Below, piece by piece: positions 1 through 64,000 of a stretch of DNA of 64,000 nucleotides. Origin of the DNA: Parvibaculum indicum (GTDB taxonomy: Bacteria; Pseudomonadota; Alphaproteobacteria; Parvibaculales; Parvibaculaceae). The notes below the pieces were generated by a model. It was not told the DNA's origin. It made no database searches and was given only the letters and a program-made list of their open reading frames with translations. Location of the stretch: contig NZ_JAASQO010000005.1 in NCBI RefSeq assembly GCF_011762095.1, positions 62,001 to 126,000 on the forward strand, in the 5' to 3' direction. Position numbers and translations under genes: made by a program. Position 1 is the first letter of the stretch; the number at the start of each line of letters is the position of its first letter.

Positions 1-49
1 CGGCGGGCGCAAGGCGACCAAGAGCCCCAAGAAGAAGCGGCGTAAATAG
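1..49 (+). CDS. ffh: Signal recognition particle protein Ffh, C-terminal tail (partial)
   Basis: Only the last 15 codons are inside the window, ending with TAG at 47-49. The tail is very basic (KSPKKKRRK), as expected for the flexible end of the Ffh M domain, which binds 4.5S RNA and signal peptides. The assignment rests mostly on context: ffh commonly lies directly before rpsP-rimM-trmD-rplS. The gene continues upstream of base 1. Another lysine-rich C-terminus cannot be excluded from so few residues. Confidence 0.6.
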   Translation, partial: GGRKATKSPKKKRRK

Positions 50-154
50 ATTTTCGTGTTTCGGGCCCGCCTATACCGGGCCTTTCAGGATCAACAGATT
101 ATCCGCTGCAAGCACAACAAGGCAGCGGCAAGGTTCAACGAAGGAAGTAGAACT

Positions 155-586
155 ATGGCACTCAAGATCAGGCTTTCCCGTGGTGGCACCAAGAAGCGCC
201 CCATCTATCGCATCGTCGTGGCCGATACCCGGTTCCCGCGCGATGGCCGCTTCATCGAGAAGATCGGCACCTACAATCCGATGCTCGCCAAGGACAATGA
301 GCAGCGCATCGTGCTCGATGCCGAGCGCGCCAAGCACTGGCTCTCCAATGGCGCCCTGCCGACCGACCGCGTCGCGCGCTTCCTGACGGATGCCGGCCTC
401 TGGGAGCGCAAGCCCAGCAACAATCCGCAGAAGGCCAAGCCGAAGGCGAAGGCGCAGGAACGCCTCGAAGCCGCCCGGATGGCCGAAGAGGAAGCGGCCG
501 CCGCCGCGGCAGCGCCCGCCGAAGAGGCGCCTGCCGAGGAAGCTCCCGCGGAAGAGGCCGCCGGCGAAGAGCAGGCCGAGGCCTGA
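155..586 (+). CDS. rpsP: 30S ribosomal protein S16 with Ala/Glu-rich C-terminal tail
   Basis: Small-subunit ribosomal protein S16 (143 aa), an early-assembly protein that binds 16S rRNA. The family signature [20 protein letters not shown] opens the protein and the core covers about residues 1-85. The ATG at 155 is chosen because the S16 core begins there and an AAGGAAG ribosome binding site lies at 141-147; an in-frame ATG at 56 would add 33 unrelated residues. The last 60 or so residues are a charged tail: a Lys-rich stretch, then Ala/Glu-rich sequence with three copies of APAEE. Such extensions are common in alphaproteobacterial S16. It is first in the rpsP-rimM-trmD-rplS operon. Confidence 0.97.
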
Positions 587-622
587 TCTCTTGCCATGTG
601 AGCGCTGCGCGGAGATCGCCTC

Positions 623-1183
623 ATGAGTACGGACAAAAAAGTCTGTCTCGGCGTCGTCGCCGGCGCACACGGCGTGCGCGGCCAGGTCCGGGTGAAGTTC
701 TTCACGGAGGCGCCCGACGGCGTTGCGGCCTATGGGCCGGTGGAGACGAAAGACGGCAGCCGCAGCTTCGGGATCGTCTTCAAGGGCGTCGCCAAGGGCC
801 TTGCCCTTTGCGCGCTGGAGGGCGTCACCGACCGCGACGAGGCGGAAGCGCTCAGGGGCACGGAGCTTTACGTGTCCCGGGAGCGGCTGCCCGAGCCGGA
901 TGAGGATGAAGACGGCTGGTATTACGCCGACCTGGTCGGCCTGGCGGTCATCGGTGTCGACGGGACGCGTTATGGCAGGGTCGCTGCGATCCAGAACTTC
1001 GGCGCGGGCGACCTGCTGGAAATTTCGCCGGAAGGCGGCGGCGCCACGGTGCTGATGCCCTTCACGGCGGAGAATGCGCCGGAGGTGGATATCGAAGGCG
1101 GGAAGATCGTGATCGACCCGCCGATCGGCACCTTTGGCGACGAAGAGGGTGGCGACGAAGAAGAGGAGGCGGCGGATGAATGA
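623..1183 (+). CDS. rimM: Ribosome maturation factor RimM
   Basis: 16S rRNA processing factor (186 aa) needed for maturation of the 30S head; it binds ribosomal protein S19. The N-terminal beta-barrel begins at [19 protein letters not shown] and the PRC-barrel half follows from about residue 95 ([22 protein letters not shown]). The protein ends in a very acidic tail ([15 protein letters not shown]), longer than in E. coli RimM. The gene lies 36 bp after rpsP and overlaps trmD by 8 bp, which suggests translational coupling. Confidence 0.96.
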
Positions 1184-1928
1184 GGCCGGCGTCTCCGATC
1201 CGGAAAGAATATGGGAAGCCGACGTGCTGACCCTCTTTCCGTCCATGTTTCCCGGCCCGCTCGGCATTTCGCTGGCGGGGCGGGCGCTCGAAGAGGGCAC
1301 ATGGCGGCTCAGGGCTGTGGACATTCGCGGGTTCGCGAGCGATAAACACCGCAGCGTTGACGATACGCCGGCAGGCGGCGGTCCGGGCATGGTGATGCGG
1401 GCCGACGTGGTGGCGGCGGCGGTGGATGCGGTGCATCGGCCGGAAAGCGCCAAGCCCTTGATTTATTTGAGCCCTCGGGGTAAGCCGCTGACCCAGAAAC
1501 GGGTCCGGGAGCTGGCCGCCGGGCCCGGTGTGACGCTTCTGTGCGGGCGTTTCGAAGGGGTGGATCAGCGCGTGATCGAGGCGCGGTCCATGGAAGAGGT
1601 GAGCCTCGGGGATTTCGTGCTCTCCGGCGGCGAACCGGCCGCGATGGCGCTGATCGATGCCTGTGTAAGGCTGTTGCCCGGCGTGATGGGCAGCGGGCTT
1701 TCGGGCGAGGACGAGAGTTTCGAGAGCGGGTTGCTTGAATATCCGCACTACACCCGGCCTTCGGTTTTCGAAGGACGGGAGATTCCGGCGGTTCTGACCT
1801 CCGGCGACCATGCAAAGGTTAACGCGTGGCGCAGAGAGCGGGCCGAGGAGCTGACAAGAACGCGGCGACCGGACCTTTGGGAAAAATTCCTCACGGAATC
1901 GCCCAAAGGTGGTCGCCATACGGATTAA
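1176..1928 (+). CDS. trmD: tRNA (guanine-N1)-methyltransferase TrmD
   Basis: SPOUT-class enzyme (250 aa) that methylates G37 of tRNAs at N1 using S-adenosylmethionine and so prevents +1 frameshifting. Family motifs are present: [14 protein letters not shown] at the N-terminus, [26 protein letters not shown] and [12 protein letters not shown], which form the trefoil-knot cofactor pocket. The ATG at 1176 is preferred over the upstream in-frame ATG at 1134 because an AGGAGG ribosome binding site lies at 1164-1169 inside rimM and the first 14 residues of the longer form are basic and non-homologous. It overlaps the rimM stop codon. Confidence 0.97.
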
Positions 1929-1997
1929 AACGTGATAGTGAACCGCGCTTCCGGAGGCATTTTGCCCGGAAGGCCTTCACATTCGAGGTTGATCGTT

Positions 1998-2393
1998 ATG
2001 AATATCATCCAGCAGCTCGAGCAGGAGCAGATGGCGTCGCTGGCAGCGAGCAAGGACGTTCCGGATTTCGCGCCGGGCGACACGCTGCAGGTCAATGTGA
2101 AGGTGGTGGAAGGCTCGCGCGAGCGCCTTCAGGCATTCGAGGGCGTGTGCATTGCGCGTTCCGGCTCGGGCCTGCAGGAAAACTTCACCGTCCGCAAGAT
2201 TTCCTATGGCGAAGGCGTGGAGCGCGTCTTCCCGGTCTACAGCCCGCTTGTCGCCTCGATCAAGGTGCTGCGCCGCGGCCGCGTCCGTCGTGCGAAGCTC
2301 TATTACCTTCGTGGCCTGCGCGGCAAGGCGGCCCGAATTACCGAGAAACAGGACAATAAAGCCCGTCGCGAAGACAAGAACGGCGCCGCCTGA
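1998..2393 (+). CDS. rplS: 50S ribosomal protein L19
   Basis: Large-subunit ribosomal protein L19 (131 aa), located at the 30S-50S interface. The start [12 protein letters not shown] and the conserved motifs [50 protein letters not shown] and [23 protein letters not shown] are all typical. The ATG at 1998 matches the family start and follows GAGGTT; a possible start at 1932 would add 22 unrelated residues. It is last in the rpsP operon and is followed by a strong terminator at 2431-2470. Confidence 0.97.
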
Positions 2394-2430
2394 TTTCGGC
2401 CGCTCTCACAGAGCAGAAAACCATCTTCGA

Positions 2431-2470
2431 AAAGCGGGCAGGGCGCCGGAGCGCCCGGGCCCGCTTTTTT
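2431..2470 (+). terminator. Rho-independent terminator after rplS
   Basis: A long GC-rich hairpin: AAAGCGGGC pairs with GCCCGCTTT, and GGGCGC/GCGCCC extends the inner stem around a CGGA tetraloop. A run of T at 2465-2470 follows. It separates the ribosomal operon from leuC. Confidence 0.85.
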
Positions 2471-2570
2471 CGTTCCGGGATGCGCCCCATATCCAGCGCA
2501 TTCCGACATGCCTTTGAAAATATCGGCGCGTAAACAGACCGCGCCGGAGACGACAGAGAGGATTGGAGCC

Positions 2571-3989
2571 ATGGCGCCCCGCACCATGTACGACAAGATC
2601 TGGGATGCCCATCTGGTGGAAGAGCAGGAGGACGGAACGTGCCTCCTCTATATCGACCGGCATCTGGTGCATGAAGTCACCAGCCCGCAGGCTTTCGAGG
2701 GCCTGCGCATGGCGCATCGCCAGGTGCACCGGCCCGAGCGCACGCTCGCGGTTGCCGACCATAATGTGCCGACCACCGACCGCTCCAAGGGCATTGCCGA
2801 CCCGGAATCCAAGCTCCAGGTCGAGACGCTGGAACACAATGCCAAGGATTTCGGCGTCGAATATCTGGAGATGGCCGATATCCGCCAAGGCATCGTGCAT
2901 ATCGTCGGGCCGGAACAGGGCTTCACGCTGCCGGGCACGACCATCGTGTGCGGCGACAGCCACACCTCCACGCATGGCGCTTTCGGCGCGCTGGCGCATG
3001 GCATCGGCACGTCGGAGGTGGAGCATGTGCTCGCCACCCAGACGCTGATCCAGTCCAAGGCCAAGAACATGCGCATCAATGTGGTGGGCAAGGCGCCTGA
3101 GGGCTTCACGGCCAAGGACATCGTGCTCGCGATCATCGGCGAGATCGGCACGGCGGGCGGCACCGGCTATGTGATCGAGTTCGCGGGCGAGGCGATCCGC
3201 GACCTTTCCATGGAAGGCCGCATGACCGTCTGCAACATGACGATCGAAGGCGGTGCACGCGCCGGCATGATTGCGCCGGACGAAAAGACCTATGCCTATC
3301 TGGAAGGCCGCCCGCGCGCGCCCAAGGGGAAGGCGTGGGAAATGGCGGTCGAGTACTGGAAGACGCTGCCGAGCGACGAAGGCGCGGTGTTCGACAAGGA
3401 AATCACCATCGACATCGCCGATTTGCCGCCGCTCGTCACCTGGGGCACCTCGCCTCAGGACGTCGTCAAGGTGACGGACAAGGTGCCGGACCCGAAGGAC
3501 CAGCCGGACGAGCATCGCGCCCGCGCGATGCAGCGCTCGCTCGACTATATGGGCCTCACGGCGGGTACGCCGATGACCGAGGTCAAGATCGACCGCGCCT
3601 TTATCGGGTCGTGCACCAATGGCCGTATCGAAGACCTGCGCGCCGCCGCTGTCATTGCCCAGAAGGCGCTGGACAAGGGCCTGAAGGTGGCTTCCACCGT
3701 CGGCGCGATGGTGGTGCCGGGATCCGGCCTCGTGAAGGAGCAGGCGGAGAAGGAAGGTCTCGACAAGATCTTCATCGAAGCGGGTTTCGAATGGCGCGAG
3801 CCGGGCTGTTCCATGTGCCTGGCGATGAATGCCGACAAGCTGGAGCCGGGCGAGCGTTGCGCTTCTACCTCCAACCGCAACTTCGAGGGCCGTCAGGGCC
3901 GCGGCGGGCGCACGCATCTCGTCTCGCCCGCCATGGCGGCGGCGGCGGCGATCGCCGGCCATTTCGTCGATGTGCGCGATTTCGACTGA
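2571..3989 (+). CDS. leuC: 3-isopropylmalate dehydratase large subunit
   Basis: Large subunit (472 aa) of isopropylmalate isomerase, which converts 2-isopropylmalate to 3-isopropylmalate in leucine biosynthesis, as a complex with LeuD. The [4Fe-4S] ligands typical of the aconitase family are visible: C348 in FIGSCTNGR and C413/C416 in GCSMCLAMN. Substrate-site motifs [19 protein letters not shown] and [11 protein letters not shown] are intact. The ATG at 2571 ([16 protein letters not shown]) matches the family start and follows a GGATTGGAG ribosome binding site; an upstream ATG at 2508 gives 21 unsupported residues. leuD begins 20 bp downstream. Confidence 0.97.
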
Positions 3990-4009
3990 TTGAACGGGAA
4001 CAGCAGAAG

Positions 4010-4615
4010 ATGGAAAAATTCACCAAACTCGAAGGCGTCGCGGCGCCGCTGGACATGATCAATGTCGATACCGACATGATCATCCCCAAGCAGTTCCTGA
4101 AGACGATCAAGCGCACCGGGCTCGGCAAGAACCTGTTCGACGAAATGCGCTATGACGACGACAAGAAGGAAATCCCGGACTTCGTGCTGAACAAGCCGGC
4201 CTACCGGAATGCGCAGATCCTCGTGACCGGCGACAATTTCGGCTGCGGCTCGTCGCGCGAACATGCGCCCTGGGCGCTGCTCGACTTCGGTATCCGCTGC
4301 ATCATCGCGCCGAGCTTTGCCGACATTTTCTATAACAACTGCTTCAAGAACGGCATTCTGCCGATCGTGTTGCCGCAGGAAGAAGTCGATAAGCTGATGG
4401 ACGATGCCGAGCGCGGTTCCAACGCCGTCGTTACCGTCGATCTCGAAGCGCAGGAAATTCGCGGGCCGGATGGCGGCGTCATCAAGTTCGACGTGGACCC
4501 CTTCCGCAAGCACTGCCTGATGGAAGGCCTCGACGATGTCGGCCTGACGCTCCAGAAGGAAGACGAAATCGCCGATTACGAGACGAAGCAGAAGGAAGTT
4601 CAGCCCTGGGTCTGA
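4010..4615 (+). CDS. leuD: 3-isopropylmalate dehydratase small subunit
   Basis: Small subunit (201 aa) of isopropylmalate isomerase, carrying the swivelling domain that completes the LeuC active site. It opens [20 protein letters not shown] and contains [17 protein letters not shown] and the conserved [14 protein letters not shown]. The ATG at 4010 is the family start; the reading frame is open far upstream inside leuC but that part is a shadow. The length equals that of E. coli LeuD. It lies between leuC and leuB, consistent with one leucine operon. Confidence 0.97.
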
Positions 4616-4663
4616 TCCTGCCAGGCGCCGTCCGCACCACGACAAGAAAACGAAAGACCGAGT

Positions 4664-5770
4664 ATGAGCAAGAAGATCCTGATCGTCGCCGGTGACGGCA
4701 TCGGCCCGGAAGTGATGGGCGAAGTCGAGCGCGTCATCGCCTGGTACAACGACAAGCGCGGTTTCGGTGCCGAAATCGAGAACGAGCTTGTCGGTGGCTG
4801 CTGCTACGACGCGCATGGCGTGGCGGTGACCGACGAGACGGTCGAGAAGGCAAAGGTGGCGGACGCCGTGCTGCTCGGCGCGGTGGGCGGCCCCAAATGG
4901 GATAACGTGCCTTATGAGGGGCGTCCGGAAGCCGGTCTCCTGCGCCTGCGCAAGGATCTCGAACTTTTCGCCAATCTGCGTCCGGCGCTCTGCTTTTCCG
5001 CGCTTGCCGATGCCTCGTCGCTGAAGCGCGAGATCGTCGAAGGTCTCGACATCATGATCGTTCGCGAGCTGACAGGCGGCGTCTATTTCGGCGAGCCGAA
5101 GGAAATCACCGACCTCGGCAATGGCGAGCGGCGCGGCGTCGATACGCAGGTCTATACGACGGGCGAAATCCGCCGTATCGCGGAAGTCGCCTTCGATCTT
5201 GCCCGCAAGCGCGACAATCGCGTCATGTCGGTCGAGAAGCGCAACGTCATGAAGTCGGGCGTGCTCTGGTACGAAGAGGTTGCGAAGCTGCACAAGGAGA
5301 AGTTCTCCGATGTGACGCTCGAAAACATGCTGGCCGACAATTGCGCCATGCAGCTCGTGCGCAACCCGAAGCAGTTCGACGTCATCGTCACCGACAATCT
5401 CTTCGGCGACGTGCTTTCCGATATCGCGTCCATGCTCACCGGCTCGCTCGGCATGTTGCCGTCGGCTTCGCTCGGCGCAAAGGATGCGAACGGCAAGGCC
5501 TGCGCGATGTATGAACCCGTCCACGGGTCCGCGCCGGATATTGCGGGCACGGGTGCTGCGAACCCCATCGCCTCGATCCTCTCTTTCGCGATGGCGCTGC
5601 GCTACACCTTCGAACTCGGTGCGGATGCCGACTTGTTGGAGAAAGCGGTCGACACCGTGCTGGCCGATGGCCTGCGCACCGGCGACATCATGCAGGACGG
5701 CATGAAAAAAGTCGGCACCACGGAAATGGGCGATGCGATCCTCGCCGCGCTCGACAAGCTGAACGGCTGA
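4664..5770 (+). CDS. leuB: 3-isopropylmalate dehydrogenase
   Basis: NAD-dependent oxidative decarboxylation of 3-isopropylmalate to 2-oxoisocaproate (368 aa), the step after LeuCD. Motifs include [44 protein letters not shown] and the metal-binding [20 protein letters not shown]. The adenine-binding [20 protein letters not shown] is also intact. The start follows leuD by 48 bp. Isocitrate and tartrate dehydrogenases belong to the same superfamily, but the leuCD context settles the call. Confidence 0.97.
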
Positions 5771-5809
5771 GGCCTGTTGCAAGGGCCGTTATCGGTCACA
5801 ATCTAATGA

Positions 5810-5893
5810 CGTCATGGCCCGGCCTGTCCGGGCCATCCACGACTTTCGGCGCGTGCGAAGACGTGGATGCCCCGCATGAAGCGGAGCATGACG
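5810..5893. repeat. Cloverleaf-like intergenic palindromic element
   Basis: The element is closed by the inverted ends CGTCATG (5810-5816) and CATGACG (5887-5893). Inside are three hairpins: TGGCCCGG/CCGGGCCA (5815-5822 and 5828-5835), ATCCACG/CGTGGAT (5835-5841 and 5862-5868), and an imperfect GCCCCGC/GCGGAGC pair. It lies between leuB and asd. It looks like an alphaproteobacterial extragenic repeat family; its copy number cannot be judged here. It shares CGTCAT/ATGACG ends with the element at 61224-61315. Confidence 0.6.
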
Positions 5894-5935
5894 GTTCATA
5901 GAGGCGCCATTTGGCGCCGGACAGAGAGAAACATC

Positions 5936-6958
5936 ATGGGCTACAAGGTCGCCGTCCTCGGTGCCACAGGCAATGTGGGCCAGGAGATGCTCAACATCCT
6001 CGCGGAGCGCGAGTTTCCCGCCGACGAGGTGGTGGCGCTCGCCTCGCGCCGCAGCCAGGGGACAGAAGTCTCCTATGGCGAAAGCACGCTCAAGGTGAAG
6101 GCGCTCGATACCTATGATTTCGCCGGCACCGACATCTGTCTGATGGCAACGTCGGGCGAGATGTCGGCGGAATGGGCGCCGAAGATCGCGGCGAAGGGCT
6201 GCGTTGTCATCGACAATTCGTCGAAGTGGCGGATGGATCCGGATGTGCCGCTCGTCGTGCCGGAAGTGAATGCCGATGCGATCGCGGGCTACACCAAGAA
6301 GAACATCATCGCCAACCCGAACTGCTCCACGGCGCAGATGGTGGTGGCGATGAAGCCGCTGCACGATGCGGCGAAGATCACGCGCTGCGTCGTCTCGACC
6401 TATCAGTCCGTTTCCGGCGCAGGCCGGGAGGCGATGGACGAGCTCTTCACCCAGACGCGCTCCATCTTCGTGAACGATCCGAAGGAACCGGAGCAGTTCA
6501 CCAAGCAGATTGCCTTCAACGTCATTCCCCATATCGACGTCTTCATGGAAGACGGCTCGACCAAGGAAGAGTGGAAGATGGTGGTCGAGACGAAGAAGAT
6601 TCTCGATCCGAAGATCAAGGTCACGGCGACCTGTGTGCGTGTGCCGGTCTTTGTCGGTCATTCGGAGGCGCTCAATCTCGAATTCGAGCGGGAAATCTCC
6701 GACGATGAAGCGCGCGACATTCTGCGCGAGGCGCCGGGATGTCTCGTCGTCGACAAGCGCGAGGATGGCGGTTACGTCACGCCGGTCGAATGCGTCGGCG
6801 AGTATGCGACCTATATCAGCCGTCTGCGTGTGGATCCGACCATCGAGAACGGTCTCAACCTGTGGGTCGTCTCCGACAATCTGCGAAAAGGCGCGGCGCT
6901 CAACGCCGTGCAGATCGCGGAAATTCTCGGTGCGCGCTATCTGAAGAAGGCGGGCTGA
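5936..6958 (+). CDS. asd: Aspartate-semialdehyde dehydrogenase
   Basis: NADPH-dependent reduction of aspartyl phosphate to aspartate semialdehyde (340 aa), the branch point to lysine/diaminopimelate, threonine and methionine. It has the N-terminal dinucleotide motif VAVLGATGNVGQEML, the catalytic cysteine C130 in NPNCSTAQM, the SGAGREAMDEL loop and the substrate motif RVPVFVGHSEALNLEF. The ATG at 5936 matches the family start, whereas the in-frame ATG at 5867 lies inside the intergenic repeat. The gene is separated from leuB by 165 bp containing that repeat. Confidence 0.96.
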   Translation: MGYKVAVLGATGNVGQEMLNILAEREFPADEVVALASRRSQGTEVSYGESTLKVKALDTYDFAGTDICLMATSGEMSAEWAPKIAAKGCVVIDNSSKWRMDPDVPLVVPEVNADAIAGYTKKNIIANPNCSTAQMVVAMKPLHDAAKITRCVVSTYQSVSGAGREAMDELFTQTRSIFVNDPKEPEQFTKQIAFNVIPHIDVFMEDGSTKEEWKMVVETKKILDPKIKVTATCVRVPVFVGHSEALNLEFEREISDDEARDILREAPGCLVVDKREDGGYVTPVECVGEYATYISRLRVDPTIENGLNLWVVSDNLRKGAALNAVQIAEILGARYLKKAG

Positions 6959-6991
6959 GCCCCCACCTTCTTCGCCGCGCGGGGCATAGTC

Positions 6992-7008
6992 TGCACACAA
7001 ACTGTGCA
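6992..7008. promoter_or_regulatory. Candidate NtrC-binding site upstream of the Amt-kinase gene
   Basis: The bases TGCAC-N7-GTGCA match all ten defined positions of the enterobacterial NtrC consensus. The site is 110 bp before the start codon of an ammonium transporter gene, the expected kind of target. I found no convincing sigma-54 promoter (GG-N10-GC) between the site and the gene, so the promoter type is open. Confidence 0.5.
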
Positions 7009-7045
7009 AACTGCTTTAGAAACAGCACTTTACGGGTGAGTTGCG

Positions 7046-7068
7046 AAGTTTCCTATAAGCGGAAACTT
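7046..7068. promoter_or_regulatory. Inverted repeat upstream of the Amt-kinase gene
   Basis: A perfect 8-bp inverted repeat AAGTTTCC/GGAAACTT with a 7-base spacer (TATAAGC) ends 49 bp before the TTG start. It may be an operator or an mRNA leader hairpin. No T-run follows, so it is not a typical terminator for asd. Confidence 0.35.
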
Positions 7069-7117
7069 AACGCTTCTCTGCGACGCTTCGTCTGTTGGGA
7101 CAGTCGGGGGCGCTGCG

Positions 7118-9271
7118 TTGGAAAGCTTATCTCAATCGATCGACACGACATGGGTGCTGGTGTGCACCGTGCTTGTGCTGCTGATGCAGGCGGGTTTTAC
7201 CTGTCTTGAATCGGGGCTCGTCCGGGCCAAGAACTCGATCAATGTGGCGGTCAAGAACGTCGTCGATTTCTGCGTATCGGGGCTGGGGTTCTGGGCGATC
7301 GGTTTCGGGCTGATGTTCGGGGCGAGCCAGAGCGGGATCATCGGCGCGAGCGAATTTGCGATGGTGGGGCAGGCCGGCGGCGCCGATGTGCTGCCCTGGA
7401 CCATGGTGTTCTTCTTTTTCCAGCTCGCCTTCTGCTCCACTTCCACCACCATCGTGTCCGGCGCGGTGGCGGAGCGCATGAATTTCCGCGGCTACATCAT
7501 CACGGCGGCCATTCTCTCCACGCTTATCTATCCGGTCTTCGGCCATTGGGCGTGGGGCGGATTGCTGTTCGGCGAAAGCGCCGGCTGGCTCGAGAAACTC
7601 GGCTTCATCGACTTTGCCGGCTCGACGGTCGTTCACTCCGTCGGCGGATGGATCGCGCTTGCCGCGATCATCGTGATGGGGCCGCGTATCGGCCGCTTCG
7701 GCAAGGACGGACGGCCTATCGAGCCGCATGATATGCCGATTGCGACGCTGGGCATGTTCCTGCTCTGGATCGGCTGGTTCGGCTTCAACGGCGGTTCCAC
7801 GCTGGCACTCAATGCGAGCGTGCCGTTCATTCTCGTGCATACGATGCTGGCCGCGGCCGCGGGCGGTTTTGCCGTGGTGCTGATGACGTGGTGGCGCAAC
7901 GGGCTTCCCCCGGTCGATCAGACCATCAATGGCGTGCTGGCGGGTCTTGTCGCCATCACCGCCAATTGTCATCTGGTGAACACGCCGTCCGCCGTTGTGA
8001 TCGGCGCCATTGGCGGCATCGTCTCCTATGTCGCCTCGGGGGTTCTCGAGGCGCGCAAGATCGACGACGCGGTGGATGCGGTGCCCGTGCATCTGGCGGC
8101 GGGCGTCTGGGGAACGCTGGCCGTGGCGATTTTCGGCGATCCGGCGCAATTCATCGACGGACATACGCGGCTGGAGCAGTTCGGCATTCAACTTCTGGGT
8201 GTTTCGGTTGCCGGCATTTTTGCCTTCGGCGCGGGGTTCACCGTGCTGAAGATCATCAATCGCTTCCTGCCGCTCCGCGTCAGCGAGGAGGCGGAACGGA
8301 TCGGCCTCAATGTGGCGGAGCATGGCGCCTCTTCCTCGCTGCTCGACGTGCTGGGCGCGATGGAAGCGCAGGCCAAGCGCAGCGATTTCTCGCGGCCCGT
8401 GCATGTGGAGCCCTTTACCGAAGCGGGCGAGATTGCCGTGCGTTACAATCAGGTACTCGAGAAATTCAATCACGAGGTGACGGAACGCGAGCGCACGGCG
8501 GGCGAGCTGCGCGATGCGCGCGACGCGGCGGAGCTTGCCAATTCGACCAAGAGCCAGTTTCTCGCGAATATGAGCCATGAACTCCGCACGCCGCTCAATG
8601 CCATTATCGGCTTTTCCGAACTTATGAATGGCGAGCTTTTCGGGCCGATGGGTAATGAGCGCTACAAGGAATATGTCGACGACATTCACAAATCCTCGAA
8701 CCATCTGCTTTCGCTCATCAACGATATTCTCGACCTTTCCAAGGTTGAGGCCGATCGCTACGAGCTGTACGAAGAAGAGCTCGCGGTCGACCGGGTCGTG
8801 GAGAGCTGCAGCCGGATGATCCATCACCGCGCGGCGGATGCCGGCGTCTCGCTCGATGTGCAGGTGGAAGAAAACCTGCCGATGCTGTTCGCCGACAAGC
8901 GCGCCATGCGCCAGATCATTCTCAATCTCGTCTCCAATGCGGTGAAGTTCACGCCGCATGGCGGCAAGGTGGAACTTGCCGCCTTCCTCGAGCCCGACCG
9001 GCGTATCGCCTTCCGGATCAGCGATACGGGCGTGGGCATCGCGAAGGAAGATATTCCGCTCGCGCTTGAGCCCTTCCGTCAGATCAATCTGGACAGCACA
9101 GTCTATGCCGCGGAGGGCACGGGTCTCGGCCTGCCACTTACCCGCGCTCTGGCCCGTCTGCATGGCGCCTCGCTCGTCATCGAATCGGAGCCGAGCCGGG
9201 GCACCACCATCACGGTCCGCATGCCCTATACGCGCACCGTGGAGGAAAACGCGCTGCGGGCCACCGCCTGA
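7118..9271 (+). CDS. Ammonium transporter-histidine kinase fusion protein
   Basis: A 717-residue fusion. Residues 1 to about 400 form an Amt/Rh ammonium transporter domain with several hydrophobic helices and the twin pore histidines H173 (STVVHSVGGW) and H325 (VPVHLAAGVWG). A linker and predicted coiled coil (about 400-475) lead to a histidine kinase: phospho-acceptor H487 in SHELRTPLNAIIGFSELM, N box LNLVSNAVKFT, G1 box DTGVGI and G2 box GTGLGL. There is no receiver domain and no response regulator beside it. The TTG start at 7118 is needed to include the first membrane helix and has a G-rich ribosome binding site. By analogy with the anammox protein Ks-Amt5 it probably senses ammonium and signals to a separate regulator. 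No glnK gene is adjacent. Confidence 0.92.
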   Translation: MESLSQSIDTTWVLVCTVLVLLMQAGFTCLESGLVRAKNSINVAVKNVVDFCVSGLGFWAIGFGLMFGASQSGIIGASEFAMVGQAGGADVLPWTMVFFFFQLAFCSTSTTIVSGAVAERMNFRGYIITAAILSTLIYPVFGHWAWGGLLFGESAGWLEKLGFIDFAGSTVVHSVGGWIALAAIIVMGPRIGRFGKDGRPIEPHDMPIATLGMFLLWIGWFGFNGGSTLALNASVPFILVHTMLAAAAGGFAVVLMTWWRNGLPPVDQTINGVLAGLVAITANCHLVNTPSAVVIGAIGGIVSYVASGVLEARKIDDAVDAVPVHLAAGVWGTLAVAIFGDPAQFIDGHTRLEQFGIQLLGVSVAGIFAFGAGFTVLKIINRFLPLRVSEEAERIGLNVAEHGASSSLLDVLGAMEAQAKRSDFSRPVHVEPFTEAGEIAVRYNQVLEKFNHEVTERERTAGELRDARDAAELANSTKSQFLANMSHELRTPLNAIIGFSELMNGELFGPMGNERYKEYVDDIHKSSNHLLSLINDILDLSKVEADRYELYEEELAVDRVVESCSRMIHHRAADAGVSLDVQVEENLPMLFADKRAMRQIILNLVSNAVKFTPHGGKVELAAFLEPDRRIAFRISDTGVGIAKEDIPLALEPFRQINLDSTVYAAEGTGLGLPLTRALARLHGASLVIESEPSRGTTITVRMPYTRTVEENALRATA

Positions 9272-9274
9272 GCC

Positions 9275-10105
9275 CTAGCGCAGTGAGGTGAGGCGGGCCT
9301 CTTCGTCGGGGCGGGCAATGAATTGCTGCGCTTCCGCCAGCACCAGGTCGGTTCTTTCCCGTGTCACACTTTCGCGCACGATGGCGGCGGTGGATGCTGC
9401 GGCCTCGCGCGCAGCCTCGACAAATTCGCCGTGGTGAAGCAGCCGGCCCAGCACGAGCGCACTGAAAAGGTCGCCCGTGCCTTTGGGGGCCGGCTCGAAG
9501 CGCAGCGTTTCGACGGCATGGATCCTTTCGCCTTCCCTGATGAGGATGCCGATGCGGCCGGTCGGAGCCGGGGCGGAGGTCAGGCACAGCCGGGCGGGGG
9601 CGGCGTCGCGCAACATCTCTTCCGGCGTCGCCTTGCCGGGTGCGCGGCCGGTCAGAAGGGCGAGTTCGAAAAGGTTAGGCGTTGCGATATCGGCCCGTGC
9701 GACGAGCGCGGGCATGGCATCCGCCACGCCGGGGGCGGCGTAGAGCCCGGTTTCTTCGTCGCCCAAAACGGGGTCGCAGAGATAGAGTGCCTGTGGATTT
9801 GCCCGTTTCAGCCGATCATGCGCTTCCAGAACCGCCTCGGCCTGATCCGGCGCGGCGAGATAGCCTGACGCCATGGCGTCGCAGTGGCCAAGCCAGCCTT
9901 TTTCGTCCAGCGAGCGGATGAGCGCGAAAATCTCCTCTGCGGAGAGCGGGCCGCCCGCCGGCGCCCCGTAGCCCGGATGATGGGAAAGGAGGGTGGTCGG
10001 CACCGGCCAGACCTCGTGTCCCAGCCTTTGCAGGGCGAAGACACCCGCCGAATTACCGACCGCGCCATATACGACCTGGCTCGATATGCTGAGAATACGG
10101 GCCAC
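9275..10105 (-). CDS. pdxY: Pyridoxal kinase
   Basis: Ribokinase-fold kinase (276 aa from the chosen start) that phosphorylates pyridoxal to pyridoxal 5'-phosphate in vitamin B6 salvage. The N-terminal ILSISSQVVYGAVGNSA, the central LYLCDPVLGDEETGLY and ATPNLFELALLTG, and the C-terminal anion-hole motif PKGTGDLFSALVLGRLL are family hallmarks. The aspartate in GTGD is the catalytic base. The GTG at 10105 is chosen because homology begins there and GAGAGGAG lies just upstream; the ATG-initiated form adds 43 residues that run into the divergent promoter region. The gene is convergent with the Amt-kinase gene and divergent from the malyl-CoA thioesterase. Confidence 0.88.
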   Translation of the reverse strand: MARILSISSQVVYGAVGNSAGVFALQRLGHEVWPVPTTLLSHHPGYGAPAGGPLSAEEIFALIRSLDEKGWLGHCDAMASGYLAAPDQAEAVLEAHDRLKRANPQALYLCDPVLGDEETGLYAAPGVADAMPALVARADIATPNLFELALLTGRAPGKATPEEMLRDAAPARLCLTSAPAPTGRIGILIREGERIHAVETLRFEPAPKGTGDLFSALVLGRLLHHGEFVEAAREAAASTAAIVRESVTRERTDLVLAEAQQFIARPDEEARLTSLR

Positions 10106-10220
10106 GCGCTCCTCTCGATCCCCCGTTCCGCCATGTGCGAGGCCAAATGCGGCTTCACACGTGCCGACAGTCTTTATAGTGTCGCCGCATTCTTCACGCG
10201 CTATCAAATGGAAGTTCCCC

Positions 10221-11114
10221 ATGGCCGATTTCACCGCCCGACCCCGCCGTTCCGTCCTCTATATGCCCGGCTCGAACGCCCGGGCGCTGGAAAAGGCGAA
10301 GGAAATTCCCGCCGATGCGCTGATCCTCGACCTGGAGGATGCCGTGGCGCCCGATGCCAAGGAAGAGGCGCGCCAGCAGGTCTGCGACGCCGTGAAAGCG
10401 GGCGGTTATGGCAAACGCGAAATCGCCATTCGCGTGAACGCGCTCGATACGGCCTGGGGCAAGGACGATATCGCCGCCGCCGTCGCGGCCGGGCCGGACG
10501 CCATTCTGGTGCCCAAGATCAACACGCCGGACGATGTGACGCTGGCCGAGAGCCAGATGGCGGCCGCCGGCGCGCCGGTGACCATGCAGCTCTGGTGCAT
10601 GATCGAGACGCCGCTTGCCATGCTCAACATTAAGGAGATCGCGGCCAAGGCCGAGACCTCGCTGCGCATGAATGTCTGGGTGATGGGCACGAACGACATC
10701 GCCAAGGAGTTGCGTTGCCAGCATACGCCGGAGCGCATGCCGATGATGACCTCTCTGGGCCTTGCGATGCTGGCTGCGCGGGCTTACGGCCTCGTCATTC
10801 TCGATGGCGTGTATAACGACATCAAGGACGAGGAGGGTTTCCTCGCCATTTGCGAACAGGGCCGCGATCTCGGTATGGACGGCAAGACGCTGATTCATCC
10901 AAGCCAGGTGGGCCCCTGCAACAAGGTTTTCTCGCCGGATTCCGAAACGGTCGAGTTTTCCCGCAAGGTGATCGAGGCCTTCGACCAGCCGGAAAATCAG
11001 GGCAAGGGTGTGCTCAAGGTTGACGGCAAGATGGTCGAGATACTGCACGCGGAGATCGCGCGGCGCGTCGTGAATGTGGCCGACCAGATCGCGGAACTGG
11101 AAAAGGGGGCATAG
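10221..11114 (+). CDS. mcl2: HpcH/HpaI-family CoA-ester lyase, probably (3S)-malyl-CoA thioesterase
   Basis: TIM-barrel enzyme of the citrate lyase beta/malyl-CoA lyase family (297 aa). The motifs RSVLYMPGSNARALEKAKE, DALILDLEDAVAPDAK, MGTNDIAKEL and GMDGKTLIHPSQ place it there; the acidic residues in LDLEDAV and the Mg-binding part are intact. From memory of family sequences, it resembles Rhodobacter Mcl2 (hydrolyses (3S)-malyl-CoA to malate and CoA) more than Mcl1 (beta-methylmalyl-CoA lyase). The mesaconyl-CoA hydratase gene two places downstream supports an ethylmalonyl-CoA pathway role. Lyase activity cannot be excluded from sequence. The ATG at 10221 follows GGAAG. Confidence 0.85.
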   Translation: MADFTARPRRSVLYMPGSNARALEKAKEIPADALILDLEDAVAPDAKEEARQQVCDAVKAGGYGKREIAIRVNALDTAWGKDDIAAAVAAGPDAILVPKINTPDDVTLAESQMAAAGAPVTMQLWCMIETPLAMLNIKEIAAKAETSLRMNVWVMGTNDIAKELRCQHTPERMPMMTSLGLAMLAARAYGLVILDGVYNDIKDEEGFLAICEQGRDLGMDGKTLIHPSQVGPCNKVFSPDSETVEFSRKVIEAFDQPENQGKGVLKVDGKMVEILHAEIARRVVNVADQIAELEKGA

Positions 11115-11115
11115 C

Positions 11116-11298
11116 ATGCAAAGCTCTTCGCTCGCGACGGGACTTGCCTGCGGCGCCGCGGTCGGCGTCGGTATCGGCGCGGCCCTGAATGACACCGCGG
11201 TGGGCATTGCGATGGGTATCGCAATCGGTATCGTGTTCGCCGCTGCGTTCAACAGGAAGCGACGGAACCAAGAGGATGGCGATGACCAAGACGAATGA
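11116..11298 (+). CDS. Small glycine-zipper-like membrane protein
   Basis: A 60-residue hypothetical protein starting one base after the stop of the malyl-CoA thioesterase gene and overlapping the next gene by 17 bp. It has two short hydrophobic Gly/Ala-rich segments (about residues 7-22 and 26-43) with GxxxG-like spacing, then a charged tail (NRKRRNQEDGDDQDE). This suggests a small membrane protein. No family is recognised. The tight packing argues it is translated with its neighbours. Confidence 0.55.
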   Translation: MQSSSLATGLACGAAVGVGIGAALNDTAVGIAMGIAIGIVFAAAFNRKRRNQEDGDDQDE

Positions 11299-12331
11299 AG
11301 GCAATTATTTCGAGGACTTCTCGATCGGGCAGGTCATCCACCATGCGACGCCGCGCACGGTGACGGAGGGCGATGTTGCGCTTTATCAGGCGCTGTTCGG
11401 CTCGCGTTTCTCGCTGCAATCCTCCGCGGAGGTGGCGCGGCTTTCGGGCTATGCGACAGCGCCGGTCGACGATCTTCTCGCCTTCCATATCGTCTTCGGC
11501 AAGACGGTGCCCGATATCTCGCTCAACGCCGTCGCCAATCTCGGCTATGCCGACTGCAAGTTCCACCGGCCGGTGTTTCCGGGCGATACGCTGAGTGCCG
11601 ACAGCAAGGTCATCGGTCTCAAGGAAAACTCCAGCGGCGAAACCGGCGTCGTCTATGTCCGCTCGACGGGCCGCAACCAGCGCGGCGATATCGTGATCGA
11701 TTACGTGCGCTGGGTGATGGTGCGCAAGCGCGACAAGGCATCGCCTGCGCCGACGCCGGACGTTCCCTCGCTTCCCGACGTGGTGGACCCGCATCACCTG
11801 ATCCCGCCATCGGAAACCGATTTTCGTAAATTCGATCTCACGGCTTCCGGCTCGCGGCATCTCTGGGACGACTATGAAGTGGGCGAGAAAATCGACCATG
11901 TGGACGGCATCACCATCGAGGAAGCCGAGCACATGATGGCCACGCGCCTTTACCAGAACACGGCGAAGGTGCATTTCAATCAGTTCACGGAGGGTCAGGG
12001 CCGGTTCGGTCGCCGCCTGATCTATGGCGGTCATGTGATTTCGCTGGCCCGCTCGCTCTCCTTCAACGGGCTCGGCAATGCGGTGCTGTTCGGTGCCATC
12101 AATGGCGGGCGTCATGTTGCGCCCTGTTTTGCCGGCAATACCGTGTTCGCCTGGACGGAAGTGCTGGAGAAATCTGAGCTCGACCGCCGTACCGATCTCG
12201 GTGCGCTCAGGCTTCGTACCCTGGCCACCAAGGACGCCCCGTGCACGAATTTTCCCGGTCCGCTCGAGAAGGGTTATGCGGAAGGCGTCATTCTCGATCT
12301 GGACTATTGGGTGTTCATGCCGCGGCGCTGA
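11282..12331 (+). CDS. mch: Mesaconyl-CoA hydratase (MaoC-like, double hot-dog)
   Basis: A 349-residue MaoC-family hydratase with two hot-dog domains (about 1-165 and 185-345). In the ethylmalonyl-CoA pathway it hydrates mesaconyl-C1-CoA to beta-methylmalyl-CoA. The segment FGKTVPDISLNAVANLGYAD followed by FPGDTLSADSKVIGLKEN and DYVRWVMVRKRD is, from memory, highly similar to Rhodobacter Mch. The second domain carries FGRRLIYGGHVISLARSLSFNG. The ATG at 11282 is preferred to the ATG at 11276 because AGAGG at 11271-11275 is then spaced by 6 bases. It is in one operon with the thioesterase. Confidence 0.88.
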   Translation: MTKTNEGNYFEDFSIGQVIHHATPRTVTEGDVALYQALFGSRFSLQSSAEVARLSGYATAPVDDLLAFHIVFGKTVPDISLNAVANLGYADCKFHRPVFPGDTLSADSKVIGLKENSSGETGVVYVRSTGRNQRGDIVIDYVRWVMVRKRDKASPAPTPDVPSLPDVVDPHHLIPPSETDFRKFDLTASGSRHLWDDYEVGEKIDHVDGITIEEAEHMMATRLYQNTAKVHFNQFTEGQGRFGRRLIYGGHVISLARSLSFNGLGNAVLFGAINGGRHVAPCFAGNTVFAWTEVLEKSELDRRTDLGALRLRTLATKDAPCTNFPGPLEKGYAEGVILDLDYWVFMPRR

Positions 12332-12352
12332 TCGCAGGTTAGTGAGGTTTGG

Positions 12353-12943
12353 ATGGCGGAGATCAATGCGGCCGGGCCGAACCCGTTCGGCGACGGGATG
12401 GGAAATCCCGCGCTTCGCTCCGGGGCGAGCTCGGATTTCGAGGCGGCGTGGCGCGAAGCCTGTCATGGCCGGGCCGTCCCCTTGCGCAAGGATATCGGCC
12501 TCAAGCCCTTCGCGCGGTTTGCCCCCTGGATGGCGATCATCGAGCCGGACAAGCAAAAGCCCGCGCTGCCCTACCGGCTTGTCGGTTCGGGGTTTTTCGA
12601 TTTCTTCGGCGCGGACCTGACGGGCATGGACTACCTGTCGCTTGTCGATCCGGCGATAGCCTGCGATGCCTATGACAGCGTGCGGGCGCTGATGGCGAAG
12701 CCCTGCGGCCTCTGGCAGTTCACGCCGGTGGTGGAAACGAACGGCCGCCGGACCGACTACGAATATACGATCTTTCCCCTCGCCAGAGACGAGGGAGAGG
12801 CGGACCAGATCCTCATCTATGTGCATATCGAGCTGACGCCCGCGGATGCGACGCCCGAGGTGCGGATGTTCGAAGGCGCCGCCGTCTGGCGCTGGATCGA
12901 TGTCGGGCATGGCATCCCGCCGCTGACGTCGCCTTTCTTTTGA
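12353..12943 (+). CDS. PAS-domain protein (PAS_5-like) of unknown function
   Basis: A 196-residue soluble protein. About residues 40-165 resemble the alphaproteobacterial single-PAS family PF07310: RKDIGLKPFARFAPWMAIIE, PYRLVGSGFFDFFGADLTGM, and the later strand pattern TDYEYTIFPLARDEGEADQILIY (described in parts). There is no attached output domain. The fold could bind a small ligand or mediate protein contacts. It starts 21 bp after the hydratase gene, so co-transcription is likely. The family call is by pattern recognition only. Confidence 0.65.
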   Translation: MAEINAAGPNPFGDGMGNPALRSGASSDFEAAWREACHGRAVPLRKDIGLKPFARFAPWMAIIEPDKQKPALPYRLVGSGFFDFFGADLTGMDYLSLVDPAIACDAYDSVRALMAKPCGLWQFTPVVETNGRRTDYEYTIFPLARDEGEADQILIYVHIELTPADATPEVRMFEGAAVWRWIDVGHGIPPLTSPFF

Positions 12944-12990
12944 ACGGTTCATTCGGGCGGCGGGATTGTCGCTGCGGCACGCGGCTTATG

Positions 12991-13005
12991 TGAGAATCAT
13001 TCGCA
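12991..13005. promoter_or_regulatory. Fur-box-like site upstream of sdhC
   Basis: TGAGAATCATTCGCA matches 11 of 14 defined positions of the 7-1-7 Fur consensus (TGATAAT-N-ATTATCA). It lies 155 bp before sdhC, which encodes part of a haem and iron-sulfur enzyme often placed under iron control. A second feature overlaps it: CATTC (12998-13002) and GAATG (13010-13014) form a short inverted repeat. The match is suggestive only. Confidence 0.3.
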
Positions 13006-13159
13006 AAAAGAATGAGTTACGGCATCACGTGATGTTTGCGTTGCGACATATCGCGCGGTAAACAACAGCCTCGATACACGACTCCACGCCTTGCCCGGGG
13101 CCGGACAGTGCGCGGCGCCCGCCGCGCTTCGGCCAGGGAGTTCTAACGAGGACGAGAAG

Positions 13160-13564
13160 ATGGCTGATACGCAACCGGTTTCACGGCCACTTTCCCCGCA
13201 TCTGCAGATTTACCGCCGCACGATGACCATGATGATGTCGATCGCGCACCGTATCAGCGGCGCGGCCCTTTACCTGGGCACGCTGATTCTGGCCTGGTGG
13301 CTGCTTTCCGTTGCGGCGGGACCCGAGGCTTACTCGTTCTTCGAGAGCTGCATTTCGACCTGGGTCGGCCAACTGGTCCTGTTCGGCTTCACCTGGGCGC
13401 TGATGCACCACATGCTGGGCGGTATCCGCCACTTCATCTGGGACATGGGCAAGGGCTTCTCGCTTGGCGTGGCAAATGCCATGGCCTGGGGAACGCTGGT
13501 CGGCGGCTTCGTGCTGACTATCTTCGTCTGGTGGATCGGTTACCGCATGATGGGAGCCATGTGA
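13160..13564 (+). CDS. sdhC: Succinate dehydrogenase cytochrome b556 subunit
   Basis: Membrane anchor of respiratory complex II (134 aa, three predicted helices). RPLSPHLQIYRRTMTMMMSI and SIAHRISGAALYLG form the quinone-site region, and HHMLGGIRHFIWDMG carries the haem b histidine. The ATG at 13160 follows GAGGA at 13148-13152; an ATG at 13091 would add 23 unrelated residues. The stop codon overlaps the sdhD start by one base. It is first of sdhCDAB. Confidence 0.95.
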   Translation: MADTQPVSRPLSPHLQIYRRTMTMMMSIAHRISGAALYLGTLILAWWLLSVAAGPEAYSFFESCISTWVGQLVLFGFTWALMHHMLGGIRHFIWDMGKGFSLGVANAMAWGTLVGGFVLTIFVWWIGYRMMGAM

Positions 13565-13947
13565 TGAGCGATATGCGCACACCCTATAGCCGCGTTCACG
13601 GCCTCGGTTCGGCCCGCTCGGGCTCCGGCCATTTCATTCTCCAGCGCGTCACGGCGGTGGCGAACGTCTTCCTCGCCATCTTCCTCATCGCCTCGGTTGT
13701 GGCGCTGACGGGCAGCGACTACGAGACGGTCCGCGCCTATCTGGCCAATCCGCTGGTGGTCATCCTCATGCTGGCCCTCGTACTTTCCGGCATCCTGCAC
13801 ATGAAGGCGGGTATGCAGGTCGTCATCGAGGACTATGTTCACGGCGAAAGCGCGAAGTTCCTCGCGCTGATCGGCAACACGTTCTTTTCCTTCCTGGTCG
13901 GTCTCGCCTGCGTTTTCGCGGCGCTGAAGATCGGTTTCGGGGCGTAA
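13564..13947 (+). CDS. sdhD: Succinate dehydrogenase hydrophobic membrane anchor subunit
   Basis: Second membrane anchor of complex II (127 aa), with three hydrophobic segments. [22 protein letters not shown] is the alphaproteobacterial SdhD opening (given in part as a signature), and [20 protein letters not shown] contains the conserved histidine and the quinone-pocket region. The ATG at 13564 overlaps the sdhC stop (TGATG), so the two anchor subunits are translationally coupled. Confidence 0.93.
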
Positions 13948-13963
13948 ACGAGAGATCGGGCTC

Positions 13964-15763
13964 ATGGCGGCAGCATCCAACGACTACACATTCAACGACC
14001 ATACGTTCGACGTCGTGGTGGTGGGCGCCGGCGGCGCCGGCCTTCGCGCGACGCTGGGTTGCGTGGAGCGCGGCCTTTCGACGGCCTGCATCTCGAAGGT
14101 TTTCCCGACCCGCAGCCACACCGTGGCGGCGCAGGGCGGCGTGGCCGCCTCGCTCGGCAATATGGGCGAAGACAACTGGCGCTGGCATATGTACGACACC
14201 GTGAAGGGGTCGGACTGGCTGGGCGACCAGGACGCGATCGAATATCTCTGCCGTCACGCGCCGGACGCGGTGTATGAGCTGGAACATTTCGGTGTGCCCT
14301 TCAGCCGTACCGAAGACGGCAAGATCTATCAGCGTCCCTTCGGCGGCATGACCACCAATTTCGGCGAAGGCATCGCCCAGCGTACCTGCGCAGCGGCCGA
14401 CCGTACCGGTCACGCCATGCTGCATACGCTTTACGGCCAGTCGGTGCGCCACAAGGCGGACTTCTACATCGAATATTTCGCCATCGACCTCATCATGGAC
14501 GAAGATGGCGCCTGCCGTGGCGTCGTCGCGCTCGACATGGCGACGGGTGAAATTCACCGCTTCCGCGCCCAGCTCGTCATCCTGGCGACGGGCGGTTATG
14601 GCCGCGCCTATTTCTCCTGCACCTCCGCGCATACCTGCACAGGCGACGGCAATGCCATGGTGCTGCGTGCCGGCCTGCCGCTGCAGGATATGGAATTCGT
14701 GCAGTTCCATCCGACCGGTATTTACGGCGCGGGCTGCCTCATCACCGAAGGCTCACGCGGCGAGGGCGGTTATCTCACCAATTCGGAAGGCGAGCGCTTC
14801 ATGGAGCGCTATGCGCCGAGCGCCAAGGACCTTGCCTCGCGCGACGTGGTGTCGCGGTCCATGACCATCGAAATCCGCGAAGGCCGCGGCGTGGGCAAGA
14901 ACAAGGACCACATCTTCCTGCACCTCGATCATCTCGATCCGGCGGTGCTGAAAGAGCGTTTGCCGGGCATCTCCGAATCGGCGCGCATCTTCGCCGGTGT
15001 CGATGTGACGAAGGAGCCGATCCCGGTGCTGCCGACCGTGCATTACAACATGGGCGGCATTCCGACAAACTTCCATGGCGAGGTGCTGACGCTGAAGGAC
15101 GGCAATCCGGACAGCGTCGTGCCCGGCCTGATGGCGGTGGGCGAAGCGGCCTGCGTGTCGGTTCATGGCGCGAACCGTCTGGGTTCCAACTCGCTGATCG
15201 ACCTTGTCGTGTTCGGCCGCGCCGCGGGCATCCGCGCCGCCGAACTCGTGGAGAAGGGCGCCTCGCAGCCGGAACTGCCGGCAGGCGCTGGCGACAACTC
15301 GATCGCGCGTCTCGACAAGTTCCGCAATGCGAGCGGCTCCACGCCGACCGCCGAACTGCGCGACGAAATGCAGCGCGCCATGCAGGAAGACGTGGCCGTG
15401 TTCCGCACCGGCGAGACGCTGGAGCAAGGCCGCAAGCGCATTCAGGAGACGGTGGGCAAGCGCGGCGATCTGCGCGTCAGCGACCGCTCGCTCGTGTGGA
15501 ACTCCGATCTCATCGAGACGCTGGAATTCGACAATCTCATCATCCAGGCGGTCGCCACCGTGGAAGGCGCGGCCAACCGTCAGGAAAGCCGCGGCGCGCA
15601 TGCGCGCGAGGACTTCCCGGATCGCGATGACGAGACCTGGATGAAGCATACGATGTGCTGGGTGGACGAGAACGGCCAGGCGACGATCGATTATCGCCCC
15701 GTGCACACCTACACGCTTTCCAACGACATCGAATACATCAAGCCGAAGGCCCGCGTTTACTGA
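13964..15763 (+). CDS. sdhA: Succinate dehydrogenase flavoprotein subunit
   Basis: Catalytic subunit of complex II (599 aa), oxidising succinate to fumarate with covalently bound FAD. The N-terminal Rossmann motif [16 protein letters not shown] and the FAD-attachment histidine H52 in [16 protein letters not shown] are intact. Downstream are the active-site segments [20 protein letters not shown] and [14 protein letters not shown], and the C-terminal [12 protein letters not shown]-like stretch [19 protein letters not shown]. It lies 16 bp after sdhD. Confidence 0.98.
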
Positions 15764-15784
15764 TCGCGGGAAAGGATCGAAAAG

Positions 15785-16564
15785 ATGGTTCAGCTCAGCC
15801 TGCCGAAAAACTCCGTCGTCAAGAAGGGCAAGACCTTCAAGGCCCCGCAGGGCGCCAAGAAGGTCAAGAAGTTCCGCATCTATCGCTGGAGCCCGGATGA
15901 CGGCGCCAATCCGCGCATGGATACCTACGAAGTGGACATGTCCGACTGCGGGCCGATGGTTCTGGACGCGCTCATCAAGATCAAGAACGAGATCGACCAG
16001 ACGCTGACCTTCCGCCGCTCCTGCCGCGAAGGCATTTGCGGGTCCTGTGCGATGAATATCGACGGGCAAAACACGCTGGCCTGCACCAAGGGTATCGACG
16101 AGGTTTCCGGCGAGGTGCGCGTCTATCCGCTGCCGCATATGCCGGTGGTGAAGGATCTCGTGCCGGACCTGACGAATTTCTATGCGCAGCATGCGTCCAT
16201 CGAGCCCTGGCTGCAGACGGAAACGACCGAGCCGGCCAAGGAATGGCGCCAGAGCCATGAGGATCGCGAAAAGCTCGACGGGCTTTATGAGTGCATTCTC
16301 TGCGCCTGCTGCTCCACCTCCTGCCCGAGCTATTGGTGGAACGGCGACCGCTATCTCGGCCCGGCCGCGCTCTTACAGGCCTATCGCTGGCTGGTGGACA
16401 GCCGCGACGAGGCAACCGGCAAGCGTCTCGACGATCTGGAAGACCCTTTCCGCCTCTATCGCTGCCACACCATCATGAACTGCGCGCAGGCCTGTCCGAA
16501 GAGCCTGAACCCGGCCAAAGCCATCGCGGAGATCAAGAAGATGATGGTGGAGCGTCAGGTCTGA
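15785..16564 (+). CDS. sdhB: Succinate dehydrogenase iron-sulfur subunit
   Basis: Electron-transfer subunit of complex II (259 aa) with three clusters, all ligand sets visible. The [2Fe-2S] set lies in [20 protein letters not shown](A)C, the [4Fe-4S] set in [16 protein letters not shown], and the [3Fe-4S] set in [17 protein letters not shown]. It carries electrons from SdhA FAD to quinone at SdhCD. It begins 21 bp after sdhA with an AAAGGA ribosome binding site and closes the sdh operon. Confidence 0.98.
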
Positions 16565-16576
16565 CGGCCTGTCGTG

Positions 16577-16936
16577 ATGCGGCTCGTTCCGCTTCGCGTC
16601 TGCTATTCCATACCCGAGGCACTTTGCCTCCGCGCTATGCTCGCCGCCTACGGGATACCGTCGGCGGCGAATGCATTTTGGCATGCCCGGAACAATTGGA
16701 TGGTGCTCGTCGGGTTGGGCGGTATCGAGGTGCAGGTGTTCGAGAGCGACGCGGATGCGGCGAAGGACCTTGCCGAACCGGTCGATGGTTATTGGGGAGG
16801 CCTTGAGTCCGAGGCTTCCGCTCTCAAGCGATCACCGCTCAGTGCGCTTATTGCCCTTTTCTTTCTCTACTATTTCGGCGCGCCGGCGCCGCTCTGGGTC
16901 AAGAACAGGCGTTTCCTGTCGGAGATGACCGACTGA
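16577..16936 (+). CDS. DUF2007-like protein with C-terminal hydrophobic segment
   Basis: A 119-residue protein beginning 12 bp after sdhB. The first 65 or so residues (YSIPEALCLRAMLAAYGIPS, then WMVLVGLGGIEVQVFESDAD) resemble the DUF2007 'putative signal transducing protein' fold, a PII-like small alpha/beta domain. The C-terminal part has one hydrophobic segment (LSALIALFFLYYFGAPAP). The ATG at 16577 is used, though a GTG one codon upstream is possible. No function is known. Confidence 0.6.
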   Translation: MRLVPLRVCYSIPEALCLRAMLAAYGIPSAANAFWHARNNWMVLVGLGGIEVQVFESDADAAKDLAEPVDGYWGGLESEASALKRSPLSALIALFFLYYFGAPAPLWVKNRRFLSEMTD

Positions 16937-16943
16937 TCCTCAA

Positions 16944-17783
16944 TCAGCTCAAACCCTTGCCGGGGTCGCTATCGCGCCAGCGGAAGAGGAGGGCGCGGTC
17001 GTCCTGATCCCAGGGGTGAAAGCCGGGGCGATACCAGCGCACATAGTCGCGCAGCATGCGCCGCATGAAGCCGGGATAGACCAGCGTGACGCGCAGCATG
17101 ACGCGCCAGCTTTTCCAGTGCCACTGGATGCCGTCCGTCTTCAGGAAACGCCATGTCACCCAGTAAAGGAAAGGCAGCATGAGCCGCGTCGCAGAAAGGA
17201 TCCCCGCGATGCGCATCCGGTAGCGGCGGAAGCCGCTCACCTGCATGCAGAAGAGATCGTAGGTCACGGATTTGTGCTCGACCTCTTCCGCGCCATGCCA
17301 GATCCACATGCGAACGAGCGGCGGGTAGCCGTTGGCGCGGATATGTTCCGGCCGGTCGAGCAGCTGGTGCGCGAGGATCGCCGTGAAGTGTTCGATGGCC
17401 GCGGTGAGCGCAAGATTCTGAAGGTCGGTGCGCCGCGCCTCCATCCGCTTTACCCGCTCGCGCAGTACCTGCGTCACCTCGTCGGCGGGAAAGCCCTGTT
17501 CCTGCAATTGGTCGTTGTAGCGACGGTGCTCGCGGGAATGGACCGACTCCTGGAAGAGGAAATCCTTCACCTGCGGTTCGAGCGGGGTGTCCTTCGCCGT
17601 CTCTGCAAAGCGGCGCACGGAACGCAGCAGGTAATGCTCAAGCTCTTCGATCGCCAGCGACATGGCGTTGAAGAAGGCCGTCAGGCCCGGATCGTCCGCA
17701 TACCAGGCGCGCGGAATTTCGCCCATATCGTCATGCCGACGATCCCGGCGGATCATTTCCACTGTGGACGGAGCCTGCGTCAC
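16944..17783 (-). CDS. Predicted metal-dependent hydrolase (PF10118-like)
   Basis: A 279-residue protein convergent with the DUF2007-like gene. It has a ferritin-like helical pattern with repeated Glu/His pairs: SLAIEELEHYLLRSVRRF, ESVHSREHRRYN, AIEHFTAILAHQLLD and WHGAEEVEHKSVTYDL. This is the pattern of the PF10118 family of predicted metal-dependent hydrolases, whose substrate is unknown. The C-terminal third is rich in Trp and Arg with two hydrophobic stretches (FLYWVTWRFL) that may associate with membrane. The ATG at 17783 is the first in frame. Confidence 0.72.
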   Translation of the reverse strand: MTQAPSTVEMIRRDRRHDDMGEIPRAWYADDPGLTAFFNAMSLAIEELEHYLLRSVRRFAETAKDTPLEPQVKDFLFQESVHSREHRRYNDQLQEQGFPADEVTQVLRERVKRMEARRTDLQNLALTAAIEHFTAILAHQLLDRPEHIRANGYPPLVRMWIWHGAEEVEHKSVTYDLFCMQVSGFRRYRMRIAGILSATRLMLPFLYWVTWRFLKTDGIQWHWKSWRVMLRVTLVYPGFMRRMLRDYVRWYRPGFHPWDQDDRALLFRWRDSDPGKGLS

Positions 17784-18149
17784 CTGATGCCCTTACCCTC
17801 AAGCGCCTGAAATTGTGTGCCCAGAATTACACAGGGCGCATGGCTCGGTCACGTATCTATCTTGAGGGGAGATGTGCGGCCCGCCTTGCCCTCGCTTCCA
17901 CACATGGGCCAGGCGGACCGCTCGCAGTTTCGAGCTTTCGCGAACGGCCTTTGGCGATCTTGAGGGATGCTGACCGGCCGGGCGAGGGCTCAATAATTCC
18001 ACGTAGGAATTTCGATGTTCCGTCGCAAGACTAGGGTGGAGGTCTGAAGATCGGGTCAGCGGAACCGTTCGGATTGCATGAGCCGGCTTAACGATCCCTT
18101 CATTATGGAATGTTCCGGCGATTTCGAATTTCAGGCTTGAATTTTTTCT
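17784..18149. other. Intergenic region between the PF10118 gene and arsR
   Basis: This divergent gap of about 390 bp (to the arsR start) holds no ORF that I can support; the one open frame (17813-18034) has no recognisable protein features or ribosome binding site. The end nearest arsR becomes AT-rich and contains the arsR promoter/operator. Confidence 0.5.
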
Positions 18150-18173
18150 ATATTTCTATAATTATCAAAATAT
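18150..18173 (+). promoter_or_regulatory. arsR promoter -10 and palindromic ArsR operator
   Basis: A 24-bp palindrome, symmetric at 20 of 24 bases: ATATTT (18150-18155), ATAATTAT (18158-18165) and AAATAT (18168-18173), centred at 18161.5. It includes a perfect TATAAT (18157-18162) and runs into the arsR ATG at 18172. CTTGAA at 18136-18141 could serve as a -35 with short (15 bp) spacing. An AT-rich dyad on the -10 is the typical layout of ArsR-family autorepression. Confidence 0.6.
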
Positions 18174-18519
18174 GAAAATGAAGCTGACCATAGACGCGCT
18201 ATCCGCGCTGGCCCAGGAGACCCGGCTCGCCATCTTTCGCGCGCTGGTGCGCGCCCATTCTCCGGATGAGGGGAGAGGCGGGCTTGCGGCGGGCGAGATT
18301 GCGGAGCGGCTGGGCGTAGCGCCCGCCACGCTTTCCTTCCACCTGAAGGAGCTGGCCCATGCGGGGCTCGTCGTCTCGCGGCGCGAAGGGCGTTCGATCA
18401 TCTACAAGGCCGATCTTGGCCGGATGAGCGCTGTGATGGGGTTTCTGCTGGAAGATTGCTGCAACGGCGCCTGCGGCACGGTCGCTGCCTGCGCCCCGCA
18501 AGAGGAGTGCGTTTCGTGA
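18172..18519 (+). CDS. arsR: ArsR-family arsenite-responsive repressor
   Basis: A 115-residue winged-helix repressor. The DNA-binding domain is clear: LSALAQETRLAIFRALVRAH, AAGEIAERLGVAPATLSFHL and AGLVVSRREGRSIIYKAD. The As(III) sensor is C-terminal, C96-C97-x3-C101 (LEDCCNGAC), resembling the Acidithiobacillus-type ArsR rather than the helix-3 type of plasmid R773. Further cysteines lie at C107 and C113. No Shine-Dalgarno sequence precedes the ATG at 18172, which lies only 10 bases from a perfect -10 box, so the mRNA may be leaderless. Its stop overlaps the arsI start. An in-frame ATG at 18178 is an alternative. Confidence 0.93.
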   Translation: MKMKLTIDALSALAQETRLAIFRALVRAHSPDEGRGGLAAGEIAERLGVAPATLSFHLKELAHAGLVVSRREGRSIIYKADLGRMSAVMGFLLEDCCNGACGTVAACAPQEECVS

Positions 18520-18965
18520 AAAGACTGCATGTGAGTTTCGGCGTTGCCGATCTCGACAAGTCGATCGCTTTTTATACCACGCTGTTCGGCGAGGCGCCGA
18601 GCGTGGTGCGGCCGGGTTACGCCAAATGGATGCTGGACGATCCCCGCGTCAATTTCGTCGTGGAGACCGGATCGGAAACGCCGGGTTTCAACCATGCGGG
18701 CATTCAGGTGGAAGAGCAGGAAGAGCTTCATCAAATCTTCGAACGCATGAAGCAGGCTGAAGCGCCTTACCTGCCGGAAGGCGTGACCACCTGCTGCTAT
18801 GCCAAGTCGGAAAAGAGCTGGACGGCGGATCCCGACGGTGTGGCCTGGGAGGCGTTTCACACGCACCGCCAGATGGAGGAATTCGGCACCGGGCCGGATC
18901 TCGCGAAACTCGAACAGGGCGATGCGCCCCTTCCCGCTGCGCCGCGCGGCGTATGCTGTTCGTAA
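18516..18965 (+). CDS. arsI: ArsI-type C-As lyase (glyoxalase/dioxygenase superfamily)
   Basis: A 149-residue vicinal-oxygen-chelate protein. ArsI uses Fe(II) and O2 to break the carbon-arsenic bond of trivalent methyl- and aryl-arsenicals. The metal ligands H5, H60 and E112 (LHVSFG, FNHAGIQ, DGVAWEAF) and the arsenical-binding pair C93-C94 (GVTTCCYA) match the family layout, and the C-terminal CC (147-148) is also typical. The GTG start at 18516 overlaps the arsR stop and has AGAGGAG upstream at 18501-18507. CadI is the closest alternative name; the arsenic operon supports ArsI. Confidence 0.88.
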   Translation: MKRLHVSFGVADLDKSIAFYTTLFGEAPSVVRPGYAKWMLDDPRVNFVVETGSETPGFNHAGIQVEEQEELHQIFERMKQAEAPYLPEGVTTCCYAKSEKSWTADPDGVAWEAFHTHRQMEEFGTGPDLAKLEQGDAPLPAAPRGVCCS

Positions 18966-18978
18966 AGGAGAGGTCGAG

Positions 18979-19500
18979 ATGACCCCGCAAGACCCCCAAG
19001 AAAAATACAATGTCCTGTTTCTCTGCACGGGCAATTCCTGCCGTTCGGTGATGGCGGAAGCCTATATGAACTCGCTGCCCGGCACGCCTTTCCACGCTTA
19101 CAGCGCGGGCAGCATGCCGACCGGCGAGGTGAACCCCTACGCCATCGAAACGCTGCAATATGCAAAGGTTTCCACCGAGGGGCTTCGCTCCAAAAGCTGG
19201 GACGAGTTCGCGGAACCCGGCGCCCCGCAGATGAATTTCGTCTTCACCGTCTGCGACAATGCGGCGGGTGAGGTTTGTCCGATCTGGCCCGGTCAGCCCA
19301 TGACCGCGCATTGGCCCTTTCCGGATCCGGCCAGGTTCGAGGGAACGGAAACCGAGACACGGGCTCACTTTCTTGAAGTTTTCCGGCAGATCCGTACCCG
19401 GATCGATCTTCTGGTCGCGCTGCCTATCACCTCGCTCGACAGGCTGGCACTCAAGAAGAAGCTCGACGATATGGGACGCTCTCCGGCGGAGGCCGAATAA
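18979..19500 (+). CDS. arsC: Arsenate reductase, low-molecular-weight phosphatase type
   Basis: A 173-residue protein that reduces arsenate to arsenite. The P-loop CX5R is seen at C16-R22 ([10 protein letters not shown]), the general-acid aspartate in FPDPARF at about residue 116, and the resolving cysteines at C92 and C100 ([11 protein letters not shown]), giving the triple-cysteine relay of thioredoxin-coupled reductases. The start at 18979 has an AGGAGAGG ribosome binding site. Its stop overlaps the acr3 start (TAATG), which directs freshly made arsenite to the exporter. Protein tyrosine phosphatase activity is less likely given the cysteines. Confidence 0.9.
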
Positions 19501-20570
19501 TGGCGGCCGGCGACAAGAAGGCGCGGCTCGGCTTTCTCGACCGCTATCTCACGGTGTGGATTTTCGCCGCCATGGCGCTGGGCGCGGCATTGGGGAGCTT
19601 CGTGCCCGGCCTGCCCGCGGCCATCGACGGGATATCCATCGGTACCACCAATATTCCGATCGCGATCGGCCTGTTGCTCATGATGTATCCGCCGCTGGCG
19701 CGCGTGCGGTATGAGGAGCTGCATCGCATTTTCGAGGACCGGAAGGTGCTGACCCTGTCGCTCGTGCAGAACTGGCTGATCGGCCCGGTTCTCATGTTCG
19801 CGCTGGCGGTGATCTTTCTCCATGACGAACCGGCCTATATGACTGGCCTCATTCTTATCGGTCTGGCGCGTTGTATCGCCATGGTGATCGTCTGGAACCA
19901 GCTTGCACGCGGCAGCAATGAATATGTCGCAGGGCTGGTGGCTTTCAACAGTGTGTTCCAGCTCGTCTTTTTCAGCCTGTATGCGTGGTTCTTCCTGTCG
20001 GTGCTGCCGCCCCTCTTCGGGCTCGAAGGGCAGGTCGTCGATGTCAGCTTCTGGGTGGTGGCGGGCGCCGTGGCGCTTTATCTCGGCGTACCTTTCGCGG
20101 CGGGCTACCTCACGCGGCGGTTCCTGCGTCCGGCCATCGGGGCCGATGCTTACGACAATGGTTTCGTGCCGAAGGTTGCACCGCTGACGCTGGTGGCGCT
20201 GCTCTTCACCATCCTCGTCATGTTTGCGATGAAGGGCGACGCCGTGTTGTCGCTGCCCCTTGATGCGATCCGGATAGCAATCCCGCTGGCGATCTACTTC
20301 GTCGTCATGTTCCTGGTAAGTTTTGCGATGAGCCGGGCGTTGGGCGCGGACTATCCACGTACCGTCTCGCTGTCCTTCACGGCGGCCAGCAACAATTTCG
20401 AGCTGGCGATCGCGGTTGCCATTGCCGCTTTCGGTATCGCCTCGCCTGTCGCCTTTGCGACCGTCATCGGTCCGCTGGTGGAAGTGCCGGTGCTGATCGC
20501 GCTGGTGGGCGTTGCGCTCCGGCTGAAGGAGCGCTGGTTTCCGGCAGGTGCCACGCAACCCGCCGAGTGA
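19500..20570 (+). CDS. acr3: Arsenite exporter Acr3
   Basis: A 356-residue integral membrane protein with about ten hydrophobic helices, of the bile/arsenite/riboflavin transporter superfamily. It extrudes arsenite from the cytoplasm. Family marks are [17 protein letters not shown], the conserved cysteine in [18 protein letters not shown], the discontinuous helix [20 protein letters not shown] and [15 protein letters not shown]. It overlaps arsC by one base and ends the ars operon; a terminator follows at 20600. Confidence 0.95.
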
Positions 20571-20599
20571 CGGGCAAGCGTATCGCCGGGCAATGAAAA

Positions 20600-20633
20600 A
20601 CCCGCGCCCCGATAAAGGGGCGCGGGTCGTTTC
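20600..20633. terminator. Bidirectional rho-independent terminator
   Basis: An 11-bp stem, ACCCGCGCCCC/GGGGCGCGGGT, with loop GATAAA. On the plus strand it is followed by a T-rich stretch (acr3 side); on the minus strand the A-run at 20596-20600 gives TTTTT. It therefore serves both acr3 and the convergent gene at 20660-21103. Confidence 0.85.
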
Positions 20634-20659
20634 GTTTCAAGCGGAAGTTTCGGCGGGCC

Positions 20660-21103
20660 TTACTCGGCCGGCTGGCTCTCCGGCTTCGGCGCTTCCGTGT
20701 CGGCCGGCTCTTCGCTTTCGCCCATGCCTTCGGCGTTCATGGCGTCATTGGCATCCTGGGCGGCGTCTTCCATCGCGTCGCCCGTGGCTTCGGCGGCGTC
20801 CTCGGCGGCATCCATGGTTGCCTCGGCCCCGTCCTGGATGGCTTCTCCGGTCGCCTCTGCGGCTTCACCGGCCTGGTCCATCATGCTGTCGCCGGACGTG
20901 CTTTCCTCTGCCGCGGGCGCGGCTTCCTCGGCTGCGGGTGCGGCGTCTTCCGCCGGTGCGGCACCTTCATCGGCCGGGGCCATTTCGCTCGTGCCCTGGT
21001 CTTCCGTCATCACGTCGTCGGACGGGTTCATCATCTGGTAGCCGATGACGAGAATGATGGCGATCACAATGATCGCGAGTGCGGTCTTTGTGAAATTCGA
21101 CAT
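20660..21103 (-). CDS. Acidic Ala/Glu-rich single-pass membrane protein
   Basis: A 147-residue protein of no recognised family. The N-terminus (MSNFTKTALAIIVIAIILVIGYQM) is one hydrophobic helix, most likely a signal anchor, followed by an extra-cytoplasmic low-complexity region. That region contains [11 protein letters not shown] repeats and then AE(A/D)AAEATG(D/E)A-type repeats (two near copies, about residues 75-120) of amphipathic character. The start at 21103 has GAGAGGAA six bases upstream. No cysteines are visible. It could be a cell-envelope spacer or a stress protein; I assign no function. Confidence 0.7.
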   Translation of the reverse strand: MSNFTKTALAIIVIAIILVIGYQMMNPSDDVMTEDQGTSEMAPADEGAAPAEDAAPAAEEAAPAAEESTSGDSMMDQAGEAAEATGEAIQDGAEATMDAAEDAAEATGDAMEDAAQDANDAMNAEGMGESEEPADTEAPKPESQPAE

Positions 21104-21498
21104 ATTGCGTTCCTCTCGGCGGCGGCGCCGCCCGTTGGTTATCCCCCGGTTGCGGACTCTCCCTCGCAACCACTCAAGGCCCTGTTCCCCGCTCCAGGGG
21201 GCCGTTCGGGCGTCAGAACCGAAATCTTAGTAATGATTTGCAGTGGATTGCCACCGGTAAACGATGAATTCCGGAAAAACATATAGCCTGTGTTGCCGCA
21301 GGGGCATTGCGGGGTGGCGGCTCGATCCTGTCGCGAGGCGATGCAACAGCTTGATATGGCTGTTGAAAATATTCGACGCTGCAGTGCAGCGAAGCCACCC
21401 GCCCCCTTGTGAGCCGGTAAGGGGGCGGGCTAAACAAAGGCAGTATCAAAACAATAAGGGAGGCCGGAGCCGTAAGGCATCCCGCATATGAGGCGCGC
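21104..21498. other. Intergenic region upstream of mmsA
   Basis: A divergent gap of about 395 bp with no protein-coding ORF I can support. It contains a perfect palindrome CGCTGCA-G-TGCAGCG (21377-21391) and a strong hairpin at 21398-21429, annotated separately. Promoters for mmsA and the acidic membrane protein should lie here but I cannot place them with confidence. Confidence 0.5.
21398..21429 (+). promoter_or_regulatory. Strong hairpin in the mmsA leader
   Basis: A perfect 11-bp stem, CCCGCCCCCTT/AAGGGGGCGGG, with a 10-base loop, ending 69 bp before the mmsA ATG. No T-run follows, so it is not a canonical terminator. It may be a leader structure affecting stability or translation; no known riboswitch is recognised. 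Confidence 0.4.
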
Positions 21499-22998
21499 AT
21501 GGCAAAAGAACTGACGCATTTCATCAATGGCGAGCATGTGGCGGGCGCGAGCGGCCGCTTCAGCGATGTGACGAACCCCAATACGGGCGAAGTGACGGCC
21601 AGGACGCCGTTGGCCAGCGCTGCGGAGATGGACAAGGCGGTGCAGGCCGCGGCCGCCGCTTTCCCGGCATGGGCGGCGACCAATCCGCAGCGCCGCGCCC
21701 GCGTCATGTTCAATTTCAAGCGTCTGCTCGAAGACAATATGGATGAGCTTGCGGAACTTCTGTCCGCGGAGCATGGCAAGGTGATTGCCGATTCCAAGGG
21801 CGACGTGCAGCGCGGCCTGGAAGTCATCGAGTTTGCCTGCGGCATTCCGCATCTCCAGAAGGGCGAGTTCACGGAAGGCGCGGGCCCCGGCATCGACATG
21901 TATTCCATGCGCCAGCCGCTCGGCGTGGTGGCGGGCATTACGCCGTTCAACTTCCCCGCGATGATCCCGATGTGGATGTTCGGCGTCGCCATTGCCTGCG
22001 GCAACAGCTTCATCTGCAAGCCGTCCGAGAAGGACCCCTCCGTGCCGATCCGGCTGGCCGAACTTTTCATGGAGGCCGGCGCGCCGGCAGGCGTTCTCAA
22101 TGTCGTCAATGGCGACAAGGAAGCGGTGGACGCGATCCTGACCCATCCGCAGATCCCGGCGGTGAGCTTCGTCGGCTCGTCCGACATCGCGCAGTATGTT
22201 TATGCAACGGGCGCGGCGCATGGCAAGCGCGTGCAGGCCATGGGCGGCGCGAAGAACCACGCCATCATCATGCCGGACGCCGACATGGACCAGGTCGTGA
22301 ACGACCTCATCGGCGCGGGCTACGGCTCGGCGGGCGAGCGCTGCATGGCAATCTCGGTGGCGGTGCCGGTGGGCGAGGAAACGGCGGATCGTCTCGTTGC
22401 CGCGCTGAAGCCCCGCGTGGAAGGCCTGAAAGTCGGCCTGTCGACGGAGCCGGACAGCGACTACGGGCCGGTCGTTTCCAGGGCGCATCTGGAAAAGGTG
22501 CAGGGCTATATCGATCTCGGCCTCAAGGAAGGTGCGGAGCTGGTGGTCGACGGGCGCGGCTTCTCGCTGCAGGGCTATGAAGACGGCTACTTCATGGGTG
22601 GCTCGCTCTTCGACAAGGTGACGCCCGACATGAAGATTTATAATGATGAAATCTTCGGTCCCGTCCTCTCGGTCGTTCGTGCCAAGACCTTCGAGGAGGC
22701 TGCCGAATTGCCGACCAGGCATCAGTATGGCAACGGCGTGGCGATCTACACGCGAGACGGCGATGCGGCGCGCAGCTTTGCCAGCCAGGTTCAGGTCGGC
22801 ATGGTCGGCATCAATGTGCCGATCCCGGTTCCGCTCGCCTACCATACATTCGGCGGCTGGAAGCGGTCCGCCTTCGGCGACACCAACCAGCACGGTACGG
22901 AAGGCGTGAAGTTCTGGACCAAGGTCAAGACAGTCACTTCCCGCTGGCCGAGCGGAGTGAAGGAGAACGCATCCTTCGTCATTCCGACAATGGAATAA
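21499..22998 (+). CDS. mmsA: Methylmalonate-semialdehyde dehydrogenase (CoA-acylating)
   Basis: Aldehyde-dehydrogenase superfamily enzyme (499 aa) converting methylmalonate semialdehyde to propionyl-CoA in valine (and inositol) catabolism. It has VVAGITPFNFPAMIPMWMFG, the family-specific NAD region, and the catalytic cysteine in GSAGERCMAISVAVPVG. Downstream are FGPVLSVVRAKTFEEA and the C-terminal FGGWKRSAFGDTNQHGTEG. The protein starts MAKELTHFINGE, as usual for MmsA, with a GAGG ribosome binding site. No other valine pathway gene is adjacent. A terminator hairpin follows. Confidence 0.94.
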   Translation: MAKELTHFINGEHVAGASGRFSDVTNPNTGEVTARTPLASAAEMDKAVQAAAAAFPAWAATNPQRRARVMFNFKRLLEDNMDELAELLSAEHGKVIADSKGDVQRGLEVIEFACGIPHLQKGEFTEGAGPGIDMYSMRQPLGVVAGITPFNFPAMIPMWMFGVAIACGNSFICKPSEKDPSVPIRLAELFMEAGAPAGVLNVVNGDKEAVDAILTHPQIPAVSFVGSSDIAQYVYATGAAHGKRVQAMGGAKNHAIIMPDADMDQVVNDLIGAGYGSAGERCMAISVAVPVGEETADRLVAALKPRVEGLKVGLSTEPDSDYGPVVSRAHLEKVQGYIDLGLKEGAELVVDGRGFSLQGYEDGYFMGGSLFDKVTPDMKIYNDEIFGPVLSVVRAKTFEEAAELPTRHQYGNGVAIYTRDGDAARSFASQVQVGMVGINVPIPVPLAYHTFGGWKRSAFGDTNQHGTEGVKFWTKVKTVTSRWPSGVKENASFVIPTME

Positions 22999-23025
22999 GC
23001 TCTTTCGGAATTTTTGGAATGAACG

Positions 23026-23056
23026 AATGGCGCTTCCCCCGGGAGGCGCCATTTTC
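23026..23056 (+). terminator. Terminator after mmsA
   Basis: Stem AATGGCGC (23026-23033) / GCGCCATT (23046-23053), extended by a C-run/G-run interior, with TTTT at 23052-23055. The 22-base core is identical to the terminator core after atpC at 50579-50600. Confidence 0.65.
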
Positions 23057-23067
23057 GTATTCTGACC

Positions 23068-23643
23068 ATGGGATCACTTTACATGTCAGAGGGGATGATG
23101 CCGGGGAGCAAACTCGAAATCCGTTATGGCTGGAAAAGCGCTCTGCTGGGACTGCTCGGAATCGCCATGGGGATAGGGGCAATCGCCGGGGCGCCGGGAC
23201 TTGCCCGTATGGAGTGCCATGGCCGCAATGCATGGTTCTGCGAACTGCTGCTCAACCTGCCGGAAACGGGACGGATTGTTTTCTGGGCCGCGTCCGGTCT
23301 CTTCTTCCTGTTTGGTGCAACCGTTATTCTCTACAGGGTGTTGAGGGCGGTCCCGGCCCTGTGTCTCGATCGGAACGGCATCTCGTTCCATCAGGGAAGC
23401 TCCGTTTTCGTGCCATGGGCGGAAGTGACCTCCCTTTCGCTCTCGCGGCGCTGGGTGGAGCTGCAGATGAAGCGTCCGGTGGAAATCAGACTGTTTGCCG
23501 TATGGCCGCGCCATCGCAACAAATTCGTCATTCCCTATTCGGGCGGGCGTGCCTATGTAGACGGCAAGCGCATGTCGGGTAGCGCGCGGGACGTTCTCGG
23601 CGAATGGATAGACAGGGTGAAGCAGGGCGTGTCGGTTTCGTGA
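23068..23643 (+). CDS. Two-TM protein with PH-like C-terminal domain (STM3941-like)
   Basis: A protein of up to 191 residues with two hydrophobic helices (ALLGLLGIAMGIGAIAG and VFWAASGLFFLFGATVILY) and a cytoplasmic C-terminal domain of alternating beta strands (ALCLDRNGISFHQGSSVFVP, WAEVTSLSLSRRWVELQM) ending in an amphipathic helix. This pattern is found in the STM3941/bacterial-PH family of unknown function. The start is uncertain: ATGs at 23068, 23083, 23095 and 23098 are in frame, and AGAGGGG at 23088-23094 may favour the last. Confidence 0.6.
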   Translation: MGSLYMSEGMMPGSKLEIRYGWKSALLGLLGIAMGIGAIAGAPGLARMECHGRNAWFCELLLNLPETGRIVFWAASGLFFLFGATVILYRVLRAVPALCLDRNGISFHQGSSVFVPWAEVTSLSLSRRWVELQMKRPVEIRLFAVWPRHRNKFVIPYSGGRAYVDGKRMSGSARDVLGEWIDRVKQGVSVS

Positions 23644-23687
23644 TCCGCGCAGGCAGCCCCGGCGGGAAAACGGGATGGGAGAATAGT

Positions 23688-24599
23688 TTGAGCGCTGATT
23701 GCATCGCCTTCGATCTCGATGCCTATTTTGCGCGGATCGGCTATGCCGGGCCGCGCGATACGTCCGTGGAGACGTTGCGGGCGCTCCATCGAGCGCAGGC
23801 GACGCGCATTCCCTTTGAAAATCTCGATGCGCTTCTGAGGCGGCATGTGCCGCTCGACCCGGCGTCGCGGAATGCAAAGCTCGTCGGGGCGATGAGGGGC
23901 GGTTATTGCTTCGAGCACAATGCGCTGCTGGCCGAGGCGCTTCGCGCGCTGGGGTTCGAGGTGACGGGGCTCATGGCCCGGGTGCGCTGGATGGCGGCAC
24001 CGGAAGATGCCACGCCGCGTAGCCATATGCTGCTCAAGGTCGAAACCGGGGAAGGTCCTCATATCGCCGACACCGGCTTCGGCGCGGTGACGCTGCCCGT
24101 GCCGCTCAGGTTCGTCGGCGAGGAGGTGCAGGAAACACCGCTCGAGTCGTTTCGTCTTGCAAGCAGAAACGACGGCTATGAGATGCAGGCGCTGCTCGAT
24201 GAGGATTGGGTGCCGCTTTACCGCTTCACCATGGAGCCGCAGGCGCCGGTCGATTACGAAGCGGCCAACTGGTACACGGCCACCCATCCGCACTCGATCT
24301 TCACCAATCATCTCGTCGTTTGCCGCCCGGACGAGGGTGTGCGCTATGCGCTGATGAACGACCGGCTGACGGTAAGGCCGTTGGGAGGGGAGGCCGAGAC
24401 GCGGCGGCTTGGCGATGTGGATGAGCTTGTCTCGGCCTTGCGCGATCTCTTCCTGATCGAGGTCGGCGCGGAGGATCGCGCCGCGCTTGCCGGATGGATG
24501 GCGCTGTGGACGGCCGCCGGCGAGGGGGAGGTTCAGGCGTCAGGCGATGTCGTCCACACCCGGGTCGAACCGCCACTTGCGGACGATGGCGGCCGGTAG
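23688..24599 (+). CDS. nat: Arylamine N-acetyltransferase
   Basis: NAT-family enzyme (303 aa) transferring acetyl from acetyl-CoA to arylamines or hydrazines. The catalytic triad is visible: C74 (RGGYCFEHNALL), H113 (SHMLLKVE) and D128 (IADTGFGAV). The N-terminal YFARIGYAG and TRIPFENLDALL are typical. The TTG at 23688 is chosen because GGGAG lies about 8 bases upstream and homology begins soon after; a GTG at 23640 is possible. The C-terminus is about 20-25 residues longer than usual and overlaps the convergent MazG-like gene by 60 bp. Confidence 0.87.
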   Translation: MSADCIAFDLDAYFARIGYAGPRDTSVETLRALHRAQATRIPFENLDALLRRHVPLDPASRNAKLVGAMRGGYCFEHNALLAEALRALGFEVTGLMARVRWMAAPEDATPRSHMLLKVETGEGPHIADTGFGAVTLPVPLRFVGEEVQETPLESFRLASRNDGYEMQALLDEDWVPLYRFTMEPQAPVDYEAANWYTATHPHSIFTNHLVVCRPDEGVRYALMNDRLTVRPLGGEAETRRLGDVDELVSALRDLFLIEVGAEDRAALAGWMALWTAAGEGEVQASGDVVHTRVEPPLADDGGR

Positions 24600-24863
24600 G
24601 TCGATATCGTTGCGCCGTGCGAATAGCAGGATATGGCCGAGCAGGTCCGCCGTTTCATTGGCCAATTCTTCCCGCAATGCGGTATCGTCGAGGCCGCGCC
24701 GCCTCCCGCGCGCCGTCAGTTTCATCCAGACCTGGGTGAGTTCGCCCAGTTCCTCCTGCAATTTCAGGACGAACCAGTCCTCGTCGCGCGCGATGCCGTT
24801 GGAGGATGCATAGGTCCGGGATGCTTGTTCGAAGCGATCTGCGAGTTTAAGGAGAGGAGGCAT
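24540..24863 (-). CDS. MazG-like nucleotide pyrophosphohydrolase domain protein
   Basis: A 107-residue all-alpha protein. LKLQEELGELTQVWMKL followed by ALREELANETADLLGHILLFARRNDIDL shows the EExxE...ExxD metal-binding pattern of MazG-like NTP pyrophosphohydrolases, which remove non-canonical nucleotides. The ATG at 24863 has GGGAG upstream; an in-frame ATG at 24920 would add 19 residues. It overlaps the end of the convergent nat gene by 60 bp and is divergent from zapE. Confidence 0.7.
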   Translation of the reverse strand: MPPLLKLADRFEQASRTYASSNGIARDEDWFVLKLQEELGELTQVWMKLTARGRRRGLDDTALREELANETADLLGHILLFARRNDIDLPAAIVRKWRFDPGVDDIA

Positions 24864-24943
24864 TGATGGGGCTCCCGATTTGCGGGCCTCGAGATTGGTC
24901 GATTCTGTTTGTTCACACAATGTTCCCGTTCTGACGAGATTCC

Positions 24944-26065
24944 ATGAGTTCAGGTCCTCTCAAGGCTTACAAGCAACTGGTCGCGTCGGGCGAGCTGGCC
25001 GAGGACCGGGCGCAGGCGCATGTCGCGCAGCGTTTGCAGCATCTGGCCGACGAACTGAAAAACTGGACGCCCGGCAAGAAGGCCGGGCCGCTTTCCGTTA
25101 TCGGTATCGGCAGGCCCGTCACCCCGCCCGAGGGGCTGTACATCTGGGGCGCGGTCGGTCGCGGCAAGTCCATGCTGATGGATCTCTTCTACGAACATGC
25201 GCAGGTTTCGCCCAAGCGACGCATTCATTTCCACGCCTTCATGGCGGAGACGCATGAGCGCATCTTCAAATGGCGTCAGCTCGAAAAGGAAGGGAAGGTG
25301 AAGGGGAGCGATCCGATCCCGCCTGTTGCGAAACAGATCGCGGAGGAGGCGGCGCTTCTCTGTTTCGACGAGTTCCAGGTGCATGACATTGCCGATGCCT
25401 CCATCCTCGGCCGGCTTTTCACCCGGCTTTTCGATCTCGGCGTGGTCGTCGTCGCAACTTCCAATCGCGAACCGGACGAGCTTTACAAGAACGGTCTCAA
25501 CCGGCACCGCTTCCTGCCTTTCATCGATCTCGTGAAGCAGCGCATGGACGTGCTGAAGCTCGACTCTGACACAGATTACCGGATGGATCGGATCAAGGGG
25601 ATGCCGGTCTATTATGCGCCGCTCGATGCGAAAGCCGATGCCGCGCTTGCCGATGCCTTCGAAAAGCTCACCGACCGGAGGCAGGGCGACCCCATGGTGC
25701 TGGAGGTGAAGGCGCGCGCGGTGGACGTGCCCGAAGCGGCGCATGGCGTGGCGCGTTTTCACTTCAACGATCTCTGCGCGAAAGCGCTGGGCGCTGCCGA
25801 CTACATCAAGATCGCGGACACCTTCCATACGGTCATTCTGCGCGATGTGCCGAGGCTGACGCCGGACAAGCGCAACGAAGCCAAGCGTTTCGTCACGCTG
25901 ATCGATGCGCTTTACGAGGCGAAGACGCGGCTCTTCATGTCGGCGGAGGCGGAACCCAATGATCTCTATCCGAAAGGCGACGGCGCGTTCGAGTTCGAAC
26001 GCACCGTTTCCCGCCTGATGGAAATGCAGAGCACGGAATATCTGGCGCTTCGCGAGGATGCCTGA
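24944..26065 (+). CDS. zapE: Cell division protein ZapE (AFG1-like ATPase)
   Basis: A 373-residue AAA-type ATPase associated with the Z-ring in E. coli and related to yeast Afg1/Lace1. Walker A is GAVGRGKSMLMD, Walker B LLCFDEFQVHDIADA, and sensor/arginine-containing segments VVVATSNREPDELYKNGLNR and DVPRLTPDKRNEAKRFVTLID are conserved. The N-terminal AYKQLVASGELAEDRAQ is typical. The length matches alphaproteobacterial homologues. In this class zapE usually lies just before mdh; here an inserted minus-strand block separates them. Confidence 0.95.
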   Translation: MSSGPLKAYKQLVASGELAEDRAQAHVAQRLQHLADELKNWTPGKKAGPLSVIGIGRPVTPPEGLYIWGAVGRGKSMLMDLFYEHAQVSPKRRIHFHAFMAETHERIFKWRQLEKEGKVKGSDPIPPVAKQIAEEAALLCFDEFQVHDIADASILGRLFTRLFDLGVVVVATSNREPDELYKNGLNRHRFLPFIDLVKQRMDVLKLDSDTDYRMDRIKGMPVYYAPLDAKADAALADAFEKLTDRRQGDPMVLEVKARAVDVPEAAHGVARFHFNDLCAKALGAADYIKIADTFHTVILRDVPRLTPDKRNEAKRFVTLIDALYEAKTRLFMSAEAEPNDLYPKGDGAFEFERTVSRLMEMQSTEYLALREDA

Positions 26066-26096
26066 CGGCCATAAAGCGTCGGGCGGCCGGCCGGTT

Positions 26097-26756
26097 TCAT
26101 TTCTTGCGCGCTATCATTACGCCGTCGCCGATGGAGGCGAGACAGCTATCGACGCGATCGTCTTCGCCGATCTTTTCACTCAGGGTGCGCAGCGCAACCG
26201 TGTCCTCGTCCCTGTCCAAGGAGTCGGCGACGCGCCCGTGCCAGAGCATGTTGTCGAGCAGGATGAGGCCGCCCGGCCGCATCAGGGTCAGGCATTTCTC
26301 GTAATAGGTGTCGTAGCCGGTCTTGTCGGCATCGATGAAGGCGAGGTCGAACGTGCCTCCATCGCCATTGTCGATCAGCGCGTCGAGCGTCAGCGCCGCG
26401 GGCGCGAGGCGCAGCGTGATGCGGTCGGCAAGGCCGAGTTCCGTCCAGTAGCGCTTCGCGATGGAAGTCCATTCCTCGTTGACGTCGCAGCAGATGAGTT
26501 CACCGTCGGGCGGCAATGCCTGCGCAACGGCGATGGCGCTCATGCCGGTAAAGGTGCCGATCTCGATGGCGCGCCTTGCGCCGATGAGTTTCGCCATCAG
26601 CGTCATGAAGGCCGTCTGGTCCTCCCCGATCTGCATGCCGGCCGCGGGAAGTTTCGAGGTCTCCTCGCGAAGCCGGATCACGGCTTCCGGTTCGGCGGTC
26701 GTGACGGATCCGATAAAGGTTCCGAGGTCGTCGGGGAAAAAGCCGCGCACGGTCAT
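26097..26756 (-). CDS. Caffeoyl-CoA O-methyltransferase-type SAM methyltransferase
   Basis: A 219-residue class I methyltransferase. The SAM-binding motif I is AIEIGTFTGMSAIAVAQAL, the adenine-binding acidic residue lies in GELICCDVNEEW, and FDLAFIDADKTGYDTYYEK with GGLILLDNMLWHGRV is the metal-binding signature of the caffeoyl/catechol O-methyltransferase family. The substrate is unknown. The start at 26756 follows AAGGAAAGGAA. It lies 35 bp after a PadR-type regulator gene on the same strand, so it is probably controlled by that regulator. Confidence 0.88.
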   Translation of the reverse strand: MTVRGFFPDDLGTFIGSVTTAEPEAVIRLREETSKLPAAGMQIGEDQTAFMTLMAKLIGARRAIEIGTFTGMSAIAVAQALPPDGELICCDVNEEWTSIAKRYWTELGLADRITLRLAPAALTLDALIDNGDGGTFDLAFIDADKTGYDTYYEKCLTLMRPGGLILLDNMLWHGRVADSLDRDEDTVALRTLSEKIGEDDRVDSCLASIGDGVMIARKK

Positions 26757-26791
26757 GGTCGGGTTCCTTTCCTTCGTCTGCCTTGCACGGG

Positions 26792-27379
26792 TCAGCCGTT
26801 CTCGATGTCGCGCGCGGCGCGGTCGAGCGTTTCGGCGATGCGCTTGGCTTCGTCGCGGTCGATGGGACCGCGTTCCCAACGCATGTAGAGCACGTTGCGC
26901 AGATTTTCGACGGCGCGCTGTATCTCCGGCGCGGGTCTGTCTGCCTGTTCGGATGCGACCTCGCGCATCCGCGCCTTTACAGCCTCGGCGGCGCTGCGGT
27001 TTTCCGCGAGATAGGCGTCGCCTCCGCCGGTGATGGCGAACTGCTTGCGATTGCCGTCGCCGTCGGCGGTCGCGATCAGGCCCATCTCTTCCAGCAGGGT
27101 GAGGGACGGGTAGATCACGCCCGGGCTTGGCGTATAGGCACCGCCAGTTTCCTCTTCGATGGCTTTGATGATGTCGTATCCATGGCGCGGCTTTTCCGCG
27201 ATGAGGCCCAGGATCAGGAAGCGCAAATCGCCCTGCTCGAAAATCCGGCCCCGGCGTCGCCTGTGCCGGCGGCCCCAGCCGCGGCCGCCGCCCATCTCCT
27301 CGAAGCCTTCGAAGCCGTCTCCACGGCCCCGTCCATGGCGATGCCTGTGGGCATGGCCGAACATTTTCCTGTTTCGCAT
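26792..27379 (-). CDS. PadR-family transcriptional regulator with His/Arg/Gly-rich N-terminus
   Basis: A 195-residue protein. The PadR winged helix occupies about residues 48-125: GDLRFLILGLIAEKPRHGYD, IIKAIEEETGGAYTPSPGVI and YPSLTLLEEMGLIATADGDG. A C-terminal helical dimerisation part follows. The first 45 residues are unusual: rich in His, Arg and Gly (HAHRHRHGRGRGD and GRGWGRRHRRRRGR), which might bind metal or nucleic acid. Upstream are two GATATATC palindromes. The start at 27379 follows GGAGA. The ligand is unknown; phenolics are common for PadR. Confidence 0.88.
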   Translation of the reverse strand: MRNRKMFGHAHRHRHGRGRGDGFEGFEEMGGGRGWGRRHRRRRGRIFEQGDLRFLILGLIAEKPRHGYDIIKAIEEETGGAYTPSPGVIYPSLTLLEEMGLIATADGDGNRKQFAITGGGDAYLAENRSAAEAVKARMREVASEQADRPAPEIQRAVENLRNVLYMRWERGPIDRDEAKRIAETLDRAARDIENG

Positions 27380-27401
27380 TAGATGTTCTCCGATACTGTT
27401 T

Positions 27402-27441
27402 CGATATATCGGAAAAGAAGATATGTTTAGATATATCTAAA
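27402..27441 (-). promoter_or_regulatory. Paired palindromes upstream of the PadR gene
   Basis: CGATATATCG (27402-27411) and TTTAGATATATCTAAA (27426-27441) are perfect palindromes sharing the core GATATATC, with centres 27 bp apart. They lie 23-62 bp upstream of the PadR start codon and are AT-rich against a GC-rich background. They are the best candidates for autoregulatory operator sites and probably overlap the promoter. Confidence 0.55.
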
Positions 27442-27491
27442 TTCAAGCCGGAATGTAGCCAGCATAGGAAACGGCCAAAAAAGGGGAGAAA

Positions 27492-28100
27492 TCAGCGGGT
27501 GCTGGAGCGCAGCCCGTACTCGTTCACCGGGGTGGCCTCGGCGACGCGCTTGCCTTCATAGCGAAGTTCGTAGGCGAAGGACTGGCCGAAGCTCGCAGAG
27601 AGCATGCCGAAAGACAGAGACTGGTCCTCGGAGCGGGCATCGCGGGCGATTTCCAGCGAGAACTCCCTGGCGGCGTCGCGGTTCACCGGCATGAAGCCCA
27701 GAAGCTGCGGGTCGAGATCCTCGGCGGAGGCAAGCTGAACCGGCTCGCCTTCATTGGTTCCCTCGCCGTCTTCCAGCAGCGCGATCACGCCATGAAAGTC
27801 GTCCTGCGTGGCAAGGGTGCCCGGCGTCTCGCAGAAATCGCGGGTGTCGTTGAGCAGGGATTCCAGGATGCGGCAATCCTTGCCGGTGACTTCCGACAGC
27901 GCATGTTCGGTGAGGTCGCGGCCGGTAAAGACGGTGGAGACGAGGCCGGCGATGCTCCAGGCCTGCCCGACCGTGATGGCGCCGATAAGCGGGGCGGCGC
28001 AGCCGGAAAGCGTGACCGAGAGGGCTGCGACGGCGCCCAGCCGCAGCAGCTTCCTGCCGGATGTCAGACCTGAAAAGCCATTTGCGAATTGCCCAGCCAT
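27492..28100 (-). CDS. Putative lipoprotein of unknown function
   Basis: A 202-residue protein with a lipoprotein signal: a basic N-region, a hydrophobic stretch and the lipobox LSGC (AVAALSVTLSGCAAP), so the mature protein should begin at that cysteine and be membrane-anchored. After a second hydrophobic stretch (IGAITVGQAWSIAGLVSTVF) come TGRDLTEHALSEVTGKDCRI and FCETP, reminiscent of a conserved alphaproteobacterial family. The two later cysteines could form a disulfide. The ATG at 28100 is chosen because the signal peptide starts nearby. No function is assigned. Confidence 0.72.
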   Translation of the reverse strand: MAGQFANGFSGLTSGRKLLRLGAVAALSVTLSGCAAPLIGAITVGQAWSIAGLVSTVFTGRDLTEHALSEVTGKDCRILESLLNDTRDFCETPGTLATQDDFHGVIALLEDGEGTNEGEPVQLASAEDLDPQLLGFMPVNRDAAREFSLEIARDARSEDQSLSFGMLSASFGQSFAYELRYEGKRVAEATPVNEYGLRSSTR

Positions 28101-29498
<1,398 letters not shown>

Positions 29499-29524
29499 GC
29501 CTTTTTCGCATTTCGGGCGAATTG

Positions 29525-29556
29525 AGGGCGGTCCTTCGGGCCGCCCTTTTTCTTTT
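29525..29556 (+). terminator. Rho-independent terminator after mdh
   Basis: Stem AGGGCGG/CCGCCCT with an inner TCC/GGG pairing around a TTC loop, followed by TTTTTCTTTT at 29547-29556. Confidence 0.85.
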
Positions 29557-29628
29557 GTCCTTGCCGCATCTTCCCTGACGCCCTATTTTAATGAAAACCA
29601 TTAATATGACTTTTCGGGAGGAAGCGGG

Positions 29629-30717
29629 ATGGGGCGGAAGATCGGAATTGCGCTGGCAGGCCTTGCCGGGCTTGTCGCGCTGGCGGGTGGCATCGCCTTG
29701 GCCACTTTGTGGTTCTCGCCCTCTTTGCAGGATGCCGCGATGGAGCGCGTGGCCACCGCCATGGCGACACCCGACACCGAGGTCCTCTCCAAGGATGCGC
29801 TCCATATCGTCTTTTGCGGCACGGGCTCGCCCCTGCCGGATCCCGACCGGGCGAGTTCCTGCTATGGCATTTATGCGGGCGGGCATTTCTTCCTGCTGGA
29901 TGCCGGGACGGGGGGCTGGTCCAGGCTTGCGCGGATGCGTGTGCCGGTGGGCGGCATAGACGGCGTCTTGCTGACCCATCTCCATTCCGACCATATCGGC
30001 GGCCTGCCTGACATTGCGCTCAACACATGGGCTGCGGGCCGCAAGGCGCCCCTGAAGGTCTACGGTCCCCGCGGGACCGAGAAGGTGGTCGAGGGTCTCG
30101 ACGAGGCCTATGCGATCGACAATGGCTATCGGATCGCGCATCACGGGGCGGCGCTGCTGCCGCCCGAAGCGGCGCGTATGGATGCGGTTATCGTCGACGT
30201 GCCCGATCGCGACAAGGCCGTCACCGTCTTTGACAGGGACGGCCTCAAGATCAGCGCTTTCCAGGTGAACCATCTGCCGGTGAAACCCGCCTATGGCTAC
30301 CGGGTGGACTATGAGGGCCGCGCCGTCGTCTTCTCGGGCGATACGAAACGGGAAGAGAATGTGGCGCGCTTCGGCAAAGGCGCCGATGTGATGGTCCATG
30401 AGGCGCTGGCCGGGCATATGGTCAATACGATCGGCCGGGTCCTCGCCAAGGCCGGGGACCGCCGCGCCAGGATCATGGGCGACATTCCCGACTATCACAC
30501 GACGCCGGTGGAGGCGGCCGGGATTGCCAATGAAGCGGGGGCGAAGCTGCTCGTCTATTCCCATATCGTGCCGGCGCTGCCCAACAGCATGGCGGAGCAT
30601 GTTTTCCTGCGCGGGGTGGGCGATGTTCGCCCGGAAGGGACGATGCTTGGCTATGACCAGCTCTATCTCGAGCTGCCGGTCGGTTCCGACGAGATCGTCC
30701 GGCACGATCTGCGCTGA
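29629..30717 (+). CDS. Metallo-beta-lactamase-fold hydrolase, membrane-anchored or exported
   Basis: A 362-residue protein. The first 30 residues are a hydrophobic signal anchor or signal peptide (IALAGLAGLVALAGGIALAT). The metal site THLHSDHIGGLPD (HxHxDH) appears at about residue 115, and later ligands are in FSGDTKREENV and YSHIVPAL. The pattern resembles RNase Z/arylsulfatase-like members of the superfamily, but an extracytoplasmic location argues against tRNA processing. The substrate is unknown. It sits alone between mdh and sucC, each side bounded by a terminator-like hairpin. Confidence 0.8.
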   Translation: MGRKIGIALAGLAGLVALAGGIALATLWFSPSLQDAAMERVATAMATPDTEVLSKDALHIVFCGTGSPLPDPDRASSCYGIYAGGHFFLLDAGTGGWSRLARMRVPVGGIDGVLLTHLHSDHIGGLPDIALNTWAAGRKAPLKVYGPRGTEKVVEGLDEAYAIDNGYRIAHHGAALLPPEAARMDAVIVDVPDRDKAVTVFDRDGLKISAFQVNHLPVKPAYGYRVDYEGRAVVFSGDTKREENVARFGKGADVMVHEALAGHMVNTIGRVLAKAGDRRARIMGDIPDYHTTPVEAAGIANEAGAKLLVYSHIVPALPNSMAEHVFLRGVGDVRPEGTMLGYDQLYLELPVGSDEIVRHDLR

Positions 30718-30747
30718 CGCAGCGTCTCTCCCCTTCGTGACTGAGAG

Positions 30748-30771
30748 ATGACTCCTCCGTCATGATTTTTT
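30748..30771 (+). terminator. Weak terminator-like hairpin after the MBL-fold gene
   Basis: A short 5-bp stem, ATGAC/GTCAT, with a 6-base loop and a T-run at 30766-30771. The stem is weak, so efficiency is doubtful. Confidence 0.4.
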
Positions 30772-30955
30772 GCGGTTTCGAGCGGATTTTCCGGTCCTAA
30801 AAAGGCTGGAAATCCGCGTGCTTCCGGTTGCGCTGTCATATGCCAGTGCTATAAGTCAATGACAAAGCATTTCGTGAAGCCGGATTCATTGCTTCACGTG
30901 CAACCCACTCCCGGCGAGGGGTCCCTCCCGCCGGTCCAAGCTGGACAGGCTTTCC

Positions 30956-32152
30956 ATGAATATTCACGAGTATCAGGCCAAGGCCCTTCTGAAGGGGTAC
31001 GGCGCTCCGGTCGCCGAGGGTGTGCCGATCTTCAAGGCCGAGGAGGCCAAGGCGGCGGCGGAACAGCTCCCCGGTCCGCTCTATGTGGTCAAGAGCCAGA
31101 TTCACGCCGGCGGCCGCGGCAAGGGCAAGTTCAAGGAACTCGGGCCCGACGCCAAGGGCGGCGTTCGCCTTGCCAAGAGCGTGGACGAGGTCGTTGCCTT
31201 CGCCAATGAAATGCTCGGCCATACCCTTGTGACCAAGCAGACCGGCCCGGCCGGCAAGCAGGTCGGCCGCCTCTATATCGAGGACGGCGCCGATATCGAC
31301 CGCGAACTCTACCTCTCCATTCTCGTCGACCGCACCGTCGGCCAGAACGCCTTCGTGGTATCGACCGAGGGCGGCATGGACATCGAGGCCGTCGCCGAGG
31401 AAACGCCCGAGAAAATTCTTACCCTGCCGATCGATCCGACCGCCGGCGTGACCGACGCCGATGCGAAGAAGCTCTGCGAAGCCCTTGAGCTCGAAGGCGA
31501 AGCGGCGGAAGACGGCAAGAAGCTCTTTCCGATCCTCTACAAGGCCTATGTCGAAAAGGACATGAGCCTTCTTGAGATCAACCCGCTCATCGTCATGACC
31601 AACGGGCGCCTTCGCGTGCTCGACGCCAAGGTCTCCTTCGACGGCAACGCGCTGTTCCGTCATGACGACATCATGGCGCTGCGCGACAAGTCCGAAGAGG
31701 ACGAAAAGGAAATCGAGGCGTCGAAATACGATCTCGCCTATGTCGCGCTCGACGGCAATATCGGCTGCATGGTCAATGGTGCCGGTCTCGCCATGGCGAC
31801 GATGGACATCATCAAGCTTTACGGTGCCGAGCCCGCCAACTTCCTCGACGTCGGCGGCGGCGCCACCACGGAGAAGGTGACGGCCGCCTTCAAGATCATC
31901 ACCGCGGATCCGGCGGTCGAAGGCATCCTCGTCAACATCTTCGGCGGCATCATGAAATGCGATGTCATCGCCGAGGGTGTGGTCGCGGCCGTCAAGGAGG
32001 TCGGGCTCAGGGTTCCCCTTGTCGTTCGGCTTGAAGGCACCAATGTCGAACTTGGCAAGAAAATCATCAACGAGAGCGGCCTCAACGTGATCGCGGCCGA
32101 CGACCTCGACGATGCGGCGCAGAAGATCGTCGCCGCCGTGAAGGGAGCCTGA
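30956..32152 (+). CDS. sucC: Succinyl-CoA synthetase beta subunit (ADP-forming)
   Basis: Beta subunit (398 aa) with an N-terminal ATP-grasp fold: [38 protein letters not shown] and LEINPLIV. The C-terminal ligase domain has [36 protein letters not shown] and the helix-rich [14 protein letters not shown]. With SucD it makes ATP from succinyl-CoA. The start at 30956 is the family start. Its stop lies 3 bp before sucD. Confidence 0.98.
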
Positions 32153-32155
32153 CAG

Positions 32156-33058
32156 ATGTCCATTCTCGTCAACAAAGACACCAAGGTTCTCGTGCAGGGC
32201 CTCACCGGCAAGACAGGTACCTTCCACACCGAGCAGGCGCTGGCCTATCACGGCACGCAGATGGTCGGCGGTATTCATCCGAAGAAGGGCGGCGAGACCT
32301 GGGAAGGCGCGAACGGCGAAAAGCTGCCGATCTTCGCGACCGTCGCCGAGGGCAAGAAGGCCACCGGCGCCAACGCCTCCGTGGTCTATGTGCCGCCGGC
32401 GGGCGCCGGCGCTGCGATCATCGAGGCGATCGAGGCGGAAATCCCGCTCATCGTCTGCATCACCGAAGGTATTCCGGTGCAGGACATGGTCAAGGTGAAG
32501 GCCAGGCTCGACGCCTCGAAGTCGCGGTTGATCGGTCCGAACTGCCCCGGCGTGCTGACGCCGGACGAGTGCAAGATCGGCATCATGCCGGGCTCGATCT
32601 TCAAGAAGGGCTCCGTGGGCATTCTGTCGCGCTCGGGCACGCTGACCTATGAGGCGGTCTTCCAGACCACCAATGAGGGTCTGGGCCAGTCGACGGCGGT
32701 CGGCATCGGCGGCGATCCGGTCAAGGGGACCGAGTTCATCGACATGCTGGATCTGTTCCTGGACGACCCGGAAACGGAATCCATCATCATGATCGGCGAG
32801 ATCGGCGGTTCAGCCGAGGAAGATGCCGCCGCCTGGCTGATCGAGCAGGCCAAGAAGGGCCGCAAGAAGCCGATGGCCGGTTTCATCGCGGGTCGCACCG
32901 CGCCTCCCGGACGTACCATGGGCCATGCCGGCGCCGTGATTTCGGGCGGCAAGGGCGGCGCAGAAGACAAGATCGCGGCCATGGAAGCGGCCGGCATCAA
33001 GGTGTCGCCCTCCCCGGCGCGTCTCGGCAAGACGCTCGTCGAGGTGCTCAAGGGCTGA
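32156..33058 (+). CDS. sucD: Succinyl-CoA synthetase alpha subunit
   Basis: Alpha subunit (300 aa) carrying the CoA-binding Rossmann domain ([20 protein letters not shown]) and the phosphohistidine H257 in [39 protein letters not shown] and [10 protein letters not shown] are conserved CoA-ligase segments. It begins 3 bp after sucC. A hairpin lies immediately after the stop; sucA starts about 250 bp further on. Confidence 0.98.
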
Positions 33059-33078
33059 GCTCTGCCTCAAGGCAGAGC
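33059..33078 (+). terminator. Hairpin immediately after sucD
   Basis: Perfect 8-bp stem GCTCTGCC/GGCAGAGC with a TCAA loop, starting at the base after the sucD stop. There is no T-run, so it may be an mRNA 3'-end stabiliser or attenuator rather than an intrinsic terminator. A second hairpin, GGCGGCGC/GCGCCGCC, lies at 33097-33117. Confidence 0.35.
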
Positions 33079-33307
33079 CCGTCCGACGAATATGGCGGCG
33101 GCGCTCCATGCGCCGCCTCCGCTCCCGGCAACCGGCAAATATGTCGCTGCCGGATATCGATCTCACAGGCTGTTGACCGAATAGGGGTCGTTATCAATGG
33201 CTTGTTCAGACTTCGCGTGTCACAATTTTAGGGTTAACGGACACGCAAAATGACTGCTTCTGGGGTGCGGGTTCTCCCCGTCCCCATGACAGAAACGGGC
33301 CCAGACC

Positions 33308-36253
33308 ATGAGCAATGAAAGCGCCAGGGCGCGCTTGGAACGCACTTCCTTTCTCTACGGAACGAATGCCGGCTTCGTTGAGGAGCTTTATGCGCGTTAC
33401 CTGAACGACCCGGCGTCGGTCGATGCGGAATGGAAGAAATTCTTCGACGAGCTGGACGATGAGCGTGAGAACGTCCTGAAGGAAGTTCGCGGCGCCTCAT
33501 GGAAGCGCGACGACTGGCCGGTCTCCGCCAATGGCGAGCTGGTGAGCGCGCTGGACGGCAACTGGCCCGCCGCCGAACAGAAAAAACTCGCCGAGAAAGT
33601 GGCCGCCCGCGCGCCCGCCGGTACGAGCGAGGAAAGCGTGCGCAAGGCCACGCTCGATTCCATCCGCGCCATCATGATGATCCGCGCCTATCGTATCCGC
33701 GGTCATCTGGACGCGAATGTCGATCCGTTGAATCTGAGGCCGCAGTCGCTTCATCCGGAACTTCAGCCCGAGACCTATGGTTTCGGTCCGGAGGACATGG
33801 ACCGGCCGATCTTCATCGACTACGTGCTGGGTCTGGAAACGGCGACCGTGCGCGAAATGCTCGACATTCTGCAGCGGACCTATTGCGGGACGCTGGCCGT
33901 CGAATTCATGCATATCGTCGATCCGGAAGAAAAGGCCTGGATCCAGGAGCGCATCGAAGGCCCCGACAAGGAAGTCACCTTCACCGAGATGGGCCGGAGC
34001 GCGATCCTCGAAAAGCTGATCGAGGCGGAAGGTTTCGAGCGTTTCTGCTCGGTGAAATATACCGGCACGAAGCGGTTCGGCCTCGACGGCGCGGAGGCGA
34101 TCATTCCCGCGCTCGAACAGGTCATCAAGCGCGGCGGCGCGCTGGGCGCGCGAGAGGTCGTGTTCGGCATGGCGCATCGCGGCCGCCTGAATGTGCTGAC
34201 CGGCGTGATGTCGAAGCCCTATCGCGCGGTGTTCCACGAGTTCAAGGGCGGGTCCTCGACGCCGGAAGACATCGATGGCTCGGGCGATGTGAAATATCAC
34301 CTCGGCGCCTCGTCGGATCGCGAGTTCGACGGCAACAAGGTACATCTGTCGCTGACGGCCAATCCGTCGCATCTGGAAATCGTCGATCCGGTGGTGCTCG
34401 GCAAGGCGCGCGCCAAGCAGGACCAGCTTTACGATCGCGACCGCACGACGGTGATCCCGCTGCTCATCCATGGCGATGCGGCCTTTGCGGGCCAGGGCGT
34501 GGTGGCGGAGTGCCTCGGCCTTTCGGGCCTCAAGGGCCATCGCACGGGCGGGTCGATCCATATCATCATCAACAACCAGATCGGTTTCACCACGAGCCCG
34601 ATCAACAGCCGGTCGTCGCCCTATCCCTCGGATGTGGCGAAGATGGTGGGCGCGCCGATCTTCCATGTGAACGGCGACGATCCGGAAGCGGTGGTGCATG
34701 CCGCCAAGATCGCGACCGAGTTCCGCCAGCGCTTCAACAAGCCCGTCGTCCTCGACATGTTCTGCTATCGCCGCTTCGGCCATAACGAAGGCGACGATCC
34801 GAGCATGACGCAGCCCTTGATGTACAAGAAGATCAAGGACCATCCGACGACCTATGAAATCTATTCCCGGCGTCTGGTCGAAGAAGGCCTGATGACCGAG
34901 GAAGAGGTCGATGAAAGGCGCAAGGCGTTCCGCGCCAAGCTCGACGAGGAATATGAAGCGGTCACCGGCTTCCGTCCCAACAAGGCGGACTGGCTGGACG
35001 GACGCTGGTCGGGTCTCAGCAAGGCGGAAGGCGAAGCGCGGCGCGGCGACACGGCGGTGGATATCGAGACGCTGAAGCGTGTCGGCAAGCGCATCGCCTC
35101 CGTGCCGGACGGTTTCAATATCCACAAGACCATCGGTCGGCTCTTCGATCATCGCAACAAGATGATGGAGACCGGCGAAGGGGTCGACTGGGGTATGGCC
35201 GAGCAGCTTGCCTATGGCACGCTGGTGGATGAGGGCATCAAGGTGCGCCTCGTCGGTCAGGATTCCGAGCGCGGCACCTTCGCGCACCGGCATTCGGTGC
35301 TGATCGATCAGGAGAACGAAGACCATTACGTGCCGCTGAACAATATTTCCGAGAACCAGGCGGAGTATGAAGTCGTCAACTCCATGCTGTCGGAAAACGC
35401 AGTGCTGGGCTTCGAATATGGCTACAGCCTGGCCGAGCCCAATGCGCTCGTGCTCTGGGAAGCGCAGTTCGGCGATTTCGCCAATGGCGCGCAGGTGGTG
35501 ATCGACCAGTTCATCTCGTCGGCCGAGCGCAAATGGCTGCGCATGTCGGGTCTGGTGATGCTTCTGCCGCATGGCTATGAAGGCCAGGGGCCGGAGCATT
35601 CCTCCGCGCGTCTGGAGCGTTACCTGCAGATGTGCGCGGAAGATAATATGCAGGTGGTGAACATCACCACGCCGATGAACTATTTCCATGCGTTGCGGCG
35701 TCAGGTGCATCGCAATTTCCGCAAGCCGCTCATCGTCATGACGCCGAAGTCGCTTCTGCGCCACAAGCGCTGCATTTCGCGTCTCGATGAATTCGGTCCC
35801 GGCTCGTCCTTCCATCGCGTTCTCTGGGACGATGCGGAGATGCTGCCGGACCAGAAGATCAAGCTCGCGGCCGACAAGGAAATCAAGCGCGTCGTCATGT
35901 GCACCGGCAAGGTCTATTACGACCTTTACGAGGAGCGCGAGCGGCGCGAGATCAACGATATCTACCTGTTGCGTGTGGAACAGCTCTATCCGTTCCCGGC
36001 CAAGTCGCTGATTACGGAACTGTCTCGCTTCCCGCAGGCGGAAATCGTGTGGTGTCAGGAAGAGCCCAAGAATATGGGCGCCTGGGCCTTCATGGAGCCG
36101 AACATCGAATGGGTGCTCGACCATGTGGGGGCGCGCTATCGCCGCGCGGAATATGCCGGACGTCCGGCATCCGCCTCCACGGCGAGCGGGCTCATGTCCA
36201 GACATAATCAGGAACTCAACCAGCTTCTGTCAGAAGCGCTCAAGATCGATTGA
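33308..36253 (+). CDS. sucA: 2-oxoglutarate dehydrogenase E1 component
   Basis: Thiamin-diphosphate-dependent E1 (981 aa), decarboxylating 2-oxoglutarate and passing the succinyl group to lipoyl-SucB. The N-terminal SFLYGTNAGFVEELYARYLN is the E2-binding part. ThDP-domain motifs include VVFGMAHRGRLNVLTGVMSK, HLGASSDREFDGNKVHLSLT and FHVNGDDPEAV. The C-terminal half holds RLVGQDSERGTFAHRHSVL and LLPHGYEGQGPEHSSARLER. The length is normal for alphaproteobacteria. It leads the sucA-sucB-ORF-lpd cluster. Confidence 0.98.
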   Translation: MSNESARARLERTSFLYGTNAGFVEELYARYLNDPASVDAEWKKFFDELDDERENVLKEVRGASWKRDDWPVSANGELVSALDGNWPAAEQKKLAEKVAARAPAGTSEESVRKATLDSIRAIMMIRAYRIRGHLDANVDPLNLRPQSLHPELQPETYGFGPEDMDRPIFIDYVLGLETATVREMLDILQRTYCGTLAVEFMHIVDPEEKAWIQERIEGPDKEVTFTEMGRSAILEKLIEAEGFERFCSVKYTGTKRFGLDGAEAIIPALEQVIKRGGALGAREVVFGMAHRGRLNVLTGVMSKPYRAVFHEFKGGSSTPEDIDGSGDVKYHLGASSDREFDGNKVHLSLTANPSHLEIVDPVVLGKARAKQDQLYDRDRTTVIPLLIHGDAAFAGQGVVAECLGLSGLKGHRTGGSIHIIINNQIGFTTSPINSRSSPYPSDVAKMVGAPIFHVNGDDPEAVVHAAKIATEFRQRFNKPVVLDMFCYRRFGHNEGDDPSMTQPLMYKKIKDHPTTYEIYSRRLVEEGLMTEEEVDERRKAFRAKLDEEYEAVTGFRPNKADWLDGRWSGLSKAEGEARRGDTAVDIETLKRVGKRIASVPDGFNIHKTIGRLFDHRNKMMETGEGVDWGMAEQLAYGTLVDEGIKVRLVGQDSERGTFAHRHSVLIDQENEDHYVPLNNISENQAEYEVVNSMLSENAVLGFEYGYSLAEPNALVLWEAQFGDFANGAQVVIDQFISSAERKWLRMSGLVMLLPHGYEGQGPEHSSARLERYLQMCAEDNMQVVNITTPMNYFHALRRQVHRNFRKPLIVMTPKSLLRHKRCISRLDEFGPGSSFHRVLWDDAEMLPDQKIKLAADKEIKRVVMCTGKVYYDLYEERERREINDIYLLRVEQLYPFPAKSLITELSRFPQAEIVWCQEEPKNMGAWAFMEPNIEWVLDHVGARYRRAEYAGRPASASTASGLMSRHNQELNQLLSEALKID

Positions 36254-36310
36254 TGCCGCCCGCCGCTTCTCTGGTTGAAGCGGGAACGGCCGTCCGAGAA
36301 AGGCAGTCAG

Positions 36311-37612
36311 ATGTCGACCGAAATTCGCGTGCCCACGCTGGGCGAATCCGTTACCGAAGCCACCGTCGCCCAATGGTACAAAAAGCCCGGCGACAGCGTG
36401 GAAGTGGATGAGCCGCTGGTCGAGCTGGAGACCGACAAGGTAAGCGTGGAAGTGCCCGCGCCGTCGGCCGGCGTGTTGTCCGAGATCGCCGTTGCCGATG
36501 GCGAGACGGTGGAGGTCGGCGCGCTTCTCGGCATGCTGGGCGAAGCCGGATCGGAGGCGAAGGCTCAGCCCAAGAAGGACGAGAAGAAGGAAGAGCCGAA
36601 AAAGGCCGCGGCCAAGGAAGAGCCGAAAAAGGAAGAACCCAAGAAAGAAGAGCCCAAGAAGGAAGAAGCCGCGCCCGCCAAGGCCGATGCGGGCGAAGAG
36701 GCGTTGTCGCCCGCGGTTCGCCGCATCGTCGATGAAAACAATCTCGACGTATCGACGATCGAAGGCACCGGACCGGGCGGGCGCATCACCAAGGAAGACG
36801 CGATGCGCGCGGCCGAAGGCGGTGCCTCGGCCGGGCAGGAAACGAAGCCGGAAGCCAAGCCGGCGGCAAAGCCCGCCGATGCCTCTTCCGTGTCCGCGCC
36901 TGCCGATCAGAGCGCGCGCGAGGAGCGCGTACGGATGACGCGGCTCAGGAAAACCATCGCTTCACGTCTCAAGGAAGCGCAGAACACCGCGGCGATGCTC
37001 ACCACCTTCAACGAGGTGGATATGGGCGCTGTCATGTCGCTCCGGAGCCAGCACAAGGAACTTTTCGAGAAGAAGCACGGCGTGCGGCTCGGCTTCATGG
37101 GCTTCTTCGTGAAGGCCTGCATTCATGCGTTGCAGGAAATTCCCGCCGTGAATGCCGAGATCGACGGCGACGAGCTGATCTACAAGAATTATTACAATAT
37201 CGGCGTGGCGGTCGGCACCGAGAAGGGTCTCGTCGTCCCCGTCGTCCGCGAAGCGCAGGAGCTTTCCATCGCGGGCATCGAAAAGACGATCAACGATTTC
37301 GGGCGCCGCGCGCGCGACGGCGATCTGAAGCTCGACGAACTTCAGGGCGGCACCTTCACCATCTCCAATGGCGGCGTCTATGGCTCGCTCATGTCCACGC
37401 CGATCCTGAATGCGCCGCAGTCGGGCATTCTCGGCATGCACAAGATCCAGGAACGCCCGATGGTGGTCGACGGCGAAATCAGGATCCGCCCGATGATGTA
37501 TCTGGCACTGTCCTATGACCACCGGATCGTGGACGGCAAGGAAGCCGTGACCTTCCTGGTGCGCGTGAAGGAAAGTCTCGAAGACCCGCAGCGCCTGCTG
37601 CTCGACCTTTAA
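36311..37612 (+). CDS. sucB: 2-oxoglutarate dehydrogenase E2 (dihydrolipoyl succinyltransferase)
   Basis: E2 core of the 2-oxoglutarate dehydrogenase complex (433 aa). Domains in order: lipoyl domain with the lipoylated K43 ([17 protein letters not shown]), a highly charged linker with repeated EEPKK units (about residues 80-125), the peripheral subunit-binding domain ([20 protein letters not shown]), a second Ala/Pro/Lys linker, and the catalytic domain ending with the active-site [15 protein letters not shown]. The ATG at 36311 is the family start; an ATG at 36275 adds 12 residues without homology. It is followed by a 63-codon ORF. Confidence 0.97.
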
Positions 37613-37623
37613 GGGCGGCCCGC

Positions 37624-37815
37624 ATGATCCAGTTCACCGAGGTCTCTTCCGGCGAACCCGTCTGGGTAAATCCGCAGATGGTCGCCTATGTGAAATCGGG
37701 CATCGGTGGACATACCGTCATCTGCTTTGCGGCGTCGGATGGCGGCGGAGATCTCAGCGGTATCTTCGTCAGAGAAGCGCCGGAAGATGTGTGCAAGAAG
37801 CTTGAGAAGGAATGA
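37624..37815 (+). CDS. Small conserved-looking protein between sucB and lpd
   Basis: A 63-residue ORF starting 11 bp after sucB with an AAGGGCGG ribosome binding site and overlapping the first possible lpd ATG. It reads [20 protein letters not shown] and continues as short beta strands ([24 protein letters not shown]). The MI-x-x-T...V(N)P-x-x-(V/I) layout weakly recalls the FlbD/small beta-barrel family. No function is known. Position and overlap suggest co-translation with the dehydrogenase genes. Confidence 0.7.
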
Positions 37816-37817
37816 CC

Positions 37818-39236
37818 ATGGCTGATGCGTATGATCTCGTCGTGATCGGTGCGGGCCCCGGCGGCTATGAATGCGCGATCAAGGCCGCGCAGCTGGGGAT
37901 GAAGGTCGGGGTGGTCGAAAAGCGCGACGCGCTGGGCGGCACATGCCTCAATATCGGCTGCATTCCTTCCAAGGCGCTGCTGCATGCTTCCGAGCTTTTC
38001 GAGGAAGCCGGCCACAAGTTCGCCGATATGGGCATCAATGTCGGGACGCCCAAGCTCGACCTGAAAAAGATGCTCGCCTTCAAGGACGAGGCGATCGACG
38101 GCAACACCAAGGGCATCGAATTCCTCTTCAAGAAGAACAAGATCGACTGGCTGAAAGGCGCGGGCAAGATCGTTGCGCCGGGCAAGGTCGAAGTTGCCGA
38201 CAAGGACGGCAAGCAGACGGTCGAGGCGAAGAACATCGTCATTGCGACGGGCTCGGACGTGGCGAAGCTGCCGGGCGTCGAGATCGACGAAAAGGGCGTG
38301 GTGTCTTCCACCGGCGCGCTTTCCCTTGCCAAGGTGCCGGGCAAGCTCGTCGTCATCGGCGGCGGCGTGATCGGCCTCGAACTCGGTTCCGTCTGGTCGC
38401 GCCTCGGCGCGGAGGTGACGGTCGTCGAGTTCATGGATGCGATCCTGCCGGGCATGGATGGCGAAGTCTGCAAGACCTTCCAGCGGACGCTCAAGAAGCA
38501 GGGCTTTACCTTCAAGCTCGGCACCAAGGTGACGGGTGTGGCCAAGCAGCGCTCCGGCTACAAGGTGAGCGTGGAGCCGGCGAAATCCGACGAAAAGGGG
38601 GGCGGCGACGGCGAGACGCTCGATGCGGATGCCGTACTCGTCTGTATCGGCCGCGTGCCCTACACCGACGGGCTCGGGCTCGAGGATGCGGGCGTCGAGA
38701 CCGACGAGCGCGGACGGGTGAAGGTCGACGGCCGGTTCAAGACCAATGTCGACGGCATCTATGCGATCGGCGATGCGATTGCCGGTCCGATGCTGGCGCA
38801 CAAGGCGATGGATGAAGGATCCGCGCTCGCGGAGATGCTTTCGGGCAAGAGCGGCCATGTGAACTACGGCACCATTCCGAGCGTGGTCTATACCGCGCCG
38901 GAAGTGGCGAGCGTGGGCAAAACCGAAGAGCAGCTGAAATCGGATGGCGTCGAGTACAATGTCGGCAAATTCCCCTTCACGGCGAATGGCCGCGCCAAGG
39001 CGAACAAGGTGACGGACGGTTTCGTGAAGATCATCGCCGACAAGAAAACCGACCGCGTGCTGGGCGTTCACATCATCGGCGCCAATGCGGGCGAGATGAT
39101 CGCGGAAGCCGTGATCGCGATGGAGTTCGGCGGCTCGTCGGAAGATATCGCGCGCACCTGTTTCGCGCATCCCACCATGTCGGAAGCGGTCAAGGAAGCC
39201 GCGCTCGCCGTGACGGGGTCGCCGATTCACATGTGA
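37818..39236 (+). CDS. lpd: Dihydrolipoamide dehydrogenase (E3)
   Basis: FAD enzyme (472 aa) reoxidising dihydrolipoamide of 2-oxoacid dehydrogenases. The FAD motif is [20 protein letters not shown], the redox disulfide C43/C48 lies in [16 protein letters not shown], the NAD motif is [20 protein letters not shown], and the active-site base lies in [14 protein letters not shown]. The ATG at 37818 is preferred because GAAGGA at 37806-37811 is then 6 bases away; the ATG at 37812 overlaps the upstream stop and would add two residues. It is convergent with xerC. Confidence 0.96.
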
Positions 39237-39242
39237 GGGGTG

Positions 39243-40241
39243 TCAGCCCTTCGCCTTGGGATGCGCCTTGTCGTAGATGTCGAGCAGGCGCTGGCTTTCC
39301 ACTTCCGTATAGATCTGCGTCGTGGACAGGCTCGCATGGCCGAGCAGTTCCTGGATGGCGCGCAGGTCGCCGCCTGCCGACAGCAGATGCGTGGCGAAGG
39401 AGTGGCGCAGCGCATGCGGCGTTACGCTGTCGGGCAGGCCGAGCCGCAATCGCAAATTTTCGATCGAGGCACGTATCTGCCGCTGGCCGAGCGCGCCGCC
39501 GCGTGTGCCCACGAAGAGCGGGTCTTCCGCGCTCAGCGCATGCGGACAAAGCGCCAGATAGGTGTCCACCGCGTCGCGCGCGACGGGCAGGATCGGCACG
39601 ATGCGTTCCTTGTTGCCCTTGCCGATGACGCGCAGTGTGCTGCCGAAAGGCACGTCGCCGCGTTTCAGCGACAGCGCCTCGGCAATGCGCAGGCCGCAAC
39701 CATAAAGAAGGATCAGCACCGCCGTGTCGCGCGCGCCCTGCCATGGCAGGCGTCCGGCATCCTGGGCTTCGTCGATAAGCGCGCGGGCATCGTTTTCGCT
39801 CAGGGGTTTGGGAAGCGAATGGGGGAGTTTCGGCCCCCGCATCGCCATGACGGGGGTGTTGGTCAGGATGCCGGCGCGCGCCAGAAAGCGGAAAAGCGAT
39901 TTCAGGCTCGAAAGTGTGCGGGCCAGGCTGCGCGGTTTCAGGCCGTCATTGCGGCGTTTCGTGAGGAAGGCGCGCAGGTCGCGCGTTTGCAGGTTTTCAA
40001 GCTCTGTGAGGCCGGGCGTACCGCCCAGATGTTCGCAAAGGAATTCGAAGAAACGGGTCACGTCCCGATGGTAGTTTGCCAACGTGGCGCTGCTTGCGCG
40101 CCGCTCCGAGGCAAGATGCGCATACCAATCACGCAAGGCGCGGCGGGCGTCTTCCGACGCGGGGATAGCTCTGGCGGCATCGTCAGGGGAGAGGGCGGGC
40201 GCTGAGCCGCCGGTCAGCGTTGCGGCGGCAGGTCGAGCCAT
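39243..40241 (-). CDS. xerC: Tyrosine recombinase XerC
   Basis: Site-specific recombinase (332 aa) that with XerD resolves chromosome dimers at dif. The N-terminal SAM-like DNA-binding domain includes HLASERRASSATLANYHRDV; the catalytic domain shows the full set: Arg in YGCGLRIAEAL, Lys in GKGNKERIVP, His-x-x-Arg in PHALRHSFATHLL, His in LLGHASLSTTQ and the nucleophile Tyr in QIYTEV. The neighbouring DUF484 gene overlaps its start by 28 bp, an arrangement typical of chromosomal XerC rather than integrases. Confidence 0.93.
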   Translation of the reverse strand: MARPAAATLTGGSAPALSPDDAARAIPASEDARRALRDWYAHLASERRASSATLANYHRDVTRFFEFLCEHLGGTPGLTELENLQTRDLRAFLTKRRNDGLKPRSLARTLSSLKSLFRFLARAGILTNTPVMAMRGPKLPHSLPKPLSENDARALIDEAQDAGRLPWQGARDTAVLILLYGCGLRIAEALSLKRGDVPFGSTLRVIGKGNKERIVPILPVARDAVDTYLALCPHALSAEDPLFVGTRGGALGQRQIRASIENLRLRLGLPDSVTPHALRHSFATHLLSAGGDLRAIQELLGHASLSTTQIYTEVESQRLLDIYDKAHPKAKG

Positions 40242-40948
40242 TGGCGCACGCAGCGCTCCACGATACGGGCAAGGAATTCAAGCAGATCCGTGCCCTGGTC
40301 GGGGTGAAACTGGTCCTGACCGAAACCGCCAAGCGCCAGCAGGCCGGGCGGCGTCGCGGGCGAGAAGTCGAGGCGCACCAGCGCTTCGGACTGCACTTCC
40401 TCGGCGAGGTGGCCGTAAAGACTGCGGCTGCCGGTAACATGGCCTGCCAAGCGGTGGGTGCAGCCCTCGCCCAGAATGCGATCCACGCCATCGGCTTCCA
40501 GCACGCGCACGCCGCGAATGCCTATTCCGGCGACGCCGTTCGTGGTTTCGATGCAGAGCGCGGCCGCGCGCACGCCGAGCATGCGGGCCAGACCGTTCTC
40601 GTCGGTGACGAACTCGATCAGATGCTCGAAACTTTTCGTGTCGAGCAGCGTCAGCGCGACCTGATGAACCTGGTCGCGGGCAAGGCTGTTCAGCGACGAG
40701 GCTTCGATCAGCTCCGCCTGGATCTCGCGCAGCGTGCGGATCTGGTGCTGAAGCCGTGCGATCATGAAATGCTGCATGTCGAGGACGTTGCGCCCCGTCG
40801 ACTGGGACGGCGGCACAAGGGTCTCGATCAGGTCGGGATCGTTGGCGAGAAGTTCCGGATGCTGGCGCAGATAGGTCTTCACCTCGTCCACGTTCAACGT
40901 CGAGGCGCCGATCAATTCCGCTTCTGGCTGGTCGCTGTATTGGCTCAT
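40214..40948 (-). CDS. DUF484 (GAF-like) protein
   Basis: A 244-residue protein of the DUF484 family, whose C-terminal half adopts a GAF-like fold. The N-terminal VKTYLRQHPELLANDPDLIE and the central DMQHFMIARLQHQIRTLR are family signatures, with a helical linker before the GAF region (about residues 105-235). Its gene regularly precedes xerC, suggesting a link to recombination or division, but its role is not established. The ATG at 40948 is preferred over one seven codons upstream. It overlaps xerC by 28 bp. Confidence 0.88.
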   Translation of the reverse strand: MSQYSDQPEAELIGASTLNVDEVKTYLRQHPELLANDPDLIETLVPPSQSTGRNVLDMQHFMIARLQHQIRTLREIQAELIEASSLNSLARDQVHQVALTLLDTKSFEHLIEFVTDENGLARMLGVRAAALCIETTNGVAGIGIRGVRVLEADGVDRILGEGCTHRLAGHVTGSRSLYGHLAEEVQSEALVRLDFSPATPPGLLALGGFGQDQFHPDQGTDLLEFLARIVERCVRQWLDLPPQR

Positions 40949-40990
40949 GACGACAGCATCTCCCCACAACCCTACCGACAGGTTACCCGA

Positions 40991-41647
40991 TCAAAGAATT
41001 TTTTGTCCCGTCTTTGCCCAATCGGCCAGAAATTGTTCCAGGCCCTTATCCGTAAGGGGGTGCGCCACAAGGCTTTTGAGCACCGCGGGAGGAACGGTTG
41101 CCACATCGGCGCCGGCCAGGGCGGCGTCCTTCACATGGTTCGGATTGCGAATCGAAGCCGCCAGAATCTCCGTCCCGAATTCGGGATAGTTGTCATAGAT
41201 GGTGCGGATGTCCTGGATGAGCTCCATGCCGTCGAGATGCACGTCGTCGAGGCGGCCGATAAAGGGCGAAATGAAAGTGGCTCCGGCCTTGGCCGCCAGA
41301 AGCGCCTGGTTGGCGGAGAAGCAGAGCGTCACATTGACCATATGGCCTTCATCGGTCAGCGCCTTGCAGGCTTTGAGGCCGTCCCAGGTCAGCGGCACCT
41401 TTACCGCGATATTTTCCGCGATCGCGGCGAGCTTGCGGCCTTCCTCGATCATGGCGGGCGCGTCGAGCGCGGTGACTTCCGCGCTGACGGGGCCTTCCAC
41501 CATGTCGCAGATTTCCGTCACCACCTCGATGAAATCGCGCCCCGATTTCGCGATCAGCGAGGGGTTGGTCGTCACGCCGTCCAGAAGCCCGGTTTCGGAA
41601 AGTTCCCGAATGGCGTCGATATCGGCCGTATCCACAAAGAATTTCAT
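40991..41647 (-). CDS. tal: Transaldolase / fructose-6-phosphate aldolase-like (subfamily 3B)
   Basis: A compact 218-residue class I aldolase of the FSA/TalC group. [37 protein letters not shown] and the Schiff-base lysine in [16 protein letters not shown] are typical, as are [20 protein letters not shown] and the C-terminal [15 protein letters not shown]. Such proteins may be transaldolases in the pentose phosphate pathway or fructose-6-phosphate aldolases; the sequence does not decide. The start at 41647 is the family start. It is divergent from priA with a 166-bp shared promoter region. Confidence 0.92.
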
Positions 41648-41813
41648 CGTCTGGTCCCGTTGGCGGAAGGTCTGCGAAAGGATTTCTGTTGTGCCGCGTC
41701 GGTTCCCCATGCGCAAGAGCGTGTGCCTGCTAAAGAGGTTAACGGAGGCGCCTTTTTTGTTTTGTGTTGCTCTCCCTTGCCGCGACTCGCATTCGGCCCT
41801 ACTGAATTGAGGC

Positions 41814-44000
41814 ATGTCCGCCCCTCCGCATGAGGGGGGCCGCACCGTCAGCGTGCTGATCCCGCTGGCGCTGCCCGGCCCCTATGATTACGACCTGCCG
41901 CCCGGCATGGCGGCGGAGGAGGGCAGTTTCGTGGTCGTGCCGCTCGGGCCCCGCGAGGTGCTGGGCGTGATCTGGGGCGAGGCGACCGGCGAGATCGACG
42001 CCAGGCGGCTGAAACCCGTCTCGGAAGTCATCGAGGATGTGCCGCCCATGCCCGCGGTGCTGCGCCGTTTCATCGACTGGGTGGCGGGTTACACGCTCAA
42101 TCCGCGCGGCTCGGTTCTGAGGCTCGCGATAAGGGCGCCGGGCGCGCTGGAACCGGCGCGTACCCGCATCGCCTATCAATTGACCAATACGAGGCCCGCC
42201 CGAATGACCTCGGCGCGCGAGCGGGTGGTTGCGACGGCCTCGGACGGGTTCCTGCGGACCGTCAGGGAACTGGCGGAAGAAGCCGGCGTTTCCGACGGGG
42301 TGGTGCGCGGGCTCGTGGAGGCGGAGACGCTGGTGCCGGTGGAACTGCCGGCGGATGCGCCGTTCGAGGATCCGGACCCGGATGCGCAAGGGCTCGAGCT
42401 GTCGCCGGAACAGGCCGAAGCGGCGGGCTGCCTTGTCGAGCGCGTCCGGGAAGGACGGTTCGCGCCATTGCTGCTTGACGGGGTGACGGGTTCGGGCAAG
42501 ACGGAAGTCTATTTCGAGGCCGTGGCGGAGGCGATGCGGCAGGGCCATCAGGCGCTCGTCCTGGTGCCGGAAATCGCCCTCACCGCGCAATTTCTCGACC
42601 GGTTCGAGCGGCGTTTCGGCTGCCGCCCGGCGGAATGGCATTCGGAGCTGTCCACCCGCGAGCGCCGGCGGGTCTGGCGCGGCGTGGCGGAGGGACGCGT
42701 GAAGGCGGTCATCGGTGCGCGCTCGGCGCTTTTCCTGCCTTTTCCCGATCTCGGCCTCATCGTGATCGATGAAGAGCATGAAAGCGCCTTCAAGCAGGAA
42801 GAAGGCGTAACCTATCATGCCCGCGACATGGGCGTCGTACGCGCCTCTCTCGGCAGCTTTCCGGTCATCCTCAGTTCCGCCACGCCCTCGCTCGAAAGCG
42901 CCGTGAACGCGGAACAGGGCCGGTATGAAAGGCTGGTGCTGACCGGCCGGCATGGCGATGCGCAATTGCCGCGGATCGCCGCCATCGACATGCGCACCCA
43001 TCCGCCGGAGCGGGGACGCTGGCTCTCGCCCGTGCTGGTGCAGGAAATGGTCCGGACGCTCGAGGCGGGCGAGCAATCCATGCTGTTTCTCAATCGCCGG
43101 GGCTACGCGCCGTTGACGCTCTGCCGGAGCTGCGGTCATCGCATCCAGTGCCCGGATTGTTCGGCCTGGCTCGTCGAACATCGGTTCCGGCGCGAGCTTC
43201 GCTGTCATCATTGCGGTTATACGGCACCGGTGCCGAAGGCCTGTCCGTCCTGCGGCGCGGAAGACTCGCTCGTCGCCTGCGGACCGGGTGTGGAGCGTAT
43301 CGCGGAGGAGGTGTCCGAGCGTTTTCCGGATGCGCGCGTGGCGCTCGTTTCGAGCGACAATCTGCGCGGGCCGCAAAGCCATGTGGATGTATTTTCCGCC
43401 ATCGAGGAACGCGAGATCGACATCGTCATCGGCACGCAGGTCATGGCGAAGGGGCATCATTTCCCCTGGCTGACGCTGGTGGGCGTGGTCGATGCCGATC
43501 TGGGGCTCGAAAACGGCGATCTGCGCGCGGGCGAACGGACCTTCCAGCTCCTCCAGCAGGTGGCGGGGCGCGCAGGCCGGGCGGAGCGGGCAGGCCGCGT
43601 CTTCCTCCAATCCTATATGCCCGAACATGGCGTGATGCGAGCGCTGGTTTCCGGTGACCGGGATGCGTTTCTCGAGCGCGAGGCGGAAATGCGCGAGCGC
43701 ATGGAACTGCCGCCCTATGGGCGCCTGGTCGGGGTGGTCGTGTCCTCTCACGATGGCGGGCTTGCCCAGCGTGTGGCCCGCGAGATGGCAAGGCGTGTAC
43801 CCGCCGCCGATCATGTTTCCGTTTTAGGGCCCGCGCCCGCGCCGATCGCGTTGCTCCGGGGACGGACGAGGCTGCGCTTCCTGGTGAAGGCGGGCCGTGG
43901 CGTTAATGTGCAGGCCTTCATGAATGCCTGGCTCGCCGATTTCAAAGTGCCCAATGCCGCGCGCATCAGCGTCGATATAGACCCCTACAGTTTCCTGTGA
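41814..44000 (+). CDS. priA: Primosomal protein N' (replication restart helicase PriA)
   Basis: Superfamily 2 helicase (728 aa) that reloads the replisome at stalled forks. The N-terminal 3'-DNA-binding domain begins at [20 protein letters not shown]. Walker A is [11 protein letters not shown], the DEAH-type box is [13 protein letters not shown], and motif VI-like [12 protein letters not shown] is present. A zinc-binding insertion with eight cysteines lies at about residues 440-490 ([27 protein letters not shown]). The length is typical. ATG 41814 is the first in frame. Confidence 0.97.
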
Positions 44001-44173
44001 GAGCGGGTGGTGGGCAGGCGCGCATATCGGCCCGTTAAGAAGTTGGAAATCATGTTCCCCCAACAATGCGGTGAGCGGGGGCTGCCGTTCAAGGTCACGC
44101 GCAGGGTGGAAATTGCGTGGCTGCGAAATGGCCCTCCGTATGACTGGATTCGGGCAAGCGGGGGCGTTCCATC

Positions 44174-44986
44174 ATGAATCTTCAGGAGATCAACCGCCTG
44201 GCGGCCCAAAGGGCGCCCGACATTCCGGTGCGGGTGGAAGAGGACTTCCACCGTCATGACGTTATCCGTTCGCTGAAGGGCCACGACAATATCGGCATAG
44301 AGCTGGGCGTTGCCGGAGGCGTGTTTTCCCGGCGCATGGTCGAAAGCGGCAAGTTCAAGGCTTTCTTCGGCGTTGATCTGTATGCCGACCATCACGATAC
44401 GGCCGAATATGTCCACGCGCTGAAGCATGTCGGCATTTCGGAGAATTACAAGCTGCTTCGCATGTCGTTCGACGATGCGCTGGCGCTGTTCGACGACAAT
44501 TATTTCGACTTCGTCTATTTCGACGGTTACGCCCATACTGGCGAAGAAGGAGGCAAGTCCTTTGTCGACTGGTTCCGGAAGGTAAAGACCGGCGGCGTCG
44601 TGGCGGGCGACGACTATCACGACGACTGGCCGCTGGTGAAATGGGCGGTCAACAGCTTTGCAAACGAGCTGGGCGTCCAGTTGCACGTGACCGGGCGCAG
44701 GGAGACGACCAACCAGTCGCGCTATCCCTCCTGGTTTTTCACGAAGGAGCGGGATTTCGACTTCAAGGCACCGCTCAGCGAGGAGCTTCTTTCGCTGGGC
44801 GCGCGGGCGAAAGAGGAGCGCAGGCGCTTGCCGTCTCCGCCCCCGGTGCAACGCTCCCAGATCACGCTGTCGCCCGAGCAGATTCTCCAGATTTGCGACA
44901 AGCTCTGCGCCCAGGATCCCTCCAAGGCGCGCGACGTGATGGCCATTGCCAAGCGCCATGCGAAGGCCCTGAAAAGATCGGCGTGA
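44174..44986 (+). CDS. Class I SAM-dependent methyltransferase, substrate unknown
   Basis: A 270-residue protein. Its Rossmann domain is indicated by NIGIELGVAGGVFSRRMVES (motif I), FFGVDLYADH (acidic loop), DNYFDFVYFDGYAHTGEEGG and GGVVAGDDYHDDWPLVK, which fits the Methyltransf_24 group. The C-terminal 70 residues are a Pro/Arg-rich linker and a helical tail (ITLSPEQILQICDKLCAQDP). The gene stands alone between priA and the atp operon, so context gives no hint of a substrate. Confidence 0.75.
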   Translation: MNLQEINRLAAQRAPDIPVRVEEDFHRHDVIRSLKGHDNIGIELGVAGGVFSRRMVESGKFKAFFGVDLYADHHDTAEYVHALKHVGISENYKLLRMSFDDALALFDDNYFDFVYFDGYAHTGEEGGKSFVDWFRKVKTGGVVAGDDYHDDWPLVKWAVNSFANELGVQLHVTGRRETTNQSRYPSWFFTKERDFDFKAPLSEELLSLGARAKEERRRLPSPPPVQRSQITLSPEQILQICDKLCAQDPSKARDVMAIAKRHAKALKRSA

Positions 44987-45287
44987 AGGGCCGCCCCTCG
45001 CCGGGGCCTGCCGGGGTCCGTCCGACATGTATCGATGAGCAGCTTTCCCCTGCGGAAGGCCTGCTCATGCATGGCTGAACTTGCTTCCAATCGTCCCGTA
45101 TGGGCCCTATTCGGTCCGGCTCTTGTTGCACCTGCGCGGAGCTTGTGTTACCTAACGCGCGGCCTCGGGGGCACCGGGTTGCCAGCGGTCTTACTTGGCC
45201 GAATTTTTCGAGTTATTTCAATAGCTTGGTTCGCATCTGAAAATTTCGCGTGCCAGCTTCCATGACAAAGACAGGCGAGCGCCGGAC
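44987..45287. other. Intergenic region upstream of atpH
   Basis: About 300 bp before the ATP synthase operon with no supportable ORF. It should contain the operon promoter; I see TTGTTG at 45123-45128 and TTACCT at 45148-45153, but the 19-bp spacing makes this only a weak candidate. Confidence 0.4.
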
Positions 45288-45845
45288 GTGTCATCTGAAC
45301 AACCCGTAACTGGTGTGGCTGGTCGCTATGCGACTGCCCTTTTCGAACTGGCGGAAAGCGAGGGGTCGCTCGACGCGGTGGCCGATGATCTGGCCTCTAT
45401 CGGCCGGATGCTGGACGAGAGCGAAGATCTGCGCCGGCTTGTGCGCAGCCCCGTTTTCGGCGCCGACGTGCAGGGCAAGGCCATCGCCGCCGTGCTGGAA
45501 AAGGCCGGAATCGCCGGTTTGACCGCGCAGTTCATCGGTCTTGTCGTCAAGAATCGCAGGCTTTTCGCGCTGCCGGGCATGATGTCGGCGTTTCGCCAGC
45601 TGCTCGCGGTCAAGCGCGGCGAGATCACTGCCAGCGTGGCATCCGCCCACGCGCTTTCCGATGCCCAGGTCGATGGGCTCAAAACCGCGCTCAAATCGGC
45701 TACCGGGCGCGATGTGAATATCGAAACCACCGTCGATGAGTCGCTGCTTGGCGGTCTCATCGTCAAGGTCGGCAGCCGGATGATCGATTCCTCGCTGCGG
45801 ACCAAACTCAATTCTCTCAAGATTGCCATGAAAGAGGCTTCCTGA
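45288..45845 (+). CDS. atpH: ATP synthase F1 delta subunit
   Basis: Delta subunit (185 aa) linking the F1 head to the peripheral stalk. Characteristic segments are [20 protein letters not shown], the mid-protein [20 protein letters not shown] and [20 protein letters not shown] followed by [13 protein letters not shown]. It starts with GTG at 45288, where the family normally begins; no ATG is near. The stop overlaps the atpA start by one base. It leads the F1-only operon atpHAGDC; the F0 genes are not in the window, as usual in Alphaproteobacteria. Confidence 0.95.
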
Positions 45846-47374
45846 TGGACATTCAGGCTGCGGAGATCTCCGCGATCCTCAAACAGCAGATCAAGGGTTT
45901 CGGCGCCGAGGCGCAGGTTTCCGAGGTCGGCCAGGTTCTTTCCGTCGGTGACGGTATCGCCCGCGTTTACGGCCTCGACAATGTCGAAGCCGGTGAAATG
46001 GTAGAGTTCCCGGGCGGTATCCGGGGCATGGCGCTCAACCTCGAAGACGACAATGTCGGCGTCGTGATTTTCGGTTCCGACCGGAAGATCAAGGAAGGCG
46101 ACACGGTCAAGCGCACGGGCGCCATCGTGGACGTTCCCGTCGGCAAGGGCCTGCTGGGCCGCGTCGTGGACCCGCTTGGCAATCCGATCGACGGCAAGGG
46201 CCCGATCGAGGGCGCCGAGCGCCGCCGCGTGGACGTGAAGGCGCCGGGCATCATCCCCCGCAAATCGGTGCATGAGCCGATGCAGACGGGCCTCAAGGCG
46301 ATCGATGCGCTGATCCCGATCGGCCGTGGTCAGCGTGAGCTGATCATTGGCGACCGCCAGACCGGCAAGACCGCCATCGCCATCGACGCGATTCTCAACC
46401 AGAAGCCGCTGAACCAGGGCGACGACGAGAATCAGAAGCTCTATTGCGTTTATGTCGCCATCGGCCAGAAGCGCTCCACGGTCGCCCAGATCGTGAAGAC
46501 GCTGGAAGAAAACGGCGCGCTCGAATATTCGATCGTGGTCGCCGCGACGGCCTCCGAGCCGGCCCCGCTGCAGTTCCTGGCACCGTTTGCCGGTTGCGCC
46601 ATGGCCGAGTTCTTCCGCGACAACGGCATGCATGCCCTGACGATCTATGACGATCTGTCCAAGCAGGCCGTCGCCTATCGTCAGATGTCGCTCCTGCTTC
46701 GCCGTCCGCCCGGACGCGAAGCCTATCCGGGCGACGTGTTCTTCCTGCACTCCCGTCTGCTGGAGCGCGCCGCCAAGCTCAACGAAGAGCATGGTTCGGG
46801 GTCCATGACGGCCCTGCCGATCATCGAAACCCAGGCGAACGACGTGTCCGCCTACATTCCGACCAATGTGATCTCGATCACGGACGGTCAGATCTTCCTG
46901 GAAACGGACCTGTTCCATCAGGGCGTGCGTCCGGCGGTGAATGTGGGTCTGTCGGTGAGCCGCGTGGGCTCTTCCGCCCAGATCAAGGCGATGAAGCAGG
47001 TCGCGGGCAAGATCAAGGGCGAGCTCGCCCAGTACCGCGAAATGGCTGCCTTCGCGCAGTTCGGTTCCGACCTCGACGCTTCCACGCAGCGCCTGCTGAA
47101 CCGCGGTTCGCGCCTGACGGAACTTCTGAAGCAGGGCCAGTTCTCGCCGCTCAAGGTGGAAGAACAGGTCGTCGTGATCTATGCCGGCGTGAACGGCTAT
47201 CTCGACAAGCTCGCCCTCGCCGAAGTCGGCCGCTTCGAGGAAGAGCTGCTGCGCAGCTTCCGCTCCAAGCATGCCGACATTCTCGAGACCATCCGGACCG
47301 AAAAGCAGCTTTCTTCCGACACGGAAGCGAAGCTTCAGAGCGCGGTCGAGGCTTTCGCCAGCGCGTTTGCCTGA
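45845..47374 (+). CDS. atpA: ATP synthase F1 alpha subunit
   Basis: Non-catalytic nucleotide-binding subunit (509 aa) of F1. The N-terminal [18 protein letters not shown], the P-loop [35 protein letters not shown] and the arginine-finger region [20 protein letters not shown] are all intact, as is the ATP synthase alpha/beta signature [20 protein letters not shown]. Length is typical. Confidence 0.98.
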
Positions 47375-47412
47375 TCGGCGGAATGGAAGAAGCAGTCACG
47401 GGATAGCGCCGC

Positions 47413-48306
47413 ATGGCAAGCCTGAAGGAACTTAGAAACCGGATCTCCAGCGTCCAGTCGACGCAGAAGATCACCAAGGCGATGCAGATGGTCGCCGCCG
47501 CGAAGCTGCGCCGTGCGCAGGAAGCGGCCGAGGCGGCGCGTCCCTATGCCGAGCGCATGGACCGCGTCATGGCCAACCTCGCCGCCGGCATGAAGGATCG
47601 GGACGATGCGCCCGAGCTTCTGATCGGCAATGGCAAGGACCAGGTTCATCTGCTTGTCGTCGCAACCGCCGAACGCGGTCTGTGCGGCGGTTTCAACGCC
47701 TCCATCGTGCGCCTGGCGCGCGAGCGCATCGTCAAACTCGTCGGCGAAGGCAAGACCGTGAAGATCCTGTGCGTCGGCAAGAAGGGCCGGGATGCGCTCA
47801 AGCGGCTTTACGGCGACTACATCATCGACACGATCGAGTTTTCCGGCGTGCGCAAGTTCGGTTTCGAACATGCCGACCAGGTCGGTCAGCGCGTGATCGA
47901 CATGTTCGAGAATGGCGAGTTCGACGTCTGTACGCTGTTCTATTCCCGCTTCCAGAATGTCGTGACGCAGATCCCGACGACGCAGTCGCTGATCCCCGCT
48001 TCGGTGGGCGGCGCGGAAGCCGAAGAGGAAATCGTGGCCCGTCTCGGCGGGGCGATCTACGAATATGAGCCGGACGAAACCGAAATCCTGAAGGATTTGC
48101 TGCCGCGCAATCTGTCGGTCCAGATCTTCCGGGCGCTGCTCGAGAACGGGGCCAGCGAGGAAGGCGCGCGCATGACCGCGATGGACAATGCGACGCGCAA
48201 TGCGGGCGAGATGATCGACAAGCTGACGATCACCTACAACCGCACGCGCCAGGCGCAGATCACGAAGGAACTGATCGAAATTATTTCCGGTGCGGAAGCG
48301 CTCTGA
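47413..48306 (+). CDS. atpG: ATP synthase F1 gamma subunit
   Basis: Central-stalk rotor subunit (297 aa). The N-terminal helix is [20 protein letters not shown] followed by [16 protein letters not shown], the middle has [17 protein letters not shown], and the C-terminal helix ends [20 protein letters not shown]. Both coiled-coil ends that penetrate the alpha/beta hexamer are conserved. It starts 38 bp after atpA; 353 bp separate its stop from the canonical atpD start. Confidence 0.97.
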
Positions 48307-48347
48307 CGGGCGGTGCCGGAAACGAGAAGGGCGAAAATGCCCCGTGA

Positions 48348-50096
<1,749 letters not shown>

Positions 50097-50146
50097 CCCG
50101 CCGCTTGCCTGGCAGCCATGTCACCGTGGCACTCAACAGGACTTAG

Positions 50147-50548
50147 ATGATGGCTGACAAGCTGAGTTTCGATCTGGTGAGCCCCGAGCGGCTTCTGCTG
50201 TCCGACGATGTCGATATGGTCGTCGTGCCGGGCAAGGAAGGCGATATGGGCATCATGGCCGGCCATGCGCCGATCATGACCGTGCTGCGCCCCGGCGTCA
50301 TCGACGTCGAGGAAGGCGGCAAGTCCAAGGAGCGCTATTTCGTTCGCGGCGGTTTCGCGGAAGTGACGGCGGGCGGCCTGACGCTCCTTGCCGAGCATGC
50401 CGTGCCGCTGACCGATCTCAGCGCCGAGCATCTCGACGGCGAAATTCGCAATGCCGAAGAAGATGTCGAGGACGCCCGGACGGAAGAAAAGCGGCAGCGG
50501 GCCCAGGAGCGCCTGGATCACCTGCGCGACCTGCGCAAGATGCTCTAG
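50147..50548 (+). CDS. atpC: ATP synthase F1 epsilon subunit
   Basis: Epsilon subunit (133 aa), part of the rotor and an inhibitor of ATP hydrolysis. LSFDLVSPERLLLSDDVDMV and VVVPGKEGDMGIMAGHAPIM with YFVRGGFAEVTAGGLTLLAE form the beta-sandwich; the C-terminal part is a helical hairpin (VEDARTEEKRQRAQERLDHL). Two adjacent ATGs (50147 and 50150) are possible; AGG at 50138-50140 suits either. It closes the atp operon and is followed by a terminator. Confidence 0.96.
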   Translation: MMADKLSFDLVSPERLLLSDDVDMVVVPGKEGDMGIMAGHAPIMTVLRPGVIDVEEGGKSKERYFVRGGFAEVTAGGLTLLAEHAVPLTDLSAEHLDGEIRNAEEDVEDARTEEKRQRAQERLDHLRDLRKML

Positions 50549-50575
50549 GCTGCGCAAGAGCCGCGCAAGATATTC

Positions 50576-50610
50576 AACGGCGCTTCCCCCGGGAGGCGCC
50601 GTTTCCTTTT
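50576..50610 (+). terminator. Terminator after atpC
   Basis: Stem AACGGCGC (50576-50583) / GCGCCGTT (50596-50603), with a C-run/G-run interior and TTTCCTTTT following. Its core (50579-50600) is identical to the one after mmsA. Confidence 0.75.
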
Positions 50611-50720
50611 GAGGGCGCGTTTCGAAGGGTGGGGTGTGTCGTTCTGGCCCTTAAAACGCTGCCGGGATTGGCTTATATTCAGGCTGACTGGCCATTTTGC
50701 CATGTTCCGAGGTGATTGAG

Positions 50721-51545
50721 ATGAGCCGACACTGGACGCTGGACGATATTCGCTGGGAGGACTTCGACGCCTCCAAGGTGGATCCGGATATTCTGAAGGC
50801 CGTGAAGGCGGCGGCGCTGGTGGAGTTCAATGCGCCGGATTATGTGACCTATCTCTGCAACGTCTTTTCCGACTGCCCGGATGTGAAGGAAGCCATTCAC
50901 AAATGGGGCGATGAGGAAGTGCAACACGGTCAGGCGCTGGCCCGCTGGGCGGAGCTGGCCGATCCGGATTTCAGCTTCGAGGACGCCTTTCGCCGTTTCC
51001 GCGAAAATTATTCGATCCCGCTCGATGCCATCGAATCGGTTCGCGGCAGCCGGGGCGGCGAGTTGATTGCCCGTTGCGTGGTGGAAAGCGGCACTTCTTC
51101 CTATTACAGCGCCATTCGCGATGCGACGGACGAGCCGGTACTGAAGCAGATCGCAAGCAATGTCGCGGCCGACGAGTTCCGCCACTACAAGCTTTTCTAC
51201 GACCAGTTTCACAGCCTTACGGAAAAGGTGCCCTCCAGGTTCGGCCGTGCGCGCGTGGCGCTCGGTCGCGTTTCGGAGGCGGATGACGACGAGCTGGCCT
51301 CGGCTTTCTATGCTGCCAATACGCCCTTCGACGGGTCGGTTGCCTATGACCGGAAGGCCTATGCCAAGGCGTATGAAAAACGCGCCTTTGCGCTTTACCG
51401 GCGCCAGCATGTCGAGCGGCTGGTGTCCATGGTCGCCAAGGCCACCGGCGTGAAGCCGCATGGCTGGCTGATGCGCAATCTGTCGAAGCTGGTCTGGGCC
51501 TTCTGGGACCGCCGTGCCAAGCAGCTCGCCCGGGTGGCGATTTAA
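50721..51545 (+). CDS. Ferritin-like diiron protein of unknown function
   Basis: A 274-residue helical protein. Carboxylate/histidine motifs typical of diiron four-helix bundles recur: ALVEFNAPDYVTYL, GDEEVQHGQALARW, CVVESGTSSYYSAI and AADEFRHYKLFYDQF. These could hold two iron ions, as in rubrerythrin or acyl-desaturase relatives. The C-terminal 80 residues are basic and amphipathic, possibly membrane-associated. The ATG at 50721 follows AGGTGA; an in-frame ATG at 50697 would add eight residues. It stands alone after the atp terminator; the substrate is unknown. Confidence 0.75.
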   Translation: MSRHWTLDDIRWEDFDASKVDPDILKAVKAAALVEFNAPDYVTYLCNVFSDCPDVKEAIHKWGDEEVQHGQALARWAELADPDFSFEDAFRRFRENYSIPLDAIESVRGSRGGELIARCVVESGTSSYYSAIRDATDEPVLKQIASNVAADEFRHYKLFYDQFHSLTEKVPSRFGRARVALGRVSEADDDELASAFYAANTPFDGSVAYDRKAYAKAYEKRAFALYRRQHVERLVSMVAKATGVKPHGWLMRNLSKLVWAFWDRRAKQLARVAI

Positions 51546-51548
51546 GCC

Positions 51549-52073
51549 TCAGCCCGCGGGAACGGCGTATTTCCCGAGTTCGGCGATGACCTGCTCATAG
51601 ACGCTTCGCTTGAACGGTACGATCAGCTCGACAAGTTCGTCGATCGGCACCCATGCCCATTCGCTGAATTCCTGATGATCGTCGGCGGCAATGTCGATAT
51701 CGCCATCCTGGCCGGTGAAGCGCATGGCAAACCATTTTTGGGCCTGCCCGCGAAACTTGCCCTTGAGGGCGACGCCGATCAGATGATCGGGCAGGTCGTA
51801 ATGCAGCCAGCCCTCGGTTTCGCCCAGAATGTCCGCCTTGTCGGTGCCGGTTTCTTCCCTCAGTTCGCGCAACGCGGCGGCAGTCGCCTCCTCGCCCTTG
51901 TCGATCCCGCCTAGCGGCATCTGCCAGGTCAGGGGCGAGCCGGTATCTACTTCCTGAATGCGATTGCCGACCCAGACGAGCCCTTCGGCATTGATCAGCA
52001 TGATGCCGACACAGGGGCGGTAGGGCAGGTCTTCGGCTTTCAGGTCGCGCGGCGTATCGGCATGTCGGGGCAT
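51549..52073 (-). CDS. rppH: RNA pyrophosphohydrolase RppH
   Basis: Nudix hydrolase (174 aa) that removes pyrophosphate from the 5' end of mRNA and so starts decay. The protein opens with LPYRPCVGIMLINAEGLVWVG, and the Nudix box GGIDKGEEATAAALRELREE plus TGT is complete. QMPLGGID, LIGVALKGKFRGQAQKWFAM and AWVPIDELVELIVPFKRSVY are characteristic of RppH rather than other Nudix proteins. The ATG at 52073 matches homologues; a start at 52196 would overlap the upstream gene with arginine-rich sequence. It is last in the minus-strand block. Confidence 0.93.
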   Translation of the reverse strand: MPRHADTPRDLKAEDLPYRPCVGIMLINAEGLVWVGNRIQEVDTGSPLTWQMPLGGIDKGEEATAAALRELREETGTDKADILGETEGWLHYDLPDHLIGVALKGKFRGQAQKWFAMRFTGQDGDIDIAADDHQEFSEWAWVPIDELVELIVPFKRSVYEQVIAELGKYAVPAG

Positions 52074-52123
52074 GGGCGTTTTCCGTTCCGGGTGGTCGGT
52101 CCGTGGGGCGGTCTGGCCGGTTG

Positions 52124-53485
52124 TCAGCGGCTTTCGCGTATGGCGGCGGTGGCGGGCACCAGGGTAAGGCCTCTGGCCCCGAGGCCGGCGGCCCATTCGT
52201 TGATTTCGTCGACGGTTGCCGGGAAACCCGAGGCGACGCCGAGCGCGGTCCCTGATTGTTTCGCGGCGACTTCCAGCGCATCGAGCGAATTGGATATCAC
52301 CTCCGCGCTTTGCTGCGGATCGACGATGCGGTCGGCGCGCGCAAAAGGCAGGCCTTCCTCTTCGGCAATGGAGGGGGCGAGGCTGCGGGCGGAGGCGCCA
52401 TTGTCGATATACATCAGGCCGCGCTTGTCGAGCGCCTCGAGCACGGGCGCCAGCGCCGTGGCGGAGGTGGAAAAGCGCGCCCCTTGATAGTTCATCACCC
52501 CCGCATAGCCGGCAAAGCGGCTCATCAGCCAGTTCAGGCGAGCCTGGTTCTCCTTCTCGGGAAGCGAGGTCAGGAGCGTGTAGGGGCCGGGATCGCTTTG
52601 CGGGTAGCCATAGGGCTCCATCGGCAGTTCCAGCAGGACTTCATGTCCGGCTGTGCGGGCCTTGTCGATCCAGTTCTGGAGGCCGGGGCCATAGGGCGCG
52701 AAGGAGAGGGTTACTTCCGGCGGCAAGGTCTCGATCGCATGGGTCGTTGCGCTTTCGGAAATCCCCATGCCGCTCACCACGATGGCGATACGGCCTTTCG
52801 CGGGAAGGCCCGACGGCACCGGCCGGGCGTAGATGCGCCAGGGCTTGCGGCCCTGGGGGCCGATTTGCGGCAACGGGCCCTGCGCGGTGCTTTCGACCAG
52901 GGCCCTGTCGGGTACGACAGGCAGCGGGCCGGAGAGCCTGCCATGCATGACGGGCGCGCTCTCCGGAGCGGAAATGCCGTCCACGCTCGCCGCGCCGGTG
53001 ATCTTTACCTGCGAGGCGATTTCGGCGGCGCTTTGCCGGTCGGCGGCGGCCATCAACTCCCGTTCGGCGGGGCTCAGATTGTCGTTGGCGGCGTCCGGGG
53101 CCGTCTTGTCCGCCGGTAACCGGTCTTCGGGGGCATGTGCGGTGTTTTTCGGGGGGGCGGCCTGTTGCGCGGGATCCGTCGAGATGCCGTCCACGCCCAT
53201 ATCGGGCGTTTCTTCGGTCTTGGCCGGACCGTTTTCCGTTTCGGGCGCGGGAAGCGAAAGGGTGGCCACGGGTTCGCCTGCCAGATCGTGATCGCCAAGC
53301 ACGAGCCAGGCGAGGGTGCCGCCATAGAGAAGGGCAACCAGAATCGTCACGATAGATAGCAGGCCGGGGCCGCGCCTGCGCGCGCCGGCCTCGTCGCCGG
53401 CCGATCCGGCTTCGACGGCTGTTTCCTTGGGAGCCTCGCTGGGGGCTTCCTCGATCTGATTCGGTCCCGGGCTTTCCGCCGTCAT
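52124..53485 (-). CDS. Divergent polysaccharide deacetylase family protein (DUF610)
   Basis: A 453-residue protein. The N-terminus is acidic and cytoplasmic, followed by one transmembrane helix (LLSIVTILVALLYGGTLAWL, about residues 43-62), a 150-residue Pro/Ala-rich extra-cytoplasmic spacer, and a C-terminal NodB-like domain (about 230-453): RIAIVVSGMGISESATTHAI, LSFAPYGPGLQNWIDKARTA, HEVLLELPMEPYGYPQSDPG and YIDNGASARSLAP. The family lies with envC and ctpA in many Proteobacteria, suggesting cell-wall work, but its substrate is not established. The ATG at 53485 is preferred to one 12 codons upstream. Confidence 0.87.
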   Translation of the reverse strand: MTAESPGPNQIEEAPSEAPKETAVEAGSAGDEAGARRRGPGLLSIVTILVALLYGGTLAWLVLGDHDLAGEPVATLSLPAPETENGPAKTEETPDMGVDGISTDPAQQAAPPKNTAHAPEDRLPADKTAPDAANDNLSPAERELMAAADRQSAAEIASQVKITGAASVDGISAPESAPVMHGRLSGPLPVVPDRALVESTAQGPLPQIGPQGRKPWRIYARPVPSGLPAKGRIAIVVSGMGISESATTHAIETLPPEVTLSFAPYGPGLQNWIDKARTAGHEVLLELPMEPYGYPQSDPGPYTLLTSLPEKENQARLNWLMSRFAGYAGVMNYQGARFSTSATALAPVLEALDKRGLMYIDNGASARSLAPSIAEEEGLPFARADRIVDPQQSAEVISNSLDALEVAAKQSGTALGVASGFPATVDEINEWAAGLGARGLTLVPATAAIRESR

Positions 53486-53600
53486 GTTCCCCACATCAAC
53501 AGAAAGGGCGGGACAAAGCATTCGGTGTCCGCCCTTTTCCGGTGCGTCCGGCAGCCCCGCCGGATCGCATCCCGGATGACCGTCCTAGCCGGCGGCCATC

Positions 53601-54929
53601 CTAGTTCGCCATGGCGCTCTGGCCGGGCACACGGATAAAGGCTTTGTCCTGCCGTTTACCGTTCAATAGATCAATAGCGTAAAGAAGTTGTGTGTCGTCG
53701 GCCTTGTCTTGCGGCACATAGGAGTCCGAACCGGATTCCTCGTCGCCGTCCGGATTTGCCAGATGTCCCGGCAGTTCCGCTTCGCCCCGGATCATGGGCA
53801 GTTTCTTCTTGTCTTCGGGCGGGTTCTGGCGGACCTGGATATCGGGCTCGATGCCCTTGGCCTGGATGGACCGGCCCGAGGGCGTGTAATAGCGCGCCGT
53901 CGTCAGCCGCAGCGCGCCGTCGGAACCGAGCGGGATGATGGTCTGGACCGAGCCTTTGCCGAAGGACCGCGTGCCGAGAATGGTCGCGCGGCGGTGATCC
54001 TGCAGTGCGCCCGCCACGATTTCCGAGGCGGAGGCCGAGCCGCCATTCACCAGCACGACAACCGGCTTGTTGCCCGTTTCGTCGCCGGAATGGGCGTTGT
54101 AGCGCTGCGTGTCCTGCGGATGGCGGCCGCGCGTGGACACGATCTCGCCGCCATTGATGAAGCTGTCGCCGACCGCGATCGCCTGATCGAGCAGGCCGCC
54201 GGGATTGTTGCGCAGATCGATGATGTAGCCCTTCAGCTTCGCCTTGCCGATCTGCTGGCGCAGATCGGTGACCGCTTCGTCCAGCAGGTCGGAGGTCTGT
54301 TCGTTGAAGGAGGTGATGCGGATATAGGCGATGTCGCCCTCGCGGCGGTACTTCACCGATTTGATGGTGATGATGTCGCGCGTGATGCTGACGTCGAAGG
54401 GTTCGTCCTTGCCTTTGCGCACCACGGTCAGTTTCACCGCGGTATTGACCGGCCCGCGCATCTTGTCTACCGCGTCGCTCAGCGTCATGCCCATAATGGC
54501 CTTGCCGTCGATATGGGTGATGTAGTCGTTGGGGCGAATGCCGGCGCGGCTGGCAGGGGTATCGTCGATCGGGGTAACGACCTTCACCACGCCGTTTTCC
54601 ATGGTGACTTCGATGCCGAGACCGCCGAATTCGCCGCGCGTCTGAACCTGCATGTCCCGGAAGTGTTTCGGGTTCATGTAGCTCGAATGCGGGTCCAGCG
54701 AGGTGAGCATGCCGTTGATGGCATTCTCCACCAGCTTGCTGTCGTCGACCGGCTCGACATAGTCGGCGCGGACGCGCTCGAACACGTCGGCAAAGAGATC
54801 GAGCTGGCGGAAGGTGTCGGAGCCTTCCGCATGGGCGGGTATGTCCAGCCCGCCTTGCTGCATGCCGAACACGGCCAGTACCGAGAGAAAGGTTCCGACG
54901 GCAAAGCCGGCGACAACAGACTTGTTCAT
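53601..54929 (-). CDS. ctpA: Carboxy-terminal processing protease CtpA (S41)
   Basis: Periplasmic serine protease (442 aa). It has an N-terminal signal segment (VVAGFAVGTFLSVLAVFGM), a PDZ domain (about residues 95-180, FGGLGIEVTMENGVVKVVTP) and the S41 core with the Ser/Lys dyad: serine in GGSASASEIVAGALQDH and lysine in TRSFGKGSVQTIIPLG. IDLRNNPGGLLDQA is also conserved. Such proteases trim periplasmic proteins, including murein hydrolases. It directly follows the envC-like gene with no gap, so the two are likely co-translated. Confidence 0.95.
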   Translation of the reverse strand: MNKSVVAGFAVGTFLSVLAVFGMQQGGLDIPAHAEGSDTFRQLDLFADVFERVRADYVEPVDDSKLVENAINGMLTSLDPHSSYMNPKHFRDMQVQTRGEFGGLGIEVTMENGVVKVVTPIDDTPASRAGIRPNDYITHIDGKAIMGMTLSDAVDKMRGPVNTAVKLTVVRKGKDEPFDVSITRDIITIKSVKYRREGDIAYIRITSFNEQTSDLLDEAVTDLRQQIGKAKLKGYIIDLRNNPGGLLDQAIAVGDSFINGGEIVSTRGRHPQDTQRYNAHSGDETGNKPVVVLVNGGSASASEIVAGALQDHRRATILGTRSFGKGSVQTIIPLGSDGALRLTTARYYTPSGRSIQAKGIEPDIQVRQNPPEDKKKLPMIRGEAELPGHLANPDGDEESGSDSYVPQDKADDTQLLYAIDLLNGKRQDKAFIRVPGQSAMAN

Positions 54930-56285
54930 TTATCCACGCGCCTTTTCGTCACTCATCAACAGCCAGGGACGCGGGTCGATCGGGTCCCCGTCCTTGCGAA
55001 ATTCGATATAGAGGGTAGGCCTTGCGCCGGTGGCTGTCTCCCGGCCTGTCTCATCTGGCGACGGGCCCATCATGCCGATGGGTTCGCCGGCGAGTATATC
55101 CTGACCCACCTTCCCATCGATGTGTTTCATGCCCGCCAGAAGCACATGGTACCCCTCTCCAACCGACAGGATCAAGAGCTGCCCATAGCGGCGGAACGGC
55201 CCTGCATAAACGATCCTCCCATCAAACGGGGCGATCAGCTGGGCATTCGGCCGCGCGGCGACCCGAATACCCCTGGAAACGCCCCCTTCGGGTATTCTGC
55301 CCCCGAAAGTCTGAACAATTTCTCCAGTGGCGGGCGGTCGAATGAGCCCTTTTGCCTGGGAAAAACGGCGTTTGGAAGGCGGCAGCACCGTTGAGGGGCG
55401 GGGCGGCGCGATGGCGGCCATCTGCGTGTTTTCGCTACGTGTCCCGTTGTGGTTCGAACCGGGGGCTCCCGTCGGGGCGGTTTCGGGCCGGCGGTCCGGC
55501 CGGGACGGGGGAAGTCTGGACGCCGCATCGGCTTCCAGACGGGCGATCAGGTCCTTCAGGCTCGTCGCCTTGCGGGATAGTGTCCGGGCACGTTCCGCCT
55601 CGGCCTGGGCGCGGGCGTCGAGCTTTTCCTGAGCCGTCGTTTTCCTGTCGAGCAGCGCCTGAAGTTTCGCCCGCTCGGCGGAAAGCTCGGTTTTGGCCGT
55701 GGAAAGCGTGTCGCGCTCGTCCAGGATGGATTTGCGCAAGGCGGCCAGATGCTCCAGACGGGCCTTGAGGTCGTCCGCCTCGCGCCGGAGTTCGGGCACA
55801 ATGGAGCCGAGCAGCGCCGCGGAGCGGATGGCGGCCAGCGCGTCATCGGGTCTTACCGCGAGGGCGGGGGGCGGATGGCGGTCCAGCGTGGTCAGTGCCG
55901 CCAGCAGGTCGCCCATATCGGCACGGCGGCGCTCGAGCTGGGCGGTAACGACGGCTTCCGCCGCCCTCAATCCTTTCAGCCGGTCTTCCGAGCCGGTGAC
56001 CGCCTGCTCGCGCTGCTGCACGCTGGCGGCCGTTTCGATCAGCTTTTCGCGCAGCGAGGAAATCTCGCTGGCCATGGCGCGGGATTCCGCTTCGAACTGC
56101 TTTTGCCGTTCGCGAGCCTTTTCGAGCTGGGTCTCGATCTTCTTCAGGTCGCCGGGTTCGGCCACATCGTCGGGCGCGGTATCGGCCAGCGCCGAAACCG
56201 GAACGACCAGGCACAGACCGAGAAGGGCGGTGCGCACCGCCTGCGAGGCGCGCCGGGATGCGGGTATGGGGCCGGCTTCAGACAC
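54930..56285 (-). CDS. envC: EnvC-like murein hydrolase activator (degenerate LytM)
   Basis: A 451-residue protein with a signal peptide (ALLGLCLVVPVSALA), long coiled-coil regions (about residues 45-120 and 165-255), a Pro-rich linker and a C-terminal M23/LytM domain (about 320-445). The zinc ligands of active LytM proteins are missing: the first-ligand region reads GVSRGIRVAA and the final HxH is LYIEFR. This is as in E. coli EnvC, which activates amidases rather than cutting murein itself. It overlaps gpmI by 8 bp and abuts ctpA. Confidence 0.9.
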   Translation of the reverse strand: MSEAGPIPASRRASQAVRTALLGLCLVVPVSALADTAPDDVAEPGDLKKIETQLEKARERQKQFEAESRAMASEISSLREKLIETAASVQQREQAVTGSEDRLKGLRAAEAVVTAQLERRRADMGDLLAALTTLDRHPPPALAVRPDDALAAIRSAALLGSIVPELRREADDLKARLEHLAALRKSILDERDTLSTAKTELSAERAKLQALLDRKTTAQEKLDARAQAEAERARTLSRKATSLKDLIARLEADAASRLPPSRPDRRPETAPTGAPGSNHNGTRSENTQMAAIAPPRPSTVLPPSKRRFSQAKGLIRPPATGEIVQTFGGRIPEGGVSRGIRVAARPNAQLIAPFDGRIVYAGPFRRYGQLLILSVGEGYHVLLAGMKHIDGKVGQDILAGEPIGMMGPSPDETGRETATGARPTLYIEFRKDGDPIDPRPWLLMSDEKARG

Positions 56286-57855
56286 CGATCCGGCCCGGCG
56301 CGGAGGCCGGGTCGCCCGCCTCCTCGTTTTCGGGGACGATCAGCGGGCGGCCGCGCATCGAAGCGGGGATATCGACATCGAGAAGGCTCAGCAGGGTGGG
56401 CGCCACATCGGCCAGCGTACCGGGTCGCAATGCGAGCCCGTTCGCGGGCGAGGCGAGCACGAAGGGCACACGCGCCTCAGTGGTGACGCGGCTTTGTTCG
56501 CCGGAGCCGGGGTCGGTCATCCGCTCGGCCTTGCCATAGGTGCCGCAGATGAGAAGCGTGCCGCCTCTCTTTTCGATCTGGGCGGCGATCTTGCCGAGCT
56601 GCCTGTCCACCGCTTCCACGGCTGCGACCGTCGCTTTCAGATTGCCGGTGCGGCCGAGAAGGGCGGCGTTGGGATAGTTCGCGACGATCAGGTCGTGGCT
56701 GGCCTTCTTGATGGCGCTCACGGTCTCGCTGGTGATCTCGGCAGCGGCAAGTTCGCCCCGGCGCAGAAGTTTCGCCGGCGGCGGCGTGTCCGCGACGAGC
56801 ACCGTTTCGCCGAACAGAAGCGTATCGCGGCCGGCGCGGGCGAAGGTCCAGAGATTGGCCTCCGCCGCCGTTTCGCACAGCGCGAGTTGCGTGAGGCCGG
56901 CGCCGGACAGCGTTTCGGCGAGTGTCGTCGGGGCCCGTTCGGGCTCATACATCCATTCGACCTCGGTATCGAGGGGACCGGACAGGCGAAGCAGCGAATA
57001 GACGCCGGAGAGGACCGGGGCGTGCGGCCGTGCCTCGGGGCCCGTCAGCGCCGAAATCAGCGAATGGGCGTGATCGGGGCGGAGATTGACCAGCAGCACG
57101 GCGTCGTCGGCCCGGATACCGCGATAATTCTGCGAGATGGCGGGTGGCACGTCGTCGTCGGCCAAGCCCTTGTTATAGGCATTGTCCAGATGAACGGAGA
57201 GATATTCCGCCCTCGGAGCATCCGTTTCGACCAGCGCCTTCAGGGCTGCTTCCACGCGGGCGGGGTCGCAACGCGCATCGAAGCCGTAGCGCCGTCCCAT
57301 CACGCTGCCGAGTTCGGCGCTTTCCGCGCCTGCGAGGTCTTCGTTGAGTTCGGCCAGATGGACGATGCCTTCCTGGGGCGGCGTATCCTGTCCGTCCATC
57401 ACGGCATGAACCCAGACCTGCATGCCCTCATGGCTGAGCAGGGCGGCAAGAACGGCGAGATGGTTCTGATGGCCCGCGATCCCGGCGGGCGAGGCCATGC
57501 CGATGAGATGCACCGCGCCGCCCAGCGGGCGGGCCCTGGCGATGAGCTGGCGGATGACGGGATGATTGGTGATGGCGTCTTCGCCGCTCGCTTCGAGCGC
57601 CCGGTTGACCTTCAGCAACGGGTGTTCGACGGGGGTGCCCGCGCCAAGCGTCTGATAGGCGGCCTGCGCATTGCCGGGCTGGCCGGGGGCAAGGCCCACG
57701 GCCTCGCCGGATGCGACGAGCGAGGTCTCCAGCCCCTTGCCGGCAAGCCGATCGAAGATCGGCGTACGCGCCAAGGCGATGGCGTTGGCTTCGCGTTCCG
57801 CGCGAAGTCCCCAGCCGTCCAGTGTTACGAGGACAAGGGGTCGGACGCCGTTCAT
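56278..57855 (-). CDS. gpmI: iPGM-like alkaline-phosphatase-superfamily protein, probable pseudoenzyme
   Basis: A 525-residue homologue of cofactor-independent phosphoglycerate mutase along its whole length (LVTLDGWGLRAEREANAIAL, ASGEAVGL.PGQ.GN, DGQDTPPQ, NYPNAALLGRTGN, LADVAPTLLSLL). The active site is not conserved. D13 is kept, but the phosphorylated serine is Ala (A63; GNAQAAY instead of GNSEVGH), the Asp/His of NPDMVGHTGN are A398/R402, and the Asp-His of DHGNAEQ are T439/Y440. The His of HTTNPVPF is Val, the catalytic Arg of DGRDTPP is Gln156 and the Lys of EKYAHVTFF is Ala. Normal glycolytic activity is therefore unlikely. It sits between rlmH and envC. Confidence 0.85.
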   Translation of the reverse strand: MNGVRPLVLVTLDGWGLRAEREANAIALARTPIFDRLAGKGLETSLVASGEAVGLAPGQPGNAQAAYQTLGAGTPVEHPLLKVNRALEASGEDAITNHPVIRQLIARARPLGGAVHLIGMASPAGIAGHQNHLAVLAALLSHEGMQVWVHAVMDGQDTPPQEGIVHLAELNEDLAGAESAELGSVMGRRYGFDARCDPARVEAALKALVETDAPRAEYLSVHLDNAYNKGLADDDVPPAISQNYRGIRADDAVLLVNLRPDHAHSLISALTGPEARPHAPVLSGVYSLLRLSGPLDTEVEWMYEPERAPTTLAETLSGAGLTQLALCETAAEANLWTFARAGRDTLLFGETVLVADTPPPAKLLRRGELAAAEITSETVSAIKKASHDLIVANYPNAALLGRTGNLKATVAAVEAVDRQLGKIAAQIEKRGGTLLICGTYGKAERMTDPGSGEQSRVTTEARVPFVLASPANGLALRPGTLADVAPTLLSLLDVDIPASMRGRPLIVPENEEAGDPASAPGRIGV

Positions 57856-57978
57856 GATCTTTCGGAGTGTGGTGAAAATGTTGCCGCATTCCCGGGCGAA
57901 TCGTCAGGCCCGCGAGACGTTCAAAGGTAATGGAACACCGGTTGCGTGTCCATGATGCGAGACGGGCTCATCCGTTCC

Positions 57979-58461
57979 TCACACGCGGTGATAGGGATGG
58001 CCTGCGAGAATGGTGATCGCCCGATAGAGCTGTTCAGTAAGCATGACGCGCGCCAGCATATGAGGCCACGTCATTTTCCCGAAACTCACCAGATGGTCGG
58101 CGCGCTCCCGGATTTCCGGCGCAAGGCCGTTGGCGCCGCCGATCAGGAACACAGCCTCAGGCGTGCCTTCGTCGCGCCAGGCGCCGAGACGCGCCGCGAA
58201 GGCTTCGCTGCCCTCGTTCCTGCCGCGCTCGTCCAGCGCAATCACACGGGCGCCGGGAGGGACATGGGCAAGCAGCAGTTCCGCTTCGCGGGCCATCAGC
58301 GCCGCGCCTTCGAGGCGTTTTTTCTCCTCGACTTCGGTCAGCGCGGCGGACGAAAAACCGATGGCGCGTCCCGTAGCGGAAAGACGCGCCAGATAATCCT
58401 CGACGAGTTGTTGTTCGGGGCCGGCCCGCAAGCGGCCGACGGCGCAGATCCGCAGCCGCAT
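57979..58461 (-). CDS. rlmH: 23S rRNA (pseudouridine1915-N3)-methyltransferase RlmH
   Basis: SPOUT methyltransferase (160 aa) modifying pseudouridine 1915 of 23S rRNA in assembled 70S ribosomes. [60 protein letters not shown] and the C-terminal [19 protein letters not shown]-like end ([20 protein letters not shown]) are diagnostic. It follows rsfS, as in most bacteria. Confidence 0.96.
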
Positions 58462-58536
58462 CGGGTAACAATATCTCCCACCCTGCCTTCATTCAGGCAG
58501 CGCTTGCATGGAGGACGGGCGGCGGAGCGCCGGACG

Positions 58537-58968
58537 TCAGTGATGCTGGGCGTCTGGCGGAATATCCGCGGCCCACATCTTCTCCAGTTTGTAAAACTCG
58601 CGCACTTCAGGCCGGAAGATATGAACGATGACGTCTCCGGCATCGATCAATACCCAGTCCGCCTGGTTGAGGCCTTCCACATCGGCCTTGCCGAAGCCCG
58701 CTTCCTTGAGCTTGCGGACAAGATGGTCGGCCACGGCGCCGACATGGCGCTGCGAACGCCCGCTGGCGACCACGAGATGGTCGGCCATGGGGGTCTTGCC
58801 TTGCAGGTCGATGGAAACGATGTCTTCGGCCTTGTCGTCGTCAAGGCTGGCAAGCACCGCCGCCAGCATGGCCGAACTCTGTTCGCTCTCGGCGGGGGCC
58901 GCGTCATGCGTTGCCGCCGTTGCGCTGGAAGCGGGAATGTCGCTCCCGTCGTCCGCCCTTTCGGGCAT
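58537..58968 (-). CDS. rsfS: Ribosome silencing factor RsfS
   Basis: RsfS/Iojap protein (143 aa), which binds L14 and blocks subunit joining under nutrient limitation. The core (about residues 33-135) has LDDDKAEDIVSIDLQGKTPM, ADHLVVASGRSQRHVGAVAD, NQADWVLIDAGDVIVHIFRP and EVREFYKLEKMW. The 30-residue Ala/Ser/Glu-rich N-terminal extension is of doubtful reality; an ATG at 58869 would give the usual length. It lies between nadD and rlmH. Confidence 0.94.
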   Translation of the reverse strand: MPERADDGSDIPASSATAATHDAAPAESEQSSAMLAAVLASLDDDKAEDIVSIDLQGKTPMADHLVVASGRSQRHVGAVADHLVRKLKEAGFGKADVEGLNQADWVLIDAGDVIVHIFRPEVREFYKLEKMWAADIPPDAQHH

Positions 58969-59133
58969 GCGCTGGACCGTCTGGTCCCTGGGTTCAATGC
59001 TCAGGAAAATACTCCCTTTGGTCTCCCGAACTTAAGACAAGCAGGTCTTTGCCTGCCCTCCAAAGATAAAGCCCCGTCCATGTCGTTTCAATGAGCGTGA
59101 TTTTACCGCTCTGTGACAGGGACTTACGGGTAT

Positions 59134-59787
59134 TCACCCTGTTTCCCGGCCGGTGGGCCAGCCCTCGCTTTCGCGGATTTGCGTTGCCGAGAGCGAACTC
59201 ACCGGGCCCTCCAGAAAGCAGAGCGCGGGCGTTCCGGCGGTGGCGAGGCGGCGGGCGTCGCCGGTATCGAGGGTCGCGTCGCGCAGCGCCTGTGCGGCGG
59301 GCGAGAGGCGTGCTTTCAGCGTGTAGCCGGGCCGCGGATAGATCGCGATCGGGATCATGCGCGTCAGCTCCTTCCAGCGATACCAGCGCGGCAACTGGAT
59401 CATGTTGTCGGCGCCCATCAGCCAGACGAAATGCACATCCGGGTGGAGGGTGACGAGCGAGGCGATGGTATCGACCGTGTAGCGCGTTTCCAAGCGGCGC
59501 TCGATATCGGTCACGCAGATGCGCGGATCGCGCGCCATGGCGTGGGCGGAGGCGAGACGCTCGGTAAGGGAGGCCATGCCCTTTTCGGGCTTCAGCGGAT
59601 TGCCGGGCGAGACGAGCCACCAGACGCGGTCGAGGCCGAGGGCACGTATCGCCATGCGCGAAACCAGGAGATGGGCTTCATGGGCGGGGTTGAAGGAGCC
59701 GCCCAGCAGGCCGACGCGCAGGCCCGGCGTCAGCATTTCGTCTCGTCTGTCGTCGCCTGCGCCGGGCGGGGTGATCTCGCCTGTCAT
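59134..59787 (-). CDS. nadD: Nicotinate-nucleotide adenylyltransferase
   Basis: NAD biosynthesis enzyme (217 aa) that adenylates nicotinate mononucleotide. The nucleotidyltransferase motif is VGLLGGSFNPAHEAHLLVS; DRVWWLVSPGNPLKPEKGMA and FVWLMGADNMIQLPRWYRWK bind substrate, and VSSLSATQIRES is the ISSTxIR-type motif near the C-terminus. The start at 59787 precedes the motif by 24 residues; an ATG at 59736 is also possible. It lies directly downstream of proA. Confidence 0.95.
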   Translation of the reverse strand: MTGEITPPGAGDDRRDEMLTPGLRVGLLGGSFNPAHEAHLLVSRMAIRALGLDRVWWLVSPGNPLKPEKGMASLTERLASAHAMARDPRICVTDIERRLETRYTVDTIASLVTLHPDVHFVWLMGADNMIQLPRWYRWKELTRMIPIAIYPRPGYTLKARLSPAAQALRDATLDTGDARRLATAGTPALCFLEGPVSSLSATQIRESEGWPTGRETG

Positions 59788-59820
59788 GGTGTGTCGGTCA
59801 TGATGTGCGTGTCATGGGCG

Positions 59821-61110
59821 TCAGGGCCGGGTCTGGCCGTCGCCGCGCACCAGATATTTGAAGCTGGTGAGCTGTTCGAGCCCCACGGGCCCGCGCGCAT
59901 GGAAGCGGCCCGTGGCGATACCGATTTCCGCGCCCATGCCGAATTCGCCGCCATCGGCGAATTGCGTCGAGGCGTTGTGCAGCAGGATGGCGCTGTCGAT
60001 ATCGTGAAAAAAACGGCCCGCCGTCTCTGCGTTGTTCGTCACGATGCATTCGGTGTGATGCGAACCGTAGCGTTCGATGTGATCGATGGCGCCTTTGACG
60101 CCGTCGACCAGCTTCACCGAAATGATGTTGTCGAGATACTCGGTGGACCAGTCCGCTTCCGTGGCGGGTTTTATCTGCTTGGCCGCCAGGTGAATTTCGC
60201 CGTCCACGCGCACTTCGCAACCTTCCGCGATCAGCGCCTCCACGATGGGCGCCAGATGCGTGTCCGCGCAGGCGCGGTCTACCAGCAGCGTTTCCGCCGC
60301 GCCGCAAATGCCGGTCCGGCGCAGCTTGGCGTTGAGTACGATGTTGATCGCCATGTCGAGTTCCGCGTCGCGGTCGACATAGACATGGCAGATGCCTTCC
60401 AGATGCGCGAAGACGGGCACGCGCGCCTCTTCCTGCACACGGGCGACGAGGCTCTTGCCGCCGCGCGGCACGATGACGTCGATATTGCCGTTGAGGCCGC
60501 GCAGCATTTCGCCCACGCAGTCGCGATCCTGAACCGGTACGAGCTGGATGGCGTCTTCGGGCAGGCCGGCCGCTTGCAGCCCTTCAACCAGAGAGGCGTG
60601 GATGGCGTGGTTGGAGCGCACCGCTTCCGAGCCGCCGCGCAGGATGGCGGCATTGCCCGCCTTCATGGCGAGCGCACCCGCATCCGCCGTCACGTTCGGG
60701 CGGCTTTCATAGATGATGCCGATGACGCCCAGGGGCGTGCGGATCCGCTGGATGTGAAGGCCGTTGGGCCGGTCCCATTCGGCAATGGTGGTGCCGACGG
60801 GGTCGGGGAGCGCGGCGATGTCTTCCAGTGCCTTGGCAATCGCTTCCACACGCTCCTTGTTGAGCGTGAGCCGGTCCACCAGCGCGCCGGAGAGGCCGCG
60901 CTCGTCGGCGGCTTTCAGGTCGGCGGCATTGGCTTCCAGAATGTCGTCGATATTGGCGCGGACGCACATGGCGGCGGAGAGAAGGGCGGCGTTCTTCTGC
61001 TTCGTCGTGGCGCGGGCAAGGGTGCGAGCGGCGTCGCGTGCGCGCATGCCGATGTCGGACATCAGCCCGGGAATGTCGGCGTGGTCGCCTTTCATTTTCA
61101 CAATCGTCAC
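59821..61110 (-). CDS. proA: Gamma-glutamyl phosphate reductase
   Basis: Second step of proline biosynthesis (429 aa), reducing gamma-glutamyl phosphate to glutamate-5-semialdehyde with NADPH. Motifs of this aldehyde-dehydrogenase-like family include [60 protein letters not shown] and the catalytic cysteine region [16 protein letters not shown]. The C-terminal [20 protein letters not shown] is typical. It is separated from proB by a 228-bp gap holding a repeat element. Confidence 0.97.
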
Positions 61111-61223
61111 GGCTCTAAATCCCTGAACCCGTTGGTTTCGTCTCTATCGGCCCGTCAAGCTAGCGCAGAGCAGGCGGGCCGCCAAATGCGGGTTGGCCGG
61201 TTGGCCGTCGCATTCGACTTTTG

Positions 61224-61315
61224 CGTCATTGCGAGGAGCAGAGCGACGAAGCAATCCAGTACTGCGTCTGCGGCCTCTGGATTGCCGCGCGCCCTGACGG
61301 GCGCTCGCAATGACG
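61224..61315. repeat. Nested inverted-repeat element between proB and proA
   Basis: The 92-bp element has perfect 12-bp inverted ends, CGTCATTGCGAG (61224-61235) and CTCGCAATGACG (61304-61315), and an inner 9-bp pair, GCAATCCAG (61251-61259) and CTGGATTGC (61277-61285). It would fold as one long imperfect hairpin. Elements beginning CGTCATTGCGAG are widespread extragenic repeats in Proteobacteria. Confidence 0.75.
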
Positions 61316-61338
61316 ACGACCTTGCGGCGCTCCCCGGT

Positions 61339-64000
<2,662 letters not shown>

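Follow-up and report, generated by a model that had tools for sequence, protein, structure and literature searches.

Strong support for a maintained GpmI-type pseudoenzyme beside envC in the Parvibaculum family

The window analysed here is the whole 64,000-nt stretch of a Parvibaculum indicum contig. It carries, on the reverse strand between rlmH and envC, a frame of 525 codons with zero internal stops that encodes a homologue of the phosphoglycerate mutase GpmI; no Rfam match was found in the window. The genes of the locus, and the sites discussed below, are the following:

51549-52196, reverse strand: presumably an rppH-like gene, at the end of the conserved cluster (locus comparison)
52124-53521, reverse strand: SddA/YibQ homologue (PF04748), Zn ligands D31, D32, H78 and H123 missing (profile match and alignment)
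53601-54929, reverse strand: ctpA, S41 protease (profile match)
54930-56285, reverse strand: envC, murein hydrolase activator with a LytM/M23 domain; with the listed GTG as start, 8 bp are shared with the next frame
56278-57855, reverse strand: pseudo-iPGM, GpmI homologue of 525 aa (Pfam, TIGR01307, alignments to solved iPGMs, AlphaFold model)
56536-56541, reverse strand: T439-Y440, site of the metal ligands D444/H445 (residue table)
56650-56664, reverse strand: A398 to R402, site of the metal ligands D403/H407 (residue table)
57667-57669, reverse strand: Ala63 codon, site of the phospho-accepting Ser62 (residue table)
57979-58461, reverse strand: rlmH, SPOUT methyltransferase, the upstream neighbour (profile match and locus comparison)
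58537-58968, reverse strand: presumably an rsfS-like gene, in the upstream part of the conserved cluster (locus comparison)

By fold and sequence, the 525-aa protein belongs to the iPGM family, with homology over its full length. Pfam matches both iPGM domains, the NCBIfam equivalog model for iPGM (TIGR01307) matches residues 6-506 with 320.4 bits, slightly below its cut-off of 330.65, and all 11 solved proteins that match by sequence are iPGMs. The fold is predicted to be complete over the whole length: the AlphaFold model (31 sequences; mean pLDDT 90.2) superposes on iPGM throughout, with Z 50.5 and an rmsd of 1.7 Å over 502 residues for the Acinetobacter protein (5vpu) and Z 49.9 for that of Geobacillus (1o98).

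What the protein lacks are the hallmarks of iPGM as an enzyme, namely, Ser62, the two-metal site, the substrate residue set and a score above the equivalog cut-off. In the Geobacillus numbering, with catalytic roles that we take to be those of the Geobacillus residues, Ser62 is replaced by A63, and the metal ligands D403, H407, D444 and H445 by A398, R402, T439 and Y440, respectively; the equivalent of H462 is V457 or T458, an ambiguity of one alignment column, with His at neither. Among the substrate residues, H123, R153, R191, R264 and K336 are replaced by A127, Q156, A194, H262 and A331. In total, one of the six metal ligands (D12, D403, H407, D444, H445, H462) is kept, as D13, along with three of the eight substrate residues (H123, R153, D154, R185, R191, R261, R264, K336), namely, D157, R188 and R259, the equivalents of D154, R185 and R261. 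The initial annotation was accurate on the intact frame, on the Ala63 codon at 57667-57669 and on the 8-bp overlap with the listed envC frame (54930-56285, GTG start), and the loss of Ser, metal ligands and the Arg153 and Lys336 equivalents that it reported is borne out by the solved-iPGM alignments and the residue table; its statement that only D13 remains holds for the metal ligands but overlooks the three substrate residues. The comparison with iPGM structures that it proposed shows a site replaced rather than displaced: no displaced but intact Ser or metal site was found in the alignments to solved iPGMs or in the structural superposition, and this explanation was discarded.

The loss is common to the family. 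We compared 32 family rows from 31 genomes, representing Parvibaculum, Tepidicaulis and two further genera (three rows, L022, L034 and L160, are partial), with 32 author-chosen reference rows, 26 from genomes of the class and 6 from another set, whose “active” label was inferred from their residues. All 32 active rows, as well as E. coli GpmM, have 14 of the 14 alignable canonical residues, whereas the family rows retain 2 to 7 of 15 (0 in one partial row), and S62, R153, R264, K336, D403 and D444 are absent from every one of them. Ser at position 62 is present in 32 of the 32 active rows vs 0 of the 32 family rows and 0 of 3 rows of a second lineage, f106, described below. The R191 position is Arg in 7 and the R261 position in 13 of the 32 family rows. 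Only the equivalents of D154 and R185 (D157 and R188) are present in all 31 family rows with coverage and in all three f106 rows. The replacements vary between genera, and therefore catalysis has long been unneeded. A loss common to 32 rows from 31 genomes also disposes of sequencing error or chance, as the initial annotation had argued from the single gene. An iPGM match is present in 32 of the 40 family genomes (that of G011, a 35-residue piece at a contig edge, was left out of the residue reading); in 7 of the 8 genomes without a match, rlmH is missing as well, and the stretch is probably unassembled. In G042 (genus g18), by contrast, the gene is cleanly absent, with rlmH adjoining envC.

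Across the class, TIGR01307 was scanned against 387 alphaproteobacterial genomes, of which 272 scored above the iPGM enzyme cut-off and 99 had no match; sifting was by score, which could miss pseudoenzymes with a good overall score. From 18 low scorers picked by eye, 15 loci (14 genomes) were read residue by residue, with G064, G085, G175 and G312 left out and G230 and G302 added. Among the low scorers read, no site-less iPGM was found beyond the Parvibaculum family and f106 (G144, G230, G302); the remainder were contig fragments or kept the canonical residues. The f106 copy, at 28-30% identity and at the same locus, is more degraded than that of the family, with D13 replaced by Gln, although R153 is retained. 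Thus, conversion of this central glycolytic enzyme into a conserved pseudoenzyme looks rare, and the open-licence literature searched contained no published report of a pseudo-iPGM in Parvibaculum. In the gene tree, the 32 active rows split from all pseudo rows at 100/100, and f106 forms a long branch; a tree of CtpA, RppH and EnvC combined places f106 beside the family, with weak support (47/78). One loss of the site before the split of the family and f106 is the simplest reading, but given the long branch and the 47/78 support from the neighbouring genes, we do not treat a single origin as established.

The second mutase that the initial annotation suggested looking for is present: elsewhere in the source genome (4.0 Mb), there is an intact GpmA that keeps RHG, ERDYG and HGNS, presumably the usual motifs of this enzyme. 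The sole other match to the metalloenzyme family in the genome is a sulfatase-like protein (named by eye). A gpmA above the cut-off was detected in 37 of the 40 family genomes, the three misses being 71-84% complete, and in all three f106 genomes, but in 0 of 29 genomes with an active iPGM (sets of 11 and 18), most of which have weaker histidine-phosphatase matches. The GpmAs of the family and f106 lack model positions 122-145, and G012 encodes a full-length copy besides the short one. The same short form was noted by Foster et al. in P. lavamentivorans, which their 2010 paper discusses among genomes with both iPGM and dPGM (PMC2964296); the assignment there was based on BLAST score, and the terms “catalytic residues” and “serine” do not occur in the main text of that paper.

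Despite the loss of the site, the gene evolves under constraint. Ten family pairs of pseudo-iPGM have dN/dS values of 0.05-0.17 and two f106 pairs have values of 0.05-0.21 (the pairs come from Parvibaculum, g19, Tepidicaulis and f106). For active gpmI, the range is 0.03-0.19 in ten pairs with finite dS; two of the twelve were saturated, and some values depend on extreme dS, either high or low. The genes envC and rlmH give comparable values. A wider family pair, L018-L051, gives 0.35, and the near-identical pair L010-L011 has zero amino-acid changes. In 10 of the 12 pseudo pairs, constraint is highest in the first third of the gene; at the 3' end, dS reaches its minimum in 4 of 12 pairs, with no consistent reduction there. 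The low dN/dS and the lack of a consistent dip in dS indicate that the protein is kept, not just the frame. Family-wide loss of the site, purifying selection and a separate intact GpmA together strongly support the reading, already put forward in the initial annotation, that this protein is a maintained pseudoenzyme.

The position of the gene is a different matter. Locus comparison reveals an old alphaproteobacterial cluster (nadD, rsfS, rlmH, gpmI, envC, ctpA, sddA, rppH), in which envC follows an active gpmI in 31 of 34 loci; rlmH was seen in 23 of these 34, several stretches being too short and a few having rlmH some kilobases off. In E. coli, the order is gpmM-envC-yibQ, and the gpmM-envC-sddA set is found here on the same strand and in the same order, with ctpA between envC and sddA in Alphaproteobacteria. 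Because the order is the same with an active gpmI and in E. coli, the position is inherited, and the place beside envC, from which the initial annotation had argued for a new role, was rejected as evidence of one. Thus, the original observation was right and wider than first stated, and the pseudoenzyme reading holds up, whereas the argument from gene position does not. Direct contact of pseudo-iPGM with EnvC is unlikely because the EnvC product, which aligns with E. coli EnvC along its length, begins with what resembles a signal peptide, whereas pseudo-iPGM does not (both judged by eye).

In genus g18, EnvC is 41% identical to that of Parvibaculum, vs 47-50% in other genera, although its RlmH, CtpA and RppH are at least as similar as theirs. 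A link between this extra divergence and the loss of pseudo-iPGM would rest on one genome, G042, and was left as a hint; sddA was not found in the stretch fetched from this genome (L276).

The pattern of conservation was analyzed in 18 related rows, 12 of these from Parvibaculum, after three near-duplicate family rows had been dropped. Of 123 formerly invariant columns, 45 are kept, 53 changed the majority residue and 25 loosened. The number of columns conserved at at least 90% fell from 77 to 44 at positions 311-507, from 29 to 21 at positions 1-76, and from 55 to 44 in the transferase domain, so that the phosphatase domain lost most. Faces were assigned by strand polarity rather than from coordinates. 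On this basis, helix-to-strand ends account for 14 of the 26 newly conserved changed positions, strand-to-helix ends for 4 and other places for 8, as opposed to 10, 21 and 22, respectively, among the 53 replaced formerly invariant positions (Fisher test on the two types of ends, p = 0.003); enrichment of the back face relative to all positions is weaker (p = 0.05). The f106 copies have the new residue at 12 (46%) of the 26 newly conserved positions and the active residue at 4, vs 29 (20%) and 24, respectively, at 147 less conserved changed positions. In a 12-row alignment including f106, 28 of the 48 invariant columns fall within 77-310 (counted by eye). The former cleft has no new residue common across genera except R402 (Arg in 28 of the 32 family rows). 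From this pattern, we infer that the newly conserved positions may form a new binding face, opposite the former cleft. Candidate residues include:

57427-57435, reverse strand: S141-H142-E143, newly conserved, on the putative face away from the cleft (strand polarity); S141 and H142 also in f106
57106-57114, reverse strand: R248-x-D250, newly conserved, both also in f106 (conservation)
56566-56568, reverse strand: R430, with which helix 406-430 ends, newly conserved and shared with f106 (conservation and predicted structure)

The explanation that we favour, and consider reasonably probable, is that a gpmI in its ancestral place passed catalysis to GpmA, lost its site and was kept as a protein for a non-catalytic binding task. 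Under this scenario, the original gpmI of the Parvibaculum family would still occupy its ancestral position, glycolysis would have switched to GpmA, and the catalytic site would have been lost in or before the ancestor of the family, with the protein retained for another purpose. The protein would bind another protein in the cytoplasm, mainly through a putative surface opposite the former cleft that comprises the rear of the transferase domain and elements close to it: the helix ends 138-143 and 173-177, the loop 248-252 and the helix 418-430. More speculatively, the task might be tied to the cell-separation neighbours, EnvC and SddA; pseudo-iPGM could, for instance, act on the FtsEX-EnvC switch from the cytoplasmic side, a guess in keeping with the genes around it and with the compartments of the products. 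Against this explanation, G042 and many other Alphaproteobacteria live without the gene, and the L018-L051 pair has the high dN/dS given above.

The initial annotation had also proposed sensing of glycolytic intermediates. Such a sensor would bind 3-phosphoglycerate or a related acid in its transferase half, with no turnover, and report on lower glycolysis, and the universal retention of the D154 and R185 equivalents, as well as R153 in f106, is compatible with it. We nevertheless find it rather doubtful: D157 and R188 could owe their conservation to structure, no family row has R264 or K336, Arg is in the minority at the R191 and R261 positions, such that the lost Arg and Lys residues lend the idea no support, and, R402 excepted, the former cleft acquired nothing new across genera. 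An idle protein whose gene carries the envC promoter or couples envC translation is improbable: the 8-bp overlap of the frames would suit such a role in cis, but not dN/dS values comparable to those of active gpmI, with the minimum in the first third of the gene in 10 of 12 pairs, the absence of a consistent 3' dip in dS, the predicted integrity of the whole fold, or the loci without gpmI in which rlmH simply runs into envC (L232, L237, L244). Equally improbable is a new catalytic activity without the two-metal site, for which one could invoke the continued conservation of D13, H150, D154, D157, R188, D193 and E444; active iPGMs show the same conservation, f106 has Gln in place of D13, and, to our knowledge, the chemistry of the superfamily requires metals and a nucleophile. 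A decaying relic heading for loss, as in-frame stops in some assembled copies (L006, L009, L154) and the absence from G042 might suggest, is largely refuted by open frames under purifying selection in several genera and f106, and by the loss in G042 being a clean deletion, not decay.

In the SddA homologue of the window, the Zn ligands of the E. coli protein are missing at D31, D32 and H78, Tyr stands in place of H123 and only the D179 column is kept; the full ligand set was found in 0 of the 44 alphaproteobacterial SddA homologues aligned at the locus, 25 active-gpmI loci included. Its closest solved match is Atu2773 (Agrobacterium, PDB 2qv5). The LytM domain of EnvC is non-catalytic, and one of the solved EnvC entries matched is, we presume, the FtsEX complex. 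Hence all three classical members of the gpmI-envC-sddA set appear to be non-catalytic in the Parvibaculum family. No strict tie between gpmI and SddA exists because an SddA-type gene is kept by 55 of the 101 class genomes that lack gpmI. The genome-wide co-occurrence of gpmI and PF04748 (odds ratio 2.6, p = 1e-4, uncorrected for kinship; G064 and G175, with stray matches, scored as gpmI-less and genomes with pseudo copies as gpmI-positive) was not accepted as support, many genomes having a second PF04748 match elsewhere.

A tentative and less likely extension is that the proteobacterial gpmI-envC-sddA set is a module for control of septal wall cleavage that depends on GpmI as a protein and not as a mutase; in Parvibaculaceae, three dead products would then act by binding only, pseudo-GpmI on a cytoplasmic target such as FtsE and EnvC with pseudo-SddA in the periplasm. 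In any case, the family represents a natural experiment that separates the enzymatic role of GpmI from whatever keeps the gene beside envC and sddA. The link between gpmM and control of cell separation, noted in a 2025 paper that asks for tests of the gpmM-envC-sddA connection (PMC12440217), thereby becomes testable.

Compared with known systems, pseudo-iPGM shares with the GpmI/GpmM enzymes (TIGR01307) the full-length fold, the domain order and the locus adjoining envC, its identity to non-family iPGMs being 29-38%, but differs in lacking the nucleophile and keeping one of six metal ligands and three of eight substrate residues. Unlike the dual iPGM/dPGM genomes of Foster et al., the Parvibaculum genomes read here have lost the iPGM site and should not be counted as two-mutase genomes, a correction to their annotation. 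Atu2773, for which a retained regulatory function has been suggested (PMC12440217), is likewise an enzyme homologue that lost its Zn ligands and was kept beside envC; it belongs, however, to a deacetylase family, and the ligands are missing in all 44 alphaproteobacterial homologues aligned, whereas pseudo-iPGM is found in two lineages only. The E. coli gpmM-envC-yibQ(sddA) operon has the same three-gene order, with envC and yibQ adjoining rather than separated by ctpA as in Alphaproteobacteria, and encodes active GpmM (PMC2964296) and SddA (PMC12440217), whereas in both homologues here catalytic residues are missing.

Among the family assemblies, that of G007 contains two copies of the gene for the pseudo-iPGM, the GpmI homologue that lacks the catalytic site, each located within its own rlmH-envC cluster (loci L020 and L229), a doubling that probably reflects a mixed bin. 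Three other assembled family copies of this gene, at L006, L009 and L154, contain in-frame stops. In the genome G118, from family f80, two iPGM matches (L167 and L179) lie side by side on one contig. The open reading frames picked for these two matches are apparently letter-identical, so that one copy was read for both, and the pair could represent either a duplication or an artefact.

On the plus strand of the window, an open frame of 745 codons (55693-57930) lies opposite envC and the pseudo-iPGM gene, in antisense to both, and is likely a by-product of the high G+C content. Another plus-strand frame is the following:

48390-50096, plus strand, frame of ATP synthase beta (assigned by eye)

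It is open from a point some 90 codons before the usual start, which could be due either to start choice or to a true extension.

The locus also encodes a homologue of the deacetylase-type family SddA/YibQ:

52124-53521, minus strand, SddA/YibQ homologue in which the Zn ligands D31, D32, H78 and H123 (E. coli SddA numbering) are missing

In the alignment of 44 alphaproteobacterial homologues from the same locus, none retains the full Zn ligand set of SddA. At L276, the locus of G042 (genus g18), sddA was not found within the fetched stretch. The pseudo-iPGM gene is cleanly deleted from this locus, and its EnvC is unusually divergent, matching that of Parvibaculum at 41%, whereas CtpA, RlmH and RppH are not.
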